Below, piece by piece: positions 1 to 64,000 of a DNA stretch of 64,000 nt. The position numbers and the translations under genes are program-made. Within the stretch, counting starts at the first letter, position 1. Every line of letters starts with the position of its first letter. Below the pieces are notes generated by a model. That model did no database searches and was not told the origin of the DNA. It worked only from the letters and a program-made list of their open reading frames with translations. Source of the DNA: an uncultured Alphaproteobacteria bacterium (lineage in GTDB: Bacteria; Pseudomonadota; Alphaproteobacteria; Rhodobacterales; Rhodobacteraceae); the NCBI GenBank assembly GCA_902578545.1, contig CACHDI010000001.1, forward strand, positions 62,001 through 126,000. Direction: 5' to 3'.

Positions 1-164
1 AATCCAGTTTTTTGGGATATAAAATAATGACTTATATTTTTTGTGGAGAGTATTCACCATTAACTATTGAGCTTTCGGTTTTAAAAATATACCAAGTGAT
101 AATAATGACATTTTTAAAATTTTCTAGTTTATTCATTACTTTAAAAATGAAATCTTTTATATAA
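1..164. other. left-edge non-coding stretch
   Basis: No convincing gene is visible. Frame 1 is open from the window edge to a TAA at 25-27, so the last eight codons of a plus-strand gene could lie here, but this is too short to identify. The rest is AT-rich with stops in all frames and presumably carries the promoter of the exporter gene that follows. Confidence 0.3.
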
Positions 165-227
165 TTCTTTTGGAAGATAATAATTACTGAAAGACATAAA
201 AATATAAATTTAATTAAAAATAAAAAG

Positions 228-1103
228 TTGCTCGGATTATGTTCAGCATTGCTAGTTGTTTTTATTTGGTCATTTTGGTTAATAATAAGTCGTATAGGTG
301 TTAAAACCCAATTAAGTATATATGATTTAGCCGCAATTAGATTTGGGCTGTCATCTTTTGTTATTTTTCCTTTTATTATTTATTTCCGTGTTTGGAGAAC
401 AATAAGCTTAAAAAAAGTATTATTAACTTCGTTCTCCATAGGACCTTTTTACGCATTATTTGCATTCGGAGGATTTTATTATTCTCCTGCATATCATGGT
501 GGAGTTTTTATGAATGGTTTTCTTCCTATTATTACTTTTTTTATAAGTTACCTATTTGGAAAAAAATTATTCAAATTAGATATATTTGGGACATCTCTTA
601 TTATGCTAGGATCACTAATTATATTATTTGATCATCCTTATGAAATATTAATAAGAAGTTGGAAAGGTGATTTACTTTTTATTTTAGCAGCTATATTCCT
701 TAGTATTTTTATTATTTTAGTAAATAAATGGGATCTAAGGTTTAGTCAGATTCTTTATTCAATTTGTATTATTAATGCACTATTTTACTTGCCAATATGG
801 TTTTTATTTTTACCAAAAGGTTTTAACTTTTTAGATTATTCATTGTATAGCAAAGAAATTTTAATAAATATTTTTTTTCAGGGATTTGTTCCAAATATTT
901 TTGGATTATATCTAACGGCTTTTGCAGCTAAATCTATTGGTACTGCAAAAGCTTCCTCAATTTTAGCTGCAGTTCCAATAACTGGAGCAGTTCTAGGTTT
1001 TTTTATTCTTTCAGAAATTCCGTCTTTTTTAAGCTGGATGAGTTTACTCATTGTATCTACTGGTATTTTAGTTGTAGTGCTTTTTAAAAAAAGTCAAACT
1101 TAG
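228..1103 (+). CDS. EamA/DMT-family membrane transporter
   Basis: Predicted inner-membrane exporter of the drug/metabolite transporter superfamily. The roughly 291 residues are almost wholly hydrophobic and fit about ten transmembrane helices in two EamA repeats. The second repeat ends with the family-like stretch AKSIGTAKASSILAAVPITG followed by two more helices. The substrate cannot be told; relatives export amino acids or metabolites. The start is uncertain. The first start-like codon is the TTG at 228, but the frame stays open up to 165 and the first helix begins almost at once, so a short basic N-terminus beginning at a rare start codon is possible. The stop lies one base from the end of the convergent dtd gene. 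Confidence 0.75.
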   Translation: MLGLCSALLVVFIWSFWLIISRIGVKTQLSIYDLAAIRFGLSSFVIFPFIIYFRVWRTISLKKVLLTSFSIGPFYALFAFGGFYYSPAYHGGVFMNGFLPIITFFISYLFGKKLFKLDIFGTSLIMLGSLIILFDHPYEILIRSWKGDLLFILAAIFLSIFIILVNKWDLRFSQILYSICIINALFYLPIWFLFLPKGFNFLDYSLYSKEILINIFFQGFVPNIFGLYLTAFAAKSIGTAKASSILAAVPITGAVLGFFILSEIPSFLSWMSLLIVSTGILVVVLFKKSQT

Positions 1104-1104
1104 C

Positions 1105-1545
1105 TCACTGTATATCCAAGGGTATAGTTACTGGTCCATCATTACAAATATTTAATTTCATGTTAGAACCAAAAATGCCAGTTTTTGTGTCTATATTTTT
1201 GTTTTTCATTAATTGAACTAAATGATCAAATAATAATTTTGCTTGTTTAGGTTCCATTGCTCCTCTGAAATCAGGACGATTTCCACTTTTTAAATTTGCA
1301 GCTAAAGTAAATTGGCTTACTACAAGCACCGAACCATTAATATCAATAATTGATTTATTCATTTTTCCATTGAGGTCATTAAATATTCTAAGTTTTGATA
1401 ATTTTTCAACTACTTTTTCACACGTATTCATTGTATCATTTGGAACTGCACAAACTAAACATACAAGTCCTTTTTGGATATGGCTTACAATTGATTGGTT
1501 TACTTCTACTGAAGATGAGCTAACTCGTTGTATATTGATTAACAA
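1105..1545 (-). CDS. dtd: D-aminoacyl-tRNA deacylase
   Basis: Cytoplasmic proofreading enzyme that cleaves D-amino acids (and glycine mischarged on tRNA-Ala) from tRNA. The 146 residues match the usual family length. Both signature motifs are present: SQFTLAA at 77-83, carrying the catalytic-site residues, and GPVT at 137-140 (the cross-subunit Gly-cisPro motif). The N-terminus MLINIQRVSSSSVEV aligns with the usual start of the family. It is a single gene, divergent from the acyl-CoA ligase gene across an 85-base gap and convergent with the exporter. Confidence 0.93.
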   Translation of the reverse strand: MLINIQRVSSSSVEVNQSIVSHIQKGLVCLVCAVPNDTMNTCEKVVEKLSKLRIFNDLNGKMNKSIIDINGSVLVVSQFTLAANLKSGNRPDFRGAMEPKQAKLLFDHLVQLMKNKNIDTKTGIFGSNMKLNICNDGPVTIPLDIQ

Positions 1546-1630
1546 AAAAACCTCATCACATGAACTTAATTTTGTTGATTAAAGTAGTTCATATGATAGC
1601 GTAATTTCCATTATTAATATAGGGTATATT

Positions 1631-3142
1631 ATGACAAATCCTTTGTATGAAGAATTTTTTGAAAAGCATCGTTTTAGTGAAAAGAATTTCCTTTTTCTAA
1701 AAAATAAAGAAACAATTTCATATAAAGACTATATCACCTCAGTTGAAAGAATATCATTTTTTTTTAAAAAGCTAGGTCTCTTTCCTGGTGATAGAGTAGC
1801 TTTAAAATTAAAAAAAACCCCAATTTTTCTATCAATTTATGGAGCATGTGTTCACAGGGGTCTTATATTTTTGCCATTAAATGACGGATATACAAATGAT
1901 GAACTTTTATATTATTTAAGAGACTCTGAAAGTAAACTATTGATAACAGATAAAGAAACTTCTTCTGAGTTAAAAAGTAAGAAATTAGATCAAGGTTTTA
2001 TCATAGAAACAATTGACAAAGATAGTTTTGGATCTATTTCAAAAGAGTTAATTAAGGATATATCTTCTGAAAAACCTGTTTCAAGAAATCTTAATGATAT
2101 TGCTGCAATACTTTATACTTCAGGTACAACAGGTAGATCAAAAGGTGCTATGATATCACAAGAAAATTTATTATCTAATGCTCAAACATTAACAGAATAC
2201 TGGCATTTCAATTCTGAAGATAATCTTATACATGCACTGCCTATCTATCATACTCATGGACTTTTTGTAGCAACAAATGTAATCTTGCTATCATCAGCTA
2301 GTATGTTTTTTCTTGAAAAATTTGAGTTAGAAACAGTATTTAATTATTTTCCTTATTCAACAGTATTAATGGGAGTACCAACTTTTTATATAAGGCTGTT
2401 AGATTCTAAGAAATTAACAAAAAAAATTGTTAAAAATGTAAGACTTTTTATCTCTGGAAGTGCTCCATTAACAAAGGAAATAAACGATTATTTTTTTGAT
2501 ATAACTGGTAAACGGATTCTTGAACGATATGGGATGACAGAAACAAATATGATTAGTTCCAATCCTTATAAAGGTAACAGAATTTCTGGTACAGTTGGTT
2601 ATCCTTTGCCAGGAATAAAAGTTAGGATAACACATCAAGATACTGGAAGATTGATAGAGAAAGGAAAAATTGGAGAAATTCAAGTAAAAGGAAAAAATGT
2701 TTTTTGTGGATATTGGGGGATGCCAGATAAAACAGCTAATTCATTTACTGTAGATAATTATTTTAAGACAGACGATTTAGGAAGATTCAATAAAAGTGGC
2801 TATCTAGAAATAGTTGGAAGATTAAAAGATCTAATTATTTCAGGGGGGTTTAACATTTACCCAAAAGAAGTTGAAGATGTAGTTAATAGTATTAAAGGTA
2901 TTAAGGAAAATGCAGTAATTGGAGTATCTCACAAGGATCTTGGGGAATCAGTTCTTTGTATTATTGTTAAAGAACATAAAGTTCTAATTGACTCTAATTT
3001 AATTTCTGAAATATTAAGAAATAAATTAGCCAAATATAAATGCCCTAAGGCTTTTATTTTTAAAAATTCTTTACCCAAAAATAATTTAGGAAAAATTTTA
3101 AAAAATCAATTAAGAGAAGAATATAAAGATTATTTTAAATAA
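1631..3142 (+). CDS. matB: malonyl-CoA synthetase (MatB-like acyl-CoA ligase)
   Basis: Adenylate-forming enzyme predicted to make malonyl-CoA from malonate, ATP and CoA. The 503 residues show the AMP-binding P-loop LYTSGTTGRSKG at 161-172, the MatB-like run HALPIYHTHGLFVATN after it, the GYGMTET-type motif written as RYGMTET, the hinge GRLKDLIISGGFNIYPKEVE, and a C-terminal LGK lysine that would catalyse adenylation. The HTHGLFVATN stretch is typical of malonyl- and methylmalonyl-CoA synthetases rather than of fatty acyl ligases. The yggS-type gene starts 7 bases after the stop, so the two are probably co-transcribed. No malonyl-CoA decarboxylase is visible here. Another short dicarboxylate or acyl substrate remains possible. 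Confidence 0.82.
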   Translation: MTNPLYEEFFEKHRFSEKNFLFLKNKETISYKDYITSVERISFFFKKLGLFPGDRVALKLKKTPIFLSIYGACVHRGLIFLPLNDGYTNDELLYYLRDSESKLLITDKETSSELKSKKLDQGFIIETIDKDSFGSISKELIKDISSEKPVSRNLNDIAAILYTSGTTGRSKGAMISQENLLSNAQTLTEYWHFNSEDNLIHALPIYHTHGLFVATNVILLSSASMFFLEKFELETVFNYFPYSTVLMGVPTFYIRLLDSKKLTKKIVKNVRLFISGSAPLTKEINDYFFDITGKRILERYGMTETNMISSNPYKGNRISGTVGYPLPGIKVRITHQDTGRLIEKGKIGEIQVKGKNVFCGYWGMPDKTANSFTVDNYFKTDDLGRFNKSGYLEIVGRLKDLIISGGFNIYPKEVEDVVNSIKGIKENAVIGVSHKDLGESVLCIIVKEHKVLIDSNLISEILRNKLAKYKCPKAFIFKNSLPKNNLGKILKNQLREEYKDYFK

Positions 3143-3149
3143 TTAAAAA

Positions 3150-3797
3150 ATGAGTTTAGAAAAAATATTATCAAAAGTTGAAACTGCTAAAAAAGATTCA
3201 GGACGTCAAAATGATAAAATAAATGTAATTGCCGTCTCGAAAGTTCAGCCTATTGCAAGAATAAAAAAAGTTTTAAACGAAGGACATCGGTTGTTTGGAG
3301 AAAACAGAGTTCAGGAGAGTTTGGAGAAATGGCCGAAGCTTATAGATGAATATGGAAAAATAGAACTCCATTTAGTAGGTTCATTACAAACAAATAAGGT
3401 TAAAGATGCAATGAATTTATTTGATGTAATCCATAGTATAGATCGTGAAAAACTAATTGTTAAAATTGCAAATGAAGCTCAAAATTTAGGATTTTGTCCT
3501 GATTTATTTATTCAAGTTAATACTGGGAATGAGACACAAAAAGCAGGTGTAAAAAAAGAAGAAGTAACTAAATTATTAGAATTAGCTAAATTACATTCTT
3601 TACCAATTATAGGTTTAATGTGTTTGCCTCCAATAAATGAGCTCCCATCAGATCATTTTAAAATTTTAAATAGAATTGCAAAAGAACATAATCTTCAAAG
3701 AGTTTCTATGGGTATGAGTAACGATTTTGAAGACGCTATAAAATTTGGAGCAACAGACATACGTATTGGTTCAGCTATATTTGGTCCAAGAGAATAA
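3150..3797 (+). CDS. yggS: PLP homeostasis protein (YggS/PLPBP family)
   Basis: Single-domain PLP-binding protein with an alanine-racemase-like barrel. The family buffers pyridoxal phosphate and affects amino-acid pools; no enzymatic reaction is established. The PLP lysine is K31 in VIAVSKVQP. Other family motifs are LFGENRVQE, HLVGSLQTNK, LMCLPP, SMGMSNDFEDAI and the C-terminal RIGSAIFGPRE. The length of 215 residues is a little under the usual 225-235. It sits 7 bases behind matB in an apparent two-gene operon and converges on ribA with a 6-base gap. Confidence 0.9.
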   Translation: MSLEKILSKVETAKKDSGRQNDKINVIAVSKVQPIARIKKVLNEGHRLFGENRVQESLEKWPKLIDEYGKIELHLVGSLQTNKVKDAMNLFDVIHSIDREKLIVKIANEAQNLGFCPDLFIQVNTGNETQKAGVKKEEVTKLLELAKLHSLPIIGLMCLPPINELPSDHFKILNRIAKEHNLQRVSMGMSNDFEDAIKFGATDIRIGSAIFGPRE

Positions 3798-3803
3798 ATT
3801 AAA

Positions 3804-4910
3804 TCAAAAAAAGTGGCCACTCTTATCTTTTTTTGTTTTTATATAAGATTTATTTTCTACTGTTTCTTTAGATAAAAGAGGAACTCTTTTCATTACTTTT
3901 ATTCCTGAATTTTCAAAGGCATTTATTTTAGAAGGATTATTGGTGAGTAATTTGATTTTCTTAATGCCAAGTTGTTTTAAAATTCTTGATCCAATTGATA
4001 AGTCTCTTTCGTCATCATTAAATCCAAGCCTTTGATTAGATTCAAAAGTATCTAAACCATAATCTTGAAGCTTATAAGCTCTCATTTTGTTTGCTAATCC
4101 TATTCCCCGCCCCTCTTGATTTAAATATAGAATTATACCCTTTTTTTCTAATTGGATTTTATTTATTGTTAAAGTAAGTTGTTCTCCACAATCACATTTT
4201 AATGAATGAAGAATATCTCCAGTGAAACAAGCAGAATGTAGTCTTGTTAAAACTGGTTGAGATAAATCTAAGATTCCTATTTCGATTGCATAATGTTCTG
4301 TTAAACTGTTTAAATCCCTAAAAACAGATACTTTTGAATTTAATCCTCCTGGTATAGGAACTCTCCCAGTGCTTACTAAAGTTAAATTTTCATCAACTTT
4401 ATAAGATTCAAAATTTTTGCTTATTTTTTGGTAAAGTAATCCTAATCGTCTCAATTTTTTAAGATCTTCAGATTGTATTGGTAAAACAAGTACAGCTGGT
4501 AATAATTCAGCCTTTTTACAAAAATGTATAGCTAATTTAGCCATTTCACTATTTCCATCTCTTAAACTGAAATAGGGACCTTTAAGTGGATGTTCAAAAT
4601 CTTCAGCTGGATCAGCAGTTGATTTTATCCAATTTAAAGATACAGGACTTGGTAGTTTTAATCTTGCAATACTCTCATCATAAACTCTAGCATTTAAAAA
4701 ATCAGCTCTATTTTTGGTAATTGCTAGGTAGGGTTCTACATTATATGAATTTATGTATTCTATTAATTTTTGGAAAGTTTCCATGGAAAGTGTTTCAATA
4801 GAAACAATTAACGCATAGTTTTTTTGATCTCCAAGGAGTATAGGAACTCCTAATCTTAAATCACTTATTTGTCTTACTGCTGTTAATTTATTGCTTAAAT
4901 TTGCAATCAT
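3804..4910 (-). CDS. ribA: GTP cyclohydrolase II with degenerate N-terminal domain
   Basis: First enzyme of riboflavin synthesis: GTP to 2,5-diamino-6-ribosylamino-pyrimidinone phosphate, formate and diphosphate. The catalytic domain occupies about residues 175-360. It has the zinc site C228/C239/C241 in CFTGDILHSLKCDCGEQL, the GTP-site run NQEGRGIGLANKMRAYKLQD and the closing LLTNNPSKI. The first 170 or so residues take the place of the DHBP synthase (RibB) domain of bifunctional RibBA, but show neither the acidic loop nor the RHTSG-type motif of an active RibB. This degenerate arrangement is known in alphaproteobacterial RibA. It is a single gene, divergent from the response-regulator gene. 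Confidence 0.9.
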   Translation of the reverse strand: MIANLSNKLTAVRQISDLRLGVPILLGDQKNYALIVSIETLSMETFQKLIEYINSYNVEPYLAITKNRADFLNARVYDESIARLKLPSPVSLNWIKSTADPAEDFEHPLKGPYFSLRDGNSEMAKLAIHFCKKAELLPAVLVLPIQSEDLKKLRRLGLLYQKISKNFESYKVDENLTLVSTGRVPIPGGLNSKVSVFRDLNSLTEHYAIEIGILDLSQPVLTRLHSACFTGDILHSLKCDCGEQLTLTINKIQLEKKGIILYLNQEGRGIGLANKMRAYKLQDYGLDTFESNQRLGFNDDERDLSIGSRILKQLGIKKIKLLTNNPSKINAFENSGIKVMKRVPLLSKETVENKSYIKTKKDKSGHFF

Positions 4911-5013
4911 CTTAAACTTTCAAAAGTAATAAAAGGATATTATAATCTATCACTTGTAAAATTAAATACAATTCAAGTATAAATTAAACTAAATATAATT
5001 GATAATCGTTATA

Positions 5014-5712
5014 ATGCTAAATAAAAAAAATAACATGTACAAAATTGCTGTTATTGATAAAGAAAAAGCAATATATTCAATTTTAGATGAACAAAAAGAA
5101 TTTTTTATAAATTATACTTGGTTTCATTTTAAGAGCATAAAAAAATTCACTGAAATTAAAAACAAAGAAACTTTTAGAATATACCTAATAGACGAAACCG
5201 TAATTACTCAAGACACTTTCAACTCCTATATTTTAAAACATTTTAAGGAATTAGTACCCTGTTTATTTATTCTATCTCCCAATAATAGATTTAAGGATCG
5301 ATTATTAAAAAATTTATTTATGCCTAATATTTTAATCAAACCTTTTAAATTTAATTATTTAATTAAAATGGTTAATCAAATCTTAATATCACAAGATAAA
5401 AAAAATTTTAAAAATATAAATTTAGGTAACTATGTCCTTAATATTTCTGAACAGACATTAGTCAGTAAAACTTATAAAAAGATATCTTTGACTGATATTG
5501 AGTTCAAAATATTTGTTAAATTAGCTCAGCATAACAACGAATATGTTAAAAAAGATGAAGTTTTGACAAAAGTCTGGGGTATACAAAATTCATACAAAAC
5601 TCATACACTAGAAACTCATATATATAGATTGAGAAAGAAAATAGCTAATGAATTTGGTAAAGACCTAACTATTGTAAACAAAATTGGAAACTATGCATTA
5701 AAATATAATTAG
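5014..5712 (+). CDS. OmpR-type response regulator with weak receiver domain
   Basis: A receiver-like N-terminal half is followed by a winged-helix DNA-binding domain of the OmpR/PhoB type (about the last 90 residues, with LTDIEFKIFVKLAQ and the recognition region ETHIYRLRKKI). The receiver keeps an aspartate in IYLIDET and a lysine in ILIKPF, but the usual acidic pair after strand 1 reads as Asp-Lys and the switch Thr/Ser region is poorly conserved. No sensor kinase is adjacent. The start is unsettled. A TTG at 4999 is in frame, ATG 5014 follows, and ATG 5035 gives the natural domain start MYKIAVID. A TATAAT at 5010-5015 overlaps the first ATG, which would favour 5035. Target genes are unknown. 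Confidence 0.7.
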   Translation: MLNKKNNMYKIAVIDKEKAIYSILDEQKEFFINYTWFHFKSIKKFTEIKNKETFRIYLIDETVITQDTFNSYILKHFKELVPCLFILSPNNRFKDRLLKNLFMPNILIKPFKFNYLIKMVNQILISQDKKNFKNINLGNYVLNISEQTLVSKTYKKISLTDIEFKIFVKLAQHNNEYVKKDEVLTKVWGIQNSYKTHTLETHIYRLRKKIANEFGKDLTIVNKIGNYALKYN

Positions 5713-5723
5713 CTTTAAAAATC

Positions 5724-6500
5724 ATGAAAGTTATAACCTGGAACGTTAATTCAATAAGACTTAGAAGCTCACTAATTTATAGACTTCTAGAAATTGAAAA
5801 ACCTGATATCTTATGTCTTCAAGAATGTAAAAGTATAACTGAGCAAATGTCTTTGGATCTTTTTGAGTCATTAGGTTATTTATTTTCAGCATCCTGGGGT
5901 CAAAAAAGTTATAATGGTGTAGCGTTTATATCCAAAATTCCACTTGAAAAAATAGAAAAAATTGATTTTCTAAATTGTAAAGAAGCAAGGCATATCTCGG
6001 TAGTTGTTAATGGAATAACTATTCATAACTTTTACTTTCCTGCAGGAGGTGACATTCCAGATATTAATTTAAACAAAAAATTTCGTTTTAAGCTAGAATA
6101 TATTAGGGAGGTAGAAAAATTTTTTAACCTCAACAAACCTTTCAAATCTATACTTGTTGGTGATTTAAACATTGCACCAGAAATAGATGATGTTTGGGAC
6201 CACAAAAAATTACTAAATGTTGTCAGTCATACTCCAGATGAAGTTAATCTATTAAAAGAATTCCAAGCAAATGGGCTTTGGGTAGATATATTTAGAAAAC
6301 ATAATCCTAAAGGAAAACATTTTTCATGGTGGTCATATAGATCAAGAGACTGGAAATTATCTAATAGAGGTAGAAGGTTAGATCATATTTGGGTTACAGA
6401 AGATTTCAAAAAAAGTCTAAATTGTTACATACTAAAAAGTTTAAGAGATTGGGAAAGACCATCTGATCACGTTCCTGTAGTTGCAGAGTTCAAAATATGA
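5724..6500 (+). CDS. xthA: exodeoxyribonuclease III
   Basis: AP endonuclease and 3'-phosphatase/exonuclease of base-excision repair. The 258 residues match the family. Visible motifs are the metal-site N7 in TWNVNSIR, E34 in LQECK, GDLNIAPE near 146-153, the WWSYR stretch and the C-terminal SDHVPVVAEF with the catalytic histidine. It starts 11 bases behind the response regulator, and its TGA overlaps the next gene's ATG (ATGA), so translation of the crotonase-like protein is probably coupled. Clustering of xthA with lolA and ftsK is common in alphaproteobacteria and is seen here. Confidence 0.93.
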   Translation: MKVITWNVNSIRLRSSLIYRLLEIEKPDILCLQECKSITEQMSLDLFESLGYLFSASWGQKSYNGVAFISKIPLEKIEKIDFLNCKEARHISVVVNGITIHNFYFPAGGDIPDINLNKKFRFKLEYIREVEKFFNLNKPFKSILVGDLNIAPEIDDVWDHKKLLNVVSHTPDEVNLLKEFQANGLWVDIFRKHNPKGKHFSWWSYRSRDWKLSNRGRRLDHIWVTEDFKKSLNCYILKSLRDWERPSDHVPVVAEFKI

Positions 6501-7228
6501 GTAATATCAAGCTTAATTTAAAAAAAAATGTTGCTTATATAAAAATTGATAACGTTTTGACAAAAAATTCTTTAGATAGGAATGATTTAAAAAGAATAAC
6601 AGATTTTTTAATTAAAATTTATAATCAAAATTTAACCTGTTTAGTAATATCCTCCTCTGGTGATATTTTTAGCTCAGGTATGAACTTGAAAGAATTATCA
6701 GTAGGTGATTGGAGCAAAAATCCAATTTCAGAAGTTTGTGATTTAATAGAAAATCTTCCTTTTGTTTCAATATGTCATATTAATGGGCCTATTTATGGAG
6801 GGAGTGTAGAATTGGCTATTTCTAATGATTTTAGAATTGGATCAGAAAATTGTAAAATACAAATACCAGCGAGTAAATATGGTATCCACTATGGTTATAA
6901 AGGTATAAAAAGATGTATTGATTTTTTTGGATTGCAAACTTCAAAAAAACTTCTTTTTTTAGGGGAACCACTTTATTTTGAAGATTTAAAAAAAATAAAT
7001 TTTTTTGATTATTATGATAATAGATCTGAAAATTCAAAAAAAATTTTGAGTGAAAAGATTAAGAAATTGTCATTGCTATCCTATGATTCTATAAAAAATA
7101 TGAAAGCTTCTATTAATGACTATAAAAATAATAACATTAATATAAAAGTAGAAACTGAAAGATTTTTATCAGGATTTAAAAGTGGGTTAATATTGGATAA
7201 AATTAATGATTTGAAAAAAAATAGATAG
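6497..7228 (+). CDS. enoyl-CoA hydratase/isomerase-family protein, atypical active site
   Basis: Crotonase-fold protein of 243 residues. The oxyanion-hole regions are visible as SSSGDIFSSGMNL (about 52-64) and HINGPIYGGSVELAISNDFRI (about 94-114). The first catalytic glutamate is kept (E105). The position of the second, normally in a PE-x-x-x-G motif, reads IPASKYG, with alanine 125 in place of Glu. A standard hydratase reaction is therefore doubtful, and isomerase, thioesterase or decarboxylase-type chemistry is possible. The ATG overlaps the xthA stop by 4 bases. The gene converges on lolA with a 5-base gap. The substrate cannot be inferred. Confidence 0.7.
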   Translation: MSNIKLNLKKNVAYIKIDNVLTKNSLDRNDLKRITDFLIKIYNQNLTCLVISSSGDIFSSGMNLKELSVGDWSKNPISEVCDLIENLPFVSICHINGPIYGGSVELAISNDFRIGSENCKIQIPASKYGIHYGYKGIKRCIDFFGLQTSKKLLFLGEPLYFEDLKKINFFDYYDNRSENSKKILSEKIKKLSLLSYDSIKNMKASINDYKNNNINIKVETERFLSGFKSGLILDKINDLKKNR

Positions 7229-7233
7229 AAATT

Positions 7234-7869
7234 TTAATTCTTATTATTATTAAATTTCATTATTTCGGCTGAGATGAAAAAAAAGTTATCTGCTATCTCT
7301 TCATTAACTTTTGGATTATTTAAACTTATCTCAGTAGTATTAGCTTCACTTATAGGTAATTCCCAGCCTACTATCCTAATTGGGTCTCTTTTAAACTTTA
7401 ATATTATTTTTCCGAGTCCAAACGTTGGTTTTTTTTCGCTTATCTCAAGTTCAATATGATTATTGTATTTTTTTATTTTTGAAACTATTTCTTCACCATA
7501 TAGGTTAATGTTATTTTCACTTATGAATTTTAAAGGAGTTCCTTTTATAGGATATCTTAGTGGTTCAGAATTTGAATTATAATCAATAACCGCAATTATC
7601 CCATCACTTCCAACTATCAAGTGATCAGCTTTCTGGTTATGATACTCTATTCTTAACTTACCAGGTTTTTTAAGCTTAATGGAACCTAGTATTTCATTTC
7701 CATTTTGGTTTGTTTGAATAATCTCCGAATTTAATGAGTTAATGCTATTTAAATAATTTTCTAGATCTTTTAAGGTTATTTCTTTTGAAAAAACAGGATT
7801 AAAAAAACTAATCCAAAAAAGACAAGTAAATGTTAGCAAGTTTCTATTTAAATATTGAGAAATGTACAA
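7234..7869 (-). CDS. lolA: outer-membrane lipoprotein carrier protein LolA
   Basis: Periplasmic chaperone that carries lipoproteins from LolCDE to the outer membrane. The 211 residues begin with a signal peptide of about 28 residues (hydrophobic LLTFTCLFWISFFNPVFS, with cleavage likely before KE). Family-like features are IKLKKPGKLRIEY (about 64-76), the HLIVGSDGIIAVIDY strand pair and PLRYPIKGTPLKFI. It follows ftsK by 13 bases on the same strand, so ftsK-lolA is probably one transcript. This pairing recurs in alphaproteobacteria. Confidence 0.85.
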   Translation of the reverse strand: MYISQYLNRNLLTFTCLFWISFFNPVFSKEITLKDLENYLNSINSLNSEIIQTNQNGNEILGSIKLKKPGKLRIEYHNQKADHLIVGSDGIIAVIDYNSNSEPLRYPIKGTPLKFISENNINLYGEEIVSKIKKYNNHIELEISEKKPTFGLGKIILKFKRDPIRIVGWELPISEANTTEISLNNPKVNEEIADNFFFISAEIMKFNNNKN

Positions 7870-7882
7870 ATTGATCTTCCAA

Positions 7883-10375
7883 TTATATCTCAGAAATTAA
7901 TATTTCTCTTTTTCCAACATGATTAGCTGCTGAAACCACACCTTGTTCCTCCATAGCTTCTACAATTTTTGCTGCTTTATTATAACCAATAGATAATCTT
8001 CTTTGAATATAGGAAGTAGAACATTTTTGATCTCTTGCTACGATAGCTACAGCTTGATCATAAAGTGCATTTTCGGAGTTACTTTCAGAAGATGACAAAC
8101 CCATAGCTTTATCAATTCTGTCCTGTGTCTCTTCATCAGGTCCATTTATGATACCAGAAACATATTCAGGTTTTCCTTGTTTCTTAAGATGATTAACTAT
8201 TTCCTCAACTTCTTCATCTGATACATATGGTCCATGTACTCTGGTTATTTTTCCTCCGTTTGCCATATAAAGCATATCACCCATCCCAAGTAATTGTTCA
8301 GCCCCCATTTCACCTAATATTGTTCTACTATCAATCTTGGAAGTAACTTGAAAAGAAATTCTAGTAGGAAAATTAGCCTTGATTGTTCCTGTTATTACAT
8401 CAACAGAGGGCCTTTGAGTAGCCATAATAAGATGAATACCAGCCGCCCTTGCCATTTGAGCTAAACGTTGTATGCATGCTTCAATATCCTTCCCAGAAAC
8501 CATCATTAGGTCTGCCATTTCATCTACTATTATTACTATAAAAGGTAAATATTCTGGTTTAATCGATTGTTCTTCAAATTTTGGTTCTCCCGTATTTTCA
8601 TCAAACCCAATTTGCACTGTCCGAGTGAAATTTTCATTATTTTTAATTGCCTCTTTAACTCTTAAATTAAAGCTTTCGATATTTCGCACGCCCATTTTGG
8701 ACATTTTTCTATATCTTTCCTCCATCTCAGCAACTGCCCATTTAAGTGCTATCACTGCTTTTTTGGGATCAGTAACAACTGGGCTAAGAAGATGCGGGAT
8801 GCCATCATAAACTGACAATTCTAACATTTTTGGATCAATCATAATTAACTTACATTGATCAGGAGAAAGTTTATAGAGAAGCGACAGTATCATTGTATTA
8901 ATTCCAACTGACTTTCCAGACCCAGTAGTTCCTGCGATAAGTAAATGTGGCATTCTTGCTAAATTTGCAACTACAGGCTCACCGCCTATATTTTTACCTA
9001 GTGCTAATGGTAATTGATAATTAGAGTCCCCATAAGCTCTAGAAGAAAGAATTTCTCTTAATAATACTTTTTCTCTAAGGTCATTTGGTAATTCTATACC
9101 GATAACTGATCTTCCTGGTATAGTAGAAACACGTGTTGCTAACGCTGACATAGATCTAGCTATATCGTCTGCTAAACTAATTACTCTGTTAGCCTTAAGT
9201 CCAGCTGCTGGCTCTAATTCATAAAGTGTAACAACTGGGCCAGGTTTTACAGACAATATTTCACCTTTTACGCCATAATCATCTAAAACATTTTCCAACA
9301 TCCTAGCGTTTTCGTTCAGAGCGTCATCTGAAAGTATGTTTTTTGTAGATGAATGAATATTTTGAAGTAATGATAGTTTTGGAATTTGATATTCTTCTGA
9401 ACTTTCTTGAAAAAAAGATAATGAAGGCTGTTCCTCTTGTCTTGCTCTTTTGCTTTTGATATCAGTTTTCTTGTTTGGATATTGAACTTTAGAAAGAAAA
9501 TTTACACTTGTATCTTTTTTTTCTAACATCAAATCATCATTAAAAGATTGTTGCATCGTATCATCATAATTCAAATCTTTTTCTTGATTAATTTCTTGAA
9601 TTGATGGCTGTATACTCTCCTTGTTTGAAAATTGATTTTGAATTGAAAAGGTAGGTTCTATTCTAATACTTCTTTCCTGATCTATATTTTTTTGTTTACT
9701 AATTTGTAATAGTTTTGATTTTCTATATATATCCTTAAGGCTAATTACTAATTTTATACCTTCTATTAAGGATAAAAATAGGACTTTAATTATTTTATAA
9801 AATTCTGATTTATTTACAGCAGAGACTGCACATATAAAAAATAAAGAGAGAAATCCAAAAACTAATGATGTTAATCTCAAAGTGTCATTTGGTGAAAAAT
9901 TGGTTTTTTCTAATATAAAAATTAAAATTGTATCACCAAAAATACCACCTAATCCATATGAAAAGGTCCAATTACCTGATGGTGGATAGGTACTTAAAAA
10001 AATAGCTGAAGTGGCAATTGGAATTGGAATAAAAAAAACACGACTTAAAATCTTTTCCTTACTAACATTAAAAACTAAACGCCAACTCCATACAAATAAA
10101 ATTAGAATAATGACTAAGTAAGACATACCTAGGCTAAGATGAACTGGATCTGCGATATTGCTTCCAAAAGATCCTAGTAAGTTATTGATATCTTGATTTG
10201 TAGAAGATCTAAAGGAGGGATCTTTAGAATCATAGCTAAACATTATTAACGAAATTATCATAGCTAATGAAAAAGTAATTATACCAATAAATTTGAAAAC
10301 AATCTGTTTAATAATATTTAGGAAAAATCCAGAAAATATTGGTTTTCTATTATTTTCATGACTAGCAACTGACAT
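7883..10375 (-). CDS. ftsK: DNA translocase FtsK
   Basis: Septum-located motor that pumps chromosomal DNA and activates XerCD recombination at dif. The 830 residues contain an N-terminal membrane domain of about four or five helices (within roughly 24-186), a charged low-complexity linker (about 220-340), the RecA-like motor with Walker A GTTGSGKS at 482-489 and Walker B in FIVIIVDEMADLMM, the ATQRPSVDVITG motif, and a C-terminal winged-helix gamma domain (about 768-830, with CSTSYIQRRLSIGYNKAA) that reads KOPS. The linker is short, as expected in a small genome. Its promoter must lie in the 270-base gap before it. Confidence 0.96.
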   Translation of the reverse strand: MSVASHENNRKPIFSGFFLNIIKQIVFKFIGIITFSLAMIISLIMFSYDSKDPSFRSSTNQDINNLLGSFGSNIADPVHLSLGMSYLVIILILFVWSWRLVFNVSKEKILSRVFFIPIPIATSAIFLSTYPPSGNWTFSYGLGGIFGDTILIFILEKTNFSPNDTLRLTSLVFGFLSLFFICAVSAVNKSEFYKIIKVLFLSLIEGIKLVISLKDIYRKSKLLQISKQKNIDQERSIRIEPTFSIQNQFSNKESIQPSIQEINQEKDLNYDDTMQQSFNDDLMLEKKDTSVNFLSKVQYPNKKTDIKSKRARQEEQPSLSFFQESSEEYQIPKLSLLQNIHSSTKNILSDDALNENARMLENVLDDYGVKGEILSVKPGPVVTLYELEPAAGLKANRVISLADDIARSMSALATRVSTIPGRSVIGIELPNDLREKVLLREILSSRAYGDSNYQLPLALGKNIGGEPVVANLARMPHLLIAGTTGSGKSVGINTMILSLLYKLSPDQCKLIMIDPKMLELSVYDGIPHLLSPVVTDPKKAVIALKWAVAEMEERYRKMSKMGVRNIESFNLRVKEAIKNNENFTRTVQIGFDENTGEPKFEEQSIKPEYLPFIVIIVDEMADLMMVSGKDIEACIQRLAQMARAAGIHLIMATQRPSVDVITGTIKANFPTRISFQVTSKIDSRTILGEMGAEQLLGMGDMLYMANGGKITRVHGPYVSDEEVEEIVNHLKKQGKPEYVSGIINGPDEETQDRIDKAMGLSSSESNSENALYDQAVAIVARDQKCSTSYIQRRLSIGYNKAAKIVEAMEEQGVVSAANHVGKREILISEI

Positions 10376-10645
10376 AATACATCTCTTTAAATATTCTCAA
10401 TCTTTAGAGAAACTATTTCTAAATTTCAAAATAATCCTGAGGTTCAAATAAAAACTAATAGAGTATAAAAAATAATTTAATAAAATTAATGATCCTAAAG
10501 GAAAATAAGAAATATAATTATTCAGTTTTTTAGACCACTTTATAGTAAACATATCTGCCTCAAAGTCGGAATCTTTGTTCCGTTATTTTCGTATAATAAT
10601 CATAGATTTGTTTTTGGTCTAGTGTTTTAAATTTAAAAACTTTGA
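10376..10645. other. 270-base gap upstream of ftsK
   Basis: This is the largest protein-free gap in the window. No reading frame with coding character is seen and no known RNA family is recognised. Downstream of the amidase (minus strand) there is an AT-only imperfect hairpin at 10624-10640 (GTTTTAAATTTAAAAAC). A short inverted repeat, CGGAA/TTCCG, lies at 10567-10582. It probably holds the ftsK promoter; a small RNA cannot be excluded. Confidence 0.35.
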
Positions 10646-11983
10646 TTAGGTCTTATTATTCAAAAATCGCTCTAATAAATATGCTGATTTTAATAAAGAG
10701 TTTTCGTTATTAGGTTTGGAAAATAGCATCAAACCACAACAATCAATTTGAGTAGGTATACTGATGGCTGTAAGGCCTAAAAGATTTGCAACTCTTGTAT
10801 TTCTAAGTGCTTGTAAGTTTGATTCAGTAAAAAATTTGTCACACTCTAATAATTTTTGAACTAATGGAGGAGTAATTGGACAAGTGGGAGCAATAACTGC
10901 ATCGCATTTATTTATTCTTAAAATAAAATTTTTTCTGATATTTTTTAATTCCTGCCATGAATCCAGATATTCTTCGTCAGTAATATTCATCCCACCCCTA
11001 AATCTTGATAAAACAGGAGGGTACATTAATTCAGGATTAGCCTCAATTTTTTCTTTCCAATTATTATATGCCTCATAAGGAAATAATTTTCCTGAAAGTT
11101 TGGTTGCTCTATTAATTTCAGTCAAGTCAATCTCATTTATTTTAGCACCTGATTTTTTAATTTTATTTATTGATAACTGAAAGCTTTTACTCACTTCCTT
11201 ACAAAGATTCTGTGTTAAAAAAGATGTGTCTATTAGAAATTTTTTTTTGTCTAGTCTATCATTATCAATAGGATTTAGATTTTCTCCAGATAAAATTTTA
11301 AATAAATAAAAACTATCAGTTACAGTTTTTGTAATCGGTCCTACTGTGTCAAAACTAGGGCATAATTTTAATACCCCTTTTAAGCTTATTTTACCATGAG
11401 TTGGTTTGAAACCAACAAGATTGTTCCATGCAGCAGGAATTCTAACTGATCCACCTGTATCTGAACCAACTCCAGCAGAAGATAAACTTAAAGCTGTAGC
11501 AACAGCTGCACCAGAAGAAGATCCACCAGGTGCTAAAAGTTTGGATTTTATATTAGGAGGAGTTGCTGTCTTTGGATTAACTCCAAGACCAGAAAATGCA
11601 AGTTCTGTTTGATGAGTTTTGCCAATTGTAATTATTCCGTACTTTTTTGCTTTTTTATAAACATCTGAGTCTATTTCAGACACTCTTTTAGATAGTAACT
11701 GGGTTCCCCCTTCACATTTTTTTTTATTAATATCAAATAAATCTTTCCAATTTATTACAATTCCATCAAAAAAACTTTTTCTGCGTCCTTTTTTTTGTCT
11801 ATCTTCACTATTTTTTGCTTCACTTAAGGCATCTTTATAAAAAATCTCAGAAAAAATGTTTTTAGAATTTGGTTCTTTTTCGATATTCTCAAAAAATTGT
11901 TCTAAAAGTATTGTTGGAGATACTTGGTTTTCATGAATTGCAACTGCTTGTTCAGTCATAGATTTGGAGCTATAATCAGTCAT
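10646..11983 (-). CDS. amidase-signature family hydrolase
   Basis: Ser-cisSer-Lys amidohydrolase of 445 residues. The triad is readable: K80 in NWKDLFD, the serine run in PGGSSSGAA (155-157) and S179 in SDTGGSVR, followed by the family stretch RIPAAWNNLVGFKPTHG. The protein resembles stand-alone amidases (aryl or aliphatic amides, or allophanate-type). It is unlikely to be GatA because no gatB or gatC is adjacent, though GatA cannot be fully excluded from sequence alone. It lies alone on the minus strand between ftsK and the divergent ubiH-type gene. The substrate is unknown. Confidence 0.85.
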   Translation of the reverse strand: MTDYSSKSMTEQAVAIHENQVSPTILLEQFFENIEKEPNSKNIFSEIFYKDALSEAKNSEDRQKKGRRKSFFDGIVINWKDLFDINKKKCEGGTQLLSKRVSEIDSDVYKKAKKYGIITIGKTHQTELAFSGLGVNPKTATPPNIKSKLLAPGGSSSGAAVATALSLSSAGVGSDTGGSVRIPAAWNNLVGFKPTHGKISLKGVLKLCPSFDTVGPITKTVTDSFYLFKILSGENLNPIDNDRLDKKKFLIDTSFLTQNLCKEVSKSFQLSINKIKKSGAKINEIDLTEINRATKLSGKLFPYEAYNNWKEKIEANPELMYPPVLSRFRGGMNITDEEYLDSWQELKNIRKNFILRINKCDAVIAPTCPITPPLVQKLLECDKFFTESNLQALRNTRVANLLGLTAISIPTQIDCCGLMLFSKPNNENSLLKSAYLLERFLNNKT

Positions 11984-12069
11984 TTGAAATCCATTTTCAA
12001 TTTGCTTTAAAATTTTACTTTTCTATAAATATATCTATTTAACATATTTGACTTTACTATTAATTAGAA

Positions 12070-13299
12070 ATGAAACAAAAGAAAAATAATGTAGCAATAA
12101 TAGGTGGTGGTATAGTTGGTAGTCTACTAGCCCTTATTTTGGGACTAAATGGATTAAAAATAACTGTCATTGATAGACAAAAGAAAGATAAATTATTTTC
12201 CAAGAACCATTATGTAAAATCTTATGCATTGAATCAGGGTTCTAGCAATTTACTAAATATATTGAATATCTGGGATATAATTAAAACAAAATCTCAGCCA
12301 ATAGACAAGATCCTTCTAAAACAGGGTTCTAGCATATCAAGTATCCAGCCTTTTGAATTAATTTTTTCTAATGACTACAGCAAAAACAATTATTTATTCC
12401 ATATGATTGAGGAAATATATCTAAAAAAAGCCATAGTTGAAAAAATTGATAAATGTCCAAATATCGAATATTTATACTCTAGCAATGTTGTCGAACAATT
12501 TATTGATAAAAATTCTACAAAATTAGTACTTGATAATGGTCAAATCATCTATTCTGATTTAATAGTTGGGTCTGACGGTTATCCGTCATCATCTGCAAAA
12601 AAGGCAGGAATTCAACACGTAAATTATAGTTATAATCAGTCAAGTATTGTTGGTATTTTTAAACATGAAATACCTCACGAGAATGAAGCTGTTCAAATTT
12701 TTCTTCCCTCGGGACCCTTAGCAATTTTACCATTGTCTGGTAATAGATCCTCTTTTGTTTGGACTAATGAAACTAATGAAGCCGTAAGAATATTTAATTT
12801 AAATGATTTAAATTTTTTAAATGAATTGAACACAGCATTTCAGAATAGAAGGGGTCAGATTCAATTAGAAAGTAAAAAAAGTATGTTTCCTATTTCGTTA
12901 ACTATTCCAAAAAAAGTAATAAAGGAGAGATTCGTTATTATAGGTGACACTGCTCACAAAATTCATCCAATTGCTGGTCAGGGTTTAAACTTAGGAATAA
13001 GGGATGTTGCAGCATTAGCAGAGGTATTAATTTTATCAAGGAGATTAGGAGAAGATATAGGCAGCAGATTAGTTTTAAACAAATATTCTAAATGGAGAAA
13101 CTTAGATGTGACTAGTGTTGTTTTTTTTACAAATTTTGCAAATAAAATATTTTCAAATGACAATTTTTTAAAAAAATTTGCCACTGGTATAGGTTTTAAA
13201 TTATTAAATGAATCTAAAACAATAAAAAATTATTTTATAAGCGAAGCTTCTGGTTTAAGTGGAGACATACCAAAATTGTTAAAAGGGTGTAAATTATAA
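12070..13299 (+). CDS. ubiH: UbiH/COQ6-family FAD-dependent hydroxylase
   Basis: Flavoprotein monooxygenase of ubiquinone synthesis, hydroxylating the aromatic ring of a polyprenylated precursor. The 409 residues show the FAD dinucleotide fold IIGGGIVG (about 10-17), the second FAD motif GSDGYPSS, and the UbiH/VisC signature GDTAHKIHPIAGQGLNLGIRD near 291-311. The ring position hydroxylated (UbiH, UbiF, UbiI or the broad UbiL/UbiM types) cannot be decided, so the symbol is approximate. It converges on regA with a 4-base gap. A second quinone gene, ubiG, lies about 11 kb away. Confidence 0.82.
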   Translation: MKQKKNNVAIIGGGIVGSLLALILGLNGLKITVIDRQKKDKLFSKNHYVKSYALNQGSSNLLNILNIWDIIKTKSQPIDKILLKQGSSISSIQPFELIFSNDYSKNNYLFHMIEEIYLKKAIVEKIDKCPNIEYLYSSNVVEQFIDKNSTKLVLDNGQIIYSDLIVGSDGYPSSSAKKAGIQHVNYSYNQSSIVGIFKHEIPHENEAVQIFLPSGPLAILPLSGNRSSFVWTNETNEAVRIFNLNDLNFLNELNTAFQNRRGQIQLESKKSMFPISLTIPKKVIKERFVIIGDTAHKIHPIAGQGLNLGIRDVAALAEVLILSRRLGEDIGSRLVLNKYSKWRNLDVTSVVFFTNFANKIFSNDNFLKKFATGIGFKLLNESKTIKNYFISEASGLSGDIPKLLKGCKL

Positions 13300-13303
13300 T
13301 AAT

Positions 13304-13858
13304 TTACCTTGGGCTCCTCTTTGCAAGTATTCTCTGCAAAGTTCTTCTATGCATACTTAATCTTCTAGCTGTTTCTGAAACATTTCTATTGCAGAGTTCA
13401 AAGACTCGTTGAATATGTTCCCATTTAACTCTATCAGCGGACATAGGATTTTCTGGAGGTGGGGGTTTGATGTCTTTTGTAGATAAAAGTGCAGCAACTA
13501 TATCATTCGCATCGGCAGGTTTTGCTAAATAATCAACAGCACCAATTTTCACAGCAGCAACTGCAGTAGCTATAGCACCATAACCGGTCAATACTACTAT
13601 GGATGCTTCCGGTCTATTGCTTCTGATAGCTTCAACTATATCGAGACCATTACCATCATCGAGTCTAAGATCAATTATTGCGTATGCAGGTGGATATTTA
13701 TTAACGTAGTCAAATCCCTCTTTAACAGTTAAGAGTGTTTTAACTTCAAAACCTCGCCTTTCCATGGCTCTTCCAAGGGTTCTAGTAAAAGGTTCATCGT
13801 CATCCAATATAAGTAGTGATGGGTCGTTACCTAAGTTATAATCTAATGCGTTCATCAT
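13304..13858 (-). CDS. regA: redox response regulator RegA/ActR/PrrA
   Basis: Global redox regulator partnered with RegB. The 184 residues comprise a receiver (acidic pocket DDDE at 19-22, phosphorylated D63 in AIIDLRLDDGNG, Thr in VVLTGYG, K113 in YLAKPAD), the proline linker KPPPPENP typical of this family, and a Fis-type helix-turn-helix NVSETARRLSMHRRTLQRIL. The length and linker match RegA/ActR closely. In relatives it controls respiration, cytochrome oxidases, and carbon and nitrogen fixation. It shares the minus strand with the senC-type gene, while regB is divergent. Of two adjacent ATGs, the second (13855) is an equally good start. Confidence 0.93.
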   Translation of the reverse strand: MMNALDYNLGNDPSLLILDDDEPFTRTLGRAMERRGFEVKTLLTVKEGFDYVNKYPPAYAIIDLRLDDGNGLDIVEAIRSNRPEASIVVLTGYGAIATAVAAVKIGAVDYLAKPADANDIVAALLSTKDIKPPPPENPMSADRVKWEHIQRVFELCNRNVSETARRLSMHRRTLQRILAKRSPR

Positions 13859-13909
13859 GAATGCGATATATGAACTAACATTTAATTTTCAAGTATAAAA
13901 TTAAATTTA

Positions 13910-14557
13910 TCATTTATTATTTTTTAAAATACATTTTATTGTATTTGACATCTTTTCAACTTTGTCTTTTCTCGTAAAGTACGTAACTAAACCCACATCT
14001 GGTAAAATGAAATAAGAAAATGTACTGTGATTAATGACATAATCACCCGATGTGTCATTAGGCATCTGAGAATAGATCATAAATATTTTTTTAATTCTAT
14101 CAATTTCTTTGTCTGATCCGGTAAGTCCTATCATGTCTTTATGATGAAAATCAGTATATTCTTTAAGTGTCTCAAGGGTATCTCTTTTGGGATCAAGAGT
14201 TACAAATAAAGGTTTTATTCTTATATCTTCATTTAACAATAAGTCTACAACTTGAGAATTTCTCATCAAATCAAAAGGGCAAATATCGGGACAAAAAGTA
14301 TATCCAAAATATAGAAGAGAAGGTTGGTCAATTAATTTTTTTCTTGAAATTTTAAAACCATCTTCGTGAATCAGATTAAAGGCATCATTAAATTTTTCAA
14401 ACTTTTCTACTGAAGTATTTATGTTGCAAGATGCAAATTCTATTTTATTTTTAAAGTCAAAATATTTAACCAAAAAAATTGATATAAAAAGAGCAAGAAA
14501 AATAAATGTTAAGAAGTAAATATTTTTTAGATATTTGTTATAAAAATTTTTTTGCAT
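13910..14557 (-). CDS. senC: SCO1/SenC/PrrC copper chaperone
   Basis: Membrane-anchored thioredoxin-fold protein that delivers copper to cytochrome c oxidase or keeps its cysteines reduced. The 215 residues have one N-terminal membrane segment (about 13-31). The Cu-binding C89/C93 lie in YFGYTFCPDICP, the family LDPKRDT follows, and the third ligand is H177 in INHSTFSYF. In Rhodobacter-type loci prrC/senC sits between regB and regA; here it lies immediately upstream of regA on the same strand, with a 51-base gap. Its divergent partner is regB. Confidence 0.88.
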   Translation of the reverse strand: MQKNFYNKYLKNIYFLTFIFLALFISIFLVKYFDFKNKIEFASCNINTSVEKFEKFNDAFNLIHEDGFKISRKKLIDQPSLLYFGYTFCPDICPFDLMRNSQVVDLLLNEDIRIKPLFVTLDPKRDTLETLKEYTDFHHKDMIGLTGSDKEIDRIKKIFMIYSQMPNDTSGDYVINHSTFSYFILPDVGLVTYFTRKDKVEKMSNTIKCILKNNK

Positions 14558-14584
14558 CTTTTTTTATTTTATAAATTAAATCTC

Positions 14585-14613
14585 ATAGTTATAAAAATGA
14601 ATAACTATATAAT
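14585..14613. promoter_or_regulatory. inverted repeat and TATAAT in senC-regB divergent promoter region
   Basis: An 8-base inverted repeat, ATAGTTAT (14585-14592) and ATAACTAT (14601-14608), has an 8-base spacer and is followed by a TATAAT hexamer at 14608-14613, about 45 bases before the regB ATG. The site lies between two divergent genes of one regulatory locus, so it could be an operator plus the regB -10 box. It is AT-only and no consensus is matched, so chance is possible. Confidence 0.35.
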
Positions 14614-14658
14614 ATACAGACTGTTAACAAAATCAAAATTAATAAGGTCAAATTATAA

Positions 14659-16023
14659 ATGAATTACAGTTTTAAGACGGCACTTAATAAGTCTGATAGA
14701 GGTGGATGGGTCAGGTTATTAACATTAACTTATCTGCGTTGGATAGCAATTATTGGTCAAACTTTTGCAGTCATAATAGGTTTTTATTTTTTGAAACTTG
14801 ATTTTTCAATATTTAGTTGTTTGTATTTAATACTTTTATCTTCAATTTTAAACTTGTTATGTTGGTTTTTTTTTCCAAAAACTAAAAGATTAACAGAATT
14901 TCAAAACATGCTTTTATTATTATATGATTTGCTGCAATTGGGTTTAATGCTCTATTTTACAGGTGGGTTGTCCAATCCTTTTGCTGTTTTCATATTAGGA
15001 CCAGTAATTATTTCGGCCACTGTTTTAAATTTAAGATTTACAATTGTTCTTGGAACAGTAGCAATAGTTGTGGTAACAATTTTATCTTTTTTCTTTCAGC
15101 CTATTATTAACTTAAAAGGCCAAATTTTGGAACCCCCTGGACTTATATTAATTGGTAATTTAATAGCTATCTCAATAGCTATTGTGTTTATTGCAGTTTA
15201 TTCACGCAGAGTTGCTATTGAAACTTTTTCAATGTCTCAAGCTCTTCAAGCAATGCAAATGGCTTTAGAGAGAGAGCAAAGATTATCTTCATTAGGTGGA
15301 ATAGTAGCAGCTGCTGCACATGAAATGGGGACGCCTTTAGCAACTATAAAATTAATATCAACAGAATTAAGACATGGATTTGATAATAAGAAGGAACTTA
15401 ATCAAGACCTAAGTTTGATTAGCTCGCAGGTAGATAGATGTAAAGATATTTTAAGAAATATTGGCAGAAAGGGCAAAGAAGATATTTTTCTAAGGGATGT
15501 ACCTTTAATGGTGCTTCTAGAAGAAGTTTGTAGTCCAATTCTTAATTCTAAGAACAAAAAGCTTATTTTTTCTTTAAATAACGCTTTTGCTAAAGATGTT
15601 ACTGACTTTAAAAAGCTTGACCAACCAGTTCTAACTAGAAAACCAGAACTAATTTATGGTTTGAGGAATATTATTCAAAATGCGATTGAATTTTCTAAAA
15701 GTAAAGTATGGGTTGAAGTGGTATATGATTTAAGCAATTTAAGCATCACTATTTCTGATGACGGGAAAGGATATCCATCCAATCTCTTAGGGAAAATAGG
15801 CGAACCATTTTTAATAGATACTAATTTTAAAAAAAACTTAGAACATAATAGGCCTTATTATGAGGGTATGGGTTTAGGTCTTTTTATTTCTAAGACATTA
15901 CTGGAAAATCTTGGGGCAACAGTGAGCTTCAATAATGAAAAAAATAAAAATACTGGAAAAGGTGCAATTGTAACTATAATCTTCGAAAGAAAAAAAATAG
16001 AAGTAAATCTATCAATAGATTAA
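14659..16023 (+). CDS. regB: redox sensor histidine kinase RegB/PrrB
   Basis: Membrane sensor kinase that reads ubiquinone redox state and phosphorylates RegA. The 454 residues have about six N-terminal helices (within 25-182). The quinone-site heptapeptide GGLSNPF lies at 102-108. The H-box AAAAHEMGTPLATIKL carries the phospho-accepting H221, the redox cysteine equivalent is C261 in DRCKDILRNIG, and the ATPase domain has N (RNIIQNAIEF), G1 (DDGKGYP) and G2 (GMGLGLFISK) boxes. Both sensory elements known from Rhodobacter RegB are present, so the sensor is probably functional. tsaE follows after 14 bases. Confidence 0.94.
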   Translation: MNYSFKTALNKSDRGGWVRLLTLTYLRWIAIIGQTFAVIIGFYFLKLDFSIFSCLYLILLSSILNLLCWFFFPKTKRLTEFQNMLLLLYDLLQLGLMLYFTGGLSNPFAVFILGPVIISATVLNLRFTIVLGTVAIVVVTILSFFFQPIINLKGQILEPPGLILIGNLIAISIAIVFIAVYSRRVAIETFSMSQALQAMQMALEREQRLSSLGGIVAAAAHEMGTPLATIKLISTELRHGFDNKKELNQDLSLISSQVDRCKDILRNIGRKGKEDIFLRDVPLMVLLEEVCSPILNSKNKKLIFSLNNAFAKDVTDFKKLDQPVLTRKPELIYGLRNIIQNAIEFSKSKVWVEVVYDLSNLSITISDDGKGYPSNLLGKIGEPFLIDTNFKKNLEHNRPYYEGMGLGLFISKTLLENLGATVSFNNEKNKNTGKGAIVTIIFERKKIEVNLSID

Positions 16024-16037
16024 TTTGCTAGATAAAT

Positions 16038-16541
16038 ATGACATTAATTAGTGAGAAATTTTTATTTAAAAATCAAAATTCTAGTGACGTTGCTTTAATT
16101 GCACAAAGATTATCTAAAGTTTTAGAAATTGGTGATATTTTACTTTTAAAAGGGCCTGTTGGTGCAGGTAAATCTTTTTTTGCAAGATGTATAATAAATG
16201 AGTTTTTTAAAAAATTTAAAATCTATGAGGACATACCCTCACCATCATTTAGTCTTATCCAAACTTACGACAACATTAAACCAAAGTTTTGTCATGTGGA
16301 TTTGTATCGAATGTCATTTTCAAGTGAATTAGAAGAAATAGGTTTGGATAACATTTATGAAAATTTTGTTACAATAATAGAGTGGCCTGAAAGACTTGGA
16401 ACAAAAAAACCAAATAGATACATAAAAATCAGATTTATGTATGATAAAAATATTAATGACGAAAGACATTTAAAAATAAATTTAATTGGTATTGAAAGTA
16501 AAAAAATTTTTAAATGGTTACAAGATTTAAAAAAATTATGA
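16038..16541 (+). CDS. tsaE: tRNA threonylcarbamoyladenosine synthesis ATPase TsaE
   Basis: P-loop ATPase that works with TsaB and TsaD to make the t6A base at position 37 of ANN-decoding tRNAs. The 167 residues have Walker A GPVGAGKS at 39-46, the family motif SPSFSLIQTY, the HVDLYRM run and the IIEWPERLG motif. All are diagnostic. The gene lies between regB and sbcB on the same strand. The stop codon is immediately followed by the sbcB ribosome-binding site. Confidence 0.93.
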   Translation: MTLISEKFLFKNQNSSDVALIAQRLSKVLEIGDILLLKGPVGAGKSFFARCIINEFFKKFKIYEDIPSPSFSLIQTYDNIKPKFCHVDLYRMSFSSELEEIGLDNIYENFVTIIEWPERLGTKKPNRYIKIRFMYDKNINDERHLKINLIGIESKKIFKWLQDLKKL

Positions 16542-16545
16542 GGAG
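16540..16545 (+). promoter_or_regulatory. ribosome-binding site of sbcB
   Basis: GAGGAG overlaps the end of tsaE and lies 5 bases before the TTG at 16551. It fixes this TTG as the sbcB start. Confidence 0.7.
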
Positions 16546-16550
16546 CTAAT

Positions 16551-18038
16551 TTGAGATTTATATTTTATGATTTTGAAACTACCGGTAGAAATTATAATTG
16601 GGATCAAATTATTCAGGTGGGTGCGATTTTAACAAATGAGAATTTAGAAGAAATAGATGATTTTGAATGTTCATGTATGTTAAAACCGGGAACAGTTCCG
16701 GAGCCGGCAGCTTTACTAGTTAACAAACGAATTCCTGGTGAAGATACAAATTTATCTCATTACAGCTTAGTAAAATTGATGTGGGAAAAATTTAATTCTT
16801 GGATCAAAGAACATAGTCCAGTAGCCTTTCTAGGATATAATTCAATAAATTTTGATGAAGAATTTTTAAGAAGAACATTTTATAAAAATCTTTTTCCTCC
16901 TTTTTTAACAAGTACAAACAATTTAGGAATTTCTAACAAAAGGGGTGACGTTATAAATTTAGCAAGGTCTGCCAATTATTTTTTTCCGGGTACATTAAAA
17001 ACTTCATTTAATGAAAAGGGTAAGGAAATTTTTAAATTGGACCAACTTGCAAGCGATAATATTACCTCTGATAAAGAAGATAACTTGAAATTTCATGATG
17101 CACTTGATGATACCAGGGCAACTATAAGCATAGCTAAATTAATCAAGAAAAAAGCACCTAATTTATGGGAGTCAAGTTTAAGAACTATGAATAAAATAGA
17201 TGTACATGATTTTATTGTAGGTGAAAAATTTGTAGTTTCAGCTGAGTTTTATTTTGGAGTAGCTCGTTTTTATGTGATAACTTATATATGTGAAGATTAT
17301 AACGGTAATGTTAAAGCTTTTGACTTAAGAAATGACCCTTCTCAGTTAGTTGGATTGGATTACCCTGAATTAAAAGAAACTTTTCTTAATACCACTCCAA
17401 AAATTTTAAGAACAGTTATAAAAAACAGACACCCAATTTTGATGGAAGGTGAATTTTCAAATAGGGTAAAGGGATATGAAACTATTGGTTTTGATGAATT
17501 AAATAGTAGAGTTAAAGTTATCAATGAAAATGATGAATTAACATCAAAAATAAAAAGATTTATTCTGGAGGATAATAAAGAAAATGAAATAGACCAGTTA
17601 GATAAAGAACCAGAAGAGTCTATATATACTTTCGGTTTTACTAATCAGCTAGAAAAATCATTAATGCAAGAATTTCATGAAGTAGATTGGGATAAAAAAA
17701 TTGAAATTTCAAAAAAATTTATTGATCTATCAAAAAAGGATTTTAATTCAATTCAACGAGGTAAAATATATAATGAATTTTCAAAAATATTATTGTATGA
17801 AGAAAATCAAAAGATTTTAGATTTTGAAGAAAAACAAAGAATAAAAAGAAAACTTTCCAAGAGAGTGTTTTATCCAGATACTGATACTGTAAAATCACCA
17901 TGGAATAATATAAATAGAGCATTTATGGAAGTAGAAAACCTCGGTATAAAACTAGAGGACGAGGGTAATAAAGAGGATTTAGAGTTTTTGTATAAAATAA
18001 AAGATCTTTTGGAAAAGATTGAAAAAGAATTTAAATAA
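16551..18038 (+). CDS. sbcB: exodeoxyribonuclease I
   Basis: Single-strand 3'-to-5' DNA exonuclease used in recombination and mismatch repair. The 495-residue length fits SbcB. The DnaQ-type site begins at D7/E9 in FYDFETTG, with FLGYNSINFDEEFLRR (ExoII) and FHDALDDTRATISIAK (ExoIII, DEDDh). The middle and C-terminal parts match the SH3-like and helical extensions of ExoI in length. The start is a TTG behind a strong Shine-Dalgarno sequence, giving MRFIFYDFETTG. It is the third gene of a regB-tsaE-sbcB-trxA run. Confidence 0.9.
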   Translation: MRFIFYDFETTGRNYNWDQIIQVGAILTNENLEEIDDFECSCMLKPGTVPEPAALLVNKRIPGEDTNLSHYSLVKLMWEKFNSWIKEHSPVAFLGYNSINFDEEFLRRTFYKNLFPPFLTSTNNLGISNKRGDVINLARSANYFFPGTLKTSFNEKGKEIFKLDQLASDNITSDKEDNLKFHDALDDTRATISIAKLIKKKAPNLWESSLRTMNKIDVHDFIVGEKFVVSAEFYFGVARFYVITYICEDYNGNVKAFDLRNDPSQLVGLDYPELKETFLNTTPKILRTVIKNRHPILMEGEFSNRVKGYETIGFDELNSRVKVINENDELTSKIKRFILEDNKENEIDQLDKEPEESIYTFGFTNQLEKSLMQEFHEVDWDKKIEISKKFIDLSKKDFNSIQRGKIYNEFSKILLYEENQKILDFEEKQRIKRKLSKRVFYPDTDTVKSPWNNINRAFMEVENLGIKLEDEGNKEDLEFLYKIKDLLEKIEKEFK

Positions 18039-18080
18039 CATTATGTAGTAAATATCTATAATTATAAAATGGTACTTATC

Positions 18081-18401
18081 ATGGCAATTACACAAGTAAC
18101 AGATGCTACTTTTGAAGACGAGGTTATAGGTTCAAATATACCTGTAGTAGTTGACTTTTGGGCAGAATGGTGTGGCCCTTGCAAACAAATTGCACCTGCC
18201 TTAGAAGAATTAGCTTCAGAATATGAAGGTGAAATCACAATAGCTAAGGTGAATGTTGATGATAATCCAATATCTCCTAGTAAATTTGGAGTTCGTGGAA
18301 TACCAGCATTATTTTTGTTTAAAAATGGTGAAATGGTTTCATCTAAAGTTGGGGCGTCTCCAAAAGCTTCTCTTCAAAGTTGGATTGAAGAAAATAAATA
18401 G
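18081..18401 (+). CDS. trxA: thioredoxin
   Basis: Small cytoplasmic dithiol reductant, 106 residues from the ATG at 18081. The redox motif is WCGPC at 30-34, with the buried Asp in [10 protein letters not shown] and the cis-proline in [12 protein letters not shown] further in-frame ATG at 18069 would add four residues (MVLI), but the chosen start gives the normal thioredoxin beginning and length. trxA lies next to folC and accD as in many alphaproteobacteria, although here it converges on folC with a 13-base gap. Confidence 0.95.
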
Positions 18402-18414
18402 TAATATTCTTAAA

Positions 18415-19713
18415 TTAATTATTTATTTCTAAAAAGTAACCAATTAAATAAAGCGAACCTGTGATTAAAACTGTTTTTGGTTTTGAAGAATTATCTTTCC
18501 TGACAAACTTCAAAGCTTTTTCTAAACTATCAGAAACTTTAGAACTAATACCAAGTTTTTTTGACCTATTTAAAATTTCATCAGGTTCATAAGAATTTTT
18601 TTCTAGTGGTATATTAATGGCCACTAATTTATTAATGTATGAATTTAATGGCTTAAGAAATTCCTCTATATTTTTATTTTTCATCATTCCTATTATGATA
18701 TAAAATTTACTCTCTTTTTTTTGGATTTTAATCCATTTTGATAATGCAACACCTGCTGAACCATTATGGCCACCATCAATAAAAATTTTTCCATAAATTC
18801 CTAAATTTTTAGGACTGAATTTACCTTTTTCTATTTTTTGTAATCTTCCTGGCCAATAAACATTTTTAACTGCATCAATAAGATTTTTTTTTCTACATTT
18901 TAATTTTCTCAATGCGGTAATTGCAACTGTAGCATTATCTATTTGGTGAGAACCTTTTAGTAGTGGTAATGGTAATACAATTTTTTTTTCATTAGAAGAA
19001 TATAAAAAAGATTTATAATTTTTTTTATTTTTAAAATCTCTGCCATAAATAGTTGTATCACAATTTTGATTTTTAGATATTTTTTTTAAAACTTTTAAAG
19101 CTGAAGAAGGCTGTTTGGAAATTATCAAATTTGAATTTTTCTTAATAATACCACCTTTTTCAAAGGCTATTTTTTTTATGTTATTTCCCAAAAATTCTTG
19201 GTGATCCATTGCAATAGGTGTTATTATACTTAAGTGGGTACTTTTGATTACATTTGTTGAATCTAGCCTGCCTCCTAACCCAACTTCTAAAATTGTCCAT
19301 TCAGCTTTATTTTTAGAAAAAGCTAAAAAGGCAACTGCTGTTATTAATTCAAAAAAACTTAGCTCTTCTCTATCATTTATTTTTATACATTCTGCTAAAA
19401 GAAACTCAAAATATTTTTTACTTATTTCTTTTCCTGCTATTTGAATTCTTTCAGTAATATTTATCAAATGTGGTGAGGTAAATACATGCACCCTATCTCC
19501 CTTAGATTCTAATCCTGCTTTGATATAAGCTACTGTAGAGCCTTTCCCATTAGTACCTGCGACATGAATTACAGGCGGTATATTGAGATGTGGGTTACCA
19601 AGTTTTTTTAATAGGTTAGAAATTCTTATTTTATTTAAATCTAGCCTTTTGGGGAAATTTTTAAATATATTATGTCTATCTGGTTTCTGACTTAAATAAG
19701 ATATTTGTGACAG
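18415..19713 (-). CDS. folC: folylpolyglutamate/dihydrofolate synthase
   Basis: Mur-ligase-family enzyme that makes dihydrofolate and adds glutamates to folates. Starting at the first ATG (19491) would remove the ATP-binding loop. The frame is open further upstream and encodes the family N-terminus, including LDLNKIRISNLLKKLGNPHL and IHVAGTNGKGSTVAYIKAGL with the P-loop GTNGKGS. Upstream of that, only a CTG at 19713, nine bases after AAGGA, looks like a usable start, giving 432 residues, the normal length. Other motifs are FTSPHL, TILEVGLGGRLDSTN and the IDGGHN run. It lies 34 bases behind accD in the classic accD-folC operon. Confidence 0.88.
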   Translation of the reverse strand: MSQISYLSQKPDRHNIFKNFPKRLDLNKIRISNLLKKLGNPHLNIPPVIHVAGTNGKGSTVAYIKAGLESKGDRVHVFTSPHLINITERIQIAGKEISKKYFEFLLAECIKINDREELSFFELITAVAFLAFSKNKAEWTILEVGLGGRLDSTNVIKSTHLSIITPIAMDHQEFLGNNIKKIAFEKGGIIKKNSNLIISKQPSSALKVLKKISKNQNCDTTIYGRDFKNKKNYKSFLYSSNEKKIVLPLPLLKGSHQIDNATVAITALRKLKCRKKNLIDAVKNVYWPGRLQKIEKGKFSPKNLGIYGKIFIDGGHNGSAGVALSKWIKIQKKESKFYIIIGMMKNKNIEEFLKPLNSYINKLVAINIPLEKNSYEPDEILNRSKKLGISSKVSDSLEKALKFVRKDNSSKPKTVLITGSLYLIGYFLEINN

Positions 19714-19722
19714 TTTAAATGG

Positions 19723-19727
19723 TCCTT
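19723..19727 (-). promoter_or_regulatory. ribosome-binding site supporting a CTG start of folC
   Basis: Read on the minus strand, AAGGA precedes CTG (19713-19711) by 9 bases, just after an in-frame stop. No ATG, GTG or TTG exists in frame between here and the P-loop. Confidence 0.5.
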
Positions 19728-19747
19728 ATAAATTCAAAAAACATAAG

Positions 19748-20647
19748 TTATAAATTAACTTCATTGGTATCTTTTTTTATATCGCCTCTAATAGCGCGAG
19801 GTTGGTTCATAAGAATATGAAGTATTACAATTAGTTCATCTCTAATTTTATCTCTAGGAATAACCATATCAACCATACCATGATCTAGTAAATATTCGGA
19901 TTTTTGAAAACCATCAGGTAATCTTTCTCCGATTGTTTGTTCTATAACTCTTGGACCTGCAAAACATATTAAAGCATTTGGTTCTGCTATAGTTATATCC
20001 CCAAGCATCGCATATGAAGCAGTCACACCTCCAGTTGTAGGATTAGTAAGAACTACAACATAAGGTAATTTGGCTTCTCTTAATGACTGAATTGCCACAA
20101 TAGACCTAGGCATTTGCATAAGAGAAAGAATACTCTCCTGCATTCTTGCTCCTCCAGCAGCTGCAAATAACACAAAAGGTGTTTTAAATTTAAGTGAATT
20201 ATTAACACCTGCAATTATACTGTTGCCTACAGACATACCCATTGATCCACCCATAAAGGCAAAATTTTGAACTGCCACAGTAACTTTTAGTCTTCCCACA
20301 TCTCCAACTGTTAGAACCATGGCATCTTTTTCACTTGTTTTTTTTCTTGTCTCCTTAATTCGATCTGTATATTTTTTTGTATCCTTAAAATTTAATGGGT
20401 CCTCAACCACATCCTCATAATCAATTCTTGAATAAATTCCACCATCAAAAAGGTCCAAGAGCCTTTCCTTAGGAGAAATCAGCATATGGTGACCACATCC
20501 ATTACAAACGTTTAATGAATCTTTGATTTCTCTGTGAAAAAGCATCATTCCACATTTCTGACATTTTTGCCAAAGATTTTCAGGAGTATCTTTTTTAGAA
20601 AAGATAGCATTAATTTTAGGTCTTACGTAATTTGAAATCCAATTCAT
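19748..20647 (-). CDS. accD: acetyl-CoA carboxylase carboxyltransferase subunit beta
   Basis: Beta half of the carboxyltransferase that makes malonyl-CoA, the first committed step of fatty-acid synthesis. The 299 residues begin with the four-cysteine zinc ribbon (C29, C32, C48, C51, in QKCQKCGMM and NVCNGCGHHM). The crotonase-type carboxyltransferase fold follows, with FVLFAAAGGARMQE, TTGGVTASYAMLGD and the FAGPRVIEQTIGE stretch. It heads the accD-folC pair. The 161-base gap upstream presumably carries its promoter. Confidence 0.96.
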   Translation of the reverse strand: MNWISNYVRPKINAIFSKKDTPENLWQKCQKCGMMLFHREIKDSLNVCNGCGHHMLISPKERLLDLFDGGIYSRIDYEDVVEDPLNFKDTKKYTDRIKETRKKTSEKDAMVLTVGDVGRLKVTVAVQNFAFMGGSMGMSVGNSIIAGVNNSLKFKTPFVLFAAAGGARMQESILSLMQMPRSIVAIQSLREAKLPYVVVLTNPTTGGVTASYAMLGDITIAEPNALICFAGPRVIEQTIGERLPDGFQKSEYLLDHGMVDMVIPRDKIRDELIVILHILMNQPRAIRGDIKKDTNEVNL

Positions 20648-20751
20648 TTTTATCCTTTAAAATTTCTAATATAAATTAGTATAATAATTAAAAAAACCTA
20701 TATATCTCTCATAAGAATTACAAAAAATTTATTAGACATATATTATTTAAA

Positions 20752-20775
20752 GTATATATACCATCTGTATATATA
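20752..20775. repeat. direct repeat GTATATATA x2
   Basis: Two identical 9-mers, at 20752-20760 and 20767-20775, have 15-base periodicity in the divergent accD/lipoprotein promoter region, about 35-55 bases before the lipoprotein ATG. This may be a regulator half-site pair or -10-like sequence; it is AT-only and could be chance. Confidence 0.3.
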
Positions 20776-20808
20776 AAAAAAAAGAGTGTAAAATTTAACA
20801 AATAACTC

Positions 20809-24466
<3,658 letters not shown>

Positions 24467-24517
24467 GGTTGATGAATTCTAATCAAATATTAAATCTATA
24501 AGTGTTAGGTATATAAT

Positions 24518-25258
24518 ATGAAAAAAAATATTGAAGTAGACAAGGATGAAATTTTAAAATTCGAAGCAATGGCTTCTGAATGGTGGGATCCTTACGGTAA
24601 ATTCAAGCCCTTACACATGCTCAATCCTTGCAGATTAGAGTATATTACATCTCAAATCAAAATTCATTTTAATTGTGATTATAAAGACTTAGAGCCTTTT
24701 AAAGGATTAAGAATTTTGGATATTGGTTGTGGAGGAGGTCTATTGACAGAACCAATGGCTAGATTAGGCGCATCCGTAGTTGGTGTAGACCCTGTTGAGA
24801 AAAATATAAAAGTTGCTAAATTGCACTCAGAAAAATCTGGTTTAGAAATAAATTATATGACCTCTACGGCTGAAAATCTTTTGTCGAAAAAAGAACTTTT
24901 TGATGTAATTTTGAATATGGAAGTTATCGAACATGTGCCTAACCCTCAAAGTTATCTCCATACCTGTTCTAAACTTCTGAAAAAAAATGGTTTAATGACC
25001 TGCTCTACTATTAACAGAAATTACAAAAGTTATTTATTTGCAATTATTGGAGCGGAATATGTAATGAAATGGCTTCCCAAAAAAACTCATGAATGGAGTA
25101 AATTTATTAAACCTGATGAATTATTTGATTTAACTGAAAAATCCAATTTAAAAGTTTTAGATAAACGAGGTTTTGTTTTTAATTTTTTGAAGTGGGATTG
25201 GAGTTTATCCAGTCAAGATCTTTCTGTTAATTATGTTTTAACATCAACAAAAATTTAA
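24518..25258 (+). CDS. ubiG: ubiquinone biosynthesis O-methyltransferase
   Basis: SAM-dependent enzyme that performs both O-methylations in ubiquinone synthesis. The 246 residues begin with the family opening [26 protein letters not shown]. The SAM motif [20 protein letters not shown] (66-85) and the post-motif run [11 protein letters not shown] follow, and NYVLTSTKI closes the protein. It is a single gene. The stop lies 5 bases from the convergent unknown gene. Confidence 0.95.
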
Positions 25259-25263
25259 TTTAT

Positions 25264-25992
25264 TTATATTTTTTCAATTGAAGATAACCATAAATCATCA
25301 ATTACTTTTATTTTTTTTTCATCAAACTCATTCATCTTTTTCCAGTATTTTCCGTCCGGGATATAATAACCAGTTTCTTTTTCCATTCTTAGTGCGAGAT
25401 CGATTTTATCTTTATTTAATCTTTTATATTCAATATTAAATTCATCCTCTATGTTATTAATATTAATTTTTTTGAAAATTAGATTACTAGCAGACAGGTT
25501 TGATAAGTTGAAAATCTTGCAATTATTTAAAAGTGCTATTGCCTCTAATCTAGCTGATTTAGCTAATAAATTTTTTAGAGTTTTGTCTTTTCTAAGAGGA
25601 TCTGCTGTACCTTTTCCATAAAAATGTGTTTTTTCACCTTTATAAACCATATCACATCCTTTGTAGTAAATAATGTGAGGTTTAAATTTATATAAAGCCC
25701 AGTAACCTGCGGTAAATGCCATTGTTCCTCCTGCATAAACAAAACCACCAAAGTGATTTTGTGCTTTAACATAATCATCTGCAGAATGAAGGGTTTGTTT
25801 TTGATTTACTTTTTTTGGTCTCTTGTTAATTGGAAAGTCTTCTGGATAAATACAATTAGTCCAGTCTTTCCTAATTTTCCAAGCGTTATTAATAACTACT
25901 ATATTATTGAATATAAAATTTTTCCAATTACTTGCTGAAACAGAGTCTGGTGCACTTCCTATAATAAGGATTTTATTTGTCTTTTTGATCAT
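25264..25992 (-). CDS. unknown protein with nucleotide-sugar-transferase-like features
   Basis: 242 residues, not confidently recognised. It opens with a Rossmann-like strand-loop, ILIIGSAPDSVSASNW, followed by IVVINNAWKIRKDW and YPEDFP. The middle has FVYAGGTMAFTAGYWAL and YKGCDMVYKGEKTHFYGKG. The last third is helical and charged. The GSAP and KGCDM/HFYGKG spacing faintly recalls GT42 or DUF115-type glycosyltransferases, which is inference only. No signal peptide or membrane helix is seen. The ATG follows the marR stop with no gap, so the two are translated from one message and may be functionally linked. Confidence 0.6.
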   Translation of the reverse strand: MIKKTNKILIIGSAPDSVSASNWKNFIFNNIVVINNAWKIRKDWTNCIYPEDFPINKRPKKVNQKQTLHSADDYVKAQNHFGGFVYAGGTMAFTAGYWALYKFKPHIIYYKGCDMVYKGEKTHFYGKGTADPLRKDKTLKNLLAKSARLEAIALLNNCKIFNLSNLSASNLIFKKININNIEDEFNIEYKRLNKDKIDLALRMEKETGYYIPDGKYWKKMNEFDEKKIKVIDDLWLSSIEKI

Positions 25993-26433
25993 CTAATTAC
26001 TTAAAATACTTCTTAATTCTCGAATAATTGGCAAAACTAAATTTGCTTTATCCTTTCCAAGTTTAAAAATTACTTTATTTAGAATTGGAGTAATTGATTT
26101 AATGGCATCCCTTTGTGCTTCAACTCCAGACTTGCTAATTTTAACTTGTTTTTTTCTAGCATCATTCCAATCGGGTCTTATATTGATATATCCAGACGCT
26201 TCTAATTTTGAAAGTGTATTTGTCATAGCCCCTTTTGTTACATGAAAACTTTTAGCTAATTGCATAGGAGTCTTTTCATTTTTGATAGAAGATAAATGAT
26301 TCAGAACTGATAAATGAGATATTGCCATACCGTCTGGTAATATTTTAGAAATTTGTGCTCTTATAAGTTGGTCAATGGTTGTAATTTCTGAGAATAAAAT
26401 AAGTGGGGCCAAATTATTTGATTTATTTTTCAT
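25993..26433 (-). CDS. MarR-family transcriptional regulator
   Basis: 146-residue winged-helix repressor type. Conserved parts are the helix LSVLNHLSSIKNEKTPMQLA, the recognition helix region FHVTKGAMTNTLSKLEASGYI, and the wing NIRPDWNDARKKQVKISKSG (the D-x-R-x-x motif of MarR wings). Dimerisation helices lie at both ends. The stop abuts the start of the unknown gene downstream. Ligand and targets are unknown; autoregulation of this two-gene unit is the simplest guess. Confidence 0.85.
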   Translation of the reverse strand: MKNKSNNLAPLILFSEITTIDQLIRAQISKILPDGMAISHLSVLNHLSSIKNEKTPMQLAKSFHVTKGAMTNTLSKLEASGYINIRPDWNDARKKQVKISKSGVEAQRDAIKSITPILNKVIFKLGKDKANLVLPIIRELRSILSN

Positions 26434-26495
26434 TTAAGTAATTTGAAATTTTCAATTAATTTTTAAGCTATAATATCTCTGAAAATATGCAATAC

Positions 26496-27257
26496 TTAAT
26501 GATTTTTTAATTGAATTACATCATAATCAATTTTATTGCCCAAATCACAAAGTATTTTCCCATTTGGGTCAATAATTACTGAGTGTCCCCAAGTTTTTCT
26601 TGATGAAGTGTTTTGGCCACATTGAGCTGGAGCAATAATAAAAATCTGATTTTCAATTGCACGTGCTTTTAACAAAGTTTCCCAGTGATCTTTTCCTGTT
26701 TTAACTGTAAATGCTGATGGAACACAAATTATATCTGCACCACAATTTTTAAGGGCACTAAATAAATAAGGAAATCTTACGTCATAGCAAATAGTAAGTC
26801 CAATTTTAGCAAATGGGGTTTTTACTAAAACTAACTCTCTTCCTGGTTTGAAAAATTTTGATTCAAAATAAGTTTCTTTGCAATTAATTTTTACATCAAA
26901 CATATGAATTTTATCATATTTTGATACAATTTTACCATTTTCATTTATTAATATTGACCTATTTACAAATTTATCTTTTTTTATTTTTAATACTGTTGAT
27001 CCAATCAAACACCAAACAGTGAATTTTTTACAAAGCTTTTTAACTAGGTGGATCATTGGATCCTCTTTCTCAGCCGTTAAAGTTTTGTTTCTTAGTTCAT
27101 TATCTGTAGAGATAAAATTTGAAACTTCTGGGCTTAAAATGAAATTAGCGCCTTTCTCCACACATTGGTTAAAATAATATTCAAGTTGGCGACAATTGTC
27201 TTTTAGATTATCATTTGAAGATAATTGAATGATCCCTATCTTAATATCAATATCCAT
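26496..27257 (-). CDS. carbon-nitrogen hydrolase (Nit/omega-amidase type)
   Basis: Nitrilase-superfamily hydrolase of 253 residues. The catalytic triad is clear: E44 in ILSPEVSNF, K116 in KYDKIHMFDV and C157 in GLTICYDVRFPYLF. KTWGHSVIIDPNGKIL is typical of the Nit1/Nit2 branch, whose members hydrolyse deaminated glutathione or alpha-keto acid omega-amides. The gene is divergent from the BioC/NDUFAF5-like methyltransferase gene across 66 bases, a neighbourhood often seen in alphaproteobacteria. Confidence 0.87.
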   Translation of the reverse strand: MDIDIKIGIIQLSSNDNLKDNCRQLEYYFNQCVEKGANFILSPEVSNFISTDNELRNKTLTAEKEDPMIHLVKKLCKKFTVWCLIGSTVLKIKKDKFVNRSILINENGKIVSKYDKIHMFDVKINCKETYFESKFFKPGRELVLVKTPFAKIGLTICYDVRFPYLFSALKNCGADIICVPSAFTVKTGKDHWETLLKARAIENQIFIIAPAQCGQNTSSRKTWGHSVIIDPNGKILCDLGNKIDYDVIQLKNH

Positions 27258-27323
27258 TTATTTATAACTAAAGTATATAAATTAAGAACAAATAAATTTT
27301 CTAAAATTCTAAATTATCACTAA

Positions 27324-28085
27324 ATGACAGATCAACAAAATATTTTTGATGAAAAACTTATAGATATTAGAAAAAAACGAGTAAAAAATAATTTTTCTAC
27401 TTTTATACATGATTTAGCCATAAGTGATTTAAAACATAGGTTATTAGAAATTGGTAATGAATGTTTAGAAATATTAATAGTTGGTCATTTTGCAAAATAT
27501 TGGTCTAATAATCTAACAATTAAAAAAACTAAATATATCAAAGAAAATAAATTTCTTAATATTTTACCAAGATCTCAAGACTTAATTATTAGTGCTCTCC
27601 ATTTACATAGTGCAAATGATCCAATTTCTAAATTAGTTCAAATGAGATTTGGATTAAAAACTAATGGAATTTTTTTGGGGTATGCTTTTGGCGAAAAGAG
27701 CCTTTATGAATTAAGGAGATCTTTTGAATATGCAGAGATAAAAAACTTTGGGGGTATTTCTCCAAGAATACATCCTATGATTACAATACCTACATATGGG
27801 TCATTATTGAATAGATCAGGTTTTAATTTTTGTGTAACGGATAAACTTCATTTTGAAATTGAATATGATAATCCGATGCATTTGATCCATGATATAAAAC
27901 GAATAGGTGAAACAAATAGTTTGTTAAATAGAAATAAAAAGATTTTGACAAAGAGTTTTTTAAAAGATGTCTTAAACTTTTATCAGAAAAATTTTTTATC
28001 AAAAAAGTCAAAAAATAAATATATCTCTACATTTGACATAATTTGTTTAACTGGTTGGAATTCAAAACCTAAAAATATGGTTTAA
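27324..28085 (+). CDS. BioC/NDUFAF5-like methyltransferase, degenerate SAM motif
   Basis: 253 residues. The N-terminal IFDEKLIDIRKKRV and the C-terminal GGISPRIHPMITIPTYGSLLNRSGF and IHDIKRIGETNSLLNR match the alphaproteobacterial family related to mitochondrial complex I factor NDUFAF5. The SAM-binding loop, usually D-x-G-x-G-x-G, reads ILIVGHFAKYW, so cofactor binding is doubtful. The protein may be an assembly factor without methylation, or may use a changed loop. An AT-rich terminator-like hairpin overlaps the stop codon. Confidence 0.72.
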   Translation: MTDQQNIFDEKLIDIRKKRVKNNFSTFIHDLAISDLKHRLLEIGNECLEILIVGHFAKYWSNNLTIKKTKYIKENKFLNILPRSQDLIISALHLHSANDPISKLVQMRFGLKTNGIFLGYAFGEKSLYELRRSFEYAEIKNFGGISPRIHPMITIPTYGSLLNRSGFNFCVTDKLHFEIEYDNPMHLIHDIKRIGETNSLLNRNKKILTKSFLKDVLNFYQKNFLSKKSKNKYISTFDIICLTGWNSKPKNMV

Positions 28086-28104
28086 AAAACTTTCAAAGTT
28101 TTTT
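28084..28104 (+). terminator. AT-rich terminator-like hairpin after the methyltransferase
   Basis: AAAAAACTT and AAGTTTTTT form a perfect 9-base stem around a 3-base loop, ending in a run of six T. The stem has a single G-C pair, so it is weak, but the position directly at the stop codon and the T-run fit a rho-independent terminator. Confidence 0.45.
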
Positions 28105-28191
28105 ACATATTTCATTGAAAAAAAATTACACACACTTAATTAATCTATATGCAACAGCGTAAGTCTTTAAACAACAGATTTGGATATTTAA

Positions 28192-29250
28192 TTGAATTTA
28201 TATAAACCTGGAGAGGGAAGGCTAAAGTACGCCAGTAAAGATCACCCTGCACTACCTTCTGCCAAAATCGGCATTCTTATTGCCAATTTAGGCACACCTG
28301 ATAATACAGACTATTGGTCTATGCGTCGTTATTTAAACGAATTTCTGTCTGATAAAAGGGTAATAGATTACCCAAAATGGCTTTGGCAACCATTACTTCA
28401 AATAGTTATTCTATCTAAAAGGCCTTTTTCATCTGGAGAAGCATACAAAAGTATTTGGAATAATAAGGATAATGAAAGTCCTTTACTGACTACTACAAAA
28501 CTTCAGCTAAAAAAAATATCTGAATTTTTTTATAAAAAATATGGGAATAAAGTAGTTCTAGATTTTTGCATGAGGTATGGAAATCCATCAACAGAAAAAG
28601 CAATAAAAAATCTTCAATCTCAAGGATGCGAAAAGATAATTTTTTTCCCCTTATATCCTCAGTATGCAGGACCAACTACTGCCACAGCAAATGATCAAGC
28701 ATTTAGATCACTTATGAAACTGAAATGGCAACCAGCATTTAGAACAGTACCAGCATATTTTGAGAATGAAACTTATTTACTTTCTTTATCAAATTCAATT
28801 AAAGAAGCCTATAAAAAAGCTAAAACAAAACCAGATCATTTAGTAGTATCATATCATGGAGTTCCGGAGAGGTATTTAATGGCAGGTGATCCCTATCATT
28901 GTCAATGTCAAAAAACAACTAGATTACTTGCAGAAAGACTCAAATGGGACAAAGCTCATTTTACAACAACTTTTCAGTCAAAATTTGGCCCTGAGAAGTG
29001 GGTTGGCCCTTCGACAGTTGATTATGTAGCTGATTTGGCAAAAAATGGTAAAAAAAACATAGCTATAATTGCTCCTGCTTTTTCATCTGATTGTGTAGAG
29101 ACACTTGAGGAGATAAATGAAGAAATAGCAGAAAGTTTTTCAGAAGCTGGTGGGGAAACGTTTCTATACATCCCTTGTTTAAATGACAGGGATGATCATA
29201 TCAAAGCACTCATAAATATTTTAGAGAATGAATTATCTGGGTGGCTTTAA
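28192..29250 (+). CDS. hemH: ferrochelatase
   Basis: Inserts Fe2+ into protoporphyrin IX, the last step of haem synthesis. The 352 residues show LIANLGTPDNTDYWSMRRYL, the metal-site histidine H222 in SYHGVPERYLMAGDPYHCQC, and the catalytic acidic run CVETLEEINEE near residue 300. The start is TTG 28192, which directly follows an in-frame TAA (28189-28191), so no longer protein is possible. The product serves the cytochromes of petB/petC, and hemF lies 12 kb downstream. Confidence 0.94.
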   Translation: MNLYKPGEGRLKYASKDHPALPSAKIGILIANLGTPDNTDYWSMRRYLNEFLSDKRVIDYPKWLWQPLLQIVILSKRPFSSGEAYKSIWNNKDNESPLLTTTKLQLKKISEFFYKKYGNKVVLDFCMRYGNPSTEKAIKNLQSQGCEKIIFFPLYPQYAGPTTATANDQAFRSLMKLKWQPAFRTVPAYFENETYLLSLSNSIKEAYKKAKTKPDHLVVSYHGVPERYLMAGDPYHCQCQKTTRLLAERLKWDKAHFTTTFQSKFGPEKWVGPSTVDYVADLAKNGKKNIAIIAPAFSSDCVETLEEINEEIAESFSEAGGETFLYIPCLNDRDDHIKALINILENELSGWL

Positions 29251-29312
29251 ACCTTACCTTAGTTTATATTTATTAATAATTTTTATTAAGTAGTTAGGAT
29301 CTAATCATATCT

Positions 29313-30209
29313 ATTACTCACAGTGCTATTGAAGATAAAAGAAACCTAAAAATTAAAATTAATATTTCGGGGAAATTATTGCTTAGAGATAACGCAAAAG
29401 TCTCTGTTTTTGATAGTGGTTTTCTTTTAGGTGACGGAATTTGGGAAGGGTTAAGGCTAAACAAAAAAAAATGGGTTTTTTTTGAAGATCATATAAATAG
29501 ACTTTTCGAAGCGTTAAAGTTGGTTGAAATAAAATTTAAACTTTCAAAAGACCAAATCCTACAGGAATTAGAAAAAACAAGATTATCAAATGATATGCAC
29601 ACTGATGTTTATGCTAGATTTATGGTTACTAGAGGAAAAAAATCAAAACCATTTCAACACCCTGACTTTTCTATTTATGGATCCACCTATGTAATAATTA
29701 TGGAGCATTCAAAACCTTCCCTTAAAGTTTCTAAAAGAAATCTAAAATTAATTACAGTCCCACAAGTAAGAGGATTCCCAATGACACAAGACCCTAAATT
29801 AAATAGTCATTCAAAACTCAACTGTGTGTTGGCTTGTATTCAAGCAACTCGGGTAGGCGGTGATGAAGCATTAATGTTAGATCCCTATGGTTTTGTAAAT
29901 ACTACTAATTCTTGTAATTTTTTTATAGTCAAAGGCAAAGAGGTTTGGACCTCCACTGGTGATTACTGTATGAATGGTGTAACAAGACAGAAAGTTATTA
30001 ATCTTTGTAGAAATTTAGGTATCCCTATTTTTGAAAAAAACTTCACATTGTTAGATACTTACTCTGCAGACGAAATATTTTTAACTGGTACCTTCGGTGG
30101 GTTAACAAAAGTAGATAGTATAGATGGTCATAGCATCTTTAACAAAAACGAAAATTCGATTTTACAAATATTAAAAAATGAATATCAAGGTCTAATTGAA
30201 AAATATTAA
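29313..30209 (+). CDS. class IV aminotransferase (branched-chain / D-amino-acid type)
   Basis: PLP enzyme of the BCAT/DAAT/ADC-lyase fold. The PLP lysine lies in LNSHSKLNCV, FDSGFLLGDGIWEGLRL is diagnostic, and the phosphate-cup run TTNSCNFFIVKGKEV follows. The first ordinary start codon is TTG 29379, but this cuts off the first beta-strand and the N-G-K turn found throughout the fold. The open frame upstream supplies it (KIKINISGKLLLRDNAKVSVF). An ATT at 29313, preceded by AGGAT, is the best candidate start and gives 298 residues. The substrate (branched-chain L-amino acid or D-amino acid) cannot be fixed. The stop overlaps the next gene by 14 bases. Confidence 0.8.
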   Translation: MTHSAIEDKRNLKIKINISGKLLLRDNAKVSVFDSGFLLGDGIWEGLRLNKKKWVFFEDHINRLFEALKLVEIKFKLSKDQILQELEKTRLSNDMHTDVYARFMVTRGKKSKPFQHPDFSIYGSTYVIIMEHSKPSLKVSKRNLKLITVPQVRGFPMTQDPKLNSHSKLNCVLACIQATRVGGDEALMLDPYGFVNTTNSCNFFIVKGKEVWTSTGDYCMNGVTRQKVINLCRNLGIPIFEKNFTLLDTYSADEIFLTGTFGGLTKVDSIDGHSIFNKNENSILQILKNEYQGLIEKY

Positions 30210-30939
30210 ACGTATAGCAGTATGGTCTGGTCCAAGAAATTTATCAACTGCTCTAATGAGAAGTTTTGGTTCTAGAAATGATTTTGATATATTAGATGAA
30301 CCATTTTATGCTTCTTATTTAAAAAAGATGGGAATTCAACATCCTATGTTTGAAGAAATTATCAAGAGCCAGTCATCAGATTATAAAGAAGTATCTGAAT
30401 ATTGTAAAAATGGTTATTTCAAAAAGTCATATCAATATCAAAAACATATGACACATCATATGATCAATAATAATTATTTAGATTTTGCCTTATCTCTGAA
30501 AAACGTTTTTTTAGTTAGGGAGCCAGTTTTAGTTCTTAGGTCCTATAAGAAAAAAAATAAAAACTACAATTTTCAAGATTTAGGATTTAGACAACAATTT
30601 GATATATATAAATATCTTAAAGATAGATTAGGTTTAATTCCTTTAGTAATTGATTCAGATGACTTACAAAATGATCCGGTTCGTATACTTAGAAAACTTT
30701 GTGATGATTTAGAAATTCCTTATTGTGAATCAATGTTAAGATGGGAACCAGGCCCAAAAGCTTATGATGGAATCTGGGGAGTACACTGGTACAAAGAAAT
30801 CAATAAAACGTCTGGATTTATAACAAGAACTAATACTTATTCTTACAAAAAGGATATGGAAAATTTTTCAAAAAAAGATAAAAGCATAATAGATAAAGCA
30901 AATAGATATTACTTAAAAATAATTGAAAAAAAAATATAA
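30196..30939 (+). CDS. sulfotransferase-like P-loop protein
   Basis: 247 residues. The N-terminus IAVWSGPRNLSTALMRSFGS resembles the PAPS 5'-phosphosulfate loop of sulfotransferases (usually with S/T-x-x-R). FLVREPVLVLRSY resembles their 3'-phosphate motif, R-D/E-P-x-x-x-x-x-S. The C-terminal WEPGPKAYDGIWGVHWYKEI is characteristic of a group found beside class IV aminotransferases. The start is a TTG lying 14 bases inside the preceding gene, implying coupled translation and perhaps a shared pathway. The sulfate acceptor is unknown, and the protein could instead be a kinase-like P-loop enzyme. Confidence 0.7.
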   Translation: MKNIKRIAVWSGPRNLSTALMRSFGSRNDFDILDEPFYASYLKKMGIQHPMFEEIIKSQSSDYKEVSEYCKNGYFKKSYQYQKHMTHHMINNNYLDFALSLKNVFLVREPVLVLRSYKKKNKNYNFQDLGFRQQFDIYKYLKDRLGLIPLVIDSDDLQNDPVRILRKLCDDLEIPYCESMLRWEPGPKAYDGIWGVHWYKEINKTSGFITRTNTYSYKKDMENFSKKDKSIIDKANRYYLKIIEKKI

Positions 30940-30958
30940 ACTAAAATTTATGAACTTA

Positions 30959-33082
30959 TTATGCTTTATTATTTGGTATTTCATCACCAGTTTTTTGATC
31001 AACGGTTTTCATAGATAAACGTACTTTCCCTCTATCATCAAAACCAATTAATTTAACTTTTACTTGTTGACCTTCCTTCAATAAATCCTTTGGATGTGCA
31101 ACTCTTTCGGTGGAAATTTGGCTTACATGAACTAACCCATCTTTTTTACCAAAGAAATTAACAAAAGCTCCAAATTCCATGAGTTTAACAATTTTTCCAT
31201 TATAAATTTTACCAACTTCTGGTTCATCAACAATAGATTTAATTAACTCTAAAGCTTTATTAATTTTATCAGAATCATTTGAAGCAATTTTAATCACCCC
31301 TTCATCATTAATATCTACTTTTGCTCCAGAAACTTCTACAATTTCTCGAATTACTTTTCCACCTGATCCAATTACTTCGCGAATTTTATCAGTAGCAATT
31401 TTCAATGTCTCAATTTTGGGAGCATATTTTGAGAATTCTCCAGCTTCACTAATTGATTTAGACATTTCTTCTAGTATATGAATCCTACCTTTATTTGCTT
31501 GCTCTAGTGCCTTCTCCATGATTTCGGGAGTAATTCCAGCAACCTTTATATCCATTTGTAAAGATGTTATACCCTCGGATGTTCCAGCAACTTTAAAATC
31601 CATATCACCTAAATGATCTTCATCTCCTAAAATATCAGTAAGAACGGCATATTCTTTTCCCTCTAAAATCAGACCCATTGCAACTCCAGCTACGGCTGAT
31701 TTCAGTGGTACACCCGCATCCATCATTGATAATGAAGCTCCACAAACTGTGGCCATAGAAGATGAACCATTAGATTCTGTAATTTCTGAAACAATACGAA
31801 TTGTATAAGGAAAATCAGAATTTTTGGGTAGTACAGCCTGTAATGCTCGCCATGCCAGTTTCCCATGGCCTATTTCTCTTCTACCTGGTCCTGCTGCTCT
31901 ACCTGTTTCTCCAACAGAGTAAGGGGGAAAATTATAGTGAAGTAGAAATTTGGATCTACCTTCACCATGAAGAGCGTCAATTATTTGTTCATCATCACCT
32001 GTTCCAAGAGTAGTAACTACTATTGCTTGAGTTTCACCTCTTGTAAACAATGAAGATCCATGCGTCCTTGGAAGGAAGCGTGTTTCAGTTTCAATATTTC
32101 TTACTTTATCAAGTTTTCTTCCGTCAATTCTCTTACCTTTTTTTAGGATATTAGACCTTACTACGGTTGACTCAATTTTTTTAAAACAACTTTCTAATTC
32201 TTCATTTTCTAATTCTTCATCTGAAAGATTGTTTAAAACATTTTGTTTCACTTCGGATAATGCATTTTGTCTCTCTTGTTTATCAGGAATAGAAAATGCT
32301 TTTATTATATCTTTTTCTCCTAGTGATTTAATTTTATTTATTAATTCGTCATTGTTTAATGGAACAAAATTATAGGGCTCTTTTGCTGTCTTTTCTGCTA
32401 AGCCTATTATAAGCTCTATAACTTTTTGCATTTGTTCATGGCCAAATTTGACAGCTCCTAACATCTCTTTTTCACTTAGTTCGTAAGCTTCAGACTCTAC
32501 CATCATGACTGCATCTTGTGTACCCGCTACTACAAGATCTAATCTTTGTTTTGAATTTTCTCTAATATTATCCATATCTTCTATTGAGGGGTTAAGAACG
32601 TATGAATCATCAACAAAACCAATTCTAGCAGCCCCAATAGGTCCTAAAAAAGGGGCTCCAGAAAGTGTTAGTGCAGCAGAGGCTGCTATCATTGCAATAA
32701 TATCTGGGTCATTTTCTCCGTCATGACTTAAAACAGTACAAGTCACTTGAACTTCATTTTTAAAGCCATCTACAAACAAAGGTCTTATTGGTCTATCTAT
32801 AAGACGACTTGTTAGGGTTTCTTTTTCAGTTGGTCTGGCCTCTCTTTTAAAAAAACCACCAGGTATTCTACCTGCAGCGTAATATTTTTCTTGATAATTT
32901 ACAGTTAATGGGAAAAAATCTTGCCCTGCTTTAGCTTCTTTTGCGTAAACAACATTAGCCATAACTACTGTTTCCCCATAAGTTGCTATTACAGATGAGT
33001 CAGCTTGTCTGGCTATCTTTCCTGTCTCAAGCGTAAGTTTTTCATGACCCCAAGTTATTGTTTTTTTTATTGCCTTTAACAT
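30959..33082 (-). CDS. pnp: polyribonucleotide nucleotidyltransferase
   Basis: 3'-to-5' phosphorolytic exoribonuclease of the RNA degradosome. The 707 residues contain two RNase PH-like domains (the second with [15 protein letters not shown] and [14 protein letters not shown]), a KH domain ([15 protein letters not shown], about 555-615) and a C-terminal S1 domain ([18 protein letters not shown] to GKVRLSMK). It follows rpsO by about 106 bases on the same strand, the conserved rpsO-pnp order. The gap holds AT palindromes such as ATTTTATATAAAAT at 33098-33111, near the pnp start, where autoregulation acts in other bacteria. Confidence 0.97.
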
Positions 33083-33188
33083 ATCTATCCTTTTGAAATT
33101 TTATATAAAATATCACTTTGACATTCTATATGTGCATGTATCTTTTTTTTGAAATAAGTTAATTAAATTAATTACACAAAAATTCTAA

Positions 33189-33458
33189 TTATCTTCTAAT
33201 TCCAAGCTGCTCAATTAAAGTTTTATATCGATTTTCGTCCTTAGATTTGACATAGTCCAATATCTTTCTTCTTTGTGAAACTAGTTTTAAAAGTCCTCGT
33301 CTTGAGTGGTTATCTTTTTTGTGAGTTTTGAAATGTTCAGAAAGATTAGTGATCCTAGTAGTTAAGATAGCTACTTGAACTTCTGGTGATCCAGTATCGT
33401 TTTCTTTTCTTGCAAATTTTTTTATTAGATCTTGTTTGGTCTTTGTATCTATCGACAT
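33189..33458 (-). CDS. rpsO: 30S ribosomal protein S15
   Basis: Primary 16S rRNA-binding protein of the small-subunit platform. From the ATG at 33458 it is 89 residues, exactly the family length ([20 protein letters not shown]). The core motifs [34 protein letters not shown] and [13 protein letters not shown] are all present. Earlier ATGs at 33461 and 33473 are in frame, but the Shine-Dalgarno sequence AAGGAG lies between them and the chosen start. It is followed by pnp. Confidence 0.97.
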
Positions 33459-33464
33459 CATTAT

Positions 33465-33470
33465 CTCCTT
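33465..33470 (-). promoter_or_regulatory. ribosome-binding site of rpsO
   Basis: A strong AAGGAG on the minus strand, 6 bases before the ATG at 33458. It lies inside the apparent longer reading frame, so it decides the shorter start. Confidence 0.75.
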
Positions 33471-33555
33471 CAATATATAAAATCTGCCAGGATGTCGTCC
33501 AGTCAGATTAATTAATTCAGGATATATCCCTTTTTTAAAATTTTGAAAAGACTTT

Positions 33556-34071
33556 TTAAAGCCATTTTGTTAGAATTTTATTATAACTAATATAAAGCAG
33601 GTGTTTGGGTTGATTATTTTTGGTTAAACCTAAGTGAAAAACGGGAGTTCTGTACTTCTTAATAATTTGAATAACTTCTAAATCTCTATTATGTAAAGTT
33701 CCAAATCTTCCCCAAGAGCATATTATTTTGTCAGACCATTTAATACTTGTTTTTAAGAACATATTATTTAAGGAGCCTACAGGACTAGATACTTTTTTTA
33801 GTTCTGTGGGTTTAGTAGATCTAAAGGCAAATAAATTGCATACTCTAAATTGTTTATAAGCTAAGAGTTTTGATCTTTTTTCACATCTAATTATTGTTGC
33901 ATCATATAGTTTCTCAGTAGCTTTTGAAGGATTTAAAAGTATAAATAGCAGCTTTCCTTTTCCAGTATTAAATTTTTTTGTAAGTGAATATCTATATTTA
34001 AAACATTTAGAAAATGTAGCAGTTGAGAGGGTTTGATTTTCATTGAATGTTTTTGTAATAAATTCTGGCAT
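33556..34071 (-). CDS. DUF1643 family protein
   Basis: 171 residues matching DUF1643 in pattern: a tryptophan-poor N-terminal beta region ([26 protein letters not shown]), the conserved [23 protein letters not shown], then [14 protein letters not shown], and [13 protein letters not shown] near residues 115-130. The biochemical function is unknown. It sits between truB (10 bases upstream) and rpsO on the same strand, interrupting an otherwise conserved translation operon. No signal peptide is present. Confidence 0.8.
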
Positions 34072-34080
34072 ACATTATTT

Positions 34081-35004
34081 TCATGAATTATTTTCATTTT
34101 TTAAAATGTTTAGGACTCTAAATGGATAGAAAATAAAGTTTTTTATTTTTCCTATTGCTAAAGGAACGCCATTATAATGTGTCCAAGCAAATTTATGGTT
34201 TTTATAATTTAAATTTGTAAGTTTAATTGGATTACCATTTAACAAAATATTCAAATTTTCTTCAGCACACTCAAAGTCAGGATATTGTTTTAGCAATATA
34301 TTTGTTGAAATTATATTTTTTACTAATTGTCCTTTTTCAAAAATTTTTAATTTATCTAGAGCAATAGTATTATTGATATAAAAGGGACCATATTCAGTTC
34401 GTCTGATGTTTTTTGCATGTGCATAGCAGCCAAGCGTAATTCCTAGGTCTCTTGCTAATGACCTTACATAACAACCTTTTCCACATATAACTTTAAGGTC
34501 AATAGTATCATTATTTTTTCTATTTATTATTTCAAGATCACTAATAAAAATTTTTCTTGCTGATAGTTGAAATTCTTGACCCTCATGAAACAAATCGTAG
34601 GCTCGTTTCCCATTTACTTTTATAGCTGATAATTTAGGAGGTAATTGCTGAATTAAGCCTTTAAAGTTTTGAAGTGAGTCTCTTATCTCTTTGGTGGTTG
34701 GCCTTTTTTTTGATTCTCCAATTATTTTACCTGATGCATCATCTGTATCTGTAGAAAAACCAAATGAAACAGTAAATTCGTATGTTTTCAATAAATTTTC
34801 AGTAAACCGTATGGTTTTTGTAGCTTCACCAATAGCAACTGGTAGCAAGCCAGTAGCATCTGGATCTAAAGTTCCTCCGTGCCCTACTTTTTTAACCCCT
34901 AATTTTTTTTTAATAATATTTACAATATCAGTAGAACCTATACCACTAGGTTTATCTACTACCAGCCATCCGTTTATGAAGGGAGATTTTATCTTTTGAT
35001 CCAT
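34081..35004 (-). CDS. truB: tRNA pseudouridine(55) synthase
   Basis: Isomerises U55 in the T-loop of tRNAs and also acts as a tRNA chaperone. The 307 residues show GWLVVDKPSGIGSTD, the catalytic D47 in GHGGTLDPDATGLLPVAIG, the YEFTVSFGFSTDTDD strand and GKGCYVRSLARDLG. A PUA-like C-terminal extension follows. It is located 11 bases after rbfA, the standard rbfA-truB order. Confidence 0.96.
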   Translation of the reverse strand: MDQKIKSPFINGWLVVDKPSGIGSTDIVNIIKKKLGVKKVGHGGTLDPDATGLLPVAIGEATKTIRFTENLLKTYEFTVSFGFSTDTDDASGKIIGESKKRPTTKEIRDSLQNFKGLIQQLPPKLSAIKVNGKRAYDLFHEGQEFQLSARKIFISDLEIINRKNNDTIDLKVICGKGCYVRSLARDLGITLGCYAHAKNIRRTEYGPFYINNTIALDKLKIFEKGQLVKNIISTNILLKQYPDFECAEENLNILLNGNPIKLTNLNYKNHKFAWTHYNGVPLAIGKIKNFIFYPFRVLNILKNENNS

Positions 35005-35015
35005 TTAAGAAATAA

Positions 35016-35399
35016 TTAAATCCCATTTTTCTTTTTTGTTAATTTTGCAAGTATTTCAGAAGTTTTTTGGAAAGCATCAAAACTATTGTCCTCAATAAAT
35101 CTTAACTCTGGGGTGTATTTTAAGTTTAATTTTTTCCCAAGATTTTTTCGGATTTCTTTTTTTCTACTATTAATTGCTTTTTCTATCAAATCTGAATTTT
35201 TTATTCCTTCAGGAATATAAAAAATTTTAGCAATCCTTATATCTTTACTACACTCAACATCTGTTAATGTTAGATTGAGACCTTCTAACCCATAATCTGT
35301 CCATTCCATTCCTTGTAAAAATATAGAGATCTCTCGTTTAATTAATTCATTAACTCTGAGTAGTCTATGAGAGTTATTATTAAAGGTTTTACGCATCAT
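35016..35399 (-). CDS. rbfA: 30S ribosome-binding factor A
   Basis: KH-type factor for 16S rRNA 5'-end maturation and cold adaptation. The 127 residues contain RLLRVNELIKREISIFLQ, LTLTDVECSKDIRIAKIFY and the closing KYTPELRFIEDNSFD; the AxG-type kink is in the usual position. It is the first gene of rbfA-truB-DUF1643-rpsO-pnp. The usual upstream nusA-infB genes are absent here; dapB is divergent across 109 bases instead, so this operon has its own promoter. Confidence 0.9.
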   Translation of the reverse strand: MMRKTFNNNSHRLLRVNELIKREISIFLQGMEWTDYGLEGLNLTLTDVECSKDIRIAKIFYIPEGIKNSDLIEKAINSRKKEIRKNLGKKLNLKYTPELRFIEDNSFDAFQKTSEILAKLTKKKNGI

Positions 35400-35426
35400 A
35401 ATATAAATAAATTATTTTTAAATTTA

Positions 35427-35474
35427 TTGACTTATACATTTAGTGCATACATAACCAAGACAAAATGTTTTGTC
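35427..35474 (+). promoter_or_regulatory. candidate dapB promoter and adjacent palindrome
   Basis: TTGACT at 35427-35432 with TACATA at 35448-35453 (15-base spacer) could be a weak sigma-70-type promoter. Just downstream lies a perfect 7-base inverted repeat around a 2-base centre, GACAAAA TG TTTTGTC, at 35459-35474, where an operator would overlap the transcription start. It lies in the rbfA/dapB divergent region. No known consensus is matched. Confidence 0.35.
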
Positions 35475-35508
35475 GATACGCTATGATTATTTTTTATGAG
35501 ATAGAAAA

Positions 35509-36324
35509 TTGAATGTTAAGAAATACAAATTAAGCATTATTGGTGCCTCTGGGAGGATGGGACAAATGTTGGTCCGTGCTGCCATGGAAAAAAATGATTT
35601 TGATTTAGTTGGATTATTAGAGGTAGAAGGCCATAATCTAATAGGTACAAAAGGTAATGAGTTATTTCCAGAATTAAAGAAAGATTTGGTTTTTTCAGAC
35701 TCTCTAGAGGAAATTTTAGAAATTTCTGATGTAATAATAGATTTTTCTAATCCAAAAAATTCAGTAGATGTTGCAGTAAAAGCAGCTAAATTTAAAGTTG
35801 TTGATATAATTGGAACTACTGGTTTTTCAAAATCACAGCTTAAACAAATCGAAAAAGCATCAAAAAATACTACTTTAATTAGGGCTGGTAATATGAGTTT
35901 AGGAGTTAATATCTTAACAGGGGTAACCAAAAAAATAGCTGAAGCTTTAGATGAAGATTTTGATATTGAAATAGTTGAAATGCACCATAATAAAAAAATT
36001 GATGCTCCTTCTGGAACTGCGCTAATGTTAGGCGATGCAGTTGCTAATGCTAAAAGACAAACTTTAGATAGCTTAAAAGATGGTCAACGTGATGGGATAA
36101 TTGGGCCTAGAAAAAAAGGGAAAATAGGTTTTTCTGTAATTCGAGGTGGTGATATTGTGGGTAATCATTCTGTTATTTTTGCTGGACAGGGTGAACAAAT
36201 TACCATTACACATAATGCTACCGATAGGATGATATTTGCTCGTGGTGCTATAAAAGCAGCAAAATGGGGTATGACTGCGCCAAATGGCGAATATTCAATG
36301 AAAGATGTTCTTAAGTTAAATTGA
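35509..36324 (+). CDS. dapB: 4-hydroxy-tetrahydrodipicolinate reductase
   Basis: NAD(P)H-dependent step of the diaminopimelate/lysine pathway. The 271 residues have the nucleotide loop GASGRMGQ (12-19), the substrate and catalytic region EMHHNKKIDAPSGTALMLG (H159/H160, K163), RGGDIVGNHSVIFAG and the closing TAPNGEYSMKDVL-type end. The start is TTG 35509; no better start is seen. dapF, another step of the pathway, lies 14 kb away. mltB-like follows by 12 bases and both serve peptidoglycan synthesis or turnover. Confidence 0.95.
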   Translation: MNVKKYKLSIIGASGRMGQMLVRAAMEKNDFDLVGLLEVEGHNLIGTKGNELFPELKKDLVFSDSLEEILEISDVIIDFSNPKNSVDVAVKAAKFKVVDIIGTTGFSKSQLKQIEKASKNTTLIRAGNMSLGVNILTGVTKKIAEALDEDFDIEIVEMHHNKKIDAPSGTALMLGDAVANAKRQTLDSLKDGQRDGIIGPRKKGKIGFSVIRGGDIVGNHSVIFAGQGEQITITHNATDRMIFARGAIKAAKWGMTAPNGEYSMKDVLKLN

Positions 36325-36336
36325 ATAAAATTTCAT

Positions 36337-37551
36337 ATGTTTAAATTAAATTTTATCTTAAAAATTGTAACTATTCTTCTAGTAGTTGTGTTTCCTCAAA
36401 GCAGATTATTATTTGCAAAGAATTTGTACGTAAATTGTGGGGGGGACTTTAAATCATTTTTAAGAAATATAGGTGATGTTGCCATTGATAAAGGTATTAA
36501 TAAAAATGATGTACTCCTTGTTTTAAAAAACAGTCAAAGATCCAAAAAAGTAATCTCTTTAGATAGGAGGCAAAGTACTTTTAGATTAAGTTTTACCGAT
36601 TTTTCAAAAAAAGCTATCAATAACTATAGGTTAAAAAATGGTAAAAAAAATATTGAGAAATATAAAGAATTATTTCAAATAGCAAAATCGAAATATGGAG
36701 TTCCTCCAGAAGTAATTACAGCCTTCTGGGCTATGGAAACAGATTTTGGTGCAGTACAAGGTGATATTCATACACTTAGTGCACTAGCGACTTTGGCGCA
36801 TGATTGTAGAAGGCCTGAAATGTTTCAACCAGAGTATATAGCAGCAATTAATTTATTTTCTAAAGGTATCATAGACTTAAAGACAACTGGAGCATGGGCT
36901 GGAGAAGTAGGTCAAGTTCAAATGCTTCCATCTGACATTTTAAAATTTGGCAAAGATGGTGATAATGATGGTTTTATAGATTTAAAGAAAAGTCCTGAAG
37001 ATGCTATATTAACAGCAGCAGCTCTGATTTCAGAATTGGGATGGGAACCAAATCAACCATGGATAGAAGAAGTAATAATAGATGATAAAAACTTTCCTTG
37101 GAAAGAAGCTGGTTTTGGGCGTGATCGGAAAATTAGTTCTTGGAAAAAACTTGGTATTATTTCAAGAAATAAAAAATTTATGGCTAGTGATAATACAAAA
37201 GCAACTCTTTTATTACCTCAGGGTTATAAAGGACCAAAATTTTTAGCTTATTCAAATTATAATATCTATTTAAAGTGGAATGATAGTTTTATATATACTG
37301 TGACAGCAGCTCACCTTGCATCAAGGTTTTCAGGACAAAAAAAATTCCTTAGTAATAAACCTGACAAAATACTTTCTCTTGAAAAAATGATAAAATTACA
37401 AAATATATTACAATCTAATGGTTATAATGTTGGAAAAGTTGATGGAATACTAGGTCGTCAAACTAGGCAAAGTGTTAGATCTATTCAAATTAAATTAGGT
37501 CTTCCTGCAGATAGTTGGCCAACAGATGATCTACTTAATATTTTAAACTAG
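36337..37551 (+). CDS. lytic murein transglycosylase (MltB family) with PG-binding domain
   Basis: Exported enzyme that cleaves glycan strands to 1,6-anhydromuropeptides. The 404 residues begin with a signal segment (about 5-27), followed by the SLT_2/MltB catalytic region with E134 in TAFWAMETDFGAVQGD, LSALATLAHDCRRPEMF and AGEVGQVQMLPSDILKFGKDGDNDG. A C-terminal PG_binding_1 domain follows (about 345-404, with LQSNGYNVGKVDGILGRQTR). It lies 12 bases behind dapB and overlaps the convergent Nudix gene by 4 bases. No lipobox is seen, so it is probably periplasmic and soluble. Confidence 0.9.
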   Translation: MFKLNFILKIVTILLVVVFPQSRLLFAKNLYVNCGGDFKSFLRNIGDVAIDKGINKNDVLLVLKNSQRSKKVISLDRRQSTFRLSFTDFSKKAINNYRLKNGKKNIEKYKELFQIAKSKYGVPPEVITAFWAMETDFGAVQGDIHTLSALATLAHDCRRPEMFQPEYIAAINLFSKGIIDLKTTGAWAGEVGQVQMLPSDILKFGKDGDNDGFIDLKKSPEDAILTAAALISELGWEPNQPWIEEVIIDDKNFPWKEAGFGRDRKISSWKKLGIISRNKKFMASDNTKATLLLPQGYKGPKFLAYSNYNIYLKWNDSFIYTVTAAHLASRFSGQKKFLSNKPDKILSLEKMIKLQNILQSNGYNVGKVDGILGRQTRQSVRSIQIKLGLPADSWPTDDLLNILN

Positions 37552-37994
37552 GACTTTAAACCAAAATAATTTTTTACAAAAATACGATCACCAGGACTTT
37601 CAAGAAAAAGAATTGAGTCTCGAGGTTTCATTAATATTGCTTTATGCCCTTTTTCTAATGGTGATGTTAAATTATACAAACCTTTACAAAGGTAGATATG
37701 GCAAACCTTTTGTGCCCATTTACTATATTCTGGCATGTAAACAAATCTATGAAAGAAACCTAAACGATTAATTGGTTGGATTTTCCATCCAGTTTCTTCA
37801 TATACTTCTCTTACAAGTGCTGTAATATAATGCTCTCCTTTATCTATCCCACCTCCTGGAAGTTGGATTTCTTTTTCATCTTGTTCAGTAAGTAAGATAT
37901 TATCATTTACTTTAATTATACCGTATATTCCTGGTCTATAGTAATATTTTACATTTTTTTTTACTGTTTCGCCTATTCTTATCATATATTTCAC
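37548..37994 (-). CDS. Nudix hydrolase
   Basis: 148-residue protein with a complete Nudix box, GGGIDKGEHYITALVREVYEETGW (G-x5-E-x7-REV-x-EE-x-G). The N-terminal strand YYRPGIYGIIKVNDNILLTEQ precedes it. Nothing specifies the substrate; small house-cleaning Nudix enzymes of this length act on damaged or excess nucleotides. It is a single gene on the minus strand between two plus-strand genes and shares 4 bases with the end of the transglycosylase gene. Confidence 0.85.
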   Translation of the reverse strand: MKYMIRIGETVKKNVKYYYRPGIYGIIKVNDNILLTEQDEKEIQLPGGGIDKGEHYITALVREVYEETGWKIQPINRLGFFHRFVYMPEYSKWAQKVCHIYLCKGLYNLTSPLEKGHKAILMKPRDSILFLESPGDRIFVKNYFGLKS

Positions 37995-38060
37995 TTGTTT
38001 TATTTTAACATAATAATTAACAAATATCAGTGTTTAGTCTTACCAAAATTGTTAATAATA

Positions 38061-39038
38061 ATGAGCAATAACAAAAAAATAGAATACGATAAAGTAATGT
38101 CTTTTCAATTTGATGATTTACCTATAAGGGGAAGAATTTGTCAAACTTCAAGGTCACTAAATAAAATTATTTCTCAACATAATTATCCTCCAGAAATTTC
38201 AAAATTGTTAGGAGAAACTATCGTTTTAAATGTCTTAATGGCCGATTCTATTAAACTTAAACATAAGTTATCTCTACAGGTACATGGAAATAAAGATTTA
38301 AAATTAATAGCTTCTGATTTTATTATTCCAAAACCTCCCAAAACTATATCATTTATTAGAGGTTATGCTAAATTTAATAAGGAGTTAAATTTTTATTCTA
38401 ATAAAGTTAGGGATCTTCTTGGTGATGGATACTTTGCTACTATTCTTGACCAAGGTGATGGTAATTTACCATATAAAGGTATTTCTAATTTAAACGGAAA
38501 TAGCTTAAAAAAATCAGCAGAAGAATTTTTTAAAAATTCTGAACAATTAGATACTAAATTTAATATTCTTGTACAAAAAATTTCTAATAAAAAAGAAAAA
38601 ATTAAATTTAAAGGTATTGGAATTATGTTGCAACTTTTGCCTCAGGAAAAAAAATTGAATAACTTTAATAAAAGTTTGAAAAGTTATAAGGAATTATCCG
38701 AATTTGTTAAAAATAAAATTTTTGATAATAAGGATTGTTGGAATAAAATTTCCTATCTTTTTGAAAATCATATTTTTTCTAAAAAAAATAATTTTAAGGA
38801 TATAATTTCTGATTTGTTATTACAAAGTTTCGAAGAGAATAACATTAGAGTATTTGAAGAGAAGGAATTTGATTTTGGATGTAGCTGTAGTGTTGATAAA
38901 GTTAAACAAACTATGTCGATATATTCAGTGAAAGAAATTGATTTAATGACTAATGATTTAGGTAAAGTAACAGCAGATTGTCAATTTTGCGGGGCTAAAT
39001 ATATACTTAGTCCATCTGAATTAGGATATAGAAACTAA
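38061..39038 (+). CDS. hslO: redox-regulated chaperone Hsp33
   Basis: Holdase activated by oxidative stress. From the ATG at 38061 (MSNNKKIEYDKVMSFQF) it has 325 residues. The frame is open further upstream, but that part (22 codons from 37995) is hydrophobic and atypical. The C-terminal zinc switch has C274 and C276 in FGCSCS and C307 and C310 in ADCQFCGAKY, 30 residues apart, as required. N-terminal motifs are RGRICQTSRSLNKII and VLMADSIKLKHKLSLQ. Here it starts a plus-strand run with a Nudix gene and cca. Confidence 0.92.
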   Translation: MSNNKKIEYDKVMSFQFDDLPIRGRICQTSRSLNKIISQHNYPPEISKLLGETIVLNVLMADSIKLKHKLSLQVHGNKDLKLIASDFIIPKPPKTISFIRGYAKFNKELNFYSNKVRDLLGDGYFATILDQGDGNLPYKGISNLNGNSLKKSAEEFFKNSEQLDTKFNILVQKISNKKEKIKFKGIGIMLQLLPQEKKLNNFNKSLKSYKELSEFVKNKIFDNKDCWNKISYLFENHIFSKKNNFKDIISDLLLQSFEENNIRVFEEKEFDFGCSCSVDKVKQTMSIYSVKEIDLMTNDLGKVTADCQFCGAKYILSPSELGYRN

Positions 39039-39056
39039 ATTAGTTATAGGACAATC

Positions 39057-39692
39057 TTGAAAAACATTTCAATTTTAAAGAAAATTCAGTTTAGTTTAAA
39101 AGAATTTAATCAGTATAAACAATTAAATTTTCCGCCAGCAAAATTCACTTCAGATTTTCATTTTGTCTACAGCGAAAAATTCAAATATGAACGAAGGAGT
39201 TATCGAAAAGCTACAGTTTTTTTTCTTTTAAGAGAGGTAGAAGAAACTTTGTATGTAGTTTTTACTAGGAGATCAAAAAATCTATCTTCTCATCCGGGTC
39301 AAATATCTTTCCCTGGTGGAATAATTGACAAAGATGATCCTACTATTGTGGATGCTGGATTTAGAGAGGTAGAGGAAGAAATTGGTATTAAAAAAGAAAA
39401 CATTGAAACTCTTGGGTTACTTCCACCGCACGAAACGGTAAGTCAATTTATAATATATCCATTTGTGGGATTTATCAAAAAACCAACTTCATTTTTCATT
39501 AACAAAAATGAAGTCGAAGAATTATTTTTTGTTCCACTTTTTTTTCTTCTTAACAATGAAAATATGCAATATCATGAATTCTCTCAAAATAAACAACGTG
39601 GGGGTTATTTTGCAGTGCCCTATGGTCCATATTATATTTGGGGAGCAACTGCTAGAATTATAAAAAGTTTTGTTGAAAAATATCAAAGTTAA
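39057..39692 (+). CDS. CoA pyrophosphatase-type Nudix hydrolase (NudL/YeaB)
   Basis: 211 residues, starting at TTG 39057. The UPF0035/NudL features are FTRRSKNLSSHPGQISFPGGIID followed by the Nudix box AGFREVEEEIG and LLPPHETVSQFIIYPFVGF. This family cleaves coenzyme A and related nucleotide diphosphates. The RRS-x-x-L-x-x-HPGQISFPGG run is the distinguishing motif. It lies 18 bases after hslO and 4 bases before cca, so the three are probably co-transcribed. Confidence 0.85.
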   Translation: MKNISILKKIQFSLKEFNQYKQLNFPPAKFTSDFHFVYSEKFKYERRSYRKATVFFLLREVEETLYVVFTRRSKNLSSHPGQISFPGGIIDKDDPTIVDAGFREVEEEIGIKKENIETLGLLPPHETVSQFIIYPFVGFIKKPTSFFINKNEVEELFFVPLFFLLNNENMQYHEFSQNKQRGGYFAVPYGPYYIWGATARIIKSFVEKYQS

Positions 39693-39696
39693 AAAT

Positions 39697-40971
39697 ATGA
39701 AGTCTCTACAACAGAATAATCTTATCAAAGCACCATTTGATATTTCTTGGTTATTAGAAAAAGATATTTTAAGAATTTCAAAAATTTTAACTTCAAAGGG
39801 TGCAAATCTTTATGCTGTAGGAGGAAGTGTGAGAGCCTCGTATTGGAAAGAAGAGTTTGATAATATAGATTTTGCTATAAATATAACCCCTCATGAAGTT
39901 AAAGAATTATTAAAGAATATCAGATGTACTATAATACAGACTGGGATTGAATATGGTACATTATCGGTGATAATAAATAAAAAACTATTTGAAATTACTA
40001 GTTTTAGAAAAGATATTGAAACATTTGGACGAAAAGCAATTGTTAAATACACAAATTGTATAAAACAAGATGCTAAGAGAAGGGATTTTACTTTTAATGC
40101 TATATATCTAAATATGAAAGGTGAAATAGTAGATCCCCTTGGTAATTTCTCAGATTTAGCTAAAGGGAAAGTAAAATTTGTAGGAGATCCCAAAAAAAGA
40201 ATATTAGAAGATCATCTTCGAATTTTAAGATTTTTTCGCTTTCTAAGTAAATACCCTTTACAAAATAAACGGGTCAATTTTAGAACTTTAAAAACAATTA
40301 ATGAAACTAAAGACCTAGTAAAAAAACTTAGTAAAGAAAGAATTTGGAGAGAGTTTAAAATGATACTTTCTAGCGATGGTGCTAGTTTAGCATTAAGATT
40401 TATGAATAAAACTGGGGTATTAAAAGTTTTGTTTCCAAGTTTTACTTTAAAAAGAGCCATAAATCTTATTGCACTAGAAGAAATATTTATTAGAAAAATA
40501 TTTAAAGATGTTAGTTGCAATAATTTTGAATTTAAAAATCCAATTTTGAGATTAAGCATATTGTTAAAAAATCAACAGAAACCTATACAAGAAGTACTTA
40601 GTCTTAATAGAAATGAAATTAAGATGTTTAACTTTTATAATAAATTTGAAAAATATTCTAAAAACTTCAAATCTTTAGGTTTTAATTACGGTCAAAAAAA
40701 TGGATTGAGTCTTTTATTACTTTATATAGCTAAAAAGAAAAATTTTGATATTTATATAAAATCAAAAAAGTCCGAGCAAAAATTATTACGTTATTTTGGA
40801 GAAATAACGGATGGTGCTAAAGCTATGAAAAATTTTCCAGTAAATGGGAATGATCTAAGTAAAATGGGTTATTCTGGTAAAGCAATAGGATCAATTTTAG
40901 AAAGATTAAAAAAAACTTGGATGGATTCTGATTTTAAGCTTAACAAAAAACAATTATTGTTAAAATTATAA
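39697..40971 (+). CDS. cca: CCA tRNA nucleotidyltransferase / poly(A) polymerase family protein
   Basis: Adds or repairs the 3' CCA of tRNA. The 424 residues from ATG 39697 (the frame is open to 39670, overlapping the Nudix gene) have the head-domain loop LYAVGGSVRASYW (about 39-50), KRRDFTFNAIYLN, DPLGNFSDLAKGKVKFVGDP and EDHLRILRFFRF. All are typical of class II nucleotidyltransferases. The metal-binding D-x-D after the loop reads N56-I-D58, so the first carboxylate seems to be lost, and the usual RD of the G-G-x-V-R-D loop is RA. Activity may be altered, or D55 may substitute. It is convergent with hemF (1-base gap). Confidence 0.83.
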   Translation: MKSLQQNNLIKAPFDISWLLEKDILRISKILTSKGANLYAVGGSVRASYWKEEFDNIDFAINITPHEVKELLKNIRCTIIQTGIEYGTLSVIINKKLFEITSFRKDIETFGRKAIVKYTNCIKQDAKRRDFTFNAIYLNMKGEIVDPLGNFSDLAKGKVKFVGDPKKRILEDHLRILRFFRFLSKYPLQNKRVNFRTLKTINETKDLVKKLSKERIWREFKMILSSDGASLALRFMNKTGVLKVLFPSFTLKRAINLIALEEIFIRKIFKDVSCNNFEFKNPILRLSILLKNQQKPIQEVLSLNRNEIKMFNFYNKFEKYSKNFKSLGFNYGQKNGLSLLLLYIAKKKNFDIYIKSKKSEQKLLRYFGEITDGAKAMKNFPVNGNDLSKMGYSGKAIGSILERLKKTWMDSDFKLNKKQLLLKL

Positions 40972-40972
40972 A

Positions 40973-41875
40973 CTAGGGCCATTTCGCAATAGGTGGTAAA
41001 CTCATTAATACTGCCTCAGGATTATGACCAGTTTGAAGACCAAATTGTGTTCCTCTATCATAAACAAGATTGAACTCAGCGTATCTTCCTCTTTTTATAA
41101 GTTGCCATTCTCTTTCTTCTGAAGTCCAAGGTTTTTTCATGTGATGTTTTGTGATTGCAGAAAAAGTATCAAGAAATGCTCTCCCTACACTTTTGACAAA
41201 AGTAAAATCTTTTTGCCAATTCTCTGTATTTAGATCATCAAAAAAAATTCCACCAACTCCTCTGGGTTCATTCCAATGTTTGATCATAAAGTATTCATCT
41301 GCCCAATTTTTGAATTTTGTATAATATTCTTTATCAGCCTTATCGCACACTTTTTTTAGCTCATTGTGAAAGTATCTGGTGTCCTCTTCATTTTCTACCA
41401 TAGGATTTAAATCTGATCCCCCTCCAAACCAACTCATACCCTTAGTCCAAAACATTCTTGTATTCATGTGAACAGCAGGAGTCTTTGGAGACTGCATATG
41501 TGCAACTAGGCTTATTCCAGAAGCCCAAAACTGAGGATCTTCTTTTAAACCTGGTATATTATGCCTAGATGATAAACTTTTTTGAGCTAAAGGTTCTAGA
41601 TTTCCATAAACAGTTGAAACATTTACACCAACCTTTTCAAAAACTCTTCCATCTCTCATTACAGACATAATGCCACCACCTCCATCTTCCCCATTTTTAC
41701 TTTTTCTAAAAGTTTGCTTTTTTTCAAATTTTCCAGGTGGTCTTGAAGAAAATTCTCCTGAATCTTTTAATATTTCAATTTTTTCAAAATCTTCGCATAT
41801 CATATCTCTCAATTCTTCGAACCATTCTTTTGCAATTTGCTTTTCACTATCCCCGACAATTTCTCTTGTTTCCAT
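40973..41875 (-). CDS. hemF: aerobic coproporphyrinogen-III oxidase
   Basis: Oxygen-dependent decarboxylation of coproporphyrinogen III in haem synthesis. The 300 residues match HemF throughout: GGGGIMSVMRDGRVFEKVGVNVS, PAVHMNTRMFW, WFGGGSDLNP, HWNEPRGVGGIFFDDL and the C-terminal RGRYAEFNLVYDRGTQFGLQTG. The oxygen requirement fits an aerobic or microaerobic organism. It is a single gene, divergent from tlyA across 86 bases. Confidence 0.96.
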   Translation of the reverse strand: METREIVGDSEKQIAKEWFEELRDMICEDFEKIEILKDSGEFSSRPPGKFEKKQTFRKSKNGEDGGGGIMSVMRDGRVFEKVGVNVSTVYGNLEPLAQKSLSSRHNIPGLKEDPQFWASGISLVAHMQSPKTPAVHMNTRMFWTKGMSWFGGGSDLNPMVENEEDTRYFHNELKKVCDKADKEYYTKFKNWADEYFMIKHWNEPRGVGGIFFDDLNTENWQKDFTFVKSVGRAFLDTFSAITKHHMKKPWTSEEREWQLIKRGRYAEFNLVYDRGTQFGLQTGHNPEAVLMSLPPIAKWP

Positions 41876-41961
41876 GCTGGTATCCTTTGAAAAATTTTTT
41901 TAATTCTTTATTTATGATAGTACTTAATCTTTTATTTATTCAAAAGAAATAACTTAATTTA

Positions 41962-42720
41962 ATGTCAAAAGTAAATTACAGACCACATAAAAAAAATTTA
42001 AGGTTAGATTTAACACTATATAATCTAGGCTTCACTGAAAGTAGAGCCAAAGCGATAGATCTTATAAAGCAAGGAAAAGTATTTGTTAATTCAAAAATTG
42101 TCGAGAAAAATTCTTATTTGGTAAATAAAGAGGATAAAATTTATGTAAAAAAAGATGTTAAACAGTGGGTAAGCCGAGGCGCAATAAAATTGCTATACGC
42201 TCTAGAAAAATTTGATTTAGATGTAACTGGAAAAATTGTTTATGATATAGGAGCTTCAACAGGAGGCTTTACAGAAGTTTGTATAGAAAAGGGTGCAAAA
42301 CTAGTTTATTCGATTGATGTTGGTACAAATCAATTACATGAAAAATTGAAAAATGATAAAAGAGTAATAAATATTTCGTCTACTGACATCAGGTCAATTA
42401 GAGAGTTAAATTTATCTAACCCACAAATAATGGTAATTGACTTGTCCTTCATATCCGTAACAAAGGCATTACCATTTGTTATGTCCAAAGTACAAAAGGA
42501 TACAAAAATGATATGTTTAATAAAACCTCAATTTGAACTATCAAAAAAACAATTGAATAAAAATGGCATAGTAAAGAATGAAGAGTATATTAAAGATGTA
42601 ATATTAAAGATAAAACAGTTTTTTACTGAACTTAAATGGGGCTTTATTGATATAAAAGAGAGTCCGATAGTTGGTAGATCAGGAAATAAAGAATTTCTAC
42701 TGTACGCAAAGAAGCAATGA
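41962..42720 (+). CDS. tlyA: TlyA-family rRNA 2'-O-methyltransferase
   Basis: 252 residues with an N-terminal S4 RNA-binding domain (about 12-65, RLDLTLYNLGFTESRAKAIDL and GKVFVNS) and an FtsJ-like Rossmann domain beginning VYDIGASTGGFTE (about 93-105). VIDLSFISVTKALP and LIKPQFELSKK follow. TlyA proteins methylate 16S and/or 23S rRNA; the older annotation 'hemolysin A' reflects a secondary effect. It is a single gene converging on aroC with a 4-base gap. Confidence 0.9.
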   Translation: MSKVNYRPHKKNLRLDLTLYNLGFTESRAKAIDLIKQGKVFVNSKIVEKNSYLVNKEDKIYVKKDVKQWVSRGAIKLLYALEKFDLDVTGKIVYDIGASTGGFTEVCIEKGAKLVYSIDVGTNQLHEKLKNDKRVINISSTDIRSIRELNLSNPQIMVIDLSFISVTKALPFVMSKVQKDTKMICLIKPQFELSKKQLNKNGIVKNEEYIKDVILKIKQFFTELKWGFIDIKESPIVGRSGNKEFLLYAKKQ

Positions 42721-42724
42721 AGAT

Positions 42725-43807
42725 TTAACCAATTTGCCCTCTATTTATTAAATACTGATCTAACAGAACACATGCCATCATGGCTTCACCTACAGGTACT
42801 GCTCTTATTCCAACACATGGGTCATGCCTTCCAGTTGTTTGAATTTGAACATTATCGTAATTTTCATTTACAGTGTTTTTTGTTTTCAGAATTGATGAAG
42901 TTGGTTTTACTGCAAATCTAGTGATCAAATCCTGCCCAGTAGAAATTCCTCCTAAAATTCCTCCAGAATTGTTAGATTCATACATAGGTAAATTTGTTTT
43001 ATTTGACCTAATTTCGTCAGCATTTTCATCTCCAGTGAGAGTAGCTGAATTCATTCCTTCCCCAATCTCAACTCCTTTTACAGCATTAATAGACATCATA
43101 GCAGCAGCAATTTGAGTATCTAATTTATTGTAAATCGGTGCTCCAATACCTGCCGGAAGGTTTTTTGCAATTACTTCGATTATTGCCCCAACAGAATTTC
43201 CATCTTTACGAATTTTTCTCAAATAGAGGGACCAATTATCAACTATTTCTTTATCTGGACACCAAAATGGATTTTTTGATATTTGTTTTTGATCAAAATT
43301 ATTTTTGTTAATTTTTTTACTACCAATTTGTACCAAATAACCAAATATTTCTAGTTTGGGAATTATATTTTTTAAAGCAAGTCTTGCTACAGCACCTGCA
43401 GCTACCCTTGCTGCAGTTTCTCTTGCGGATGATCTGCCTCCACCTCTATAATCTCGAATGCCATATTTTTGAAAGTATGTAATATCTGCATGACCTGGTC
43501 TAAATGAAGATGAAATTTTTGAGTAATCTTTTGACCTTTGGTCTACATTTTTAATCATTAATTGTATTGGAGTACCAGTAGTCTTACCTTCAAAAACACC
43601 TGACAAAATTTCAACATTATCCGGTTCTTTTCTTTGAGTAGTAAATTTATTTTGACCTGGTTTTCTTTTATCTAAAAAATTTTGTATTTTTTTTTCAGTT
43701 AAATCAATCCTTGGAGGACAGCCATCAATAGTAACACCTATTGCTTTTCCGTGACTTTCGCCCCATGTAGTAAACCGGTATAGATGGCCAAAGCTATTCA
43801 TAGACAT
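42725..43807 (-). CDS. aroC: chorismate synthase
   Basis: Last step of the shikimate pathway (5-enolpyruvylshikimate 3-phosphate to chorismate, reduced-FMN dependent). The 360 residues begin [24 protein letters not shown]. The signature runs [37 protein letters not shown], split here as [19 protein letters not shown] and [29 protein letters not shown] lies near the end. It is downstream of petC on the same strand after an 84-base AT-rich gap, so it probably has its own promoter. Confidence 0.97.
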
Positions 43808-43891
43808 AGTTTTACTCTTAAATCATATTAGAGTTATAAAAAACTTTAATTTTACATTTTGATTATTACAGAAAATTTAAAAAAATAAAAA

Positions 43892-44710
43892 CTAAACTTG
43901 TTTTCTTTTTACATTTGCCCAAATTTTCTTATTTGTAAAATATAAAAGTATAGCTAATACTATCAAGTAGGAAGCTGCTGTAAATCCAAACTCTTTTCTA
44001 GCGTTAAGTTTTGGTTCAGCAGCCCACATTAAAAATGCAGCAACATCTTTTGCTTGTTGATCAATTGTAGCTTCTGTTCCATCTATATATTCAACATCAT
44101 CTCCCCATAAAGGCTGAGCCATACCAATCCATTTTCCTGGATAATATTTATTTTCATACAATGTAACCCCAGCTTGTTCCTTTTCTTCACCAGTAAAGCC
44201 AGCTAATAAATTTACAATATACTCTGGTCCACCCATTCCTTTTACTAGTTGATTGATACCAGTACCATATGGTCCATGAAAACCGGCACGAGCTTTAGCA
44301 ATAAGACTCAAATCAGGAGCGTTTTCAACACCTGATACAGGAAATTTATCCGACGGTTTTCCATCTCTAAAGTCGTCAAGTTCAGCATCATATATTTCAT
44401 ACTGAGCAGCGTAAGCTTTAACTTGTTTCGGTTCTAACTCTGGTCCTCCTGGATCACCTAATGTTCTAAATGCTACCTGTTTCATTCCATGACATCCAGC
44501 GCATACCTCAGTATAAACTTGAAGACCTCTTTGTAATTGATTTCTATCAAAAGTTCCGAAGGGGCCTTCAAAAGAAAAGTCAACATCTTTAATTTTTTCT
44601 GCTTCACCTGCAGAGTGGGACTCATTTACAAATAAGGTAAAACACACAAAAATTAAAAAGATCACAGGGAATCTATTCATAATAAGTTTCTTCTTTAAAA
44701 AAATTTCCAT
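43892..44710 (-). CDS. petC: cytochrome c1 of the bc1 complex
   Basis: Haem c subunit that passes electrons to soluble or membrane cytochrome c. The 272 residues have a signal peptide, the haem-binding CAGCH (C70-H74), the axial methionine in [15 protein letters not shown], and a C-terminal anchor helix (about 243-262, [12 protein letters not shown]) ending in basic residues. The ATG at 44710 overlaps the petB stop (TAATG); a second ATG at 44680 ([11 protein letters not shown]) would give a more ordinary signal peptide. Last gene of petA-petB-petC. Confidence 0.95.
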
Positions 44711-46065
44711 TATTCTGCGGGTACTGTATTGCCATCCAAACTATCAGATTGTGGAGACTTTTTCTTTTTGCTTGCTATGTTTACAGCTTCTTCAATTGTT
44801 TCTGGTTGTTTATCTGGAGTTTCTATTATGCCTAATATAGGTAATATAAGCAGAAAATATGCAAACCAGTACGCTGATCCAATTAAAGCTATTGTTGCAT
44901 AAGGTTCTTCTGCAGGCATTGCACCGCACCACATAAGGACAATAAAATCAACTACTAATATAGCAAACCACCATTTAAATTGTGGTCTATATCTACCAGA
45001 TCTAACAGATGATGTATCTAACCAAGGAGCAAGTGCCATTACAACTATCGCTCCAAACATTGCTATTACACCAAAAAGTTTAGCAGTTACTACCCCACCA
45101 GTTATAAAAGTAGTGAATTGTACAACCCATACATCAGCGGTAAATGCCCTCAAAATAGCGTAGAAAGGAAGCAAATACCATTCAGGAACAATGTGAGCAG
45201 GTGTAACTAAAGCATTAGCTTCGATATAATTGTCAGGATGACCTAGATAATTAGGCATAAAAGCTACAACTGAAACAAATGCAATTAGTATTAAAACCAA
45301 TGCGAACATATCTTTAATTACGTAGTATGGCCAAAAGGGTACAGTGTCTTTTTCTGCGTCTTCTTTTGAAGTTCTCCTAACTTCAACACCTGTTGGATTG
45401 TTATTACCTGTTGTGTGAAATGCCCATATGTGCAAGATCACTAATCCTAGTATGACAAAAGGCAACAAATAATGAAGACTGAAAAACCTATTTAATGTTG
45501 CATTATCTACTGCTGGACCTCCTAATAGCCATGTTTGAAAGGGTTCACCTACAACTGGAATTGCTCCAAAAAGACTTGTGATAACAGTTGCTCCCCAAAA
45601 TGACATTTGTCCCCAAGGTAAAACATAACCTAAGAATACTGTAGCCATCATTGCTACATAAATTAACATTCCTAGAATCCAGGTTATCTCGCGAGGTTCT
45701 TTATATGAACCATAATACAAACCTCTAAATATATGCATATATACGGCTATGAAAAATAAGGATGCACCATTAGCGTGAATATATCTGATTGCCCAACCAG
45801 CATTAACGTTTCTCATTATATGTTCAACACTATTAAAAGCATTATCAATATGTGGTGTATAATGCATTACCAGAACAATTCCGGTAATTATTTGTAAAAC
45901 AAGGCAAAATGTTAATACAACACCCCAAATCCACATCCAATTCAAATTTTTTGGAGTAGGGATCATTAATGTATCATACATCAATCCGAAAATTGGAAGC
46001 CTTTTGTGCATCCATGTCTGAAATCCAGGCTTAGGTTTATAATGATCGTGAGGAATTCCACCCAT
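44710..46065 (-). CDS. petB: cytochrome b of the bc1 complex
   Basis: Core quinol-oxidising subunit with haems bL and bH. The 451 residues include the four axial histidines H97, H111, H198 and H212, spaced and numbered exactly as expected for alphaproteobacterial cytochrome b. The Qo-site PEWY motif lies in [17 protein letters not shown], with [16 protein letters not shown] in the cd helix region. About eight transmembrane helices are predicted. The C-terminal tail beyond about 420 is charged and serine-rich. It lies 13 bases behind petA, and its stop overlaps the petC start. Confidence 0.97.
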
Positions 46066-46078
46066 AACTTTTTCCTTT

Positions 46079-46636
46079 TTAACCGAGTTTAATAATCATA
46101 TCTTCAACAAACTTAGCAGTAGGAACTGGTAAGTTTTTTGGTGCAGGTCCTTTCCTGATTCTTCCAGCAGTATCATAATGTGATCCATGACATGGACAAA
46201 ACCAGCCATTGTAATCTCCTGCCTCTGCTAGTGGTACACAACCTAGATGGGTACATACTCCAACCATTACAAGCCATTCACCATCTTCATCTAAAGTTCT
46301 ATTGACATCGCTTGCATCTGTATCAGGTTTGTTTTCATTAAAAGACAAAGGATCAGGTAATGATGCGATATCTACACTTCTAGCCTCATCTATCTCGTCT
46401 TGTGTCCGTCTTCTGATAAAAACAGGCTTTCCAAGCCATTTTACAGTTATTTGTGAACCTGGTTCTACATCCGCTACATCAACTTCTATTGATGATAATG
46501 CCTGTACATCTGCTGAAGGATTCATTTGATCAATTAACGGCCAAACAGCTGCAGCAGTGGTTACAGCTCCGGCTGCAGCAGTAGCTACATATATGAAATC
46601 TCTTCTCGATGGCTCTTTAGTTTTAGTATCAGACAT
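46079..46636 (-). CDS. petA: Rieske iron-sulfur subunit of the bc1 complex
   Basis: 185 residues from the ATG at 46636. The N-terminus [20 protein letters not shown] is a twin-arginine-type signal anchor. The 2Fe-2S cluster is held by C128/H130 (CTHLGC) and C147/H150 (CPCHGSH), with a probable disulfide C133-C149. [10 protein letters not shown] is the Pro loop. The frame extends 15 codons further upstream, but AGGAG, 6 bases before 46636, sets the start. First gene of petABC; trmL is divergent across 113 bases, a common alphaproteobacterial arrangement. Confidence 0.96.
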
Positions 46637-46642
46637 AATCAT

Positions 46643-46647
46643 CTCCT
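46643..46647 (-). promoter_or_regulatory. ribosome-binding site of petA
   Basis: AGGAG on the minus strand, 6 bases before ATG 46636. It lies inside the longer open frame and so supports the shorter protein, which has a normal Tat-type N-terminus. Confidence 0.7.
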
Positions 46648-46749
46648 GGATATAAGTTAATAACAAAAAAAATATCTTCAACTATTTCAGGATCATATAT
46701 ATGTTTAAAACAAATTAGTCTAGCAGACTTTCGGACGCAGGTAATTTAA

Positions 46750-47232
46750 ATGTCTCAACAAAATATAAGATTAGCAATTTATCAACCTGATATACCCCAA
46801 AATCTGGGTGCAATGATAAGATTATGTGCTTGTTTTGGAGTTGAAATAGATTTAATCGAACCTTGTGGATTTCCTTTTTCAATAAAGTCTTTGCGAAGAA
46901 CAGCTATGGACTATACCAATTTAGTAAAAATTAAGAACCATAATGATTTTGATTCTTTTAAAATAAATTATGAAAAACAAAGAAGAATTATTCTTCTTAC
47001 AGTAAAATCACCGATCAGTATATATGATTTTAAATTCAAATCAGATGATATATTAATGGTAGGTAGTGAAAGTTCGGGAGTTTCTGCAGATGTAAGAAAT
47101 TCACTATCATTTCATGTAAAGATTCCAATTTTAACTCCTGCAAGATGTTTAAATGTAACTACTGCAGCTTCTATTGCTATATCCGAAGCTGTAAGACAAA
47201 CTATAAAAAAAATTAATAAAGATGAATCTTAA
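46750..47232 (+). CDS. trmL: tRNA (cytidine(34)-2'-O)-methyltransferase
   Basis: SPOUT-class enzyme modifying the wobble base of tRNA-Leu isoacceptors. The 160 residues match TrmL in length. The N-terminus is IRLAIYQPDIPQNLGAMIRLCACFG. The knot region contains MVGSESSGVSADV (about 101-113) and the C-terminal ARCLNVTTAASIAISEAVRQ. It is divergent from petA and followed by gabD after 68 bases on the same strand. Confidence 0.92.
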   Translation: MSQQNIRLAIYQPDIPQNLGAMIRLCACFGVEIDLIEPCGFPFSIKSLRRTAMDYTNLVKIKNHNDFDSFKINYEKQRRIILLTVKSPISIYDFKFKSDDILMVGSESSGVSADVRNSLSFHVKIPILTPARCLNVTTAASIAISEAVRQTIKKINKDES

Positions 47233-47300
47233 AAACTTGCCATTTCATTTCCTCTTTTATATCTTAGGCTAGATATATTTTACTTATAATCGAGGCTGAA

Positions 47301-48785
47301 ATGGACAAAATTGTAGAAAATAGAGAACTTTCCTCAATGCTTGCAGATCCATCTTTATTGAGAGATCAAGCATATATTGCTGGTGAATGGGTTAATTCAA
47401 AAAACAAAGAAACTTTTGAAGTAAGAAATCCAGCCTCTTTAGAAGTAATATGTAAGGTTCCTGATTTAGGACTAGAAGAAACTAGACAAGCAATCGATGC
47501 AGCTTATGATGCCCAAAAGTTGTGGTCTTCAAAAACAGGTAAAGAAAGATCATCTGTTTTAAAAACATTTTACGAATTAATGATGGCTAATGCTGAAGAT
47601 TTAGCCAAAATAATTACGGCAGAAATGGGGAAACCAATATCAGAAGCAACTGGTGAAATTGCTTATGGAGCAAGTTTTATTGAATTTTTTGCAGAAGAAG
47701 CCAAAAGGATTTATGGTGAAACTATTCCAGGTCACCAGGCTGATAAAAAAATATTAGTAATTAAACAGCCAATAGGAGTTGTCACCTCAATTACTCCTTG
47801 GAATTTTCCAAATGCTATGATTACTAGAAAATTGGGCCCTGCTTTAGCTGCAGGTTGCTCTTTTGTGGCTAAACCAGCTGAAGATACACCTTTATCAGCT
47901 TTAGCTATTGCAGTACTTGCAGAAAGGGCTGGAATACCAAAAGGTATTTTGTCAATAGTTACATCTAATAAGTCACAAGTTATTGGTGAAGAATTCTGTT
48001 CTAATTCCAAAGTTCGTAAGCTTACGTTTACTGGATCAACAGAAGTAGGAAAAATACTTCTAAAACAAGGTTCTTCTCAAGTTTTAAAGATGTCAATGGA
48101 ATTGGGTGGAAACGCACCTTTCATTGTTTTTGATGATGCAGATTTAGATGCCGCTGTTGAAGGAGCAATCTTATCTAAATATAGAAACAATGGACAAACA
48201 TGTGTATGTGCAAACAGATTATATGTCCAAGAGAAAGTTTATGATAAATTTGCACAAAAATTGTCTAATGCTGTAAGTAAATTTGAGGTTGGTGACGGTT
48301 TTAATAAAAGTGTTACATTGGGACCATTAATTACTGAGGATGCAGTATTAAAAGTCGAAAGTCATATTAATGACGCTGTTTCAAAAGGAGCAAAATTGAT
48401 TTGTGGAGGAAAAAGGCATGAATTAGGTGGTAACTTTTTTGAACCTACACTGCTTACAGAAGTTAAAAAAAATATGATAGTATCTACAAATGAAACATTT
48501 GGACCTGTTGCACCACTTTATAGATTTAAAGATGAGGATGATGTCATAAAAAAAGCTAACGACACTATTTTTGGTCTGGCAGCATATTTCTATGCAAAAG
48601 ATTTATCTAGAGTTTGGAGGGTTTCAGAGGCTCTTGAGTATGGAATGGTTGGGGTTAATGCTGGCGTCATTTCTACAGAGCTGGCTCCATTTGGTGGTGT
48701 TAAACAATCAGGTTTAGGTAGGGAAGGTTCTAAGCATGGTATTGAGGAGTTTTTAGAAATGAAATACATTTGTATGTCAGTATAA
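47301..48785 (+). CDS. gabD: succinate-semialdehyde dehydrogenase
   Basis: Aldehyde dehydrogenase oxidising succinate semialdehyde to succinate, linking GABA or polyamine breakdown to the TCA cycle. The 494 residues show the cofactor run ITPWNFPNAMITRK, FTGSTEVGK, the catalytic E267 in MELGGNAPF and C301 in NNGQTCVCANR. The CVCANR context, with an extra cysteine at 303, is typical of GabD-type enzymes. Other aldehyde substrates remain possible. The PotABCD-type importer 10 kb away could supply polyamines that feed this route, which is inference. Confidence 0.88.
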   Translation: MDKIVENRELSSMLADPSLLRDQAYIAGEWVNSKNKETFEVRNPASLEVICKVPDLGLEETRQAIDAAYDAQKLWSSKTGKERSSVLKTFYELMMANAEDLAKIITAEMGKPISEATGEIAYGASFIEFFAEEAKRIYGETIPGHQADKKILVIKQPIGVVTSITPWNFPNAMITRKLGPALAAGCSFVAKPAEDTPLSALAIAVLAERAGIPKGILSIVTSNKSQVIGEEFCSNSKVRKLTFTGSTEVGKILLKQGSSQVLKMSMELGGNAPFIVFDDADLDAAVEGAILSKYRNNGQTCVCANRLYVQEKVYDKFAQKLSNAVSKFEVGDGFNKSVTLGPLITEDAVLKVESHINDAVSKGAKLICGGKRHELGGNFFEPTLLTEVKKNMIVSTNETFGPVAPLYRFKDEDDVIKKANDTIFGLAAYFYAKDLSRVWRVSEALEYGMVGVNAGVISTELAPFGGVKQSGLGREGSKHGIEEFLEMKYICMSV

Positions 48786-48792
48786 AAATAGA

Positions 48793-50064
48793 TTAATTAA
48801 TTGGGATCCCAAAAAGCTCGTTATTATACTTTTTTTCAATTTTCATATTTATTATCTCACCTATTTCTGGTCCTTCTTCAAAAGAAACTCTACTGTAGTC
48901 CTCTGTGAAACCCTTGGCGTTTCCTTCAACTAAAACCTTTTGAATACTTCCAATTTTGTTTTTAAGATGTTTATTCAATCTTTCATCACTTATTTTTCTT
49001 AATATTGATGCTCTTTTATCAATTTCCACTTTTGGGACCTGGGGCATCTTACTGGCTGGAGTACCAGTGCGAGATGAGTAAGGAAAGACATGGATCCAGT
49101 CGATTTTACACTGTTCGATAATTGAAATTGTATTTTGAAACATTTCTTCATTTTCAGTGGGAAAACCAGCTATAATATCAGCACTGAATGTCATTCTTGG
49201 CCTAATTTTCTTCAATAATGAACAAAATTTTATAGTATCTTCTCTGCTGTGCCTCCTCTTCATTCTTTTTAAAATCATATTATCACCAGATTGAAGAGAA
49301 AGATGTAAATGAGGCATTAATCTAGTTTCGTAACATAACAAATCCATTAATCTTGGATCAATCTCAATGCTATCTATTGAGGAAATTCTTAATCTTTCAA
49401 GTGAAGGAATCGAATTTAAAATGAAGCATATAAGATCTCCTAATCGTTCTTTTTTTTCAAAATCTAATCCCCAGGACGTTATATCAACCCCTGTTAAAAC
49501 TACTTCTTTGATGCCATTTAAAACCAATGTTTCAATTTGTTTTTTTATTTCAGACTTTGTAATCGATCTAGAATTCCCTCTAGCATATGGAATAATGCAA
49601 AAAGTGCATCTATGATCACAACCATTTTGTATCCCTAAAAATGCACGAGTATTGGATTTTGATGGGGTTAATTTATTAGAAGGAAGAGTGTTTTCTTTCA
49701 TAATATTAGAAACTAAATTGGACTTAAAATTTCTTTTGTTTGTTTTTAATAAGTTATTAATTTTTGACCAATTCCCACTTATCAGCTTCTCTTGATTGCC
49801 TAACACTAAATCTACTTCACTCATATTTTTAAATGATTTAGCTCTTAGTTGGGCAGCACAACCTGTTACAACTAAAAAGGTATCTTTATTTTTATTTTTA
49901 ATTTTTTTTATTTCACGGACTGCTTTTTTTTCAGCCTCTTGTGTCACTGCACAAGTATTAACAACTGAAAGATTTTTGATTTTATTAGTTTCTATGAAAC
50001 TTTTAATAATTTCCGTTTCAAAAGTGTTTAATCTACAACCAAAAGTTTTAATAAAATTTCTCAT
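48793..50064 (-). CDS. mtaB: tRNA t6A37 methylthiotransferase MtaB-type
   Basis: Radical-SAM enzyme that converts t6A to ms2t6A at position 37. The 423 residues have the UPF0004 domain with cluster cysteines C10, C38 and C69, the radical-SAM C149/C153/C156 in NGCDHRCTFCIIPYARG, SADIIAGFPTENEE, and a C-terminal TRAM-like part. Opening with FGCRLN and then VVNTCAVT fits MtaB rather than MiaB (miaB usually has extended N-terminal residues and TYGCQMN). Its ATG overlaps the dapF stop (TAATG), so dapF-mtaB is an operon. The substrate base t6A needs TsaE, encoded elsewhere in the window. Confidence 0.92.
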   Translation of the reverse strand: MRNFIKTFGCRLNTFETEIIKSFIETNKIKNLSVVNTCAVTQEAEKKAVREIKKIKNKNKDTFLVVTGCAAQLRAKSFKNMSEVDLVLGNQEKLISGNWSKINNLLKTNKRNFKSNLVSNIMKENTLPSNKLTPSKSNTRAFLGIQNGCDHRCTFCIIPYARGNSRSITKSEIKKQIETLVLNGIKEVVLTGVDITSWGLDFEKKERLGDLICFILNSIPSLERLRISSIDSIEIDPRLMDLLCYETRLMPHLHLSLQSGDNMILKRMKRRHSREDTIKFCSLLKKIRPRMTFSADIIAGFPTENEEMFQNTISIIEQCKIDWIHVFPYSSRTGTPASKMPQVPKVEIDKRASILRKISDERLNKHLKNKIGSIQKVLVEGNAKGFTEDYSRVSFEEGPEIGEIINMKIEKKYNNELFGIPIN

Positions 50065-50912
50065 TAATTATTCCTATCATCAAATAAAAGAGAAGAAATC
50101 TTTCCAGAAAACACATACTTTATATCACCTGATACCCAAACTCCATCTTCTTTACAATGAACATCTACTACTCCACCATCTAAAATAATCTTAACGGATT
50201 CTTTTGTTAAATTTAACCTTTTTGCAGAATAGGCAACAGCACACGCAGATGATCCAGATGCCATTGTAATTCCACTTCCTCTTTCCCAAACTTTGACTTT
50301 AATTTTGCTTTCATCAACTACTTCAGCAATCTGTACATTTGTTTTTTCTGGGAAAAGTTGATTAATTTCTGTTTCTTGACCAATTTTAGAAATTGAAAAT
50401 TTATTTAAATTTTCGACAAAAAAAGTACAATGGGGATTTCCTATTGAAGTAGCAATTGGATTTCCCTCTATTGGTAATTTTCTGGTATCACATTTTTCAG
50501 ATAGAGGGATATCATTCCAAGCTGTTTTTGGAATACCCAAATTTGTCGATATTTGACCATTATCTAATTTTAAACATTTTATTTTTTCCGCACTCGTAGC
50601 AATATTTACGCTATCTAATCCTGTCTCATTCATAATTATATCAGCTACACAACGGGTAGCATTTCCACAAGTTGAAGAAGTAGAACCATCAGAATTCCAG
50701 AATTTCAAAAAGACATGAGCATTATCTTTTTCTGAGTTATACATTAAAACAAATTGATCAAAACCTACCCCTAAGTTTCTATTTCCTAACAATTTTATCT
50801 GAGCGTTAGAAAATTGGTAATCATTTTTACGACAATCAATAATAAGAAAATCATTTCCTAATCCATGCATTTTAATGAAAGGTATTTGAAATTTTTGATT
50901 ATCATTTGGCAT
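50064..50912 (-). CDS. dapF: diaminopimelate epimerase, second catalytic Cys replaced by Ser
   Basis: Interconverts LL- and meso-diaminopimelate for lysine and peptidoglycan. The 282 residues align end to end with DapF: MHGLGNDFLIID, then the first catalytic cysteine C82 in TCGNATRC, GNPHCTFFV, and WERGSGITMASGSSACAVAYS. In the last motif the second catalytic cysteine (normally A-C-G-T/S) reads as serine, S219, encoded by TCT. A cysteine is present five residues later (C224) in the usual non-catalytic place. The gene is otherwise intact. mtaB follows with a 1-base overlap. Confidence 0.9.
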   Translation of the reverse strand: MPNDNQKFQIPFIKMHGLGNDFLIIDCRKNDYQFSNAQIKLLGNRNLGVGFDQFVLMYNSEKDNAHVFLKFWNSDGSTSSTCGNATRCVADIIMNETGLDSVNIATSAEKIKCLKLDNGQISTNLGIPKTAWNDIPLSEKCDTRKLPIEGNPIATSIGNPHCTFFVENLNKFSISKIGQETEINQLFPEKTNVQIAEVVDESKIKVKVWERGSGITMASGSSACAVAYSAKRLNLTKESVKIILDGGVVDVHCKEDGVWVSGDIKYVFSGKISSLLFDDRNN

Positions 50913-50990
50913 AAGGATTTATAACTCAGTGCTATTTTTTCTTCTAGTAAATTTTTTTTTGGCAATTCCTTATAAAACTTTAAAATAAAC

Positions 50991-51016
50991 TTGACCATTT
51001 ATAATTGAAATAATAC
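50991..51016 (+). promoter_or_regulatory. candidate promoter of tRNA-Lys
   Basis: TTGACC (50991-50996) is a good -35 box. TAATAC at 51011-51016 (14-base spacer) or the overlapping ATACAC at 51013-51018 (16-base spacer) could be the -10. Transcription would begin just before the mature tRNA at 51029. Confidence 0.45.
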
Positions 51017-51028
51017 ACAAAAACATGT

Positions 51029-51104
51029 GGGCCCGTAGCTCAGTTGGTAGAGCAACTGACTTTTAATCAGTGGGTCACAGGTTCGAATCCTGTCGGGCTC
51101 ACCA
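51029..51104 (+). tRNA. tRNA-Lys (anticodon TTT)
   Basis: A complete cloverleaf of 76 bases including an encoded CCA. The acceptor stem is GGGCCCG with CGGGCTC (one G-U pair), the D-arm is GCTCAGTTGGTAGAGC, the anticodon arm is CTGACTTTTAATCAG with anticodon TTT, and the T-arm is ACAGGTTCGAATCCTGT. It stands alone between dapF and the oxygenase gene. Confidence 0.97.
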
Positions 51105-51129
51105 ACTTTTTTAAAAAAGAAGATTTATC

Positions 51130-51738
51130 ATGCAACTAGGCTTTTCCTCACCAATTCACTTAGTTGAGTCCAACTTAGACGGTACATTTTTTGAAAAATT
51201 AAAAAAGGATATTTATTCATTAAGAAAAAATGATAGTGGTTCAAATATTTCAAATAATTTGGGATGGCATTCCCCATCAGATCTTTTTTTAAAAAAAGAA
51301 GAGACATTTCAAAAAGTTTGTACTACTTGTGCATCATCTGTTGCATCAATTATGAAAAGCTATGATAGCAAATTTAACCCAGATTTATTTGATGCAAGAT
51401 TTTCGGGCTGGATAAATGTAAATCCTAAAGGTGGTTCAAATATTTTGCATTCTCATCCAAACTCTCATTGGTCAGGCGTTTTATATATTCAGCAACCAAC
51501 TGAAGTTGATGGTTTTTCGGGAATGATTGAATTTGTTAATCCGAATCAAGAAGGCAGAGAACTCGCCAAAATACTTCCCAAGTTTGGTTTTGATAATATA
51601 ATTAGAATTAGACCAAGAACTGGCCAAATAGTAATTTTTCCATCTTATGTTTTGCATAGTGTTTATCCGAATAACTCAACTGAAGACAGGATAACTATTG
51701 CGTTTAACTCTCTTTTATTAAAAAAGAAAAAAACTTAA
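51130..51738 (+). CDS. putative 2-oxoglutarate/Fe(II)-dependent oxygenase
   Basis: 202 residues of a cupin-fold oxygenase family, TIGR02466-like. The iron site is suggested by HSHPNSH (107-113) and H176 in FPSYVLHSVYPN; R187 (EDRITIAFN) fits the 2-oxoglutarate carboxylate. The strand WSGVLYIQQP and the run GQIVIFPSYVLH are typical. Substrates of this family are unknown, with peptides, nucleic acids or small metabolites all possible. It lies 25 bases behind the tRNA gene and may be co-transcribed with it. It converges on mepA with a 4-base gap. Confidence 0.75.
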   Translation: MQLGFSSPIHLVESNLDGTFFEKLKKDIYSLRKNDSGSNISNNLGWHSPSDLFLKKEETFQKVCTTCASSVASIMKSYDSKFNPDLFDARFSGWINVNPKGGSNILHSHPNSHWSGVLYIQQPTEVDGFSGMIEFVNPNQEGRELAKILPKFGFDNIIRIRPRTGQIVIFPSYVLHSVYPNNSTEDRITIAFNSLLLKKKKT

Positions 51739-51742
51739 ACCT

Positions 51743-52663
51743 TTATTTACCATGGATGATGTTTAGACACATTTTAGGCAGATCGTTCATTGTATAATCT
51801 CTAGCTCCCTTTTTCTTTTTTATAATCGTTTTCTTTTTATTAGGATCTGGCGGTTCTAAAGCTTTAGTAACCCACCAATACAATGTATTATCACACCCTG
51901 TTGGACTTTTTGAAATTTGAGTTACGGTAGGTTTTTGTTTAACACATTCAGGAGAGGCTTTTGGACATTTTAGTCTTACATGAAAATGAGAATGATGGCC
52001 CCATATAGGTCTTATTTTTTGAAGCCATTTCTTTGATCCTTCCATATTTTCACACATCCAAATTTTTGCAGGAGCGTTTATAAATATTCTATCTACACGA
52101 TTGTCTGATGCTGCCGCCTTTAATATTTTTGCATGATTTAAAGTCCAATTATTATTGACCTCTTTTAAATTTTTTTTTCTAACAGATACTGCTTTTATTT
52201 TGTCTCTCTCTTTTTTTGTAAGGGTTAGGCTTTTTGGCGGTGTTAACCAAATATCAACATCTAGACCCGTTTGATGGGATTGATGACCATATGGCATTGG
52301 ACCCCCTCTAGGAGCTGCAATATCTCCTATATAAAGTCCTTTCCAACCTATTTGAGTTGCTGATTTACTTAAATCTTTAATATAGCTAATAACAGATGGA
52401 TGTCCCCAATTCCTATTCCTACTTGGTCTCATAATTTGCCAATTGGGTCCAGTATCGCTTAATTGTACACCTCCACTTAAGCACCCTTTTGCATAAAAAC
52501 CAATAGGTTTGCTTTCACCTACTGTTGGTAAATTGAATTTTTCAAAGATTTTATTAGCAGGTAAATTTTGATTGGGATCGTGCCCAAAGCTGGGTTTCGT
52601 TAATAGTAGAAAGAGAAATATTAATAATTTTTTCCTAATATAAAACACATGTTTTTTTCCCAT
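51743..52663 (-). CDS. mepA: penicillin-insensitive murein endopeptidase
   Basis: Periplasmic LAS-type zinc metallopeptidase cutting meso-DAP cross-links. The 306 residues have a signal peptide (about 1-27, ending KPSFG). The metal ligands lie in GHQSHQTGLDVDIWL (H127/H130 and the D-x-D at 135-137) and in WGHHSHFHVRL near 223-233. Paired cysteines (such as C61) may form the disulfides typical of MepA. The C-terminal tail is lysine-rich. The start lies 29 bases inside the upstream small gene, so translation is probably coupled; a GTG at 52648 is an alternative start. Confidence 0.92.
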   Translation of the reverse strand: MGKKHVFYIRKKLLIFLFLLLTKPSFGHDPNQNLPANKIFEKFNLPTVGESKPIGFYAKGCLSGGVQLSDTGPNWQIMRPSRNRNWGHPSVISYIKDLSKSATQIGWKGLYIGDIAAPRGGPMPYGHQSHQTGLDVDIWLTPPKSLTLTKKERDKIKAVSVRKKNLKEVNNNWTLNHAKILKAAASDNRVDRIFINAPAKIWMCENMEGSKKWLQKIRPIWGHHSHFHVRLKCPKASPECVKQKPTVTQISKSPTGCDNTLYWWVTKALEPPDPNKKKTIIKKKKGARDYTMNDLPKMCLNIIHGK

Positions 52664-52874
52664 TATTTTCTATTGTGCACCAAAAAAACTCATTATCGAA
52701 TTCAACAATTACATGTTTATGGTCACCTTCCTCTATTGTTTCTTGAATTATTCCTGATTTGATTAATTTTTCTGCTTCTTTCCCTTCGTAGTAATCTTCG
52801 CTGGAAAATGCAGTTATCACTGAAGTCATAAAAAAAAAATTTATAAATAGAAATAGTGAAAAAATCATATTCAT
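52635..52874 (-). CDS. small exported protein of unknown function
   Basis: 79 residues with a signal peptide (about 1-23, FSLFLFINFFFMTSVITAFS), leaving a mature peptide of about 55 residues rich in acidic residues. It contains EEGDHKHVIVEFDNEFFWCTIENNGKKTCVLY, whose two cysteines may form a disulfide. It resembles no family known to me. It overlaps mepA by 29 bases, so it is probably made together with the endopeptidase and could act in the periplasm with it. Signal peptide, composition and overlap favour a real gene. Confidence 0.65.
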   Translation of the reverse strand: MNMIFSLFLFINFFFMTSVITAFSSEDYYEGKEAEKLIKSGIIQETIEEGDHKHVIVEFDNEFFWCTIENNGKKTCVLY

Positions 52875-52899
52875 TTCAATGTTGGCCTAAAGGTTCTAA

Positions 52900-53391
52900 T
52901 TATTCATGTACATCTAAATATGCTTTTCCAAAACCTTCAACAAAAATTTTTTTTTGTTCTGTAAATGAGTAGAAATTAAAATCCGTAAACATTCCCCACA
53001 TTTTAGCACCAGGTTCTATTTTATTGTAATTTTGTAACAACATTTGAAATTTAGGATCATCCTTCTTTAATTCTAACTTTTTAAAAAGACCTTGAAGTGT
53101 CAATCTTGGATTATTTGATTTTATTTTGTGTTTTTCCTCTTGGGCAAAGTATAAAGATGCATAAGGATTTAAATTTAAATTTTTTGTATGTTCGCTCAAA
53201 TCACTAATAAGAAGATAAACAATATCGTTATAATTCATTGGTATAACTTTAGTAACCATAGGGAACCCTGTATCATCAATAGTTCCTAAAGCAGCCTGTT
53301 GATAATTGCCATTAATTATTTCTTTTATTTTAATAGAAATTTCATCGGTTATTTTATGTGTTAGCGATACTTTTTTTTCCATGTTACACAA
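52900..53391 (-). CDS. HugZ-like pyridoxamine-5'-phosphate-oxidase-fold protein
   Basis: 163 residues of the split-barrel FMN-binding fold. The N-terminal strands AALGTIDDTGFPMVTKVIPMNYNDIVYLLISDLSEHTKNLNLNPYASLYF (about 35-85) match the HugZ/PPOX-like pattern of an FMN- or haem-interacting protein. FTDFNFYSFTEQKKIFVEGFGKAY near the end fits a HugZ-type C-terminal part. A haem-related or flavin-reductase role is likely but not shown. It is upstream of the small exported gene by 25 bases on the same strand. Confidence 0.75.
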   Translation of the reverse strand: MCNMEKKVSLTHKITDEISIKIKEIINGNYQQAALGTIDDTGFPMVTKVIPMNYNDIVYLLISDLSEHTKNLNLNPYASLYFAQEEKHKIKSNNPRLTLQGLFKKLELKKDDPKFQMLLQNYNKIEPGAKMWGMFTDFNFYSFTEQKKIFVEGFGKAYLDVHE

Positions 53392-53426
53392 TAAAAAAAG
53401 AAATAATTAATACGGACTTAATCTTA

Positions 53427-54122
53427 CTAATTTGAGAATAAATTATTATGAGGGGATTTTTCAAGCTTTTTACCCAATTTTTTTTCTTCTTCGTCTGTAT
53501 AACTAAAAAATCTTCCAAGTAAAGTTTTTCTCTTTTTTAATCCAATCAACCTAATTTCTGAAACAGCAGACTGTTGAATATTTTCCAAGTGAGCTTTAGC
53601 AGGCACTGCGACATGAGGTTCAATATATTCTCTCTCTAAAGCAGCTTTAATTCTTTGGATAGCATCACTCTTGATTCTTGCAATCCTTGATATTGCAGAT
53701 CTTTCAATTCTTTTAGTTTCTCCTGCGAATTCATTAAGCTGATTTTGTGTTGGCTCAGGTATTTTTATAAGGATGTGAGTAGAATTTACTATCCTATTTA
53801 CTTGTTTAAAACCATTCTGTTTAATTATGGAAATTATATCATCTATTAAATTTTCACGAAAAATATTTATTCTAAAACTATCCAAAGATTTTTTTTTAGA
53901 ACTATTTTCTTCCTCCTCCTCTTCATTTATTATTTCAGAGAAATCGGACAACCTGCGATTTTTACCCTCTACTATCAATCTAACACCGTAAAGGATATTT
54001 TTATAAGCATCTTTAGAACCTACAACGTTAAGGTCTTCTACTAAAAAACTTAATATATCTTCTGTTCTTGCCATAGCGGCTAACGAGTATGAGTCTAAAG
54101 GTGTGTCGGCATCAAATTTCAT
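53427..54122 (-). CDS. unknown protein with a ribosome-recycling-factor-like domain
   Basis: 231 residues, not a known housekeeping factor. About residues 84-200 resemble RRF: a strand-rich segment, ILIKIPEPTQNQLNEFAGETKRI (compare the RRF pattern I-R-I-P-x-P-x-L-T-E-E-R-R-K-E-L), followed by a long coiled helix, ISRIARIKSDAIQRIKAALE (compare IRNIRRDA-x-D-x-LKK), and a second helix ending in LKKRKTLL. An unrelated N-terminus (1-60), an acidic linker (EEEEEE near 66-72) and a charged tail surround it. The true frr gene would be elsewhere. A ribosome-associated role is inference; a plain coiled coil is the alternative. Confidence 0.6.
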   Translation of the reverse strand: MKFDADTPLDSYSLAAMARTEDILSFLVEDLNVVGSKDAYKNILYGVRLIVEGKNRRLSDFSEIINEEEEEENSSKKKSLDSFRINIFRENLIDDIISIIKQNGFKQVNRIVNSTHILIKIPEPTQNQLNEFAGETKRIERSAISRIARIKSDAIQRIKAALEREYIEPHVAVPAKAHLENIQQSAVSEIRLIGLKKRKTLLGRFFSYTDEEEKKLGKKLEKSPHNNLFSN

Positions 54123-54329
54123 ATTTGCTATAAATTTTATTCAATCAAAAGAGAGATGTACTATAGAAATAAAAAAAATTTGAAATAGCTTTTTTGAAAT
54201 AAAATCTTTAATACTAGAAAAAAACATTTTTTGCCTAAAAAAAAAGCAAAATTATAACAAATAATGCAAATTATATTGTATCAGAATCGAGTTTTCTGAG
54301 ATATTAATCTTCAACATTGGGAAAAATAT

Positions 54330-55994
54330 TTGAGAACAAAGACAAATAAAAAGACAGGTGGTCAGATATTAGTTGAATGTCTTATTAAGCATTCGACAGA
54401 TAGGGTTTTCTGTGTTCCAGGTGAAAGTTATTTGGGAGCACTAGACGCTTTTTATGATTTTCGAAAAAAAATAAAATTAGTAAATGCTAAACATGAGGCT
54501 AGTGCATCAAATATGGCTGAAGCATATGGCAAATTGACGGGAAATCCAGGAATTGCTTTTGTAACACGAGGTCCCGGTGCATGTCATGCTTCAGTCGGTA
54601 TCCATATTTCCAAGCAGGATAGTTCTCCAATGATATTATTTGTAGGACAAGTAAGTAACTCAATGTATGGAAAAGAAGCCTTTCAGGAAATTGACTATGT
54701 AAGTATGTTTTCAAATGTTGCTAAAAAGAGCTTTCATATCTCTAATGTTGAAGATATTGAGAAAGTGACACATAAAGCTTTTCAGATCTCTAAAACAGAT
54801 CGAAAAGGACCAGTAGTTATTTCTCTTCCTGAAGACATTTTAATAAAATCTACTTATCAAAAAAAACTCAAAGTTCATAAAATTAAAGAAAAAAAAATAA
54901 ATGATGATAAAATTCTTAAGATGAAATCTCTCATTGAAAATTCAAAAAAACCAATAATAATCTTGGGAGGAAGCAATTGGTCTGAAAATTCAAAAAAAAA
55001 TATTGAGAAATTTGCTAAAATTTATCAATTACCGGTAGTTACAAGCTTTCGCCGTCAGGATTTAATAAATAATAGAAGTAAAAATTTTGTTGGAACTTTA
55101 GGTACATCTGTTTCACCCAAATTATTAGATTTTTTTAAGGAATCAGATTTAGTCTTAGCTATAGGGACTAGGTTAAACGATATTTCCACAAATGGGTTTG
55201 ACTTATTTAGCAAATCACAAAAACAAACTAAATTAATCCACATTTATCCAAGTCATAAAGAAATAAAAAAAGTATTTAAAGCTACACTTTATATAGAAAC
55301 TAGTATCAATAATTTCTCAAATAATATTTTGAATTTTGATGAGTCTAATAAAAAAAAGTTTGGTAATTGGCTTAAAAAATTAAGAAGAGAGTACATTGAC
55401 GACATAACGCTAAAAGAAAATTTTGTTCATCATAAGTTAGCTATTATTTGTAAAAAAATTAATAATTACATTAATCAAGATACTGTAATCACATTAGATG
55501 CAGGCAATCATACAGGTTGGCCACAGCGTTTTATTCAGTACAATTCAAAGTGTATTCAAATTGGATCAACTTGTGGAAGTATGGGGTATTCAATTCCAGC
55601 TGCTATTTCTTCTTCGTTTGTTTATCCCAAAAAAAAGATTATCTCATTTGTTGGAGACGGTGGATTTTTAATGTCTGGTCTTGAAATATCAACTGCAGTT
55701 GAAAATAAATTAAATATAATTTTCATCATAATTAATAACTCTTCTTATGGCACAATTCGGATGCATCAAGAAAAATATTATCCCAAAAGAGTTATAGGAA
55801 CAAATTTAAAAAACCCAGATTTTGTAAGTATTTGTAATGGGATGGGAGCTAACGCAAAAAGAGTTAAAAATGTTGAAGATTTTTTTCATTTTTTTAAAAA
55901 ATGTTTTAATTCAAAAAAAGTTTCTGTAATTGAATTAATCACAGATATTGAAAATATATCAACTAGATTATTGCTGTCGAAAATAAAAAAATAA
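54330..55994 (+). CDS. thiamine-diphosphate-dependent enzyme, acetolactate-synthase-like
   Basis: 554 residues with the three-domain POX/AHAS architecture. The catalytic glutamate is E56 in KHEASASNMAEAY, followed by FVTRGPGACHAS. The central domain has PIIILGGSNWS. The ThDP motif GDGGFLMSGLEISTAV begins at about 442, with the N of IINNSSYGT near 470. It starts at TTG 54330. No regulatory ilvH/ilvN subunit is nearby, so biosynthetic acetolactate synthase is uncertain; sulfoacetaldehyde acetyltransferase, oxalyl-CoA decarboxylase or other 2-oxoacid enzymes are alternatives. The 207-base upstream gap is AT-rich. An aminotransferase gene follows after 10 bases. Confidence 0.78.
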   Translation: MRTKTNKKTGGQILVECLIKHSTDRVFCVPGESYLGALDAFYDFRKKIKLVNAKHEASASNMAEAYGKLTGNPGIAFVTRGPGACHASVGIHISKQDSSPMILFVGQVSNSMYGKEAFQEIDYVSMFSNVAKKSFHISNVEDIEKVTHKAFQISKTDRKGPVVISLPEDILIKSTYQKKLKVHKIKEKKINDDKILKMKSLIENSKKPIIILGGSNWSENSKKNIEKFAKIYQLPVVTSFRRQDLINNRSKNFVGTLGTSVSPKLLDFFKESDLVLAIGTRLNDISTNGFDLFSKSQKQTKLIHIYPSHKEIKKVFKATLYIETSINNFSNNILNFDESNKKKFGNWLKKLRREYIDDITLKENFVHHKLAIICKKINNYINQDTVITLDAGNHTGWPQRFIQYNSKCIQIGSTCGSMGYSIPAAISSSFVYPKKKIISFVGDGGFLMSGLEISTAVENKLNIIFIIINNSSYGTIRMHQEKYYPKRVIGTNLKNPDFVSICNGMGANAKRVKNVEDFFHFFKKCFNSKKVSVIELITDIENISTRLLLSKIKK

Positions 55995-56004
55995 TTTTTT
56001 AAGA

Positions 56005-57204
56005 ATGATGAAATTAAGTAAAAAAATAATTGATATTGAACCATCCAGTACCGTAATTTTGGGACAAAAAGCCAGAGAATTAATTTCTTCTGGAAAGGAA
56101 GTAATTCAACTTGGAGAAGGTGAACCTGATTTTAATACTCCTGATCATATTATTGAAGCTTCTTATAAAGCTATGAAAAGGGGAGAAACTAAATATACAA
56201 ATGTTGCAGGCACCCAAGAACTCAGAAATGAAATTAAAAAATACTTAAAAAACGAGCATCAACTTATTTATCAGGAAGATCAAATAGTGGTGGGTAATGG
56301 AGGTAAACAATTAATATTTAATGCACTTCTGGCTTCAATTGATCCAGAAGATGAAGTAATTATTCCAACTCCATATTGGGTGAGCTACCCGCAGATTGTG
56401 AATTTTGCTGGTGGTAAATCAATATTAGCAAATTGTACTGAATCAAATGATTTTAAAATAAGCCCAAAATTATTAGAAAAACTTATTAATAAAAAAACCT
56501 TATGGTTAATTTTAAATTCTCCAGGAAATCCTACAGGATCAGTGTATTCGAAACAAGAATTACATGATCTTGCAATTGTTCTCCGAAATCATACTAATGT
56601 AAACATCATATGTGATGATATTTATAGTAAAATTATATACGGTAATGAAAAATTTTTTACTTTAGCTGAAGTAGCGCCAGATTTAATTGATAGAATTTTG
56701 ATCATAAATGGTTTATCAAAGGCCTATGCTATGACAGGTTGGCGTATAGGTTATGCAGCTGGTAATCTTTCGTTAATTAAAGCAATGATAAAATTGCAAG
56801 GTCAATCAACAACTAATGCATCATCTGTAAGTCAAGCTGCTGCTTTAGCTGCGTTAACTGGTGATATGAAATTTTTAGACGATTGGAATGAAAAATATCG
56901 TCAAAGAAGAGATTTGACTTTCAATATTTTAAAAAAAAGCTTTCCAGATTTCAATATTAAGCCAATGGGTGCTTTTTATCATTTTATAAATTGCGAGTAT
57001 TATTTAGGAAAAAATTTTAAAAACAAAAAAATTCATAACGATATGGATTTTTGTAAATATCTTCTAGAATATTTTGGTATTTCAGTTGTTCCTGGTACTG
57101 CTTTTGGATGTAATGGTTATTTCAGATTATGTTATGCTAAATCAGAGACAGATCTTCAAATTGCTTGCAAAAAAATTAACCAATTTGTCTCTCTTATAAA
57201 ATAA
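56005..57204 (+). CDS. aspC: aspartate aminotransferase (class I)
   Basis: PLP enzyme of the fold-I aminotransferase 1b (AatA-like) group, converting aspartate plus 2-oxoglutarate to oxaloacetate plus glutamate. The 399 residues show GEGEPDFNTPDHI, NGGKQLIFNAL, LNSPGNPTGSVYS, DDIYSKIIYG and the PLP lysine K239 in NGLSKAYAMTGWRIGYAAG. Related enzymes also use aromatic amino acids or prephenate. It is 10 bases behind the ThDP enzyme and probably in the same operon, and its stop abuts the end of the convergent permease gene. Confidence 0.88.
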   Translation: MMKLSKKIIDIEPSSTVILGQKARELISSGKEVIQLGEGEPDFNTPDHIIEASYKAMKRGETKYTNVAGTQELRNEIKKYLKNEHQLIYQEDQIVVGNGGKQLIFNALLASIDPEDEVIIPTPYWVSYPQIVNFAGGKSILANCTESNDFKISPKLLEKLINKKTLWLILNSPGNPTGSVYSKQELHDLAIVLRNHTNVNIICDDIYSKIIYGNEKFFTLAEVAPDLIDRILIINGLSKAYAMTGWRIGYAAGNLSLIKAMIKLQGQSTTNASSVSQAAALAALTGDMKFLDDWNEKYRQRRDLTFNILKKSFPDFNIKPMGAFYHFINCEYYLGKNFKNKKIHNDMDFCKYLLEYFGISVVPGTAFGCNGYFRLCYAKSETDLQIACKKINQFVSLIK

Positions 57205-58443
57205 TCAATTTGTTATTCCCCTAAGTCTTTCAGATCTTCTTCTCAATAACTCTACAACGGTTAGAAGTATAATTGAGATTATAACTAGAATTGTTGCAAC
57301 TGCTAGAATTGTTGGACTAATCTGCTCTCTTATTCCAGAAAACATTTGCCTTGGTATGGTTCTTTGTCTTACGTCTGCCAGTTGTAATACAACAACAACT
57401 TCGTCAAAAGATGTAATGAATGCAAATAAAGCTCCAGAAATTACCCCAGGTAATATCAAGGGCATTTGTATTTTAAAAAAAGTATTAACTGGTCCTGAAC
57501 CTAAGCTTCCTGCAGCTCTGGTTAAACTATTATCAAAACCAACCAAAGTTGCTGTTACAGTTATTATTACATAAGGTGTTCCAAGCACGGCATGCGCTAT
57601 AATTACTCCAATATATGTTTTGGCAATGCCAACATCTGAAAAAAAGAAAAATAATCCAGAAGCAATAATTACTAAAGGTACTACCATCGGTGAAATTAAA
57701 AGTGCCATTATAGGTCTTCTATAAGGCATTTCACTTCTAGATAAACCAATTGCTGCTAGCGTTCCAATTGAAGTTGCTATTAATGTAGAAAAAATTCCAA
57801 TTATAAAACTATTTCTGATAGATCTTATCCATTGAGCATTTGCCCAAAGATCTGACCACCACCCTTCAATTGCTTGAGGAGCAACCATCCCATTGTAAAG
57901 AATATCTTTGTACCACCGTAATGAGTAAGCATCAGGATTGAAGTTTAGCATGCCTTCTGTGAAACTAAAGTAGGGTTCTATATTAAAGCTAAGAGGAAAA
58001 ACAATAAGGATAGGAGCTATAAGAAAAAGAAATATCAAGCCACAAATAAATCTAAATCCATAAAACCATAAAACTTCCATTGAAGTTGCATATGGTGGAA
58101 GGCCCAATCGATAATTACCAGAAGAAAGCCATAAACTAATTTTCCCTAAAAACCAACCTATCAATGCTAAAACTATTGAGTAAGTAAGACCAAAATAAAT
58201 TATAGAACTGAAAAATAAAATTGCAGAGCATAAAATTGAAGAATATAAACTCCCTTTTAATATTTTGACACACACATAAGTGAGTACAGCAAAAATAGAT
58301 AAGCCTAAAATGGCATAAATTAGCATTAGATCTTTTTGGCCAGTTGCAGTCAAAAAACCTAAAATTGCTCCAAAAATTCCTGGCCAAAAAAGATTAAACC
58401 ACATAGGTGGTTTAGGTGGTATATATTGAAATGGTTTGTGCAC
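57205..58443 (-). CDS. PotC-type ABC transporter permease with extra N-terminal membrane part
   Basis: Second permease of a polyamine-type importer. The standard PotC part covers about residues 135-400. A first helix, GLIFLFLIAPILIVFPLSF, is followed by the binding-protein-dependent permease core with the EAA loop AAGSLGSGPVNTFFKIQMPLILPGVISG (about 335-362). It is preceded by about 125 extra residues with four to five further helices (GAILGFLTATG, IYAILGLSIFAVLTYV and others), making the protein about 412 rather than the usual 260-290 residues. The C-terminus is arginine-rich. It starts 3 bases after potB-type ends, and its stop abuts aspC. Confidence 0.85.
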   Translation of the reverse strand: MHKPFQYIPPKPPMWFNLFWPGIFGAILGFLTATGQKDLMLIYAILGLSIFAVLTYVCVKILKGSLYSSILCSAILFFSSIIYFGLTYSIVLALIGWFLGKISLWLSSGNYRLGLPPYATSMEVLWFYGFRFICGLIFLFLIAPILIVFPLSFNIEPYFSFTEGMLNFNPDAYSLRWYKDILYNGMVAPQAIEGWWSDLWANAQWIRSIRNSFIIGIFSTLIATSIGTLAAIGLSRSEMPYRRPIMALLISPMVVPLVIIASGLFFFFSDVGIAKTYIGVIIAHAVLGTPYVIITVTATLVGFDNSLTRAAGSLGSGPVNTFFKIQMPLILPGVISGALFAFITSFDEVVVVLQLADVRQRTIPRQMFSGIREQISPTILAVATILVIISIILLTVVELLRRRSERLRGITN

Positions 58444-58446
58444 AGG

Positions 58447-59718
58447 TTATCCTAATTTCATATTATCTATTCCAACGACTCGATCATAAATCCAGTACAA
58501 AAATAATATTATAACTAGAAGTACTCCTCCCATTGCGGCTGCTAGAGACCAATTAAGAGATTTTCTCATATGATAATCAATAAAATTTGAAATCATAGTA
58601 CCGTCCTGACCACCAACCAAGGCAGGAGTTATGTAAAAACTTATAGCTAAAATAAAAACTAATATAGCTCCAGCACCTATACCCGGTATTGTTTGAGGAA
58701 AATATATACGCCAAAAAGCAGTCCAATTCGTTGCTCCCATTGATTTTGCAGCTCTTACATAAGAAGGAGGTATTGTTTTCATAACTGAATATATTGGAAG
58801 TATCATAAAAGGTAGTAGAATATGTGTCATGGATATTAATGTACCGGCTTTATTATAAATCAAAGTAAATCTATCTTCATCTGTCGCTATTCCAAAAACA
58901 ACAAAAAGATCATTCAAAACACCTTGGCCTTGAAGCATTGCAATCCATGCAGTTGTTCTAACCAATAATGATGTCCAAAATGGTAACAAGACCAAAATAA
59001 GAAGTAAATTGGAAATCCTTATTGGGAGGTTAGCCAATAAAAATGCAACTGGATATCCTAAAATTAATCCTGCAATTACAACAATAAGAGATATCTCTAA
59101 AGTTCTGATAAACAACTTTACATGTATACGTCTATCTTCAGATTTTTGAATGAAAGAACCTTCAGCAGTATATTTCATATCTAGGGCAGATGCCAAAAAA
59201 ACAGGAGTTAGAGAATGCGATGTAACTTTCATTGCTCTCCAAGTCTCAAGGTCTCCCCATTTCTTTTTTACTTTAATTAAGGATTCTTTATACGGTGCTT
59301 CTAGTTTTTTTGCTTTTCTAGCTGAACTTGTGAATAAGGAGCGTGAACCAGACATTTCTCGATTCATACGACTTGCCACTTTTCCAATATTTTTTGTTTC
59401 TTTTAACCATACTAAATCTAATACTAAGGCTTCAAACATTTCTTCAGTTGGTTCGGATATTCCGTTCCATTCAGCGAGGACTGGAGTGAGATTAACCATG
59501 TATTTTTCAAAAGTATCATTGTAAATTCCACGTGTTAAAAATACCAATATAGGAAAAACAAAACCAATTGAAATTAATAAAAGTAGAGGTGTTACCAAAC
59601 CAAAGGCTCTAAGCCTACTTCTAAATAAAGCTTTTGATAACTTTTTTTTAAGCGGTATCCCATCACTTGTAAGCATCTGTTCATTGTTTTTATTTTGGGA
59701 TGCCTGCATATTTCTCAC
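58447..59718 (-). CDS. PotB-type ABC transporter permease
   Basis: First permease of the importer, 423 residues. One N-terminal helix (about 37-57) is followed by a large hydrophilic insert (about 60-205) that would lie in the periplasm, then the five-helix permease core with the EAA loop AAKSMGATNWTAFWRIYFPQTIPG (about 330-354). A subgroup of alphaproteobacterial PotB proteins has such an insert, beginning PVLAEWNGISEP as here. A strong intergenic hairpin (59741-59772) separates it from the binding-protein gene upstream. The next permease starts 3 bases later. Confidence 0.87.
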   Translation of the reverse strand: MRNMQASQNKNNEQMLTSDGIPLKKKLSKALFRSRLRAFGLVTPLLLLISIGFVFPILVFLTRGIYNDTFEKYMVNLTPVLAEWNGISEPTEEMFEALVLDLVWLKETKNIGKVASRMNREMSGSRSLFTSSARKAKKLEAPYKESLIKVKKKWGDLETWRAMKVTSHSLTPVFLASALDMKYTAEGSFIQKSEDRRIHVKLFIRTLEISLIVVIAGLILGYPVAFLLANLPIRISNLLLILVLLPFWTSLLVRTTAWIAMLQGQGVLNDLFVVFGIATDEDRFTLIYNKAGTLISMTHILLPFMILPIYSVMKTIPPSYVRAAKSMGATNWTAFWRIYFPQTIPGIGAGAILVFILAISFYITPALVGGQDGTMISNFIDYHMRKSLNWSLAAAMGGVLLVIILFLYWIYDRVVGIDNMKLG

Positions 59719-59740
59719 AGATTAACTATTTACTTATACA

Positions 59741-59772
59741 AATGCACATAGAGATTAATCCCTATGTGCATT
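59741..59772 (-). promoter_or_regulatory. strong intergenic stem-loop between binding-protein and permease genes
   Basis: AATGCACATAG (59741-59751) and CTATGTGCATT (59762-59772) form an 11-base perfect stem, extendable by G-U, G-C and A-U pairs to about 14 around a TTAA loop. It begins 15 bases after the binding-protein stop and ends 22 bases before the permease start. No long T-run follows. Such hairpins commonly stabilise the 3' end of binding-protein mRNA or partly stop transcription so that the binding protein is made in excess; that role is inference. Confidence 0.65.
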
Positions 59773-59787
59773 GACTATGTTTAATAA

Positions 59788-60867
59788 CTAGTTAGCTAAC
59801 CAAGCATTAAACCTTTCATTAAGTTCTTCACCATTATCAGCCCAGAACTCAAAATCATTTTGAAGAGCATTTTTAAGTGCTACTTCAGTAGTTGGCATAT
59901 GATCAATCATTTTAATGGAAGGATCACTGTGGAAGGTTCCAATCAAAGGAATTGATGAGTTTCTAAGTGGTCCATAAGGTATCCAACTAGCTTGATCAGC
60001 TAGTCTCTTTGTATCAGTTGAGAAACGGATAAAATCCAGAGCAGCTTCTTTATTCTTACTTCCTTTTGGAATTACAAAAAGGTCAAGGTCATATATTTGG
60101 CCGTCCCATACTAATCCAAAAGGCTGTTTTTCTTGAGCAATAGCATTAAAAATTCTTCCATTCCAAGTAATGGTCATAGATACTTCGCCATCTGCAAGAA
60201 GTTGAGGAGGTTGAGCTCCTGCTTCCCACCATACAACATGATCTTTTATAGTATCAAGTTTGGCAAATGCTCTTTGAACACCCTCTTCTGTGCCTAACAG
60301 GTCGTAAACTTCTGCAGCTGGAACACCATCGCCCATTAAAGCCATTTCTAGCATTGCTTTTCCTAATTTTCTCATGCCTCGCTTACCTGGGAATTTTTCA
60401 ATATCAAAAAAATCAGCCATAGTTGTTGGAGGTGTATCGAATTTAGTTTTATCGTATGCATATAAAGTAGACCAAACAATATTTCCTACTGCACAGTCTT
60501 GTAATGCACCTGGTAGAAAATCTTGTGTAGCTGGCGAACCATCTGGAGCTGCTGGTAATGTTGAATGGTCAATTTCCTCTAATATACCCTCATCACATCC
60601 TTGAAGAGCATCGGAAAGTTCAACATCTACAACATCCCATGTAACATTTCCAGATTCAACCTGTGCTTTGACTTCAGCTAATCCACCACTATAATCTTCG
60701 GAAACAACTTGATTTCCAGTTTTCTGAGACCATGGTTTATGATATGCTTCAACTTGTGATTTTGTGTAAGCACCACCCCAAGATACTACAGTTATAGATT
60801 CTGCATTTGCTCCAAAAGCAACAAATAATGCGCTGACAGTTGCAAATGTTAATTTAAATAATTTCAT
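59788..60867 (-). CDS. periplasmic substrate-binding protein, spermidine/putrescine (PotD) type
   Basis: 359 residues. A signal peptide of about 22 residues (LFKLTFATVSALFVAFGANA) is followed by SITVVSWGGAYTKSQVEAYHKPW and KAQVESGNVTWDVVDVELSD, as in extracellular solute-binding family 1/PotD proteins. The later parts RGMRKLGKAMLEMALMGDGV and DLFVIPKGSKNKEAALDFIRF are typical too. The ligand is probably a polyamine or related cation, but the neighbouring kinase and aldolase genes leave other substrates open. The start is well supported by GGGAG 7 bases upstream. It is followed by the hairpin and the permease genes. Confidence 0.88.
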   Translation of the reverse strand: MKLFKLTFATVSALFVAFGANAESITVVSWGGAYTKSQVEAYHKPWSQKTGNQVVSEDYSGGLAEVKAQVESGNVTWDVVDVELSDALQGCDEGILEEIDHSTLPAAPDGSPATQDFLPGALQDCAVGNIVWSTLYAYDKTKFDTPPTTMADFFDIEKFPGKRGMRKLGKAMLEMALMGDGVPAAEVYDLLGTEEGVQRAFAKLDTIKDHVVWWEAGAQPPQLLADGEVSMTITWNGRIFNAIAQEKQPFGLVWDGQIYDLDLFVIPKGSKNKEAALDFIRFSTDTKRLADQASWIPYGPLRNSSIPLIGTFHSDPSIKMIDHMPTTEVALKNALQNDFEFWADNGEELNERFNAWLAN

Positions 60868-60931
60868 TTTTATCTCCCATTATTTAACGATTCGTAAAAA
60901 ATAAAACGAACTAAAAGTAGATAATATATTA

Positions 60932-62014
60932 TTAAGCCAATCTATCAAGAGCACGACAGTCATCTGTCGCCCAACTAACTTTAGTTTTCAGTCCTATTTT
61001 TAAATTAGAAACTTTTTTTGCATTTGGTATTTTTACAATGAAATTCTCATCACCTTCTACATTCATTCTACATCTGATGTGATCGCCAATATAGATTAAT
61101 TCCAAAACTTCAGCTTCAGATGTATTTTCTCCTTTGACTCCAACATTGATACGCTCAGGTCTAATAGATAAGGTTGTTTTAGAACCAACAGTATCGCAAT
61201 TTACTTTCTTACTTTTTAATAAATTTCCCTTTAGTGTTTTAGCAGTGACTATTGAACCTTTTACATCAACAACTTGTGCAATAATTTTGTTATTTTCACC
61301 AATGAATTGAGCAACAAATGCATTGTCGGGTTTTTCATACAAATTTGGTGGTGAAGCTAATTGCTGAATCACACCGTCATTAAATACTGCTACTCTGTCA
61401 GACATGGTTAAAGCTTCAGTTTGATCATGAGTAACATAAACTACGGTAACACCTAGCTTTTCATGAAGATGTTTTATTTCGTATTGCATGTGTTCTCTTA
61501 ATTGCTTATCCAGCGCTCCTAAGGGTTCGTCCATTAATACCAATTCGGGTTCAAATACTAAAGATCTAGCAAGTGCTATTCTTTGTTGCTGACCTCCTGA
61601 TAATTGAGCTGGTCTTCTGTTTCCAAACTCAGTCATTTGAACCATATCAAGAGCTCTTTTAATTTTCTCTTCTCTTAAGCTTTTTGGTAATTTCCTCACT
61701 TCTAAAGGAAAAGAAAGATTCTCATAAACTGTCATATGAGGAAAAAGAGCATAATTTTGAAAAACCATTCCTATTCCTCTTTTATGAGGAGGTATATTAT
61801 TAATTGGATTCCCACCTAACGAAATTATTCCCTGGGTTGCAGTTTCAAACCCAGCTAACATCATTAGGCATGTTGTTTTTCCCGAACCTGAAGGGCCCAA
61901 CATGGTAAGAAATTCTCCCTTTGGAATTTCTAGGTTTAAATCCTTAACAACTAAGGTTTCACCATCATAACTTTTTTGGACATTCTCAAATTTTACAAAT
62001 GAATTATTAGCCAT
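60932..62014 (-). CDS. ABC transporter ATP-binding protein, PotA type
   Basis: 360 residues with Walker A GPSGSGKTT (40-48), the ABC signature LSGGQQQR (138-145), Walker B LVLMDEP (158-164), the D-loop GALD and the switch histidine in YVTHDQTEAL. A C-terminal TOBE domain (about 240-355, with LSIRPERINVG) is typical of the polyamine/sulfate/sugar importer class. It is the first of the four transporter genes in transcription order, separated from the kinase by 102 bases that carry an inverted repeat. Confidence 0.93.
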   Translation of the reverse strand: MANNSFVKFENVQKSYDGETLVVKDLNLEIPKGEFLTMLGPSGSGKTTCLMMLAGFETATQGIISLGGNPINNIPPHKRGIGMVFQNYALFPHMTVYENLSFPLEVRKLPKSLREEKIKRALDMVQMTEFGNRRPAQLSGGQQQRIALARSLVFEPELVLMDEPLGALDKQLREHMQYEIKHLHEKLGVTVVYVTHDQTEALTMSDRVAVFNDGVIQQLASPPNLYEKPDNAFVAQFIGENNKIIAQVVDVKGSIVTAKTLKGNLLKSKKVNCDTVGSKTTLSIRPERINVGVKGENTSEAEVLELIYIGDHIRCRMNVEGDENFIVKIPNAKKVSNLKIGLKTKVSWATDDCRALDRLA

Positions 62015-62066
62015 AGTGCTTGTTCGATGTTTAAACGTAGAAGTAACTAAACCTAGCCTAGCTAAC

Positions 62067-62105
62067 TTAAGAATTCAAATCATTAAAATGTTTATGAATT
62101 CTTAA
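62067..62105 (-). terminator. candidate hairpin downstream of the FGGY kinase gene
   Basis: TTAAGAATTCA (62067-62077) and TGAATTCTTAA (62095-62105) are a perfect 11-base inverted repeat with a 17-base AT-rich loop. It begins 12 bases beyond the kinase stop on the minus strand. No clear T-run follows, so it may be an mRNA-stabilising element, an attenuator or an operator before the transporter genes rather than a full terminator. Confidence 0.45.
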
Positions 62106-62116
62106 TAAAATTCTTA

Positions 62117-63391
62117 CTATCCAAACAAAAATGGAATCTTGGCAGTTCCAACAGCTGCCTCTATATTTTTTCCAGATGAAATTTTTGTTTTTATAACATT
62201 TATCCTAATTTGCTCCCATACTTTGTTATTAGCGCCGCCACCGACAGTTAAAATATGTTTTGGAAAACTACCACCTAATTTATAAATGGATTCATAAGAT
62301 TTTTTTTCTATTTTAGCCATAGACTCAAATAATCCATGAAGAAAAAAGGAATCACTTTGAGGTCGGGGTGTTAGGCGCGGCTTAAGTTTAGGGTCATTTA
62401 TTGGAAATCGTTCCCCCATTTTTAATAAAGGGTAGTATTCTAATCCACTTGAACTATTTGGATCTATATCCTTACTCAAATTTACTATCTGATTTTCATT
62501 AAAAAACTTTTTTAATACATTTCCACCTGTGTTTGATGCTCCACCAGCAAGCCAATATTGTCCTATTTTATGTGAATATAGACCTATTTCTGCATTTTCT
62601 ATTTGATTTTTTGATAATACCTTTATGGCTAATGTGCTACCTAGAGAAGATACGGCTGATCCTATTTCAAAATTTGTACAAGACAAGAATCCAGCATTAC
62701 TATCAGTGGTACCAGCATATATAATAGTATTTTTATCCAAACCAAGTTCTGAAGCTACAGTTTCATTTATTTTCCCAAGTTTAGTTCCAACGGGAAATAC
62801 TTTAGGCAACAAGTTTTTTTTCAAACCTGTCTTAAATATCCATTCAGGCCAATAGTTTTTTTCAACATTATACCCTAACTTAAGGGTGTTATTATGATCT
62901 GAAAATCCACCTTTTTTTAAAAAATTAGCAACAATAAAATCAGCCTGATGCATTAAAAACTTGGCTGCCCTTTTCTTATCTTCTGCTATTAATTTAAGTG
63001 CTCTGGCAAGAGTTGAATTTTGACCTTTAGCAATATGTTGTTCAGGTGAATATTTTTCAATTATTTTTGCCTCTTTTCTAAATCCAGTAGTATCATACAT
63101 AAGAGCTCTAGTTACAGGTTGTAATCTTTCATTTGCAAGTAATATGGTTCCGGAAGTCCCGTCCACTGCTAGCTTTTTTATTTCAAAAGAATTTATTCCT
63201 TTTTTATTAAGATTAATAAGATTTAATTTTATTGCGTGTTTGACTGTTTCCCACCAGTAAGAAGGATTAATCTTATCAGAATTTTGTTTTATGTGTTTAA
63301 TATTTGAAGTACTGAATATTTCACATTCAGCATTTAAGGTCGCAGTTTTCACACCAGATGTACCAATGTCTATACCCAATGAAAAAGTCAT
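62117..63391 (-). CDS. FGGY-family carbohydrate kinase
   Basis: 424 residues of the xylulokinase/gluconokinase superfamily. ATP-site motifs are FSLGIDIGTSGVKTATL (start), the catalytic-type LAVDGTSGTILL with aspartate in the first third, YAGTTDSNAGFLS in the middle and ILTVGGGANNKVW near the end. The length is at the short end of the family (usually 480-520). The ATG directly follows the aldolase stop, so kinase and aldolase are co-translated: a kinase plus aldolase route for a pentose, deoxy-sugar or polyol is likely. The actual sugar cannot be told. Confidence 0.85.
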   Translation of the reverse strand: MTFSLGIDIGTSGVKTATLNAECEIFSTSNIKHIKQNSDKINPSYWWETVKHAIKLNLINLNKKGINSFEIKKLAVDGTSGTILLANERLQPVTRALMYDTTGFRKEAKIIEKYSPEQHIAKGQNSTLARALKLIAEDKKRAAKFLMHQADFIVANFLKKGGFSDHNNTLKLGYNVEKNYWPEWIFKTGLKKNLLPKVFPVGTKLGKINETVASELGLDKNTIIYAGTTDSNAGFLSCTNFEIGSAVSSLGSTLAIKVLSKNQIENAEIGLYSHKIGQYWLAGGASNTGGNVLKKFFNENQIVNLSKDIDPNSSSGLEYYPLLKMGERFPINDPKLKPRLTPRPQSDSFFLHGLFESMAKIEKKSYESIYKLGGSFPKHILTVGGGANNKVWEQIRINVIKTKISSGKNIEAAVGTAKIPFLFG

Positions 63392-64000
63392 TTATTCATT
63401 ACTTAAAGATTTTCTATATTTTTCAGCATCCCAATCCAAAAGTTCGGCTTCAGCTTTTTCACCAATAGGTTCAGGAACCCAATCTAGTGGAAGTCTTAAA
63501 AGAATATTAGATAAACATTGAAGCATAGATTTCTGTGTTTTGGATGCTTTTGATTTTATAAAAATCCCAATTCTTTTTTTTAAAAAAACTGGACTTGCTC
63601 TTGTGGGCTCAAAAGATATTTTTGGGCCTAAAAAAACGACATGATCAGGATAATAGGAGCCAGAAGAAACTATATCAATAGTATGATCATCAAAAGCAAT
63701 CCAGCTTTCTGGACACAATTTGTAGTTTGGAATATTTTCTGATTCAAATAATTGATTAATCTTTCTTATTATAGGCATTTTAAGTCTGAGTTCTACTTTA
63801 CGAATTAGGTTGGATACTTCCTTTACACTATTTCCACAACATATTAAGCCATGATTTTTTAAAATAAAAACCTGAGTTTTAGGATTTAAGTTATCCATAA
63901 TTTCTTTTGTTAGGTCTATACCGGGCTTGATATATTTGATAACTGATAAAGGCATATCATTTAATTTTTCTTTTGCTATTTTTATACCTTTTTCACTTAT
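63392..64000 (-). CDS. class II aldolase/adducin-family protein, partial
   Basis: Only the C-terminal part is in the window. The frame remains open to the edge (64000) through the first internal ATG at 63955. The metal/active-site run QVFILKNHGLICCGNSVKEV matches class II aldolases (L-fuculose-phosphate type), whose first half with further zinc ligands would lie beyond the edge. An extension of about 110 residues follows the aldolase core and ends VPEPIGEKAEAELLDWDAEKYRKSLS, a tail found in aldolases beside FGGY kinases. The stop abuts the kinase start. Confidence 0.82.
   Translation of the reverse strand: MSEKGIKIAKEKLNDMPLSVIKYIKPGIDLTKEIMDNLNPKTQVFILKNHGLICCGNSVKEVSNLIRKVELRLKMPIIRKINQLFESENIPNYKLCPESWIAFDDHTIDIVSSGSYYPDHVVFLGPKISFEPTRASPVFLKKRIGIFIKSKASKTQKSMLQCLSNILLRLPLDWVPEPIGEKAEAELLDWDAEKYRKSLSNE

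Follow-up and report, generated by a model that had tools for sequence, protein, structure and literature searches.

A family of proteins with the predicted fold of ribosome recycling factor, often encoded beside flagellar motor genes in alphaproteobacteria

Ribosome recycling factor (RRF), the product of frr (PF01765, TIGR00496), is to our knowledge a core translation factor of bacteria, normally encoded in single copy. The same two-domain fold is predicted for the protein analyzed here, RRFL1 (RRF-like protein 1), which differs from the frr product by a C-terminal extension, an N-terminal Tyr-Ser motif and the pair Arg56-Arg57. Its model also has the fold of the mitochondrial and chloroplast RRFs, found on ribosomes in solved structures, according to the titles of the PDB entries. 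On the motility side, YcgR/PilZ proteins are known as stator regulators: RRFL1 and its relatives would be alike in action if they worked as a signal-dependent brake or clutch of the motor, but are unlike in fold, that of RRFL1 being the RRF one. Lineage-specific flagellar accessory proteins of unknown function are also described in the available part of PMC11974857, namely the conserved motility proteins CP1-CP4, which belong to the fla1 flagellum of Rhodobacterales and occur only with fla1 clusters; the likeness to our family is one of description alone.

The RRFL1 gene is located at 53427..54122, on the minus strand of the window, i.e. the whole stretch of 64,000 nucleotides that was analyzed; it starts with ATG and encodes 231 aa. 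An initial annotation, made from the sequence alone, had noticed a domain resembling RRF in this region, which was confirmed both by profile comparison and by structure prediction. Residues 81-202 match positions 44-164 of the Pfam RRF profile (PF01765) with 32.0 bits and E 1.3e-7: since the curated cut-off is 29.7, the match is more than chance. In a Pfam scan up to E 5, RRF was accompanied by one chance match and nothing else. RRFL1 falls outside the profile of frr proper, the equivalog TIGR00496, with 18.1 bits where the cut-off requires 149.1. No RRF was found when RRFL1 was compared as a single sequence with PDB chains; with a profile of the whole family, the best 21 matches among PDB chains were all RRFs, up to E 3.3e-14, the mitochondrial and chloroplast ones being matched less well than most bacterial RRFs.

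The AlphaFold2 model of RRFL1 (pLDDT 87.1, pTM 0.76) shows the RRF fold; at E<=0.001 it has 26 matches in the PDB, RRFs without exception, the best of them with Z 15.6 and rmsd 4.6 over 183 aligned residues (residues 8-204). Whole-chain matches mostly range in rmsd from 4.6 to 7.7, and the angle between the two domains may therefore differ in RRFL1. In the model, residues 11-33 (54024..54092, minus strand) form the first helix of RRF domain I, as indicated by DSSP and by the alignment; the family motif D-S-Y-S, at residues 10-13 on the same strand, overlaps this helix. Residues 46-121 (53760..53987, minus) approximately correspond to the beta/alpha/beta domain II, carrying the family-specific Arg56-Arg57 and, in the alignment, a genus-variable insert at residues 67-80 (53883..53924, minus), acidic at first and then lysine-rich. 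Two long helices, 126-163 and 169-205 (53508..53747, minus), complete domain I, with Lys151 aligned to the position of E. coli Arg132, while residues 206-231 (53430..53507, minus) extend past the canonical RRF end and feature a short extra helix. The L-shaped arrangement of a three-helix bundle and a beta/alpha/beta domain is thus found in RRFL1 as a predicted model. Together with the profile score above the cut-off, the modelled fold places RRFL1 within the RRF superfamily (PF01765). Two details of the initial annotation need revision: the N-terminus, described as unrelated, is modelled as helix 1 of RRF, and a paralogue matches the profile from position 2; the acidic run at residues 67-72, taken for a linker, belongs to an insertion in the beta/alpha/beta domain and does not join unrelated parts.

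The genome containing the window (G000, 83% complete) carries three RRF-like genes. The canonical frr (206.7 bits) is found in a tsf-pyrH-frr-cdsA context, its genes being named by reading; RRFL1, which is 18% identical to the frr product over aligned pairs, lies outside any such context. The third gene, RRFL2 (P0002, contig C10), shares with RRFL1 31% of the aligned residues and covers positions 2-164 of the RRF profile with 27.7 bits, slightly below the Pfam cut-off of 29.7, as is the case for another relative, P0005 (29.4 bits). RRFL2 is also modelled as an RRF fold (pLDDT 89.2), all of its 26 PDB matches at E<=0.001 being RRFs. As judged from their sequences, RRFL1 and RRFL2 are two paralogues of one family, here named RRF-L, apart from canonical RRF; the presence of two copies per genome may serve two inputs or provide a pair of subunits. 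The suggestion of a divergent RRF-like protein thus holds, both for the divergence of RRFL1 and for its presence beside a normal frr.

Divergence was evaluated in an alignment of 13 canonical RRF and 30 RRF-L proteins. RRFL1 retains 7 of the 23 columns invariant in the canonical rows, and only 2 of 11 invariant charged ones: the counterparts of Lys141 and Lys178 of the frr product of the same genome are kept, while those of Arg29, Arg110, Arg111 and Arg130, among others, are lost. The position of E. coli Arg132, located from the difference between the wild-type chain and the R132G mutant (chain 1ise), is occupied by Lys in 28 of the 30 RRF-L proteins (Lys151 in RRFL1); this being a conservative change, a weakened ribosome contact is possible in RRF-L. 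Whole-protein net charge was uninformative for RRFL1. Features conserved within RRF-L, at 90% at least in 43 rows, are Tyr12-Ser13, Arg56, Lys151, Glu165-x-Ile167 and Gly203, all of them present in RRFL1 (P0001), itself one of the 43 rows.

In the tree, the 30 RRF-L rows and the 13 canonical ones are parted by a 100/100 branch, at which, as the program warns, long branches meet. The sister row of the window clade (98/87) is a fusion protein of the genome G249, described below, whose placement, this being a long row, is less sure. Non-saturated pairs give dN/dS values of 0.04-0.12 (RRFL1) and 0.02-0.04 (RRFL2). RRFL1, for which the initial annotation had proposed an ortholog search, is conserved in relatives and under purifying selection. 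A decaying or neutral duplicate of frr might be suspected from one genome (G005), where the RRFL1 frame is split into two pieces in a MAG contig (L064:6001-6680), either by assembly error or by loss. Such a reading is contradicted by the dN/dS values and by the existence of a deep separate clade extending across several families, and is highly improbable. That RRF-L is an RRF-fold family distinct from the recycling factor is well supported.

A mobile or viral origin of RRF-L was also considered and discarded. No match was found for RRFL1 in phages at E<=1 or in PHROGs, nor for RRFL2 in plasmids at E<=0.001; a scan of viral contigs, reaching close relatives only, revealed none of RRFL2. No PADLOC family was matched, nor any viral fold at E<=0.001, and the one PHROG match of RRFL2, to a virion protein, was weak (E 0.0013).

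Within the genus of the window, RRFL1 was found in 8 and RRFL2 in 9 of 12 genomes, that of the window included, many of these genomes being incomplete; at least one copy is present in 10 of the 12, and neither was found in the other two (G004 and G007). Named relatives from the genus (15 loci) come from single-cell genomes and MAGs labelled as uncultured Alphaproteobacteria, Rhodobacteraceae or Paracoccaceae. Neither gene was found in the 25 genomes searched from the rest of the family. A draw of 385 genomes from the class gave 10 matches to RRF-L at E<=1e-8, one of which (G053) reads as a canonical-like frr. RRF-L was also found in two further groups: the order of G249, probably SAR116, where 71 of 121 genomes match at E<=1e-11, or 70 after removal of one (G785) matching only at the canonical RRF level; and f9, a family of 1.4-Mb alphaproteobacteria, where 28 of 32 genomes match, or 27 after removal of G916 for the same reason. 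One further genome outside these three groups, G186, contains RRF-L. To see whether RRF-L had been missed, 22 genomes were searched again with a larger RRF-L profile, which produced three rows at 37-51 bits, i.e. at the level of canonical RRF, and none of those without RRF-L gained one. A wider occurrence in Pseudomonadota was rejected: 58 of 398 genomes match at E<=1e-11, but scores above 68 bits are found only in the genome of the window, and 16 of 19 other matching loci that were fetched read as canonical RRF.

Linkage to motor genes was counted over 57 loci: the 30 listed for G249's order, without omission, and 27 of the 30 listed for f9, where two fragments and one canonical frr were left out. 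RRF-L adjoins motB within the fetched flank in 41 of these 57 loci, which come from related genomes and are thus not independent events. In the order of G249 both MotA and MotB are encoded inside the fetched flank at 22 of 30 RRF-L loci; in f9, MotB and a conserved protein, c10, accompany RRF-L at 19 of 27. Four loci (L163, L164, L165 and L166) feature the same-strand order motA-motB-rrfL, and at L163 the neighbors were confirmed by Pfam as MotA and MotB; at two f9 loci (L153 and L170) RRF-L is preceded by c11 and c10 and lies close to motA-motB, but is encoded on the other strand. For flagellar genes beyond those of MotA, MotB, FliM and FlhA, names were assigned by reading or from resemblance across loci. 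The linkage to motB is present in two RRF-L subclades, the L102-L119 type with f9, and L107. No flagellar marker is found in the flank of 7 of the 27 f9 loci, mostly those of the second, P0004-like copy.

The combination of an RRF fold, the loss of most invariant charges and a frequent motA-motB neighborhood in relatives suggests that RRF-L is probably a relative of a translation factor re-used for swimming. The best-supported function, for which we see about even chances, is that of accessory or regulatory parts of the flagellar motor rather than of ribosome-splitting factors. RRF-L is related to RRF by descent and would, on this reading, have been recruited to one specific kind of alphaproteobacterial flagellar motor, RRFL1 being a putative cytoplasmic accessory or regulatory part. 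The initial annotation had instead proposed a role in ribosome splitting, hibernation or rescue. A specialised ribosome factor of this kind, including alternative recycling, might act at the inter-subunit site of RRF, perhaps under stress, and would suit the full-length RRF fold of the model, the prevalence of Lys at the Arg132 position and the two retained lysines. Against it stand the invariant charged residues that RRFL1 has lost (9 out of 11), the TIGR00496 score and the tie of the relatives to motAB, in 41 of 57 loci next to motB; it appears quite unlikely.

Co-occurrence with flagella was examined by means of a profile of the MotB type, run on 80 hand-chosen genomes, which included four known to be FlhA-positive and RRF-L-negative. 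The profile splits them clearly, 22 scoring 566 bits or more and the rest at most 95, or showing no match at E<=1e-20. RRF-L and the MotB type occur together in 16 genomes, RRF-L alone in 6, the MotB type alone in 6 and neither in 52 (Fisher p 1.2e-7, uncorrected for relatedness). Of the 121 genomes in G249's order, 54 have RRF-L and FlhA, 16 RRF-L only, 27 FlhA only and 24 neither, with OR 3.0 and p 0.005, relatedness being uncorrected; restricted to the 41 listed genomes with a completeness of 90% or more, the corresponding counts are 21, 4, 9 and 7 (p 0.056). No association was found in f9 (23, 4, 4 and 1; p 0.60). RRF-L and FlhA thus agree only loosely in the order, and not in f9. Single genomes depart from co-occurrence in either direction: G779, a single contig, has FlhA and the MotB type and no RRF-L at E<=1e-5, and G781, 99% complete, has motA-motB-rrfL and no FlhA match. 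Taken together, these observations indicate that RRF-L is not a required flagellar part, which fits a regulator more than a structural component, or else fits the rival readings.

In the genome of the window, inspection of the two loci found neither RRFL1 nor RRFL2 adjoining flagellar genes. Its motor cluster, on contig C6, reads rpoN, motA, motB, a 718-bp gap, c10, c11, c15, c16, flhB, fliR, fliQ, fliP and, further on, fliM and fliL, with MotA, MotB and FliM confirmed by Pfam. This is the layout of L164 and L166, minus RRF-L at the motB/c10 junction; a possible remnant of RRF-L in the 718-bp gap was sought by tblastn and not found. FlhA is present in all of the 6 tested genomes of the genus. 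Of the 12 genus members, 8 carry the MotB type, with profile scores of 566.6-586.6 bits; it was not found in the 29 others examined from the family, which reach 88.7 bits at most. Among the examined genomes of the family, RRF-L and the MotB type are both confined to the genus of the window. The absence of this MotB type from the 29 other genomes suggests that the flagellum of the genus (L198, L199, L174; contigs C6 and C2 of the window's genome) was horizontally acquired. In a Rhodobacterales survey, as far as the available part of the preprint goes, three flagellar types are distinguished, two of them horizontally spread (PMC11974857). Between motB and flhB, the genome of the window (L198:14870-16457) encodes the uncharacterised proteins c10, which matches DUF2628, and c11, as do L153, L164, L200, L201, L202 and L204; in L203 c10 alone was recognized, and neither is beside motB in L163 and L165. 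To judge from this position, both are candidates for motor accessory proteins.

Some RRF-L genes are associated with sensory modules. In G249 an RRF-L protein is fused to a BLUF blue-light sensor (L156:8069-9313, on G249:C1, minus strand; Pfam scores of 85.4 bits for BLUF and 32.8 for RRF), about six genes away from genes reading as flhF, flhG and a flagellar sigma factor. Eight further loci, including both loci of the window's genome and differing in flank length, have a cNMP-binding protein in the flank in 3 cases, adjoining RRF-L in L160 and L172 and two ORFs off in L171, and no marker in 5. A cNMP-binding-like protein of the same sequence cluster is encoded at a distance of about 5.3 kb from RRFL2 on contig C10 of the window's genome (L161:14999-15400). 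In f9, the second copy of RRF-L (L154:10116-11378 and L155:1365-2537) lies near a photolyase-like gene, with FAD_binding_7 at 71.1 bits in L154; no flagellar gene was noticed near it in these two loci.

RRF-L might, on this basis, be a general signalling effector (light, cyclic nucleotide, redox) acting on a target other than the motor; in some lineages the linkage to motAB would then be just an inherited neighborhood. Besides the BLUF fusion and the cNMP-binding proteins, this would account for the HutZ/HugZ-like gene downstream of RRFL1 in all of the 7 genus loci and for those RRF-L copies that, in several lineages, lie apart from flagellar genes; it has to face the motB linkage in two separate subclades and the joint restriction of RRF-L and the MotB type to one genus among the family genomes examined. 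We hold this alternative to be unlikely. Under the preferred reading as a motor accessory, RRF-L would most likely contact the stator, at the MotA loop, or the switch, as the gene context may suggest, and might tune the motor on a signal from the fused or neighboring module; both steps are speculative. In its most specific form, the proposal gives surface-ocean bacteria a signal-gated brake or clutch, made of paired RRF-fold proteins and working on the MotA/MotB stator, whose input would differ by lineage: blue light (BLUF), cyclic nucleotides, heme or flavin. This version is conceivable, if doubtful.

The RRF-L family is apparently new. No literature joining RRF with BLUF, or the RRF domain with flagella, was found in a search from which most subscription journals were outside; judged by titles and beginnings of abstracts, none was found on an RRF protein tied to flagellar motA, nor on a bacterial RRF paralogue among the matches listed. 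The available parts of PMC12262181 and PMC10308909 do not mention flagella or motility. If the motor reading is correct, a universal translation factor would have been exapted as a component of the flagellar motor: a selected family, retaining the RRF fold without most of its invariant charges and located in motAB loci, would represent a striking change of function, and would offer a handle on the control of swimming in genome-reduced bacteria.

Within the window, the next gene downstream of RRFL1 begins after 35 nt and encodes a HutZ/HugZ-related split-barrel protein (heme utilization; 52900..53391, minus strand), identified by the Pfam domains CREG_beta-barrel and PNPOx_N and scoring 47.6 bits with the HutZ profile, below its cut-off of 225. 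The two genes are probably co-transcribed, and the same transcription unit probably includes a 79-aa protein (52635..52874, minus), recognized from the ORF list and by locus comparison. A penicillin-insensitive murein endopeptidase (Peptidase_M74 in Pfam) follows at 51743..52663, minus. Upstream of RRFL1 lies a divergent gene for a thiamine-diphosphate enzyme, which, together with the HutZ-like gene, flanks RRFL1 in all of the 7 genus loci. When the window is compared with a contig of G001 (L059), identity amounts to 95-99.5% for the HutZ-like gene, the 79-aa protein, the murein endopeptidase and the 2OG gene, but to 88% for RRFL1 and 62% for the thiamine-diphosphate enzyme: as far as this pairwise comparison goes, the region right downstream of RRFL1 (53391-53427 of the window) looks like a recombination breakpoint.
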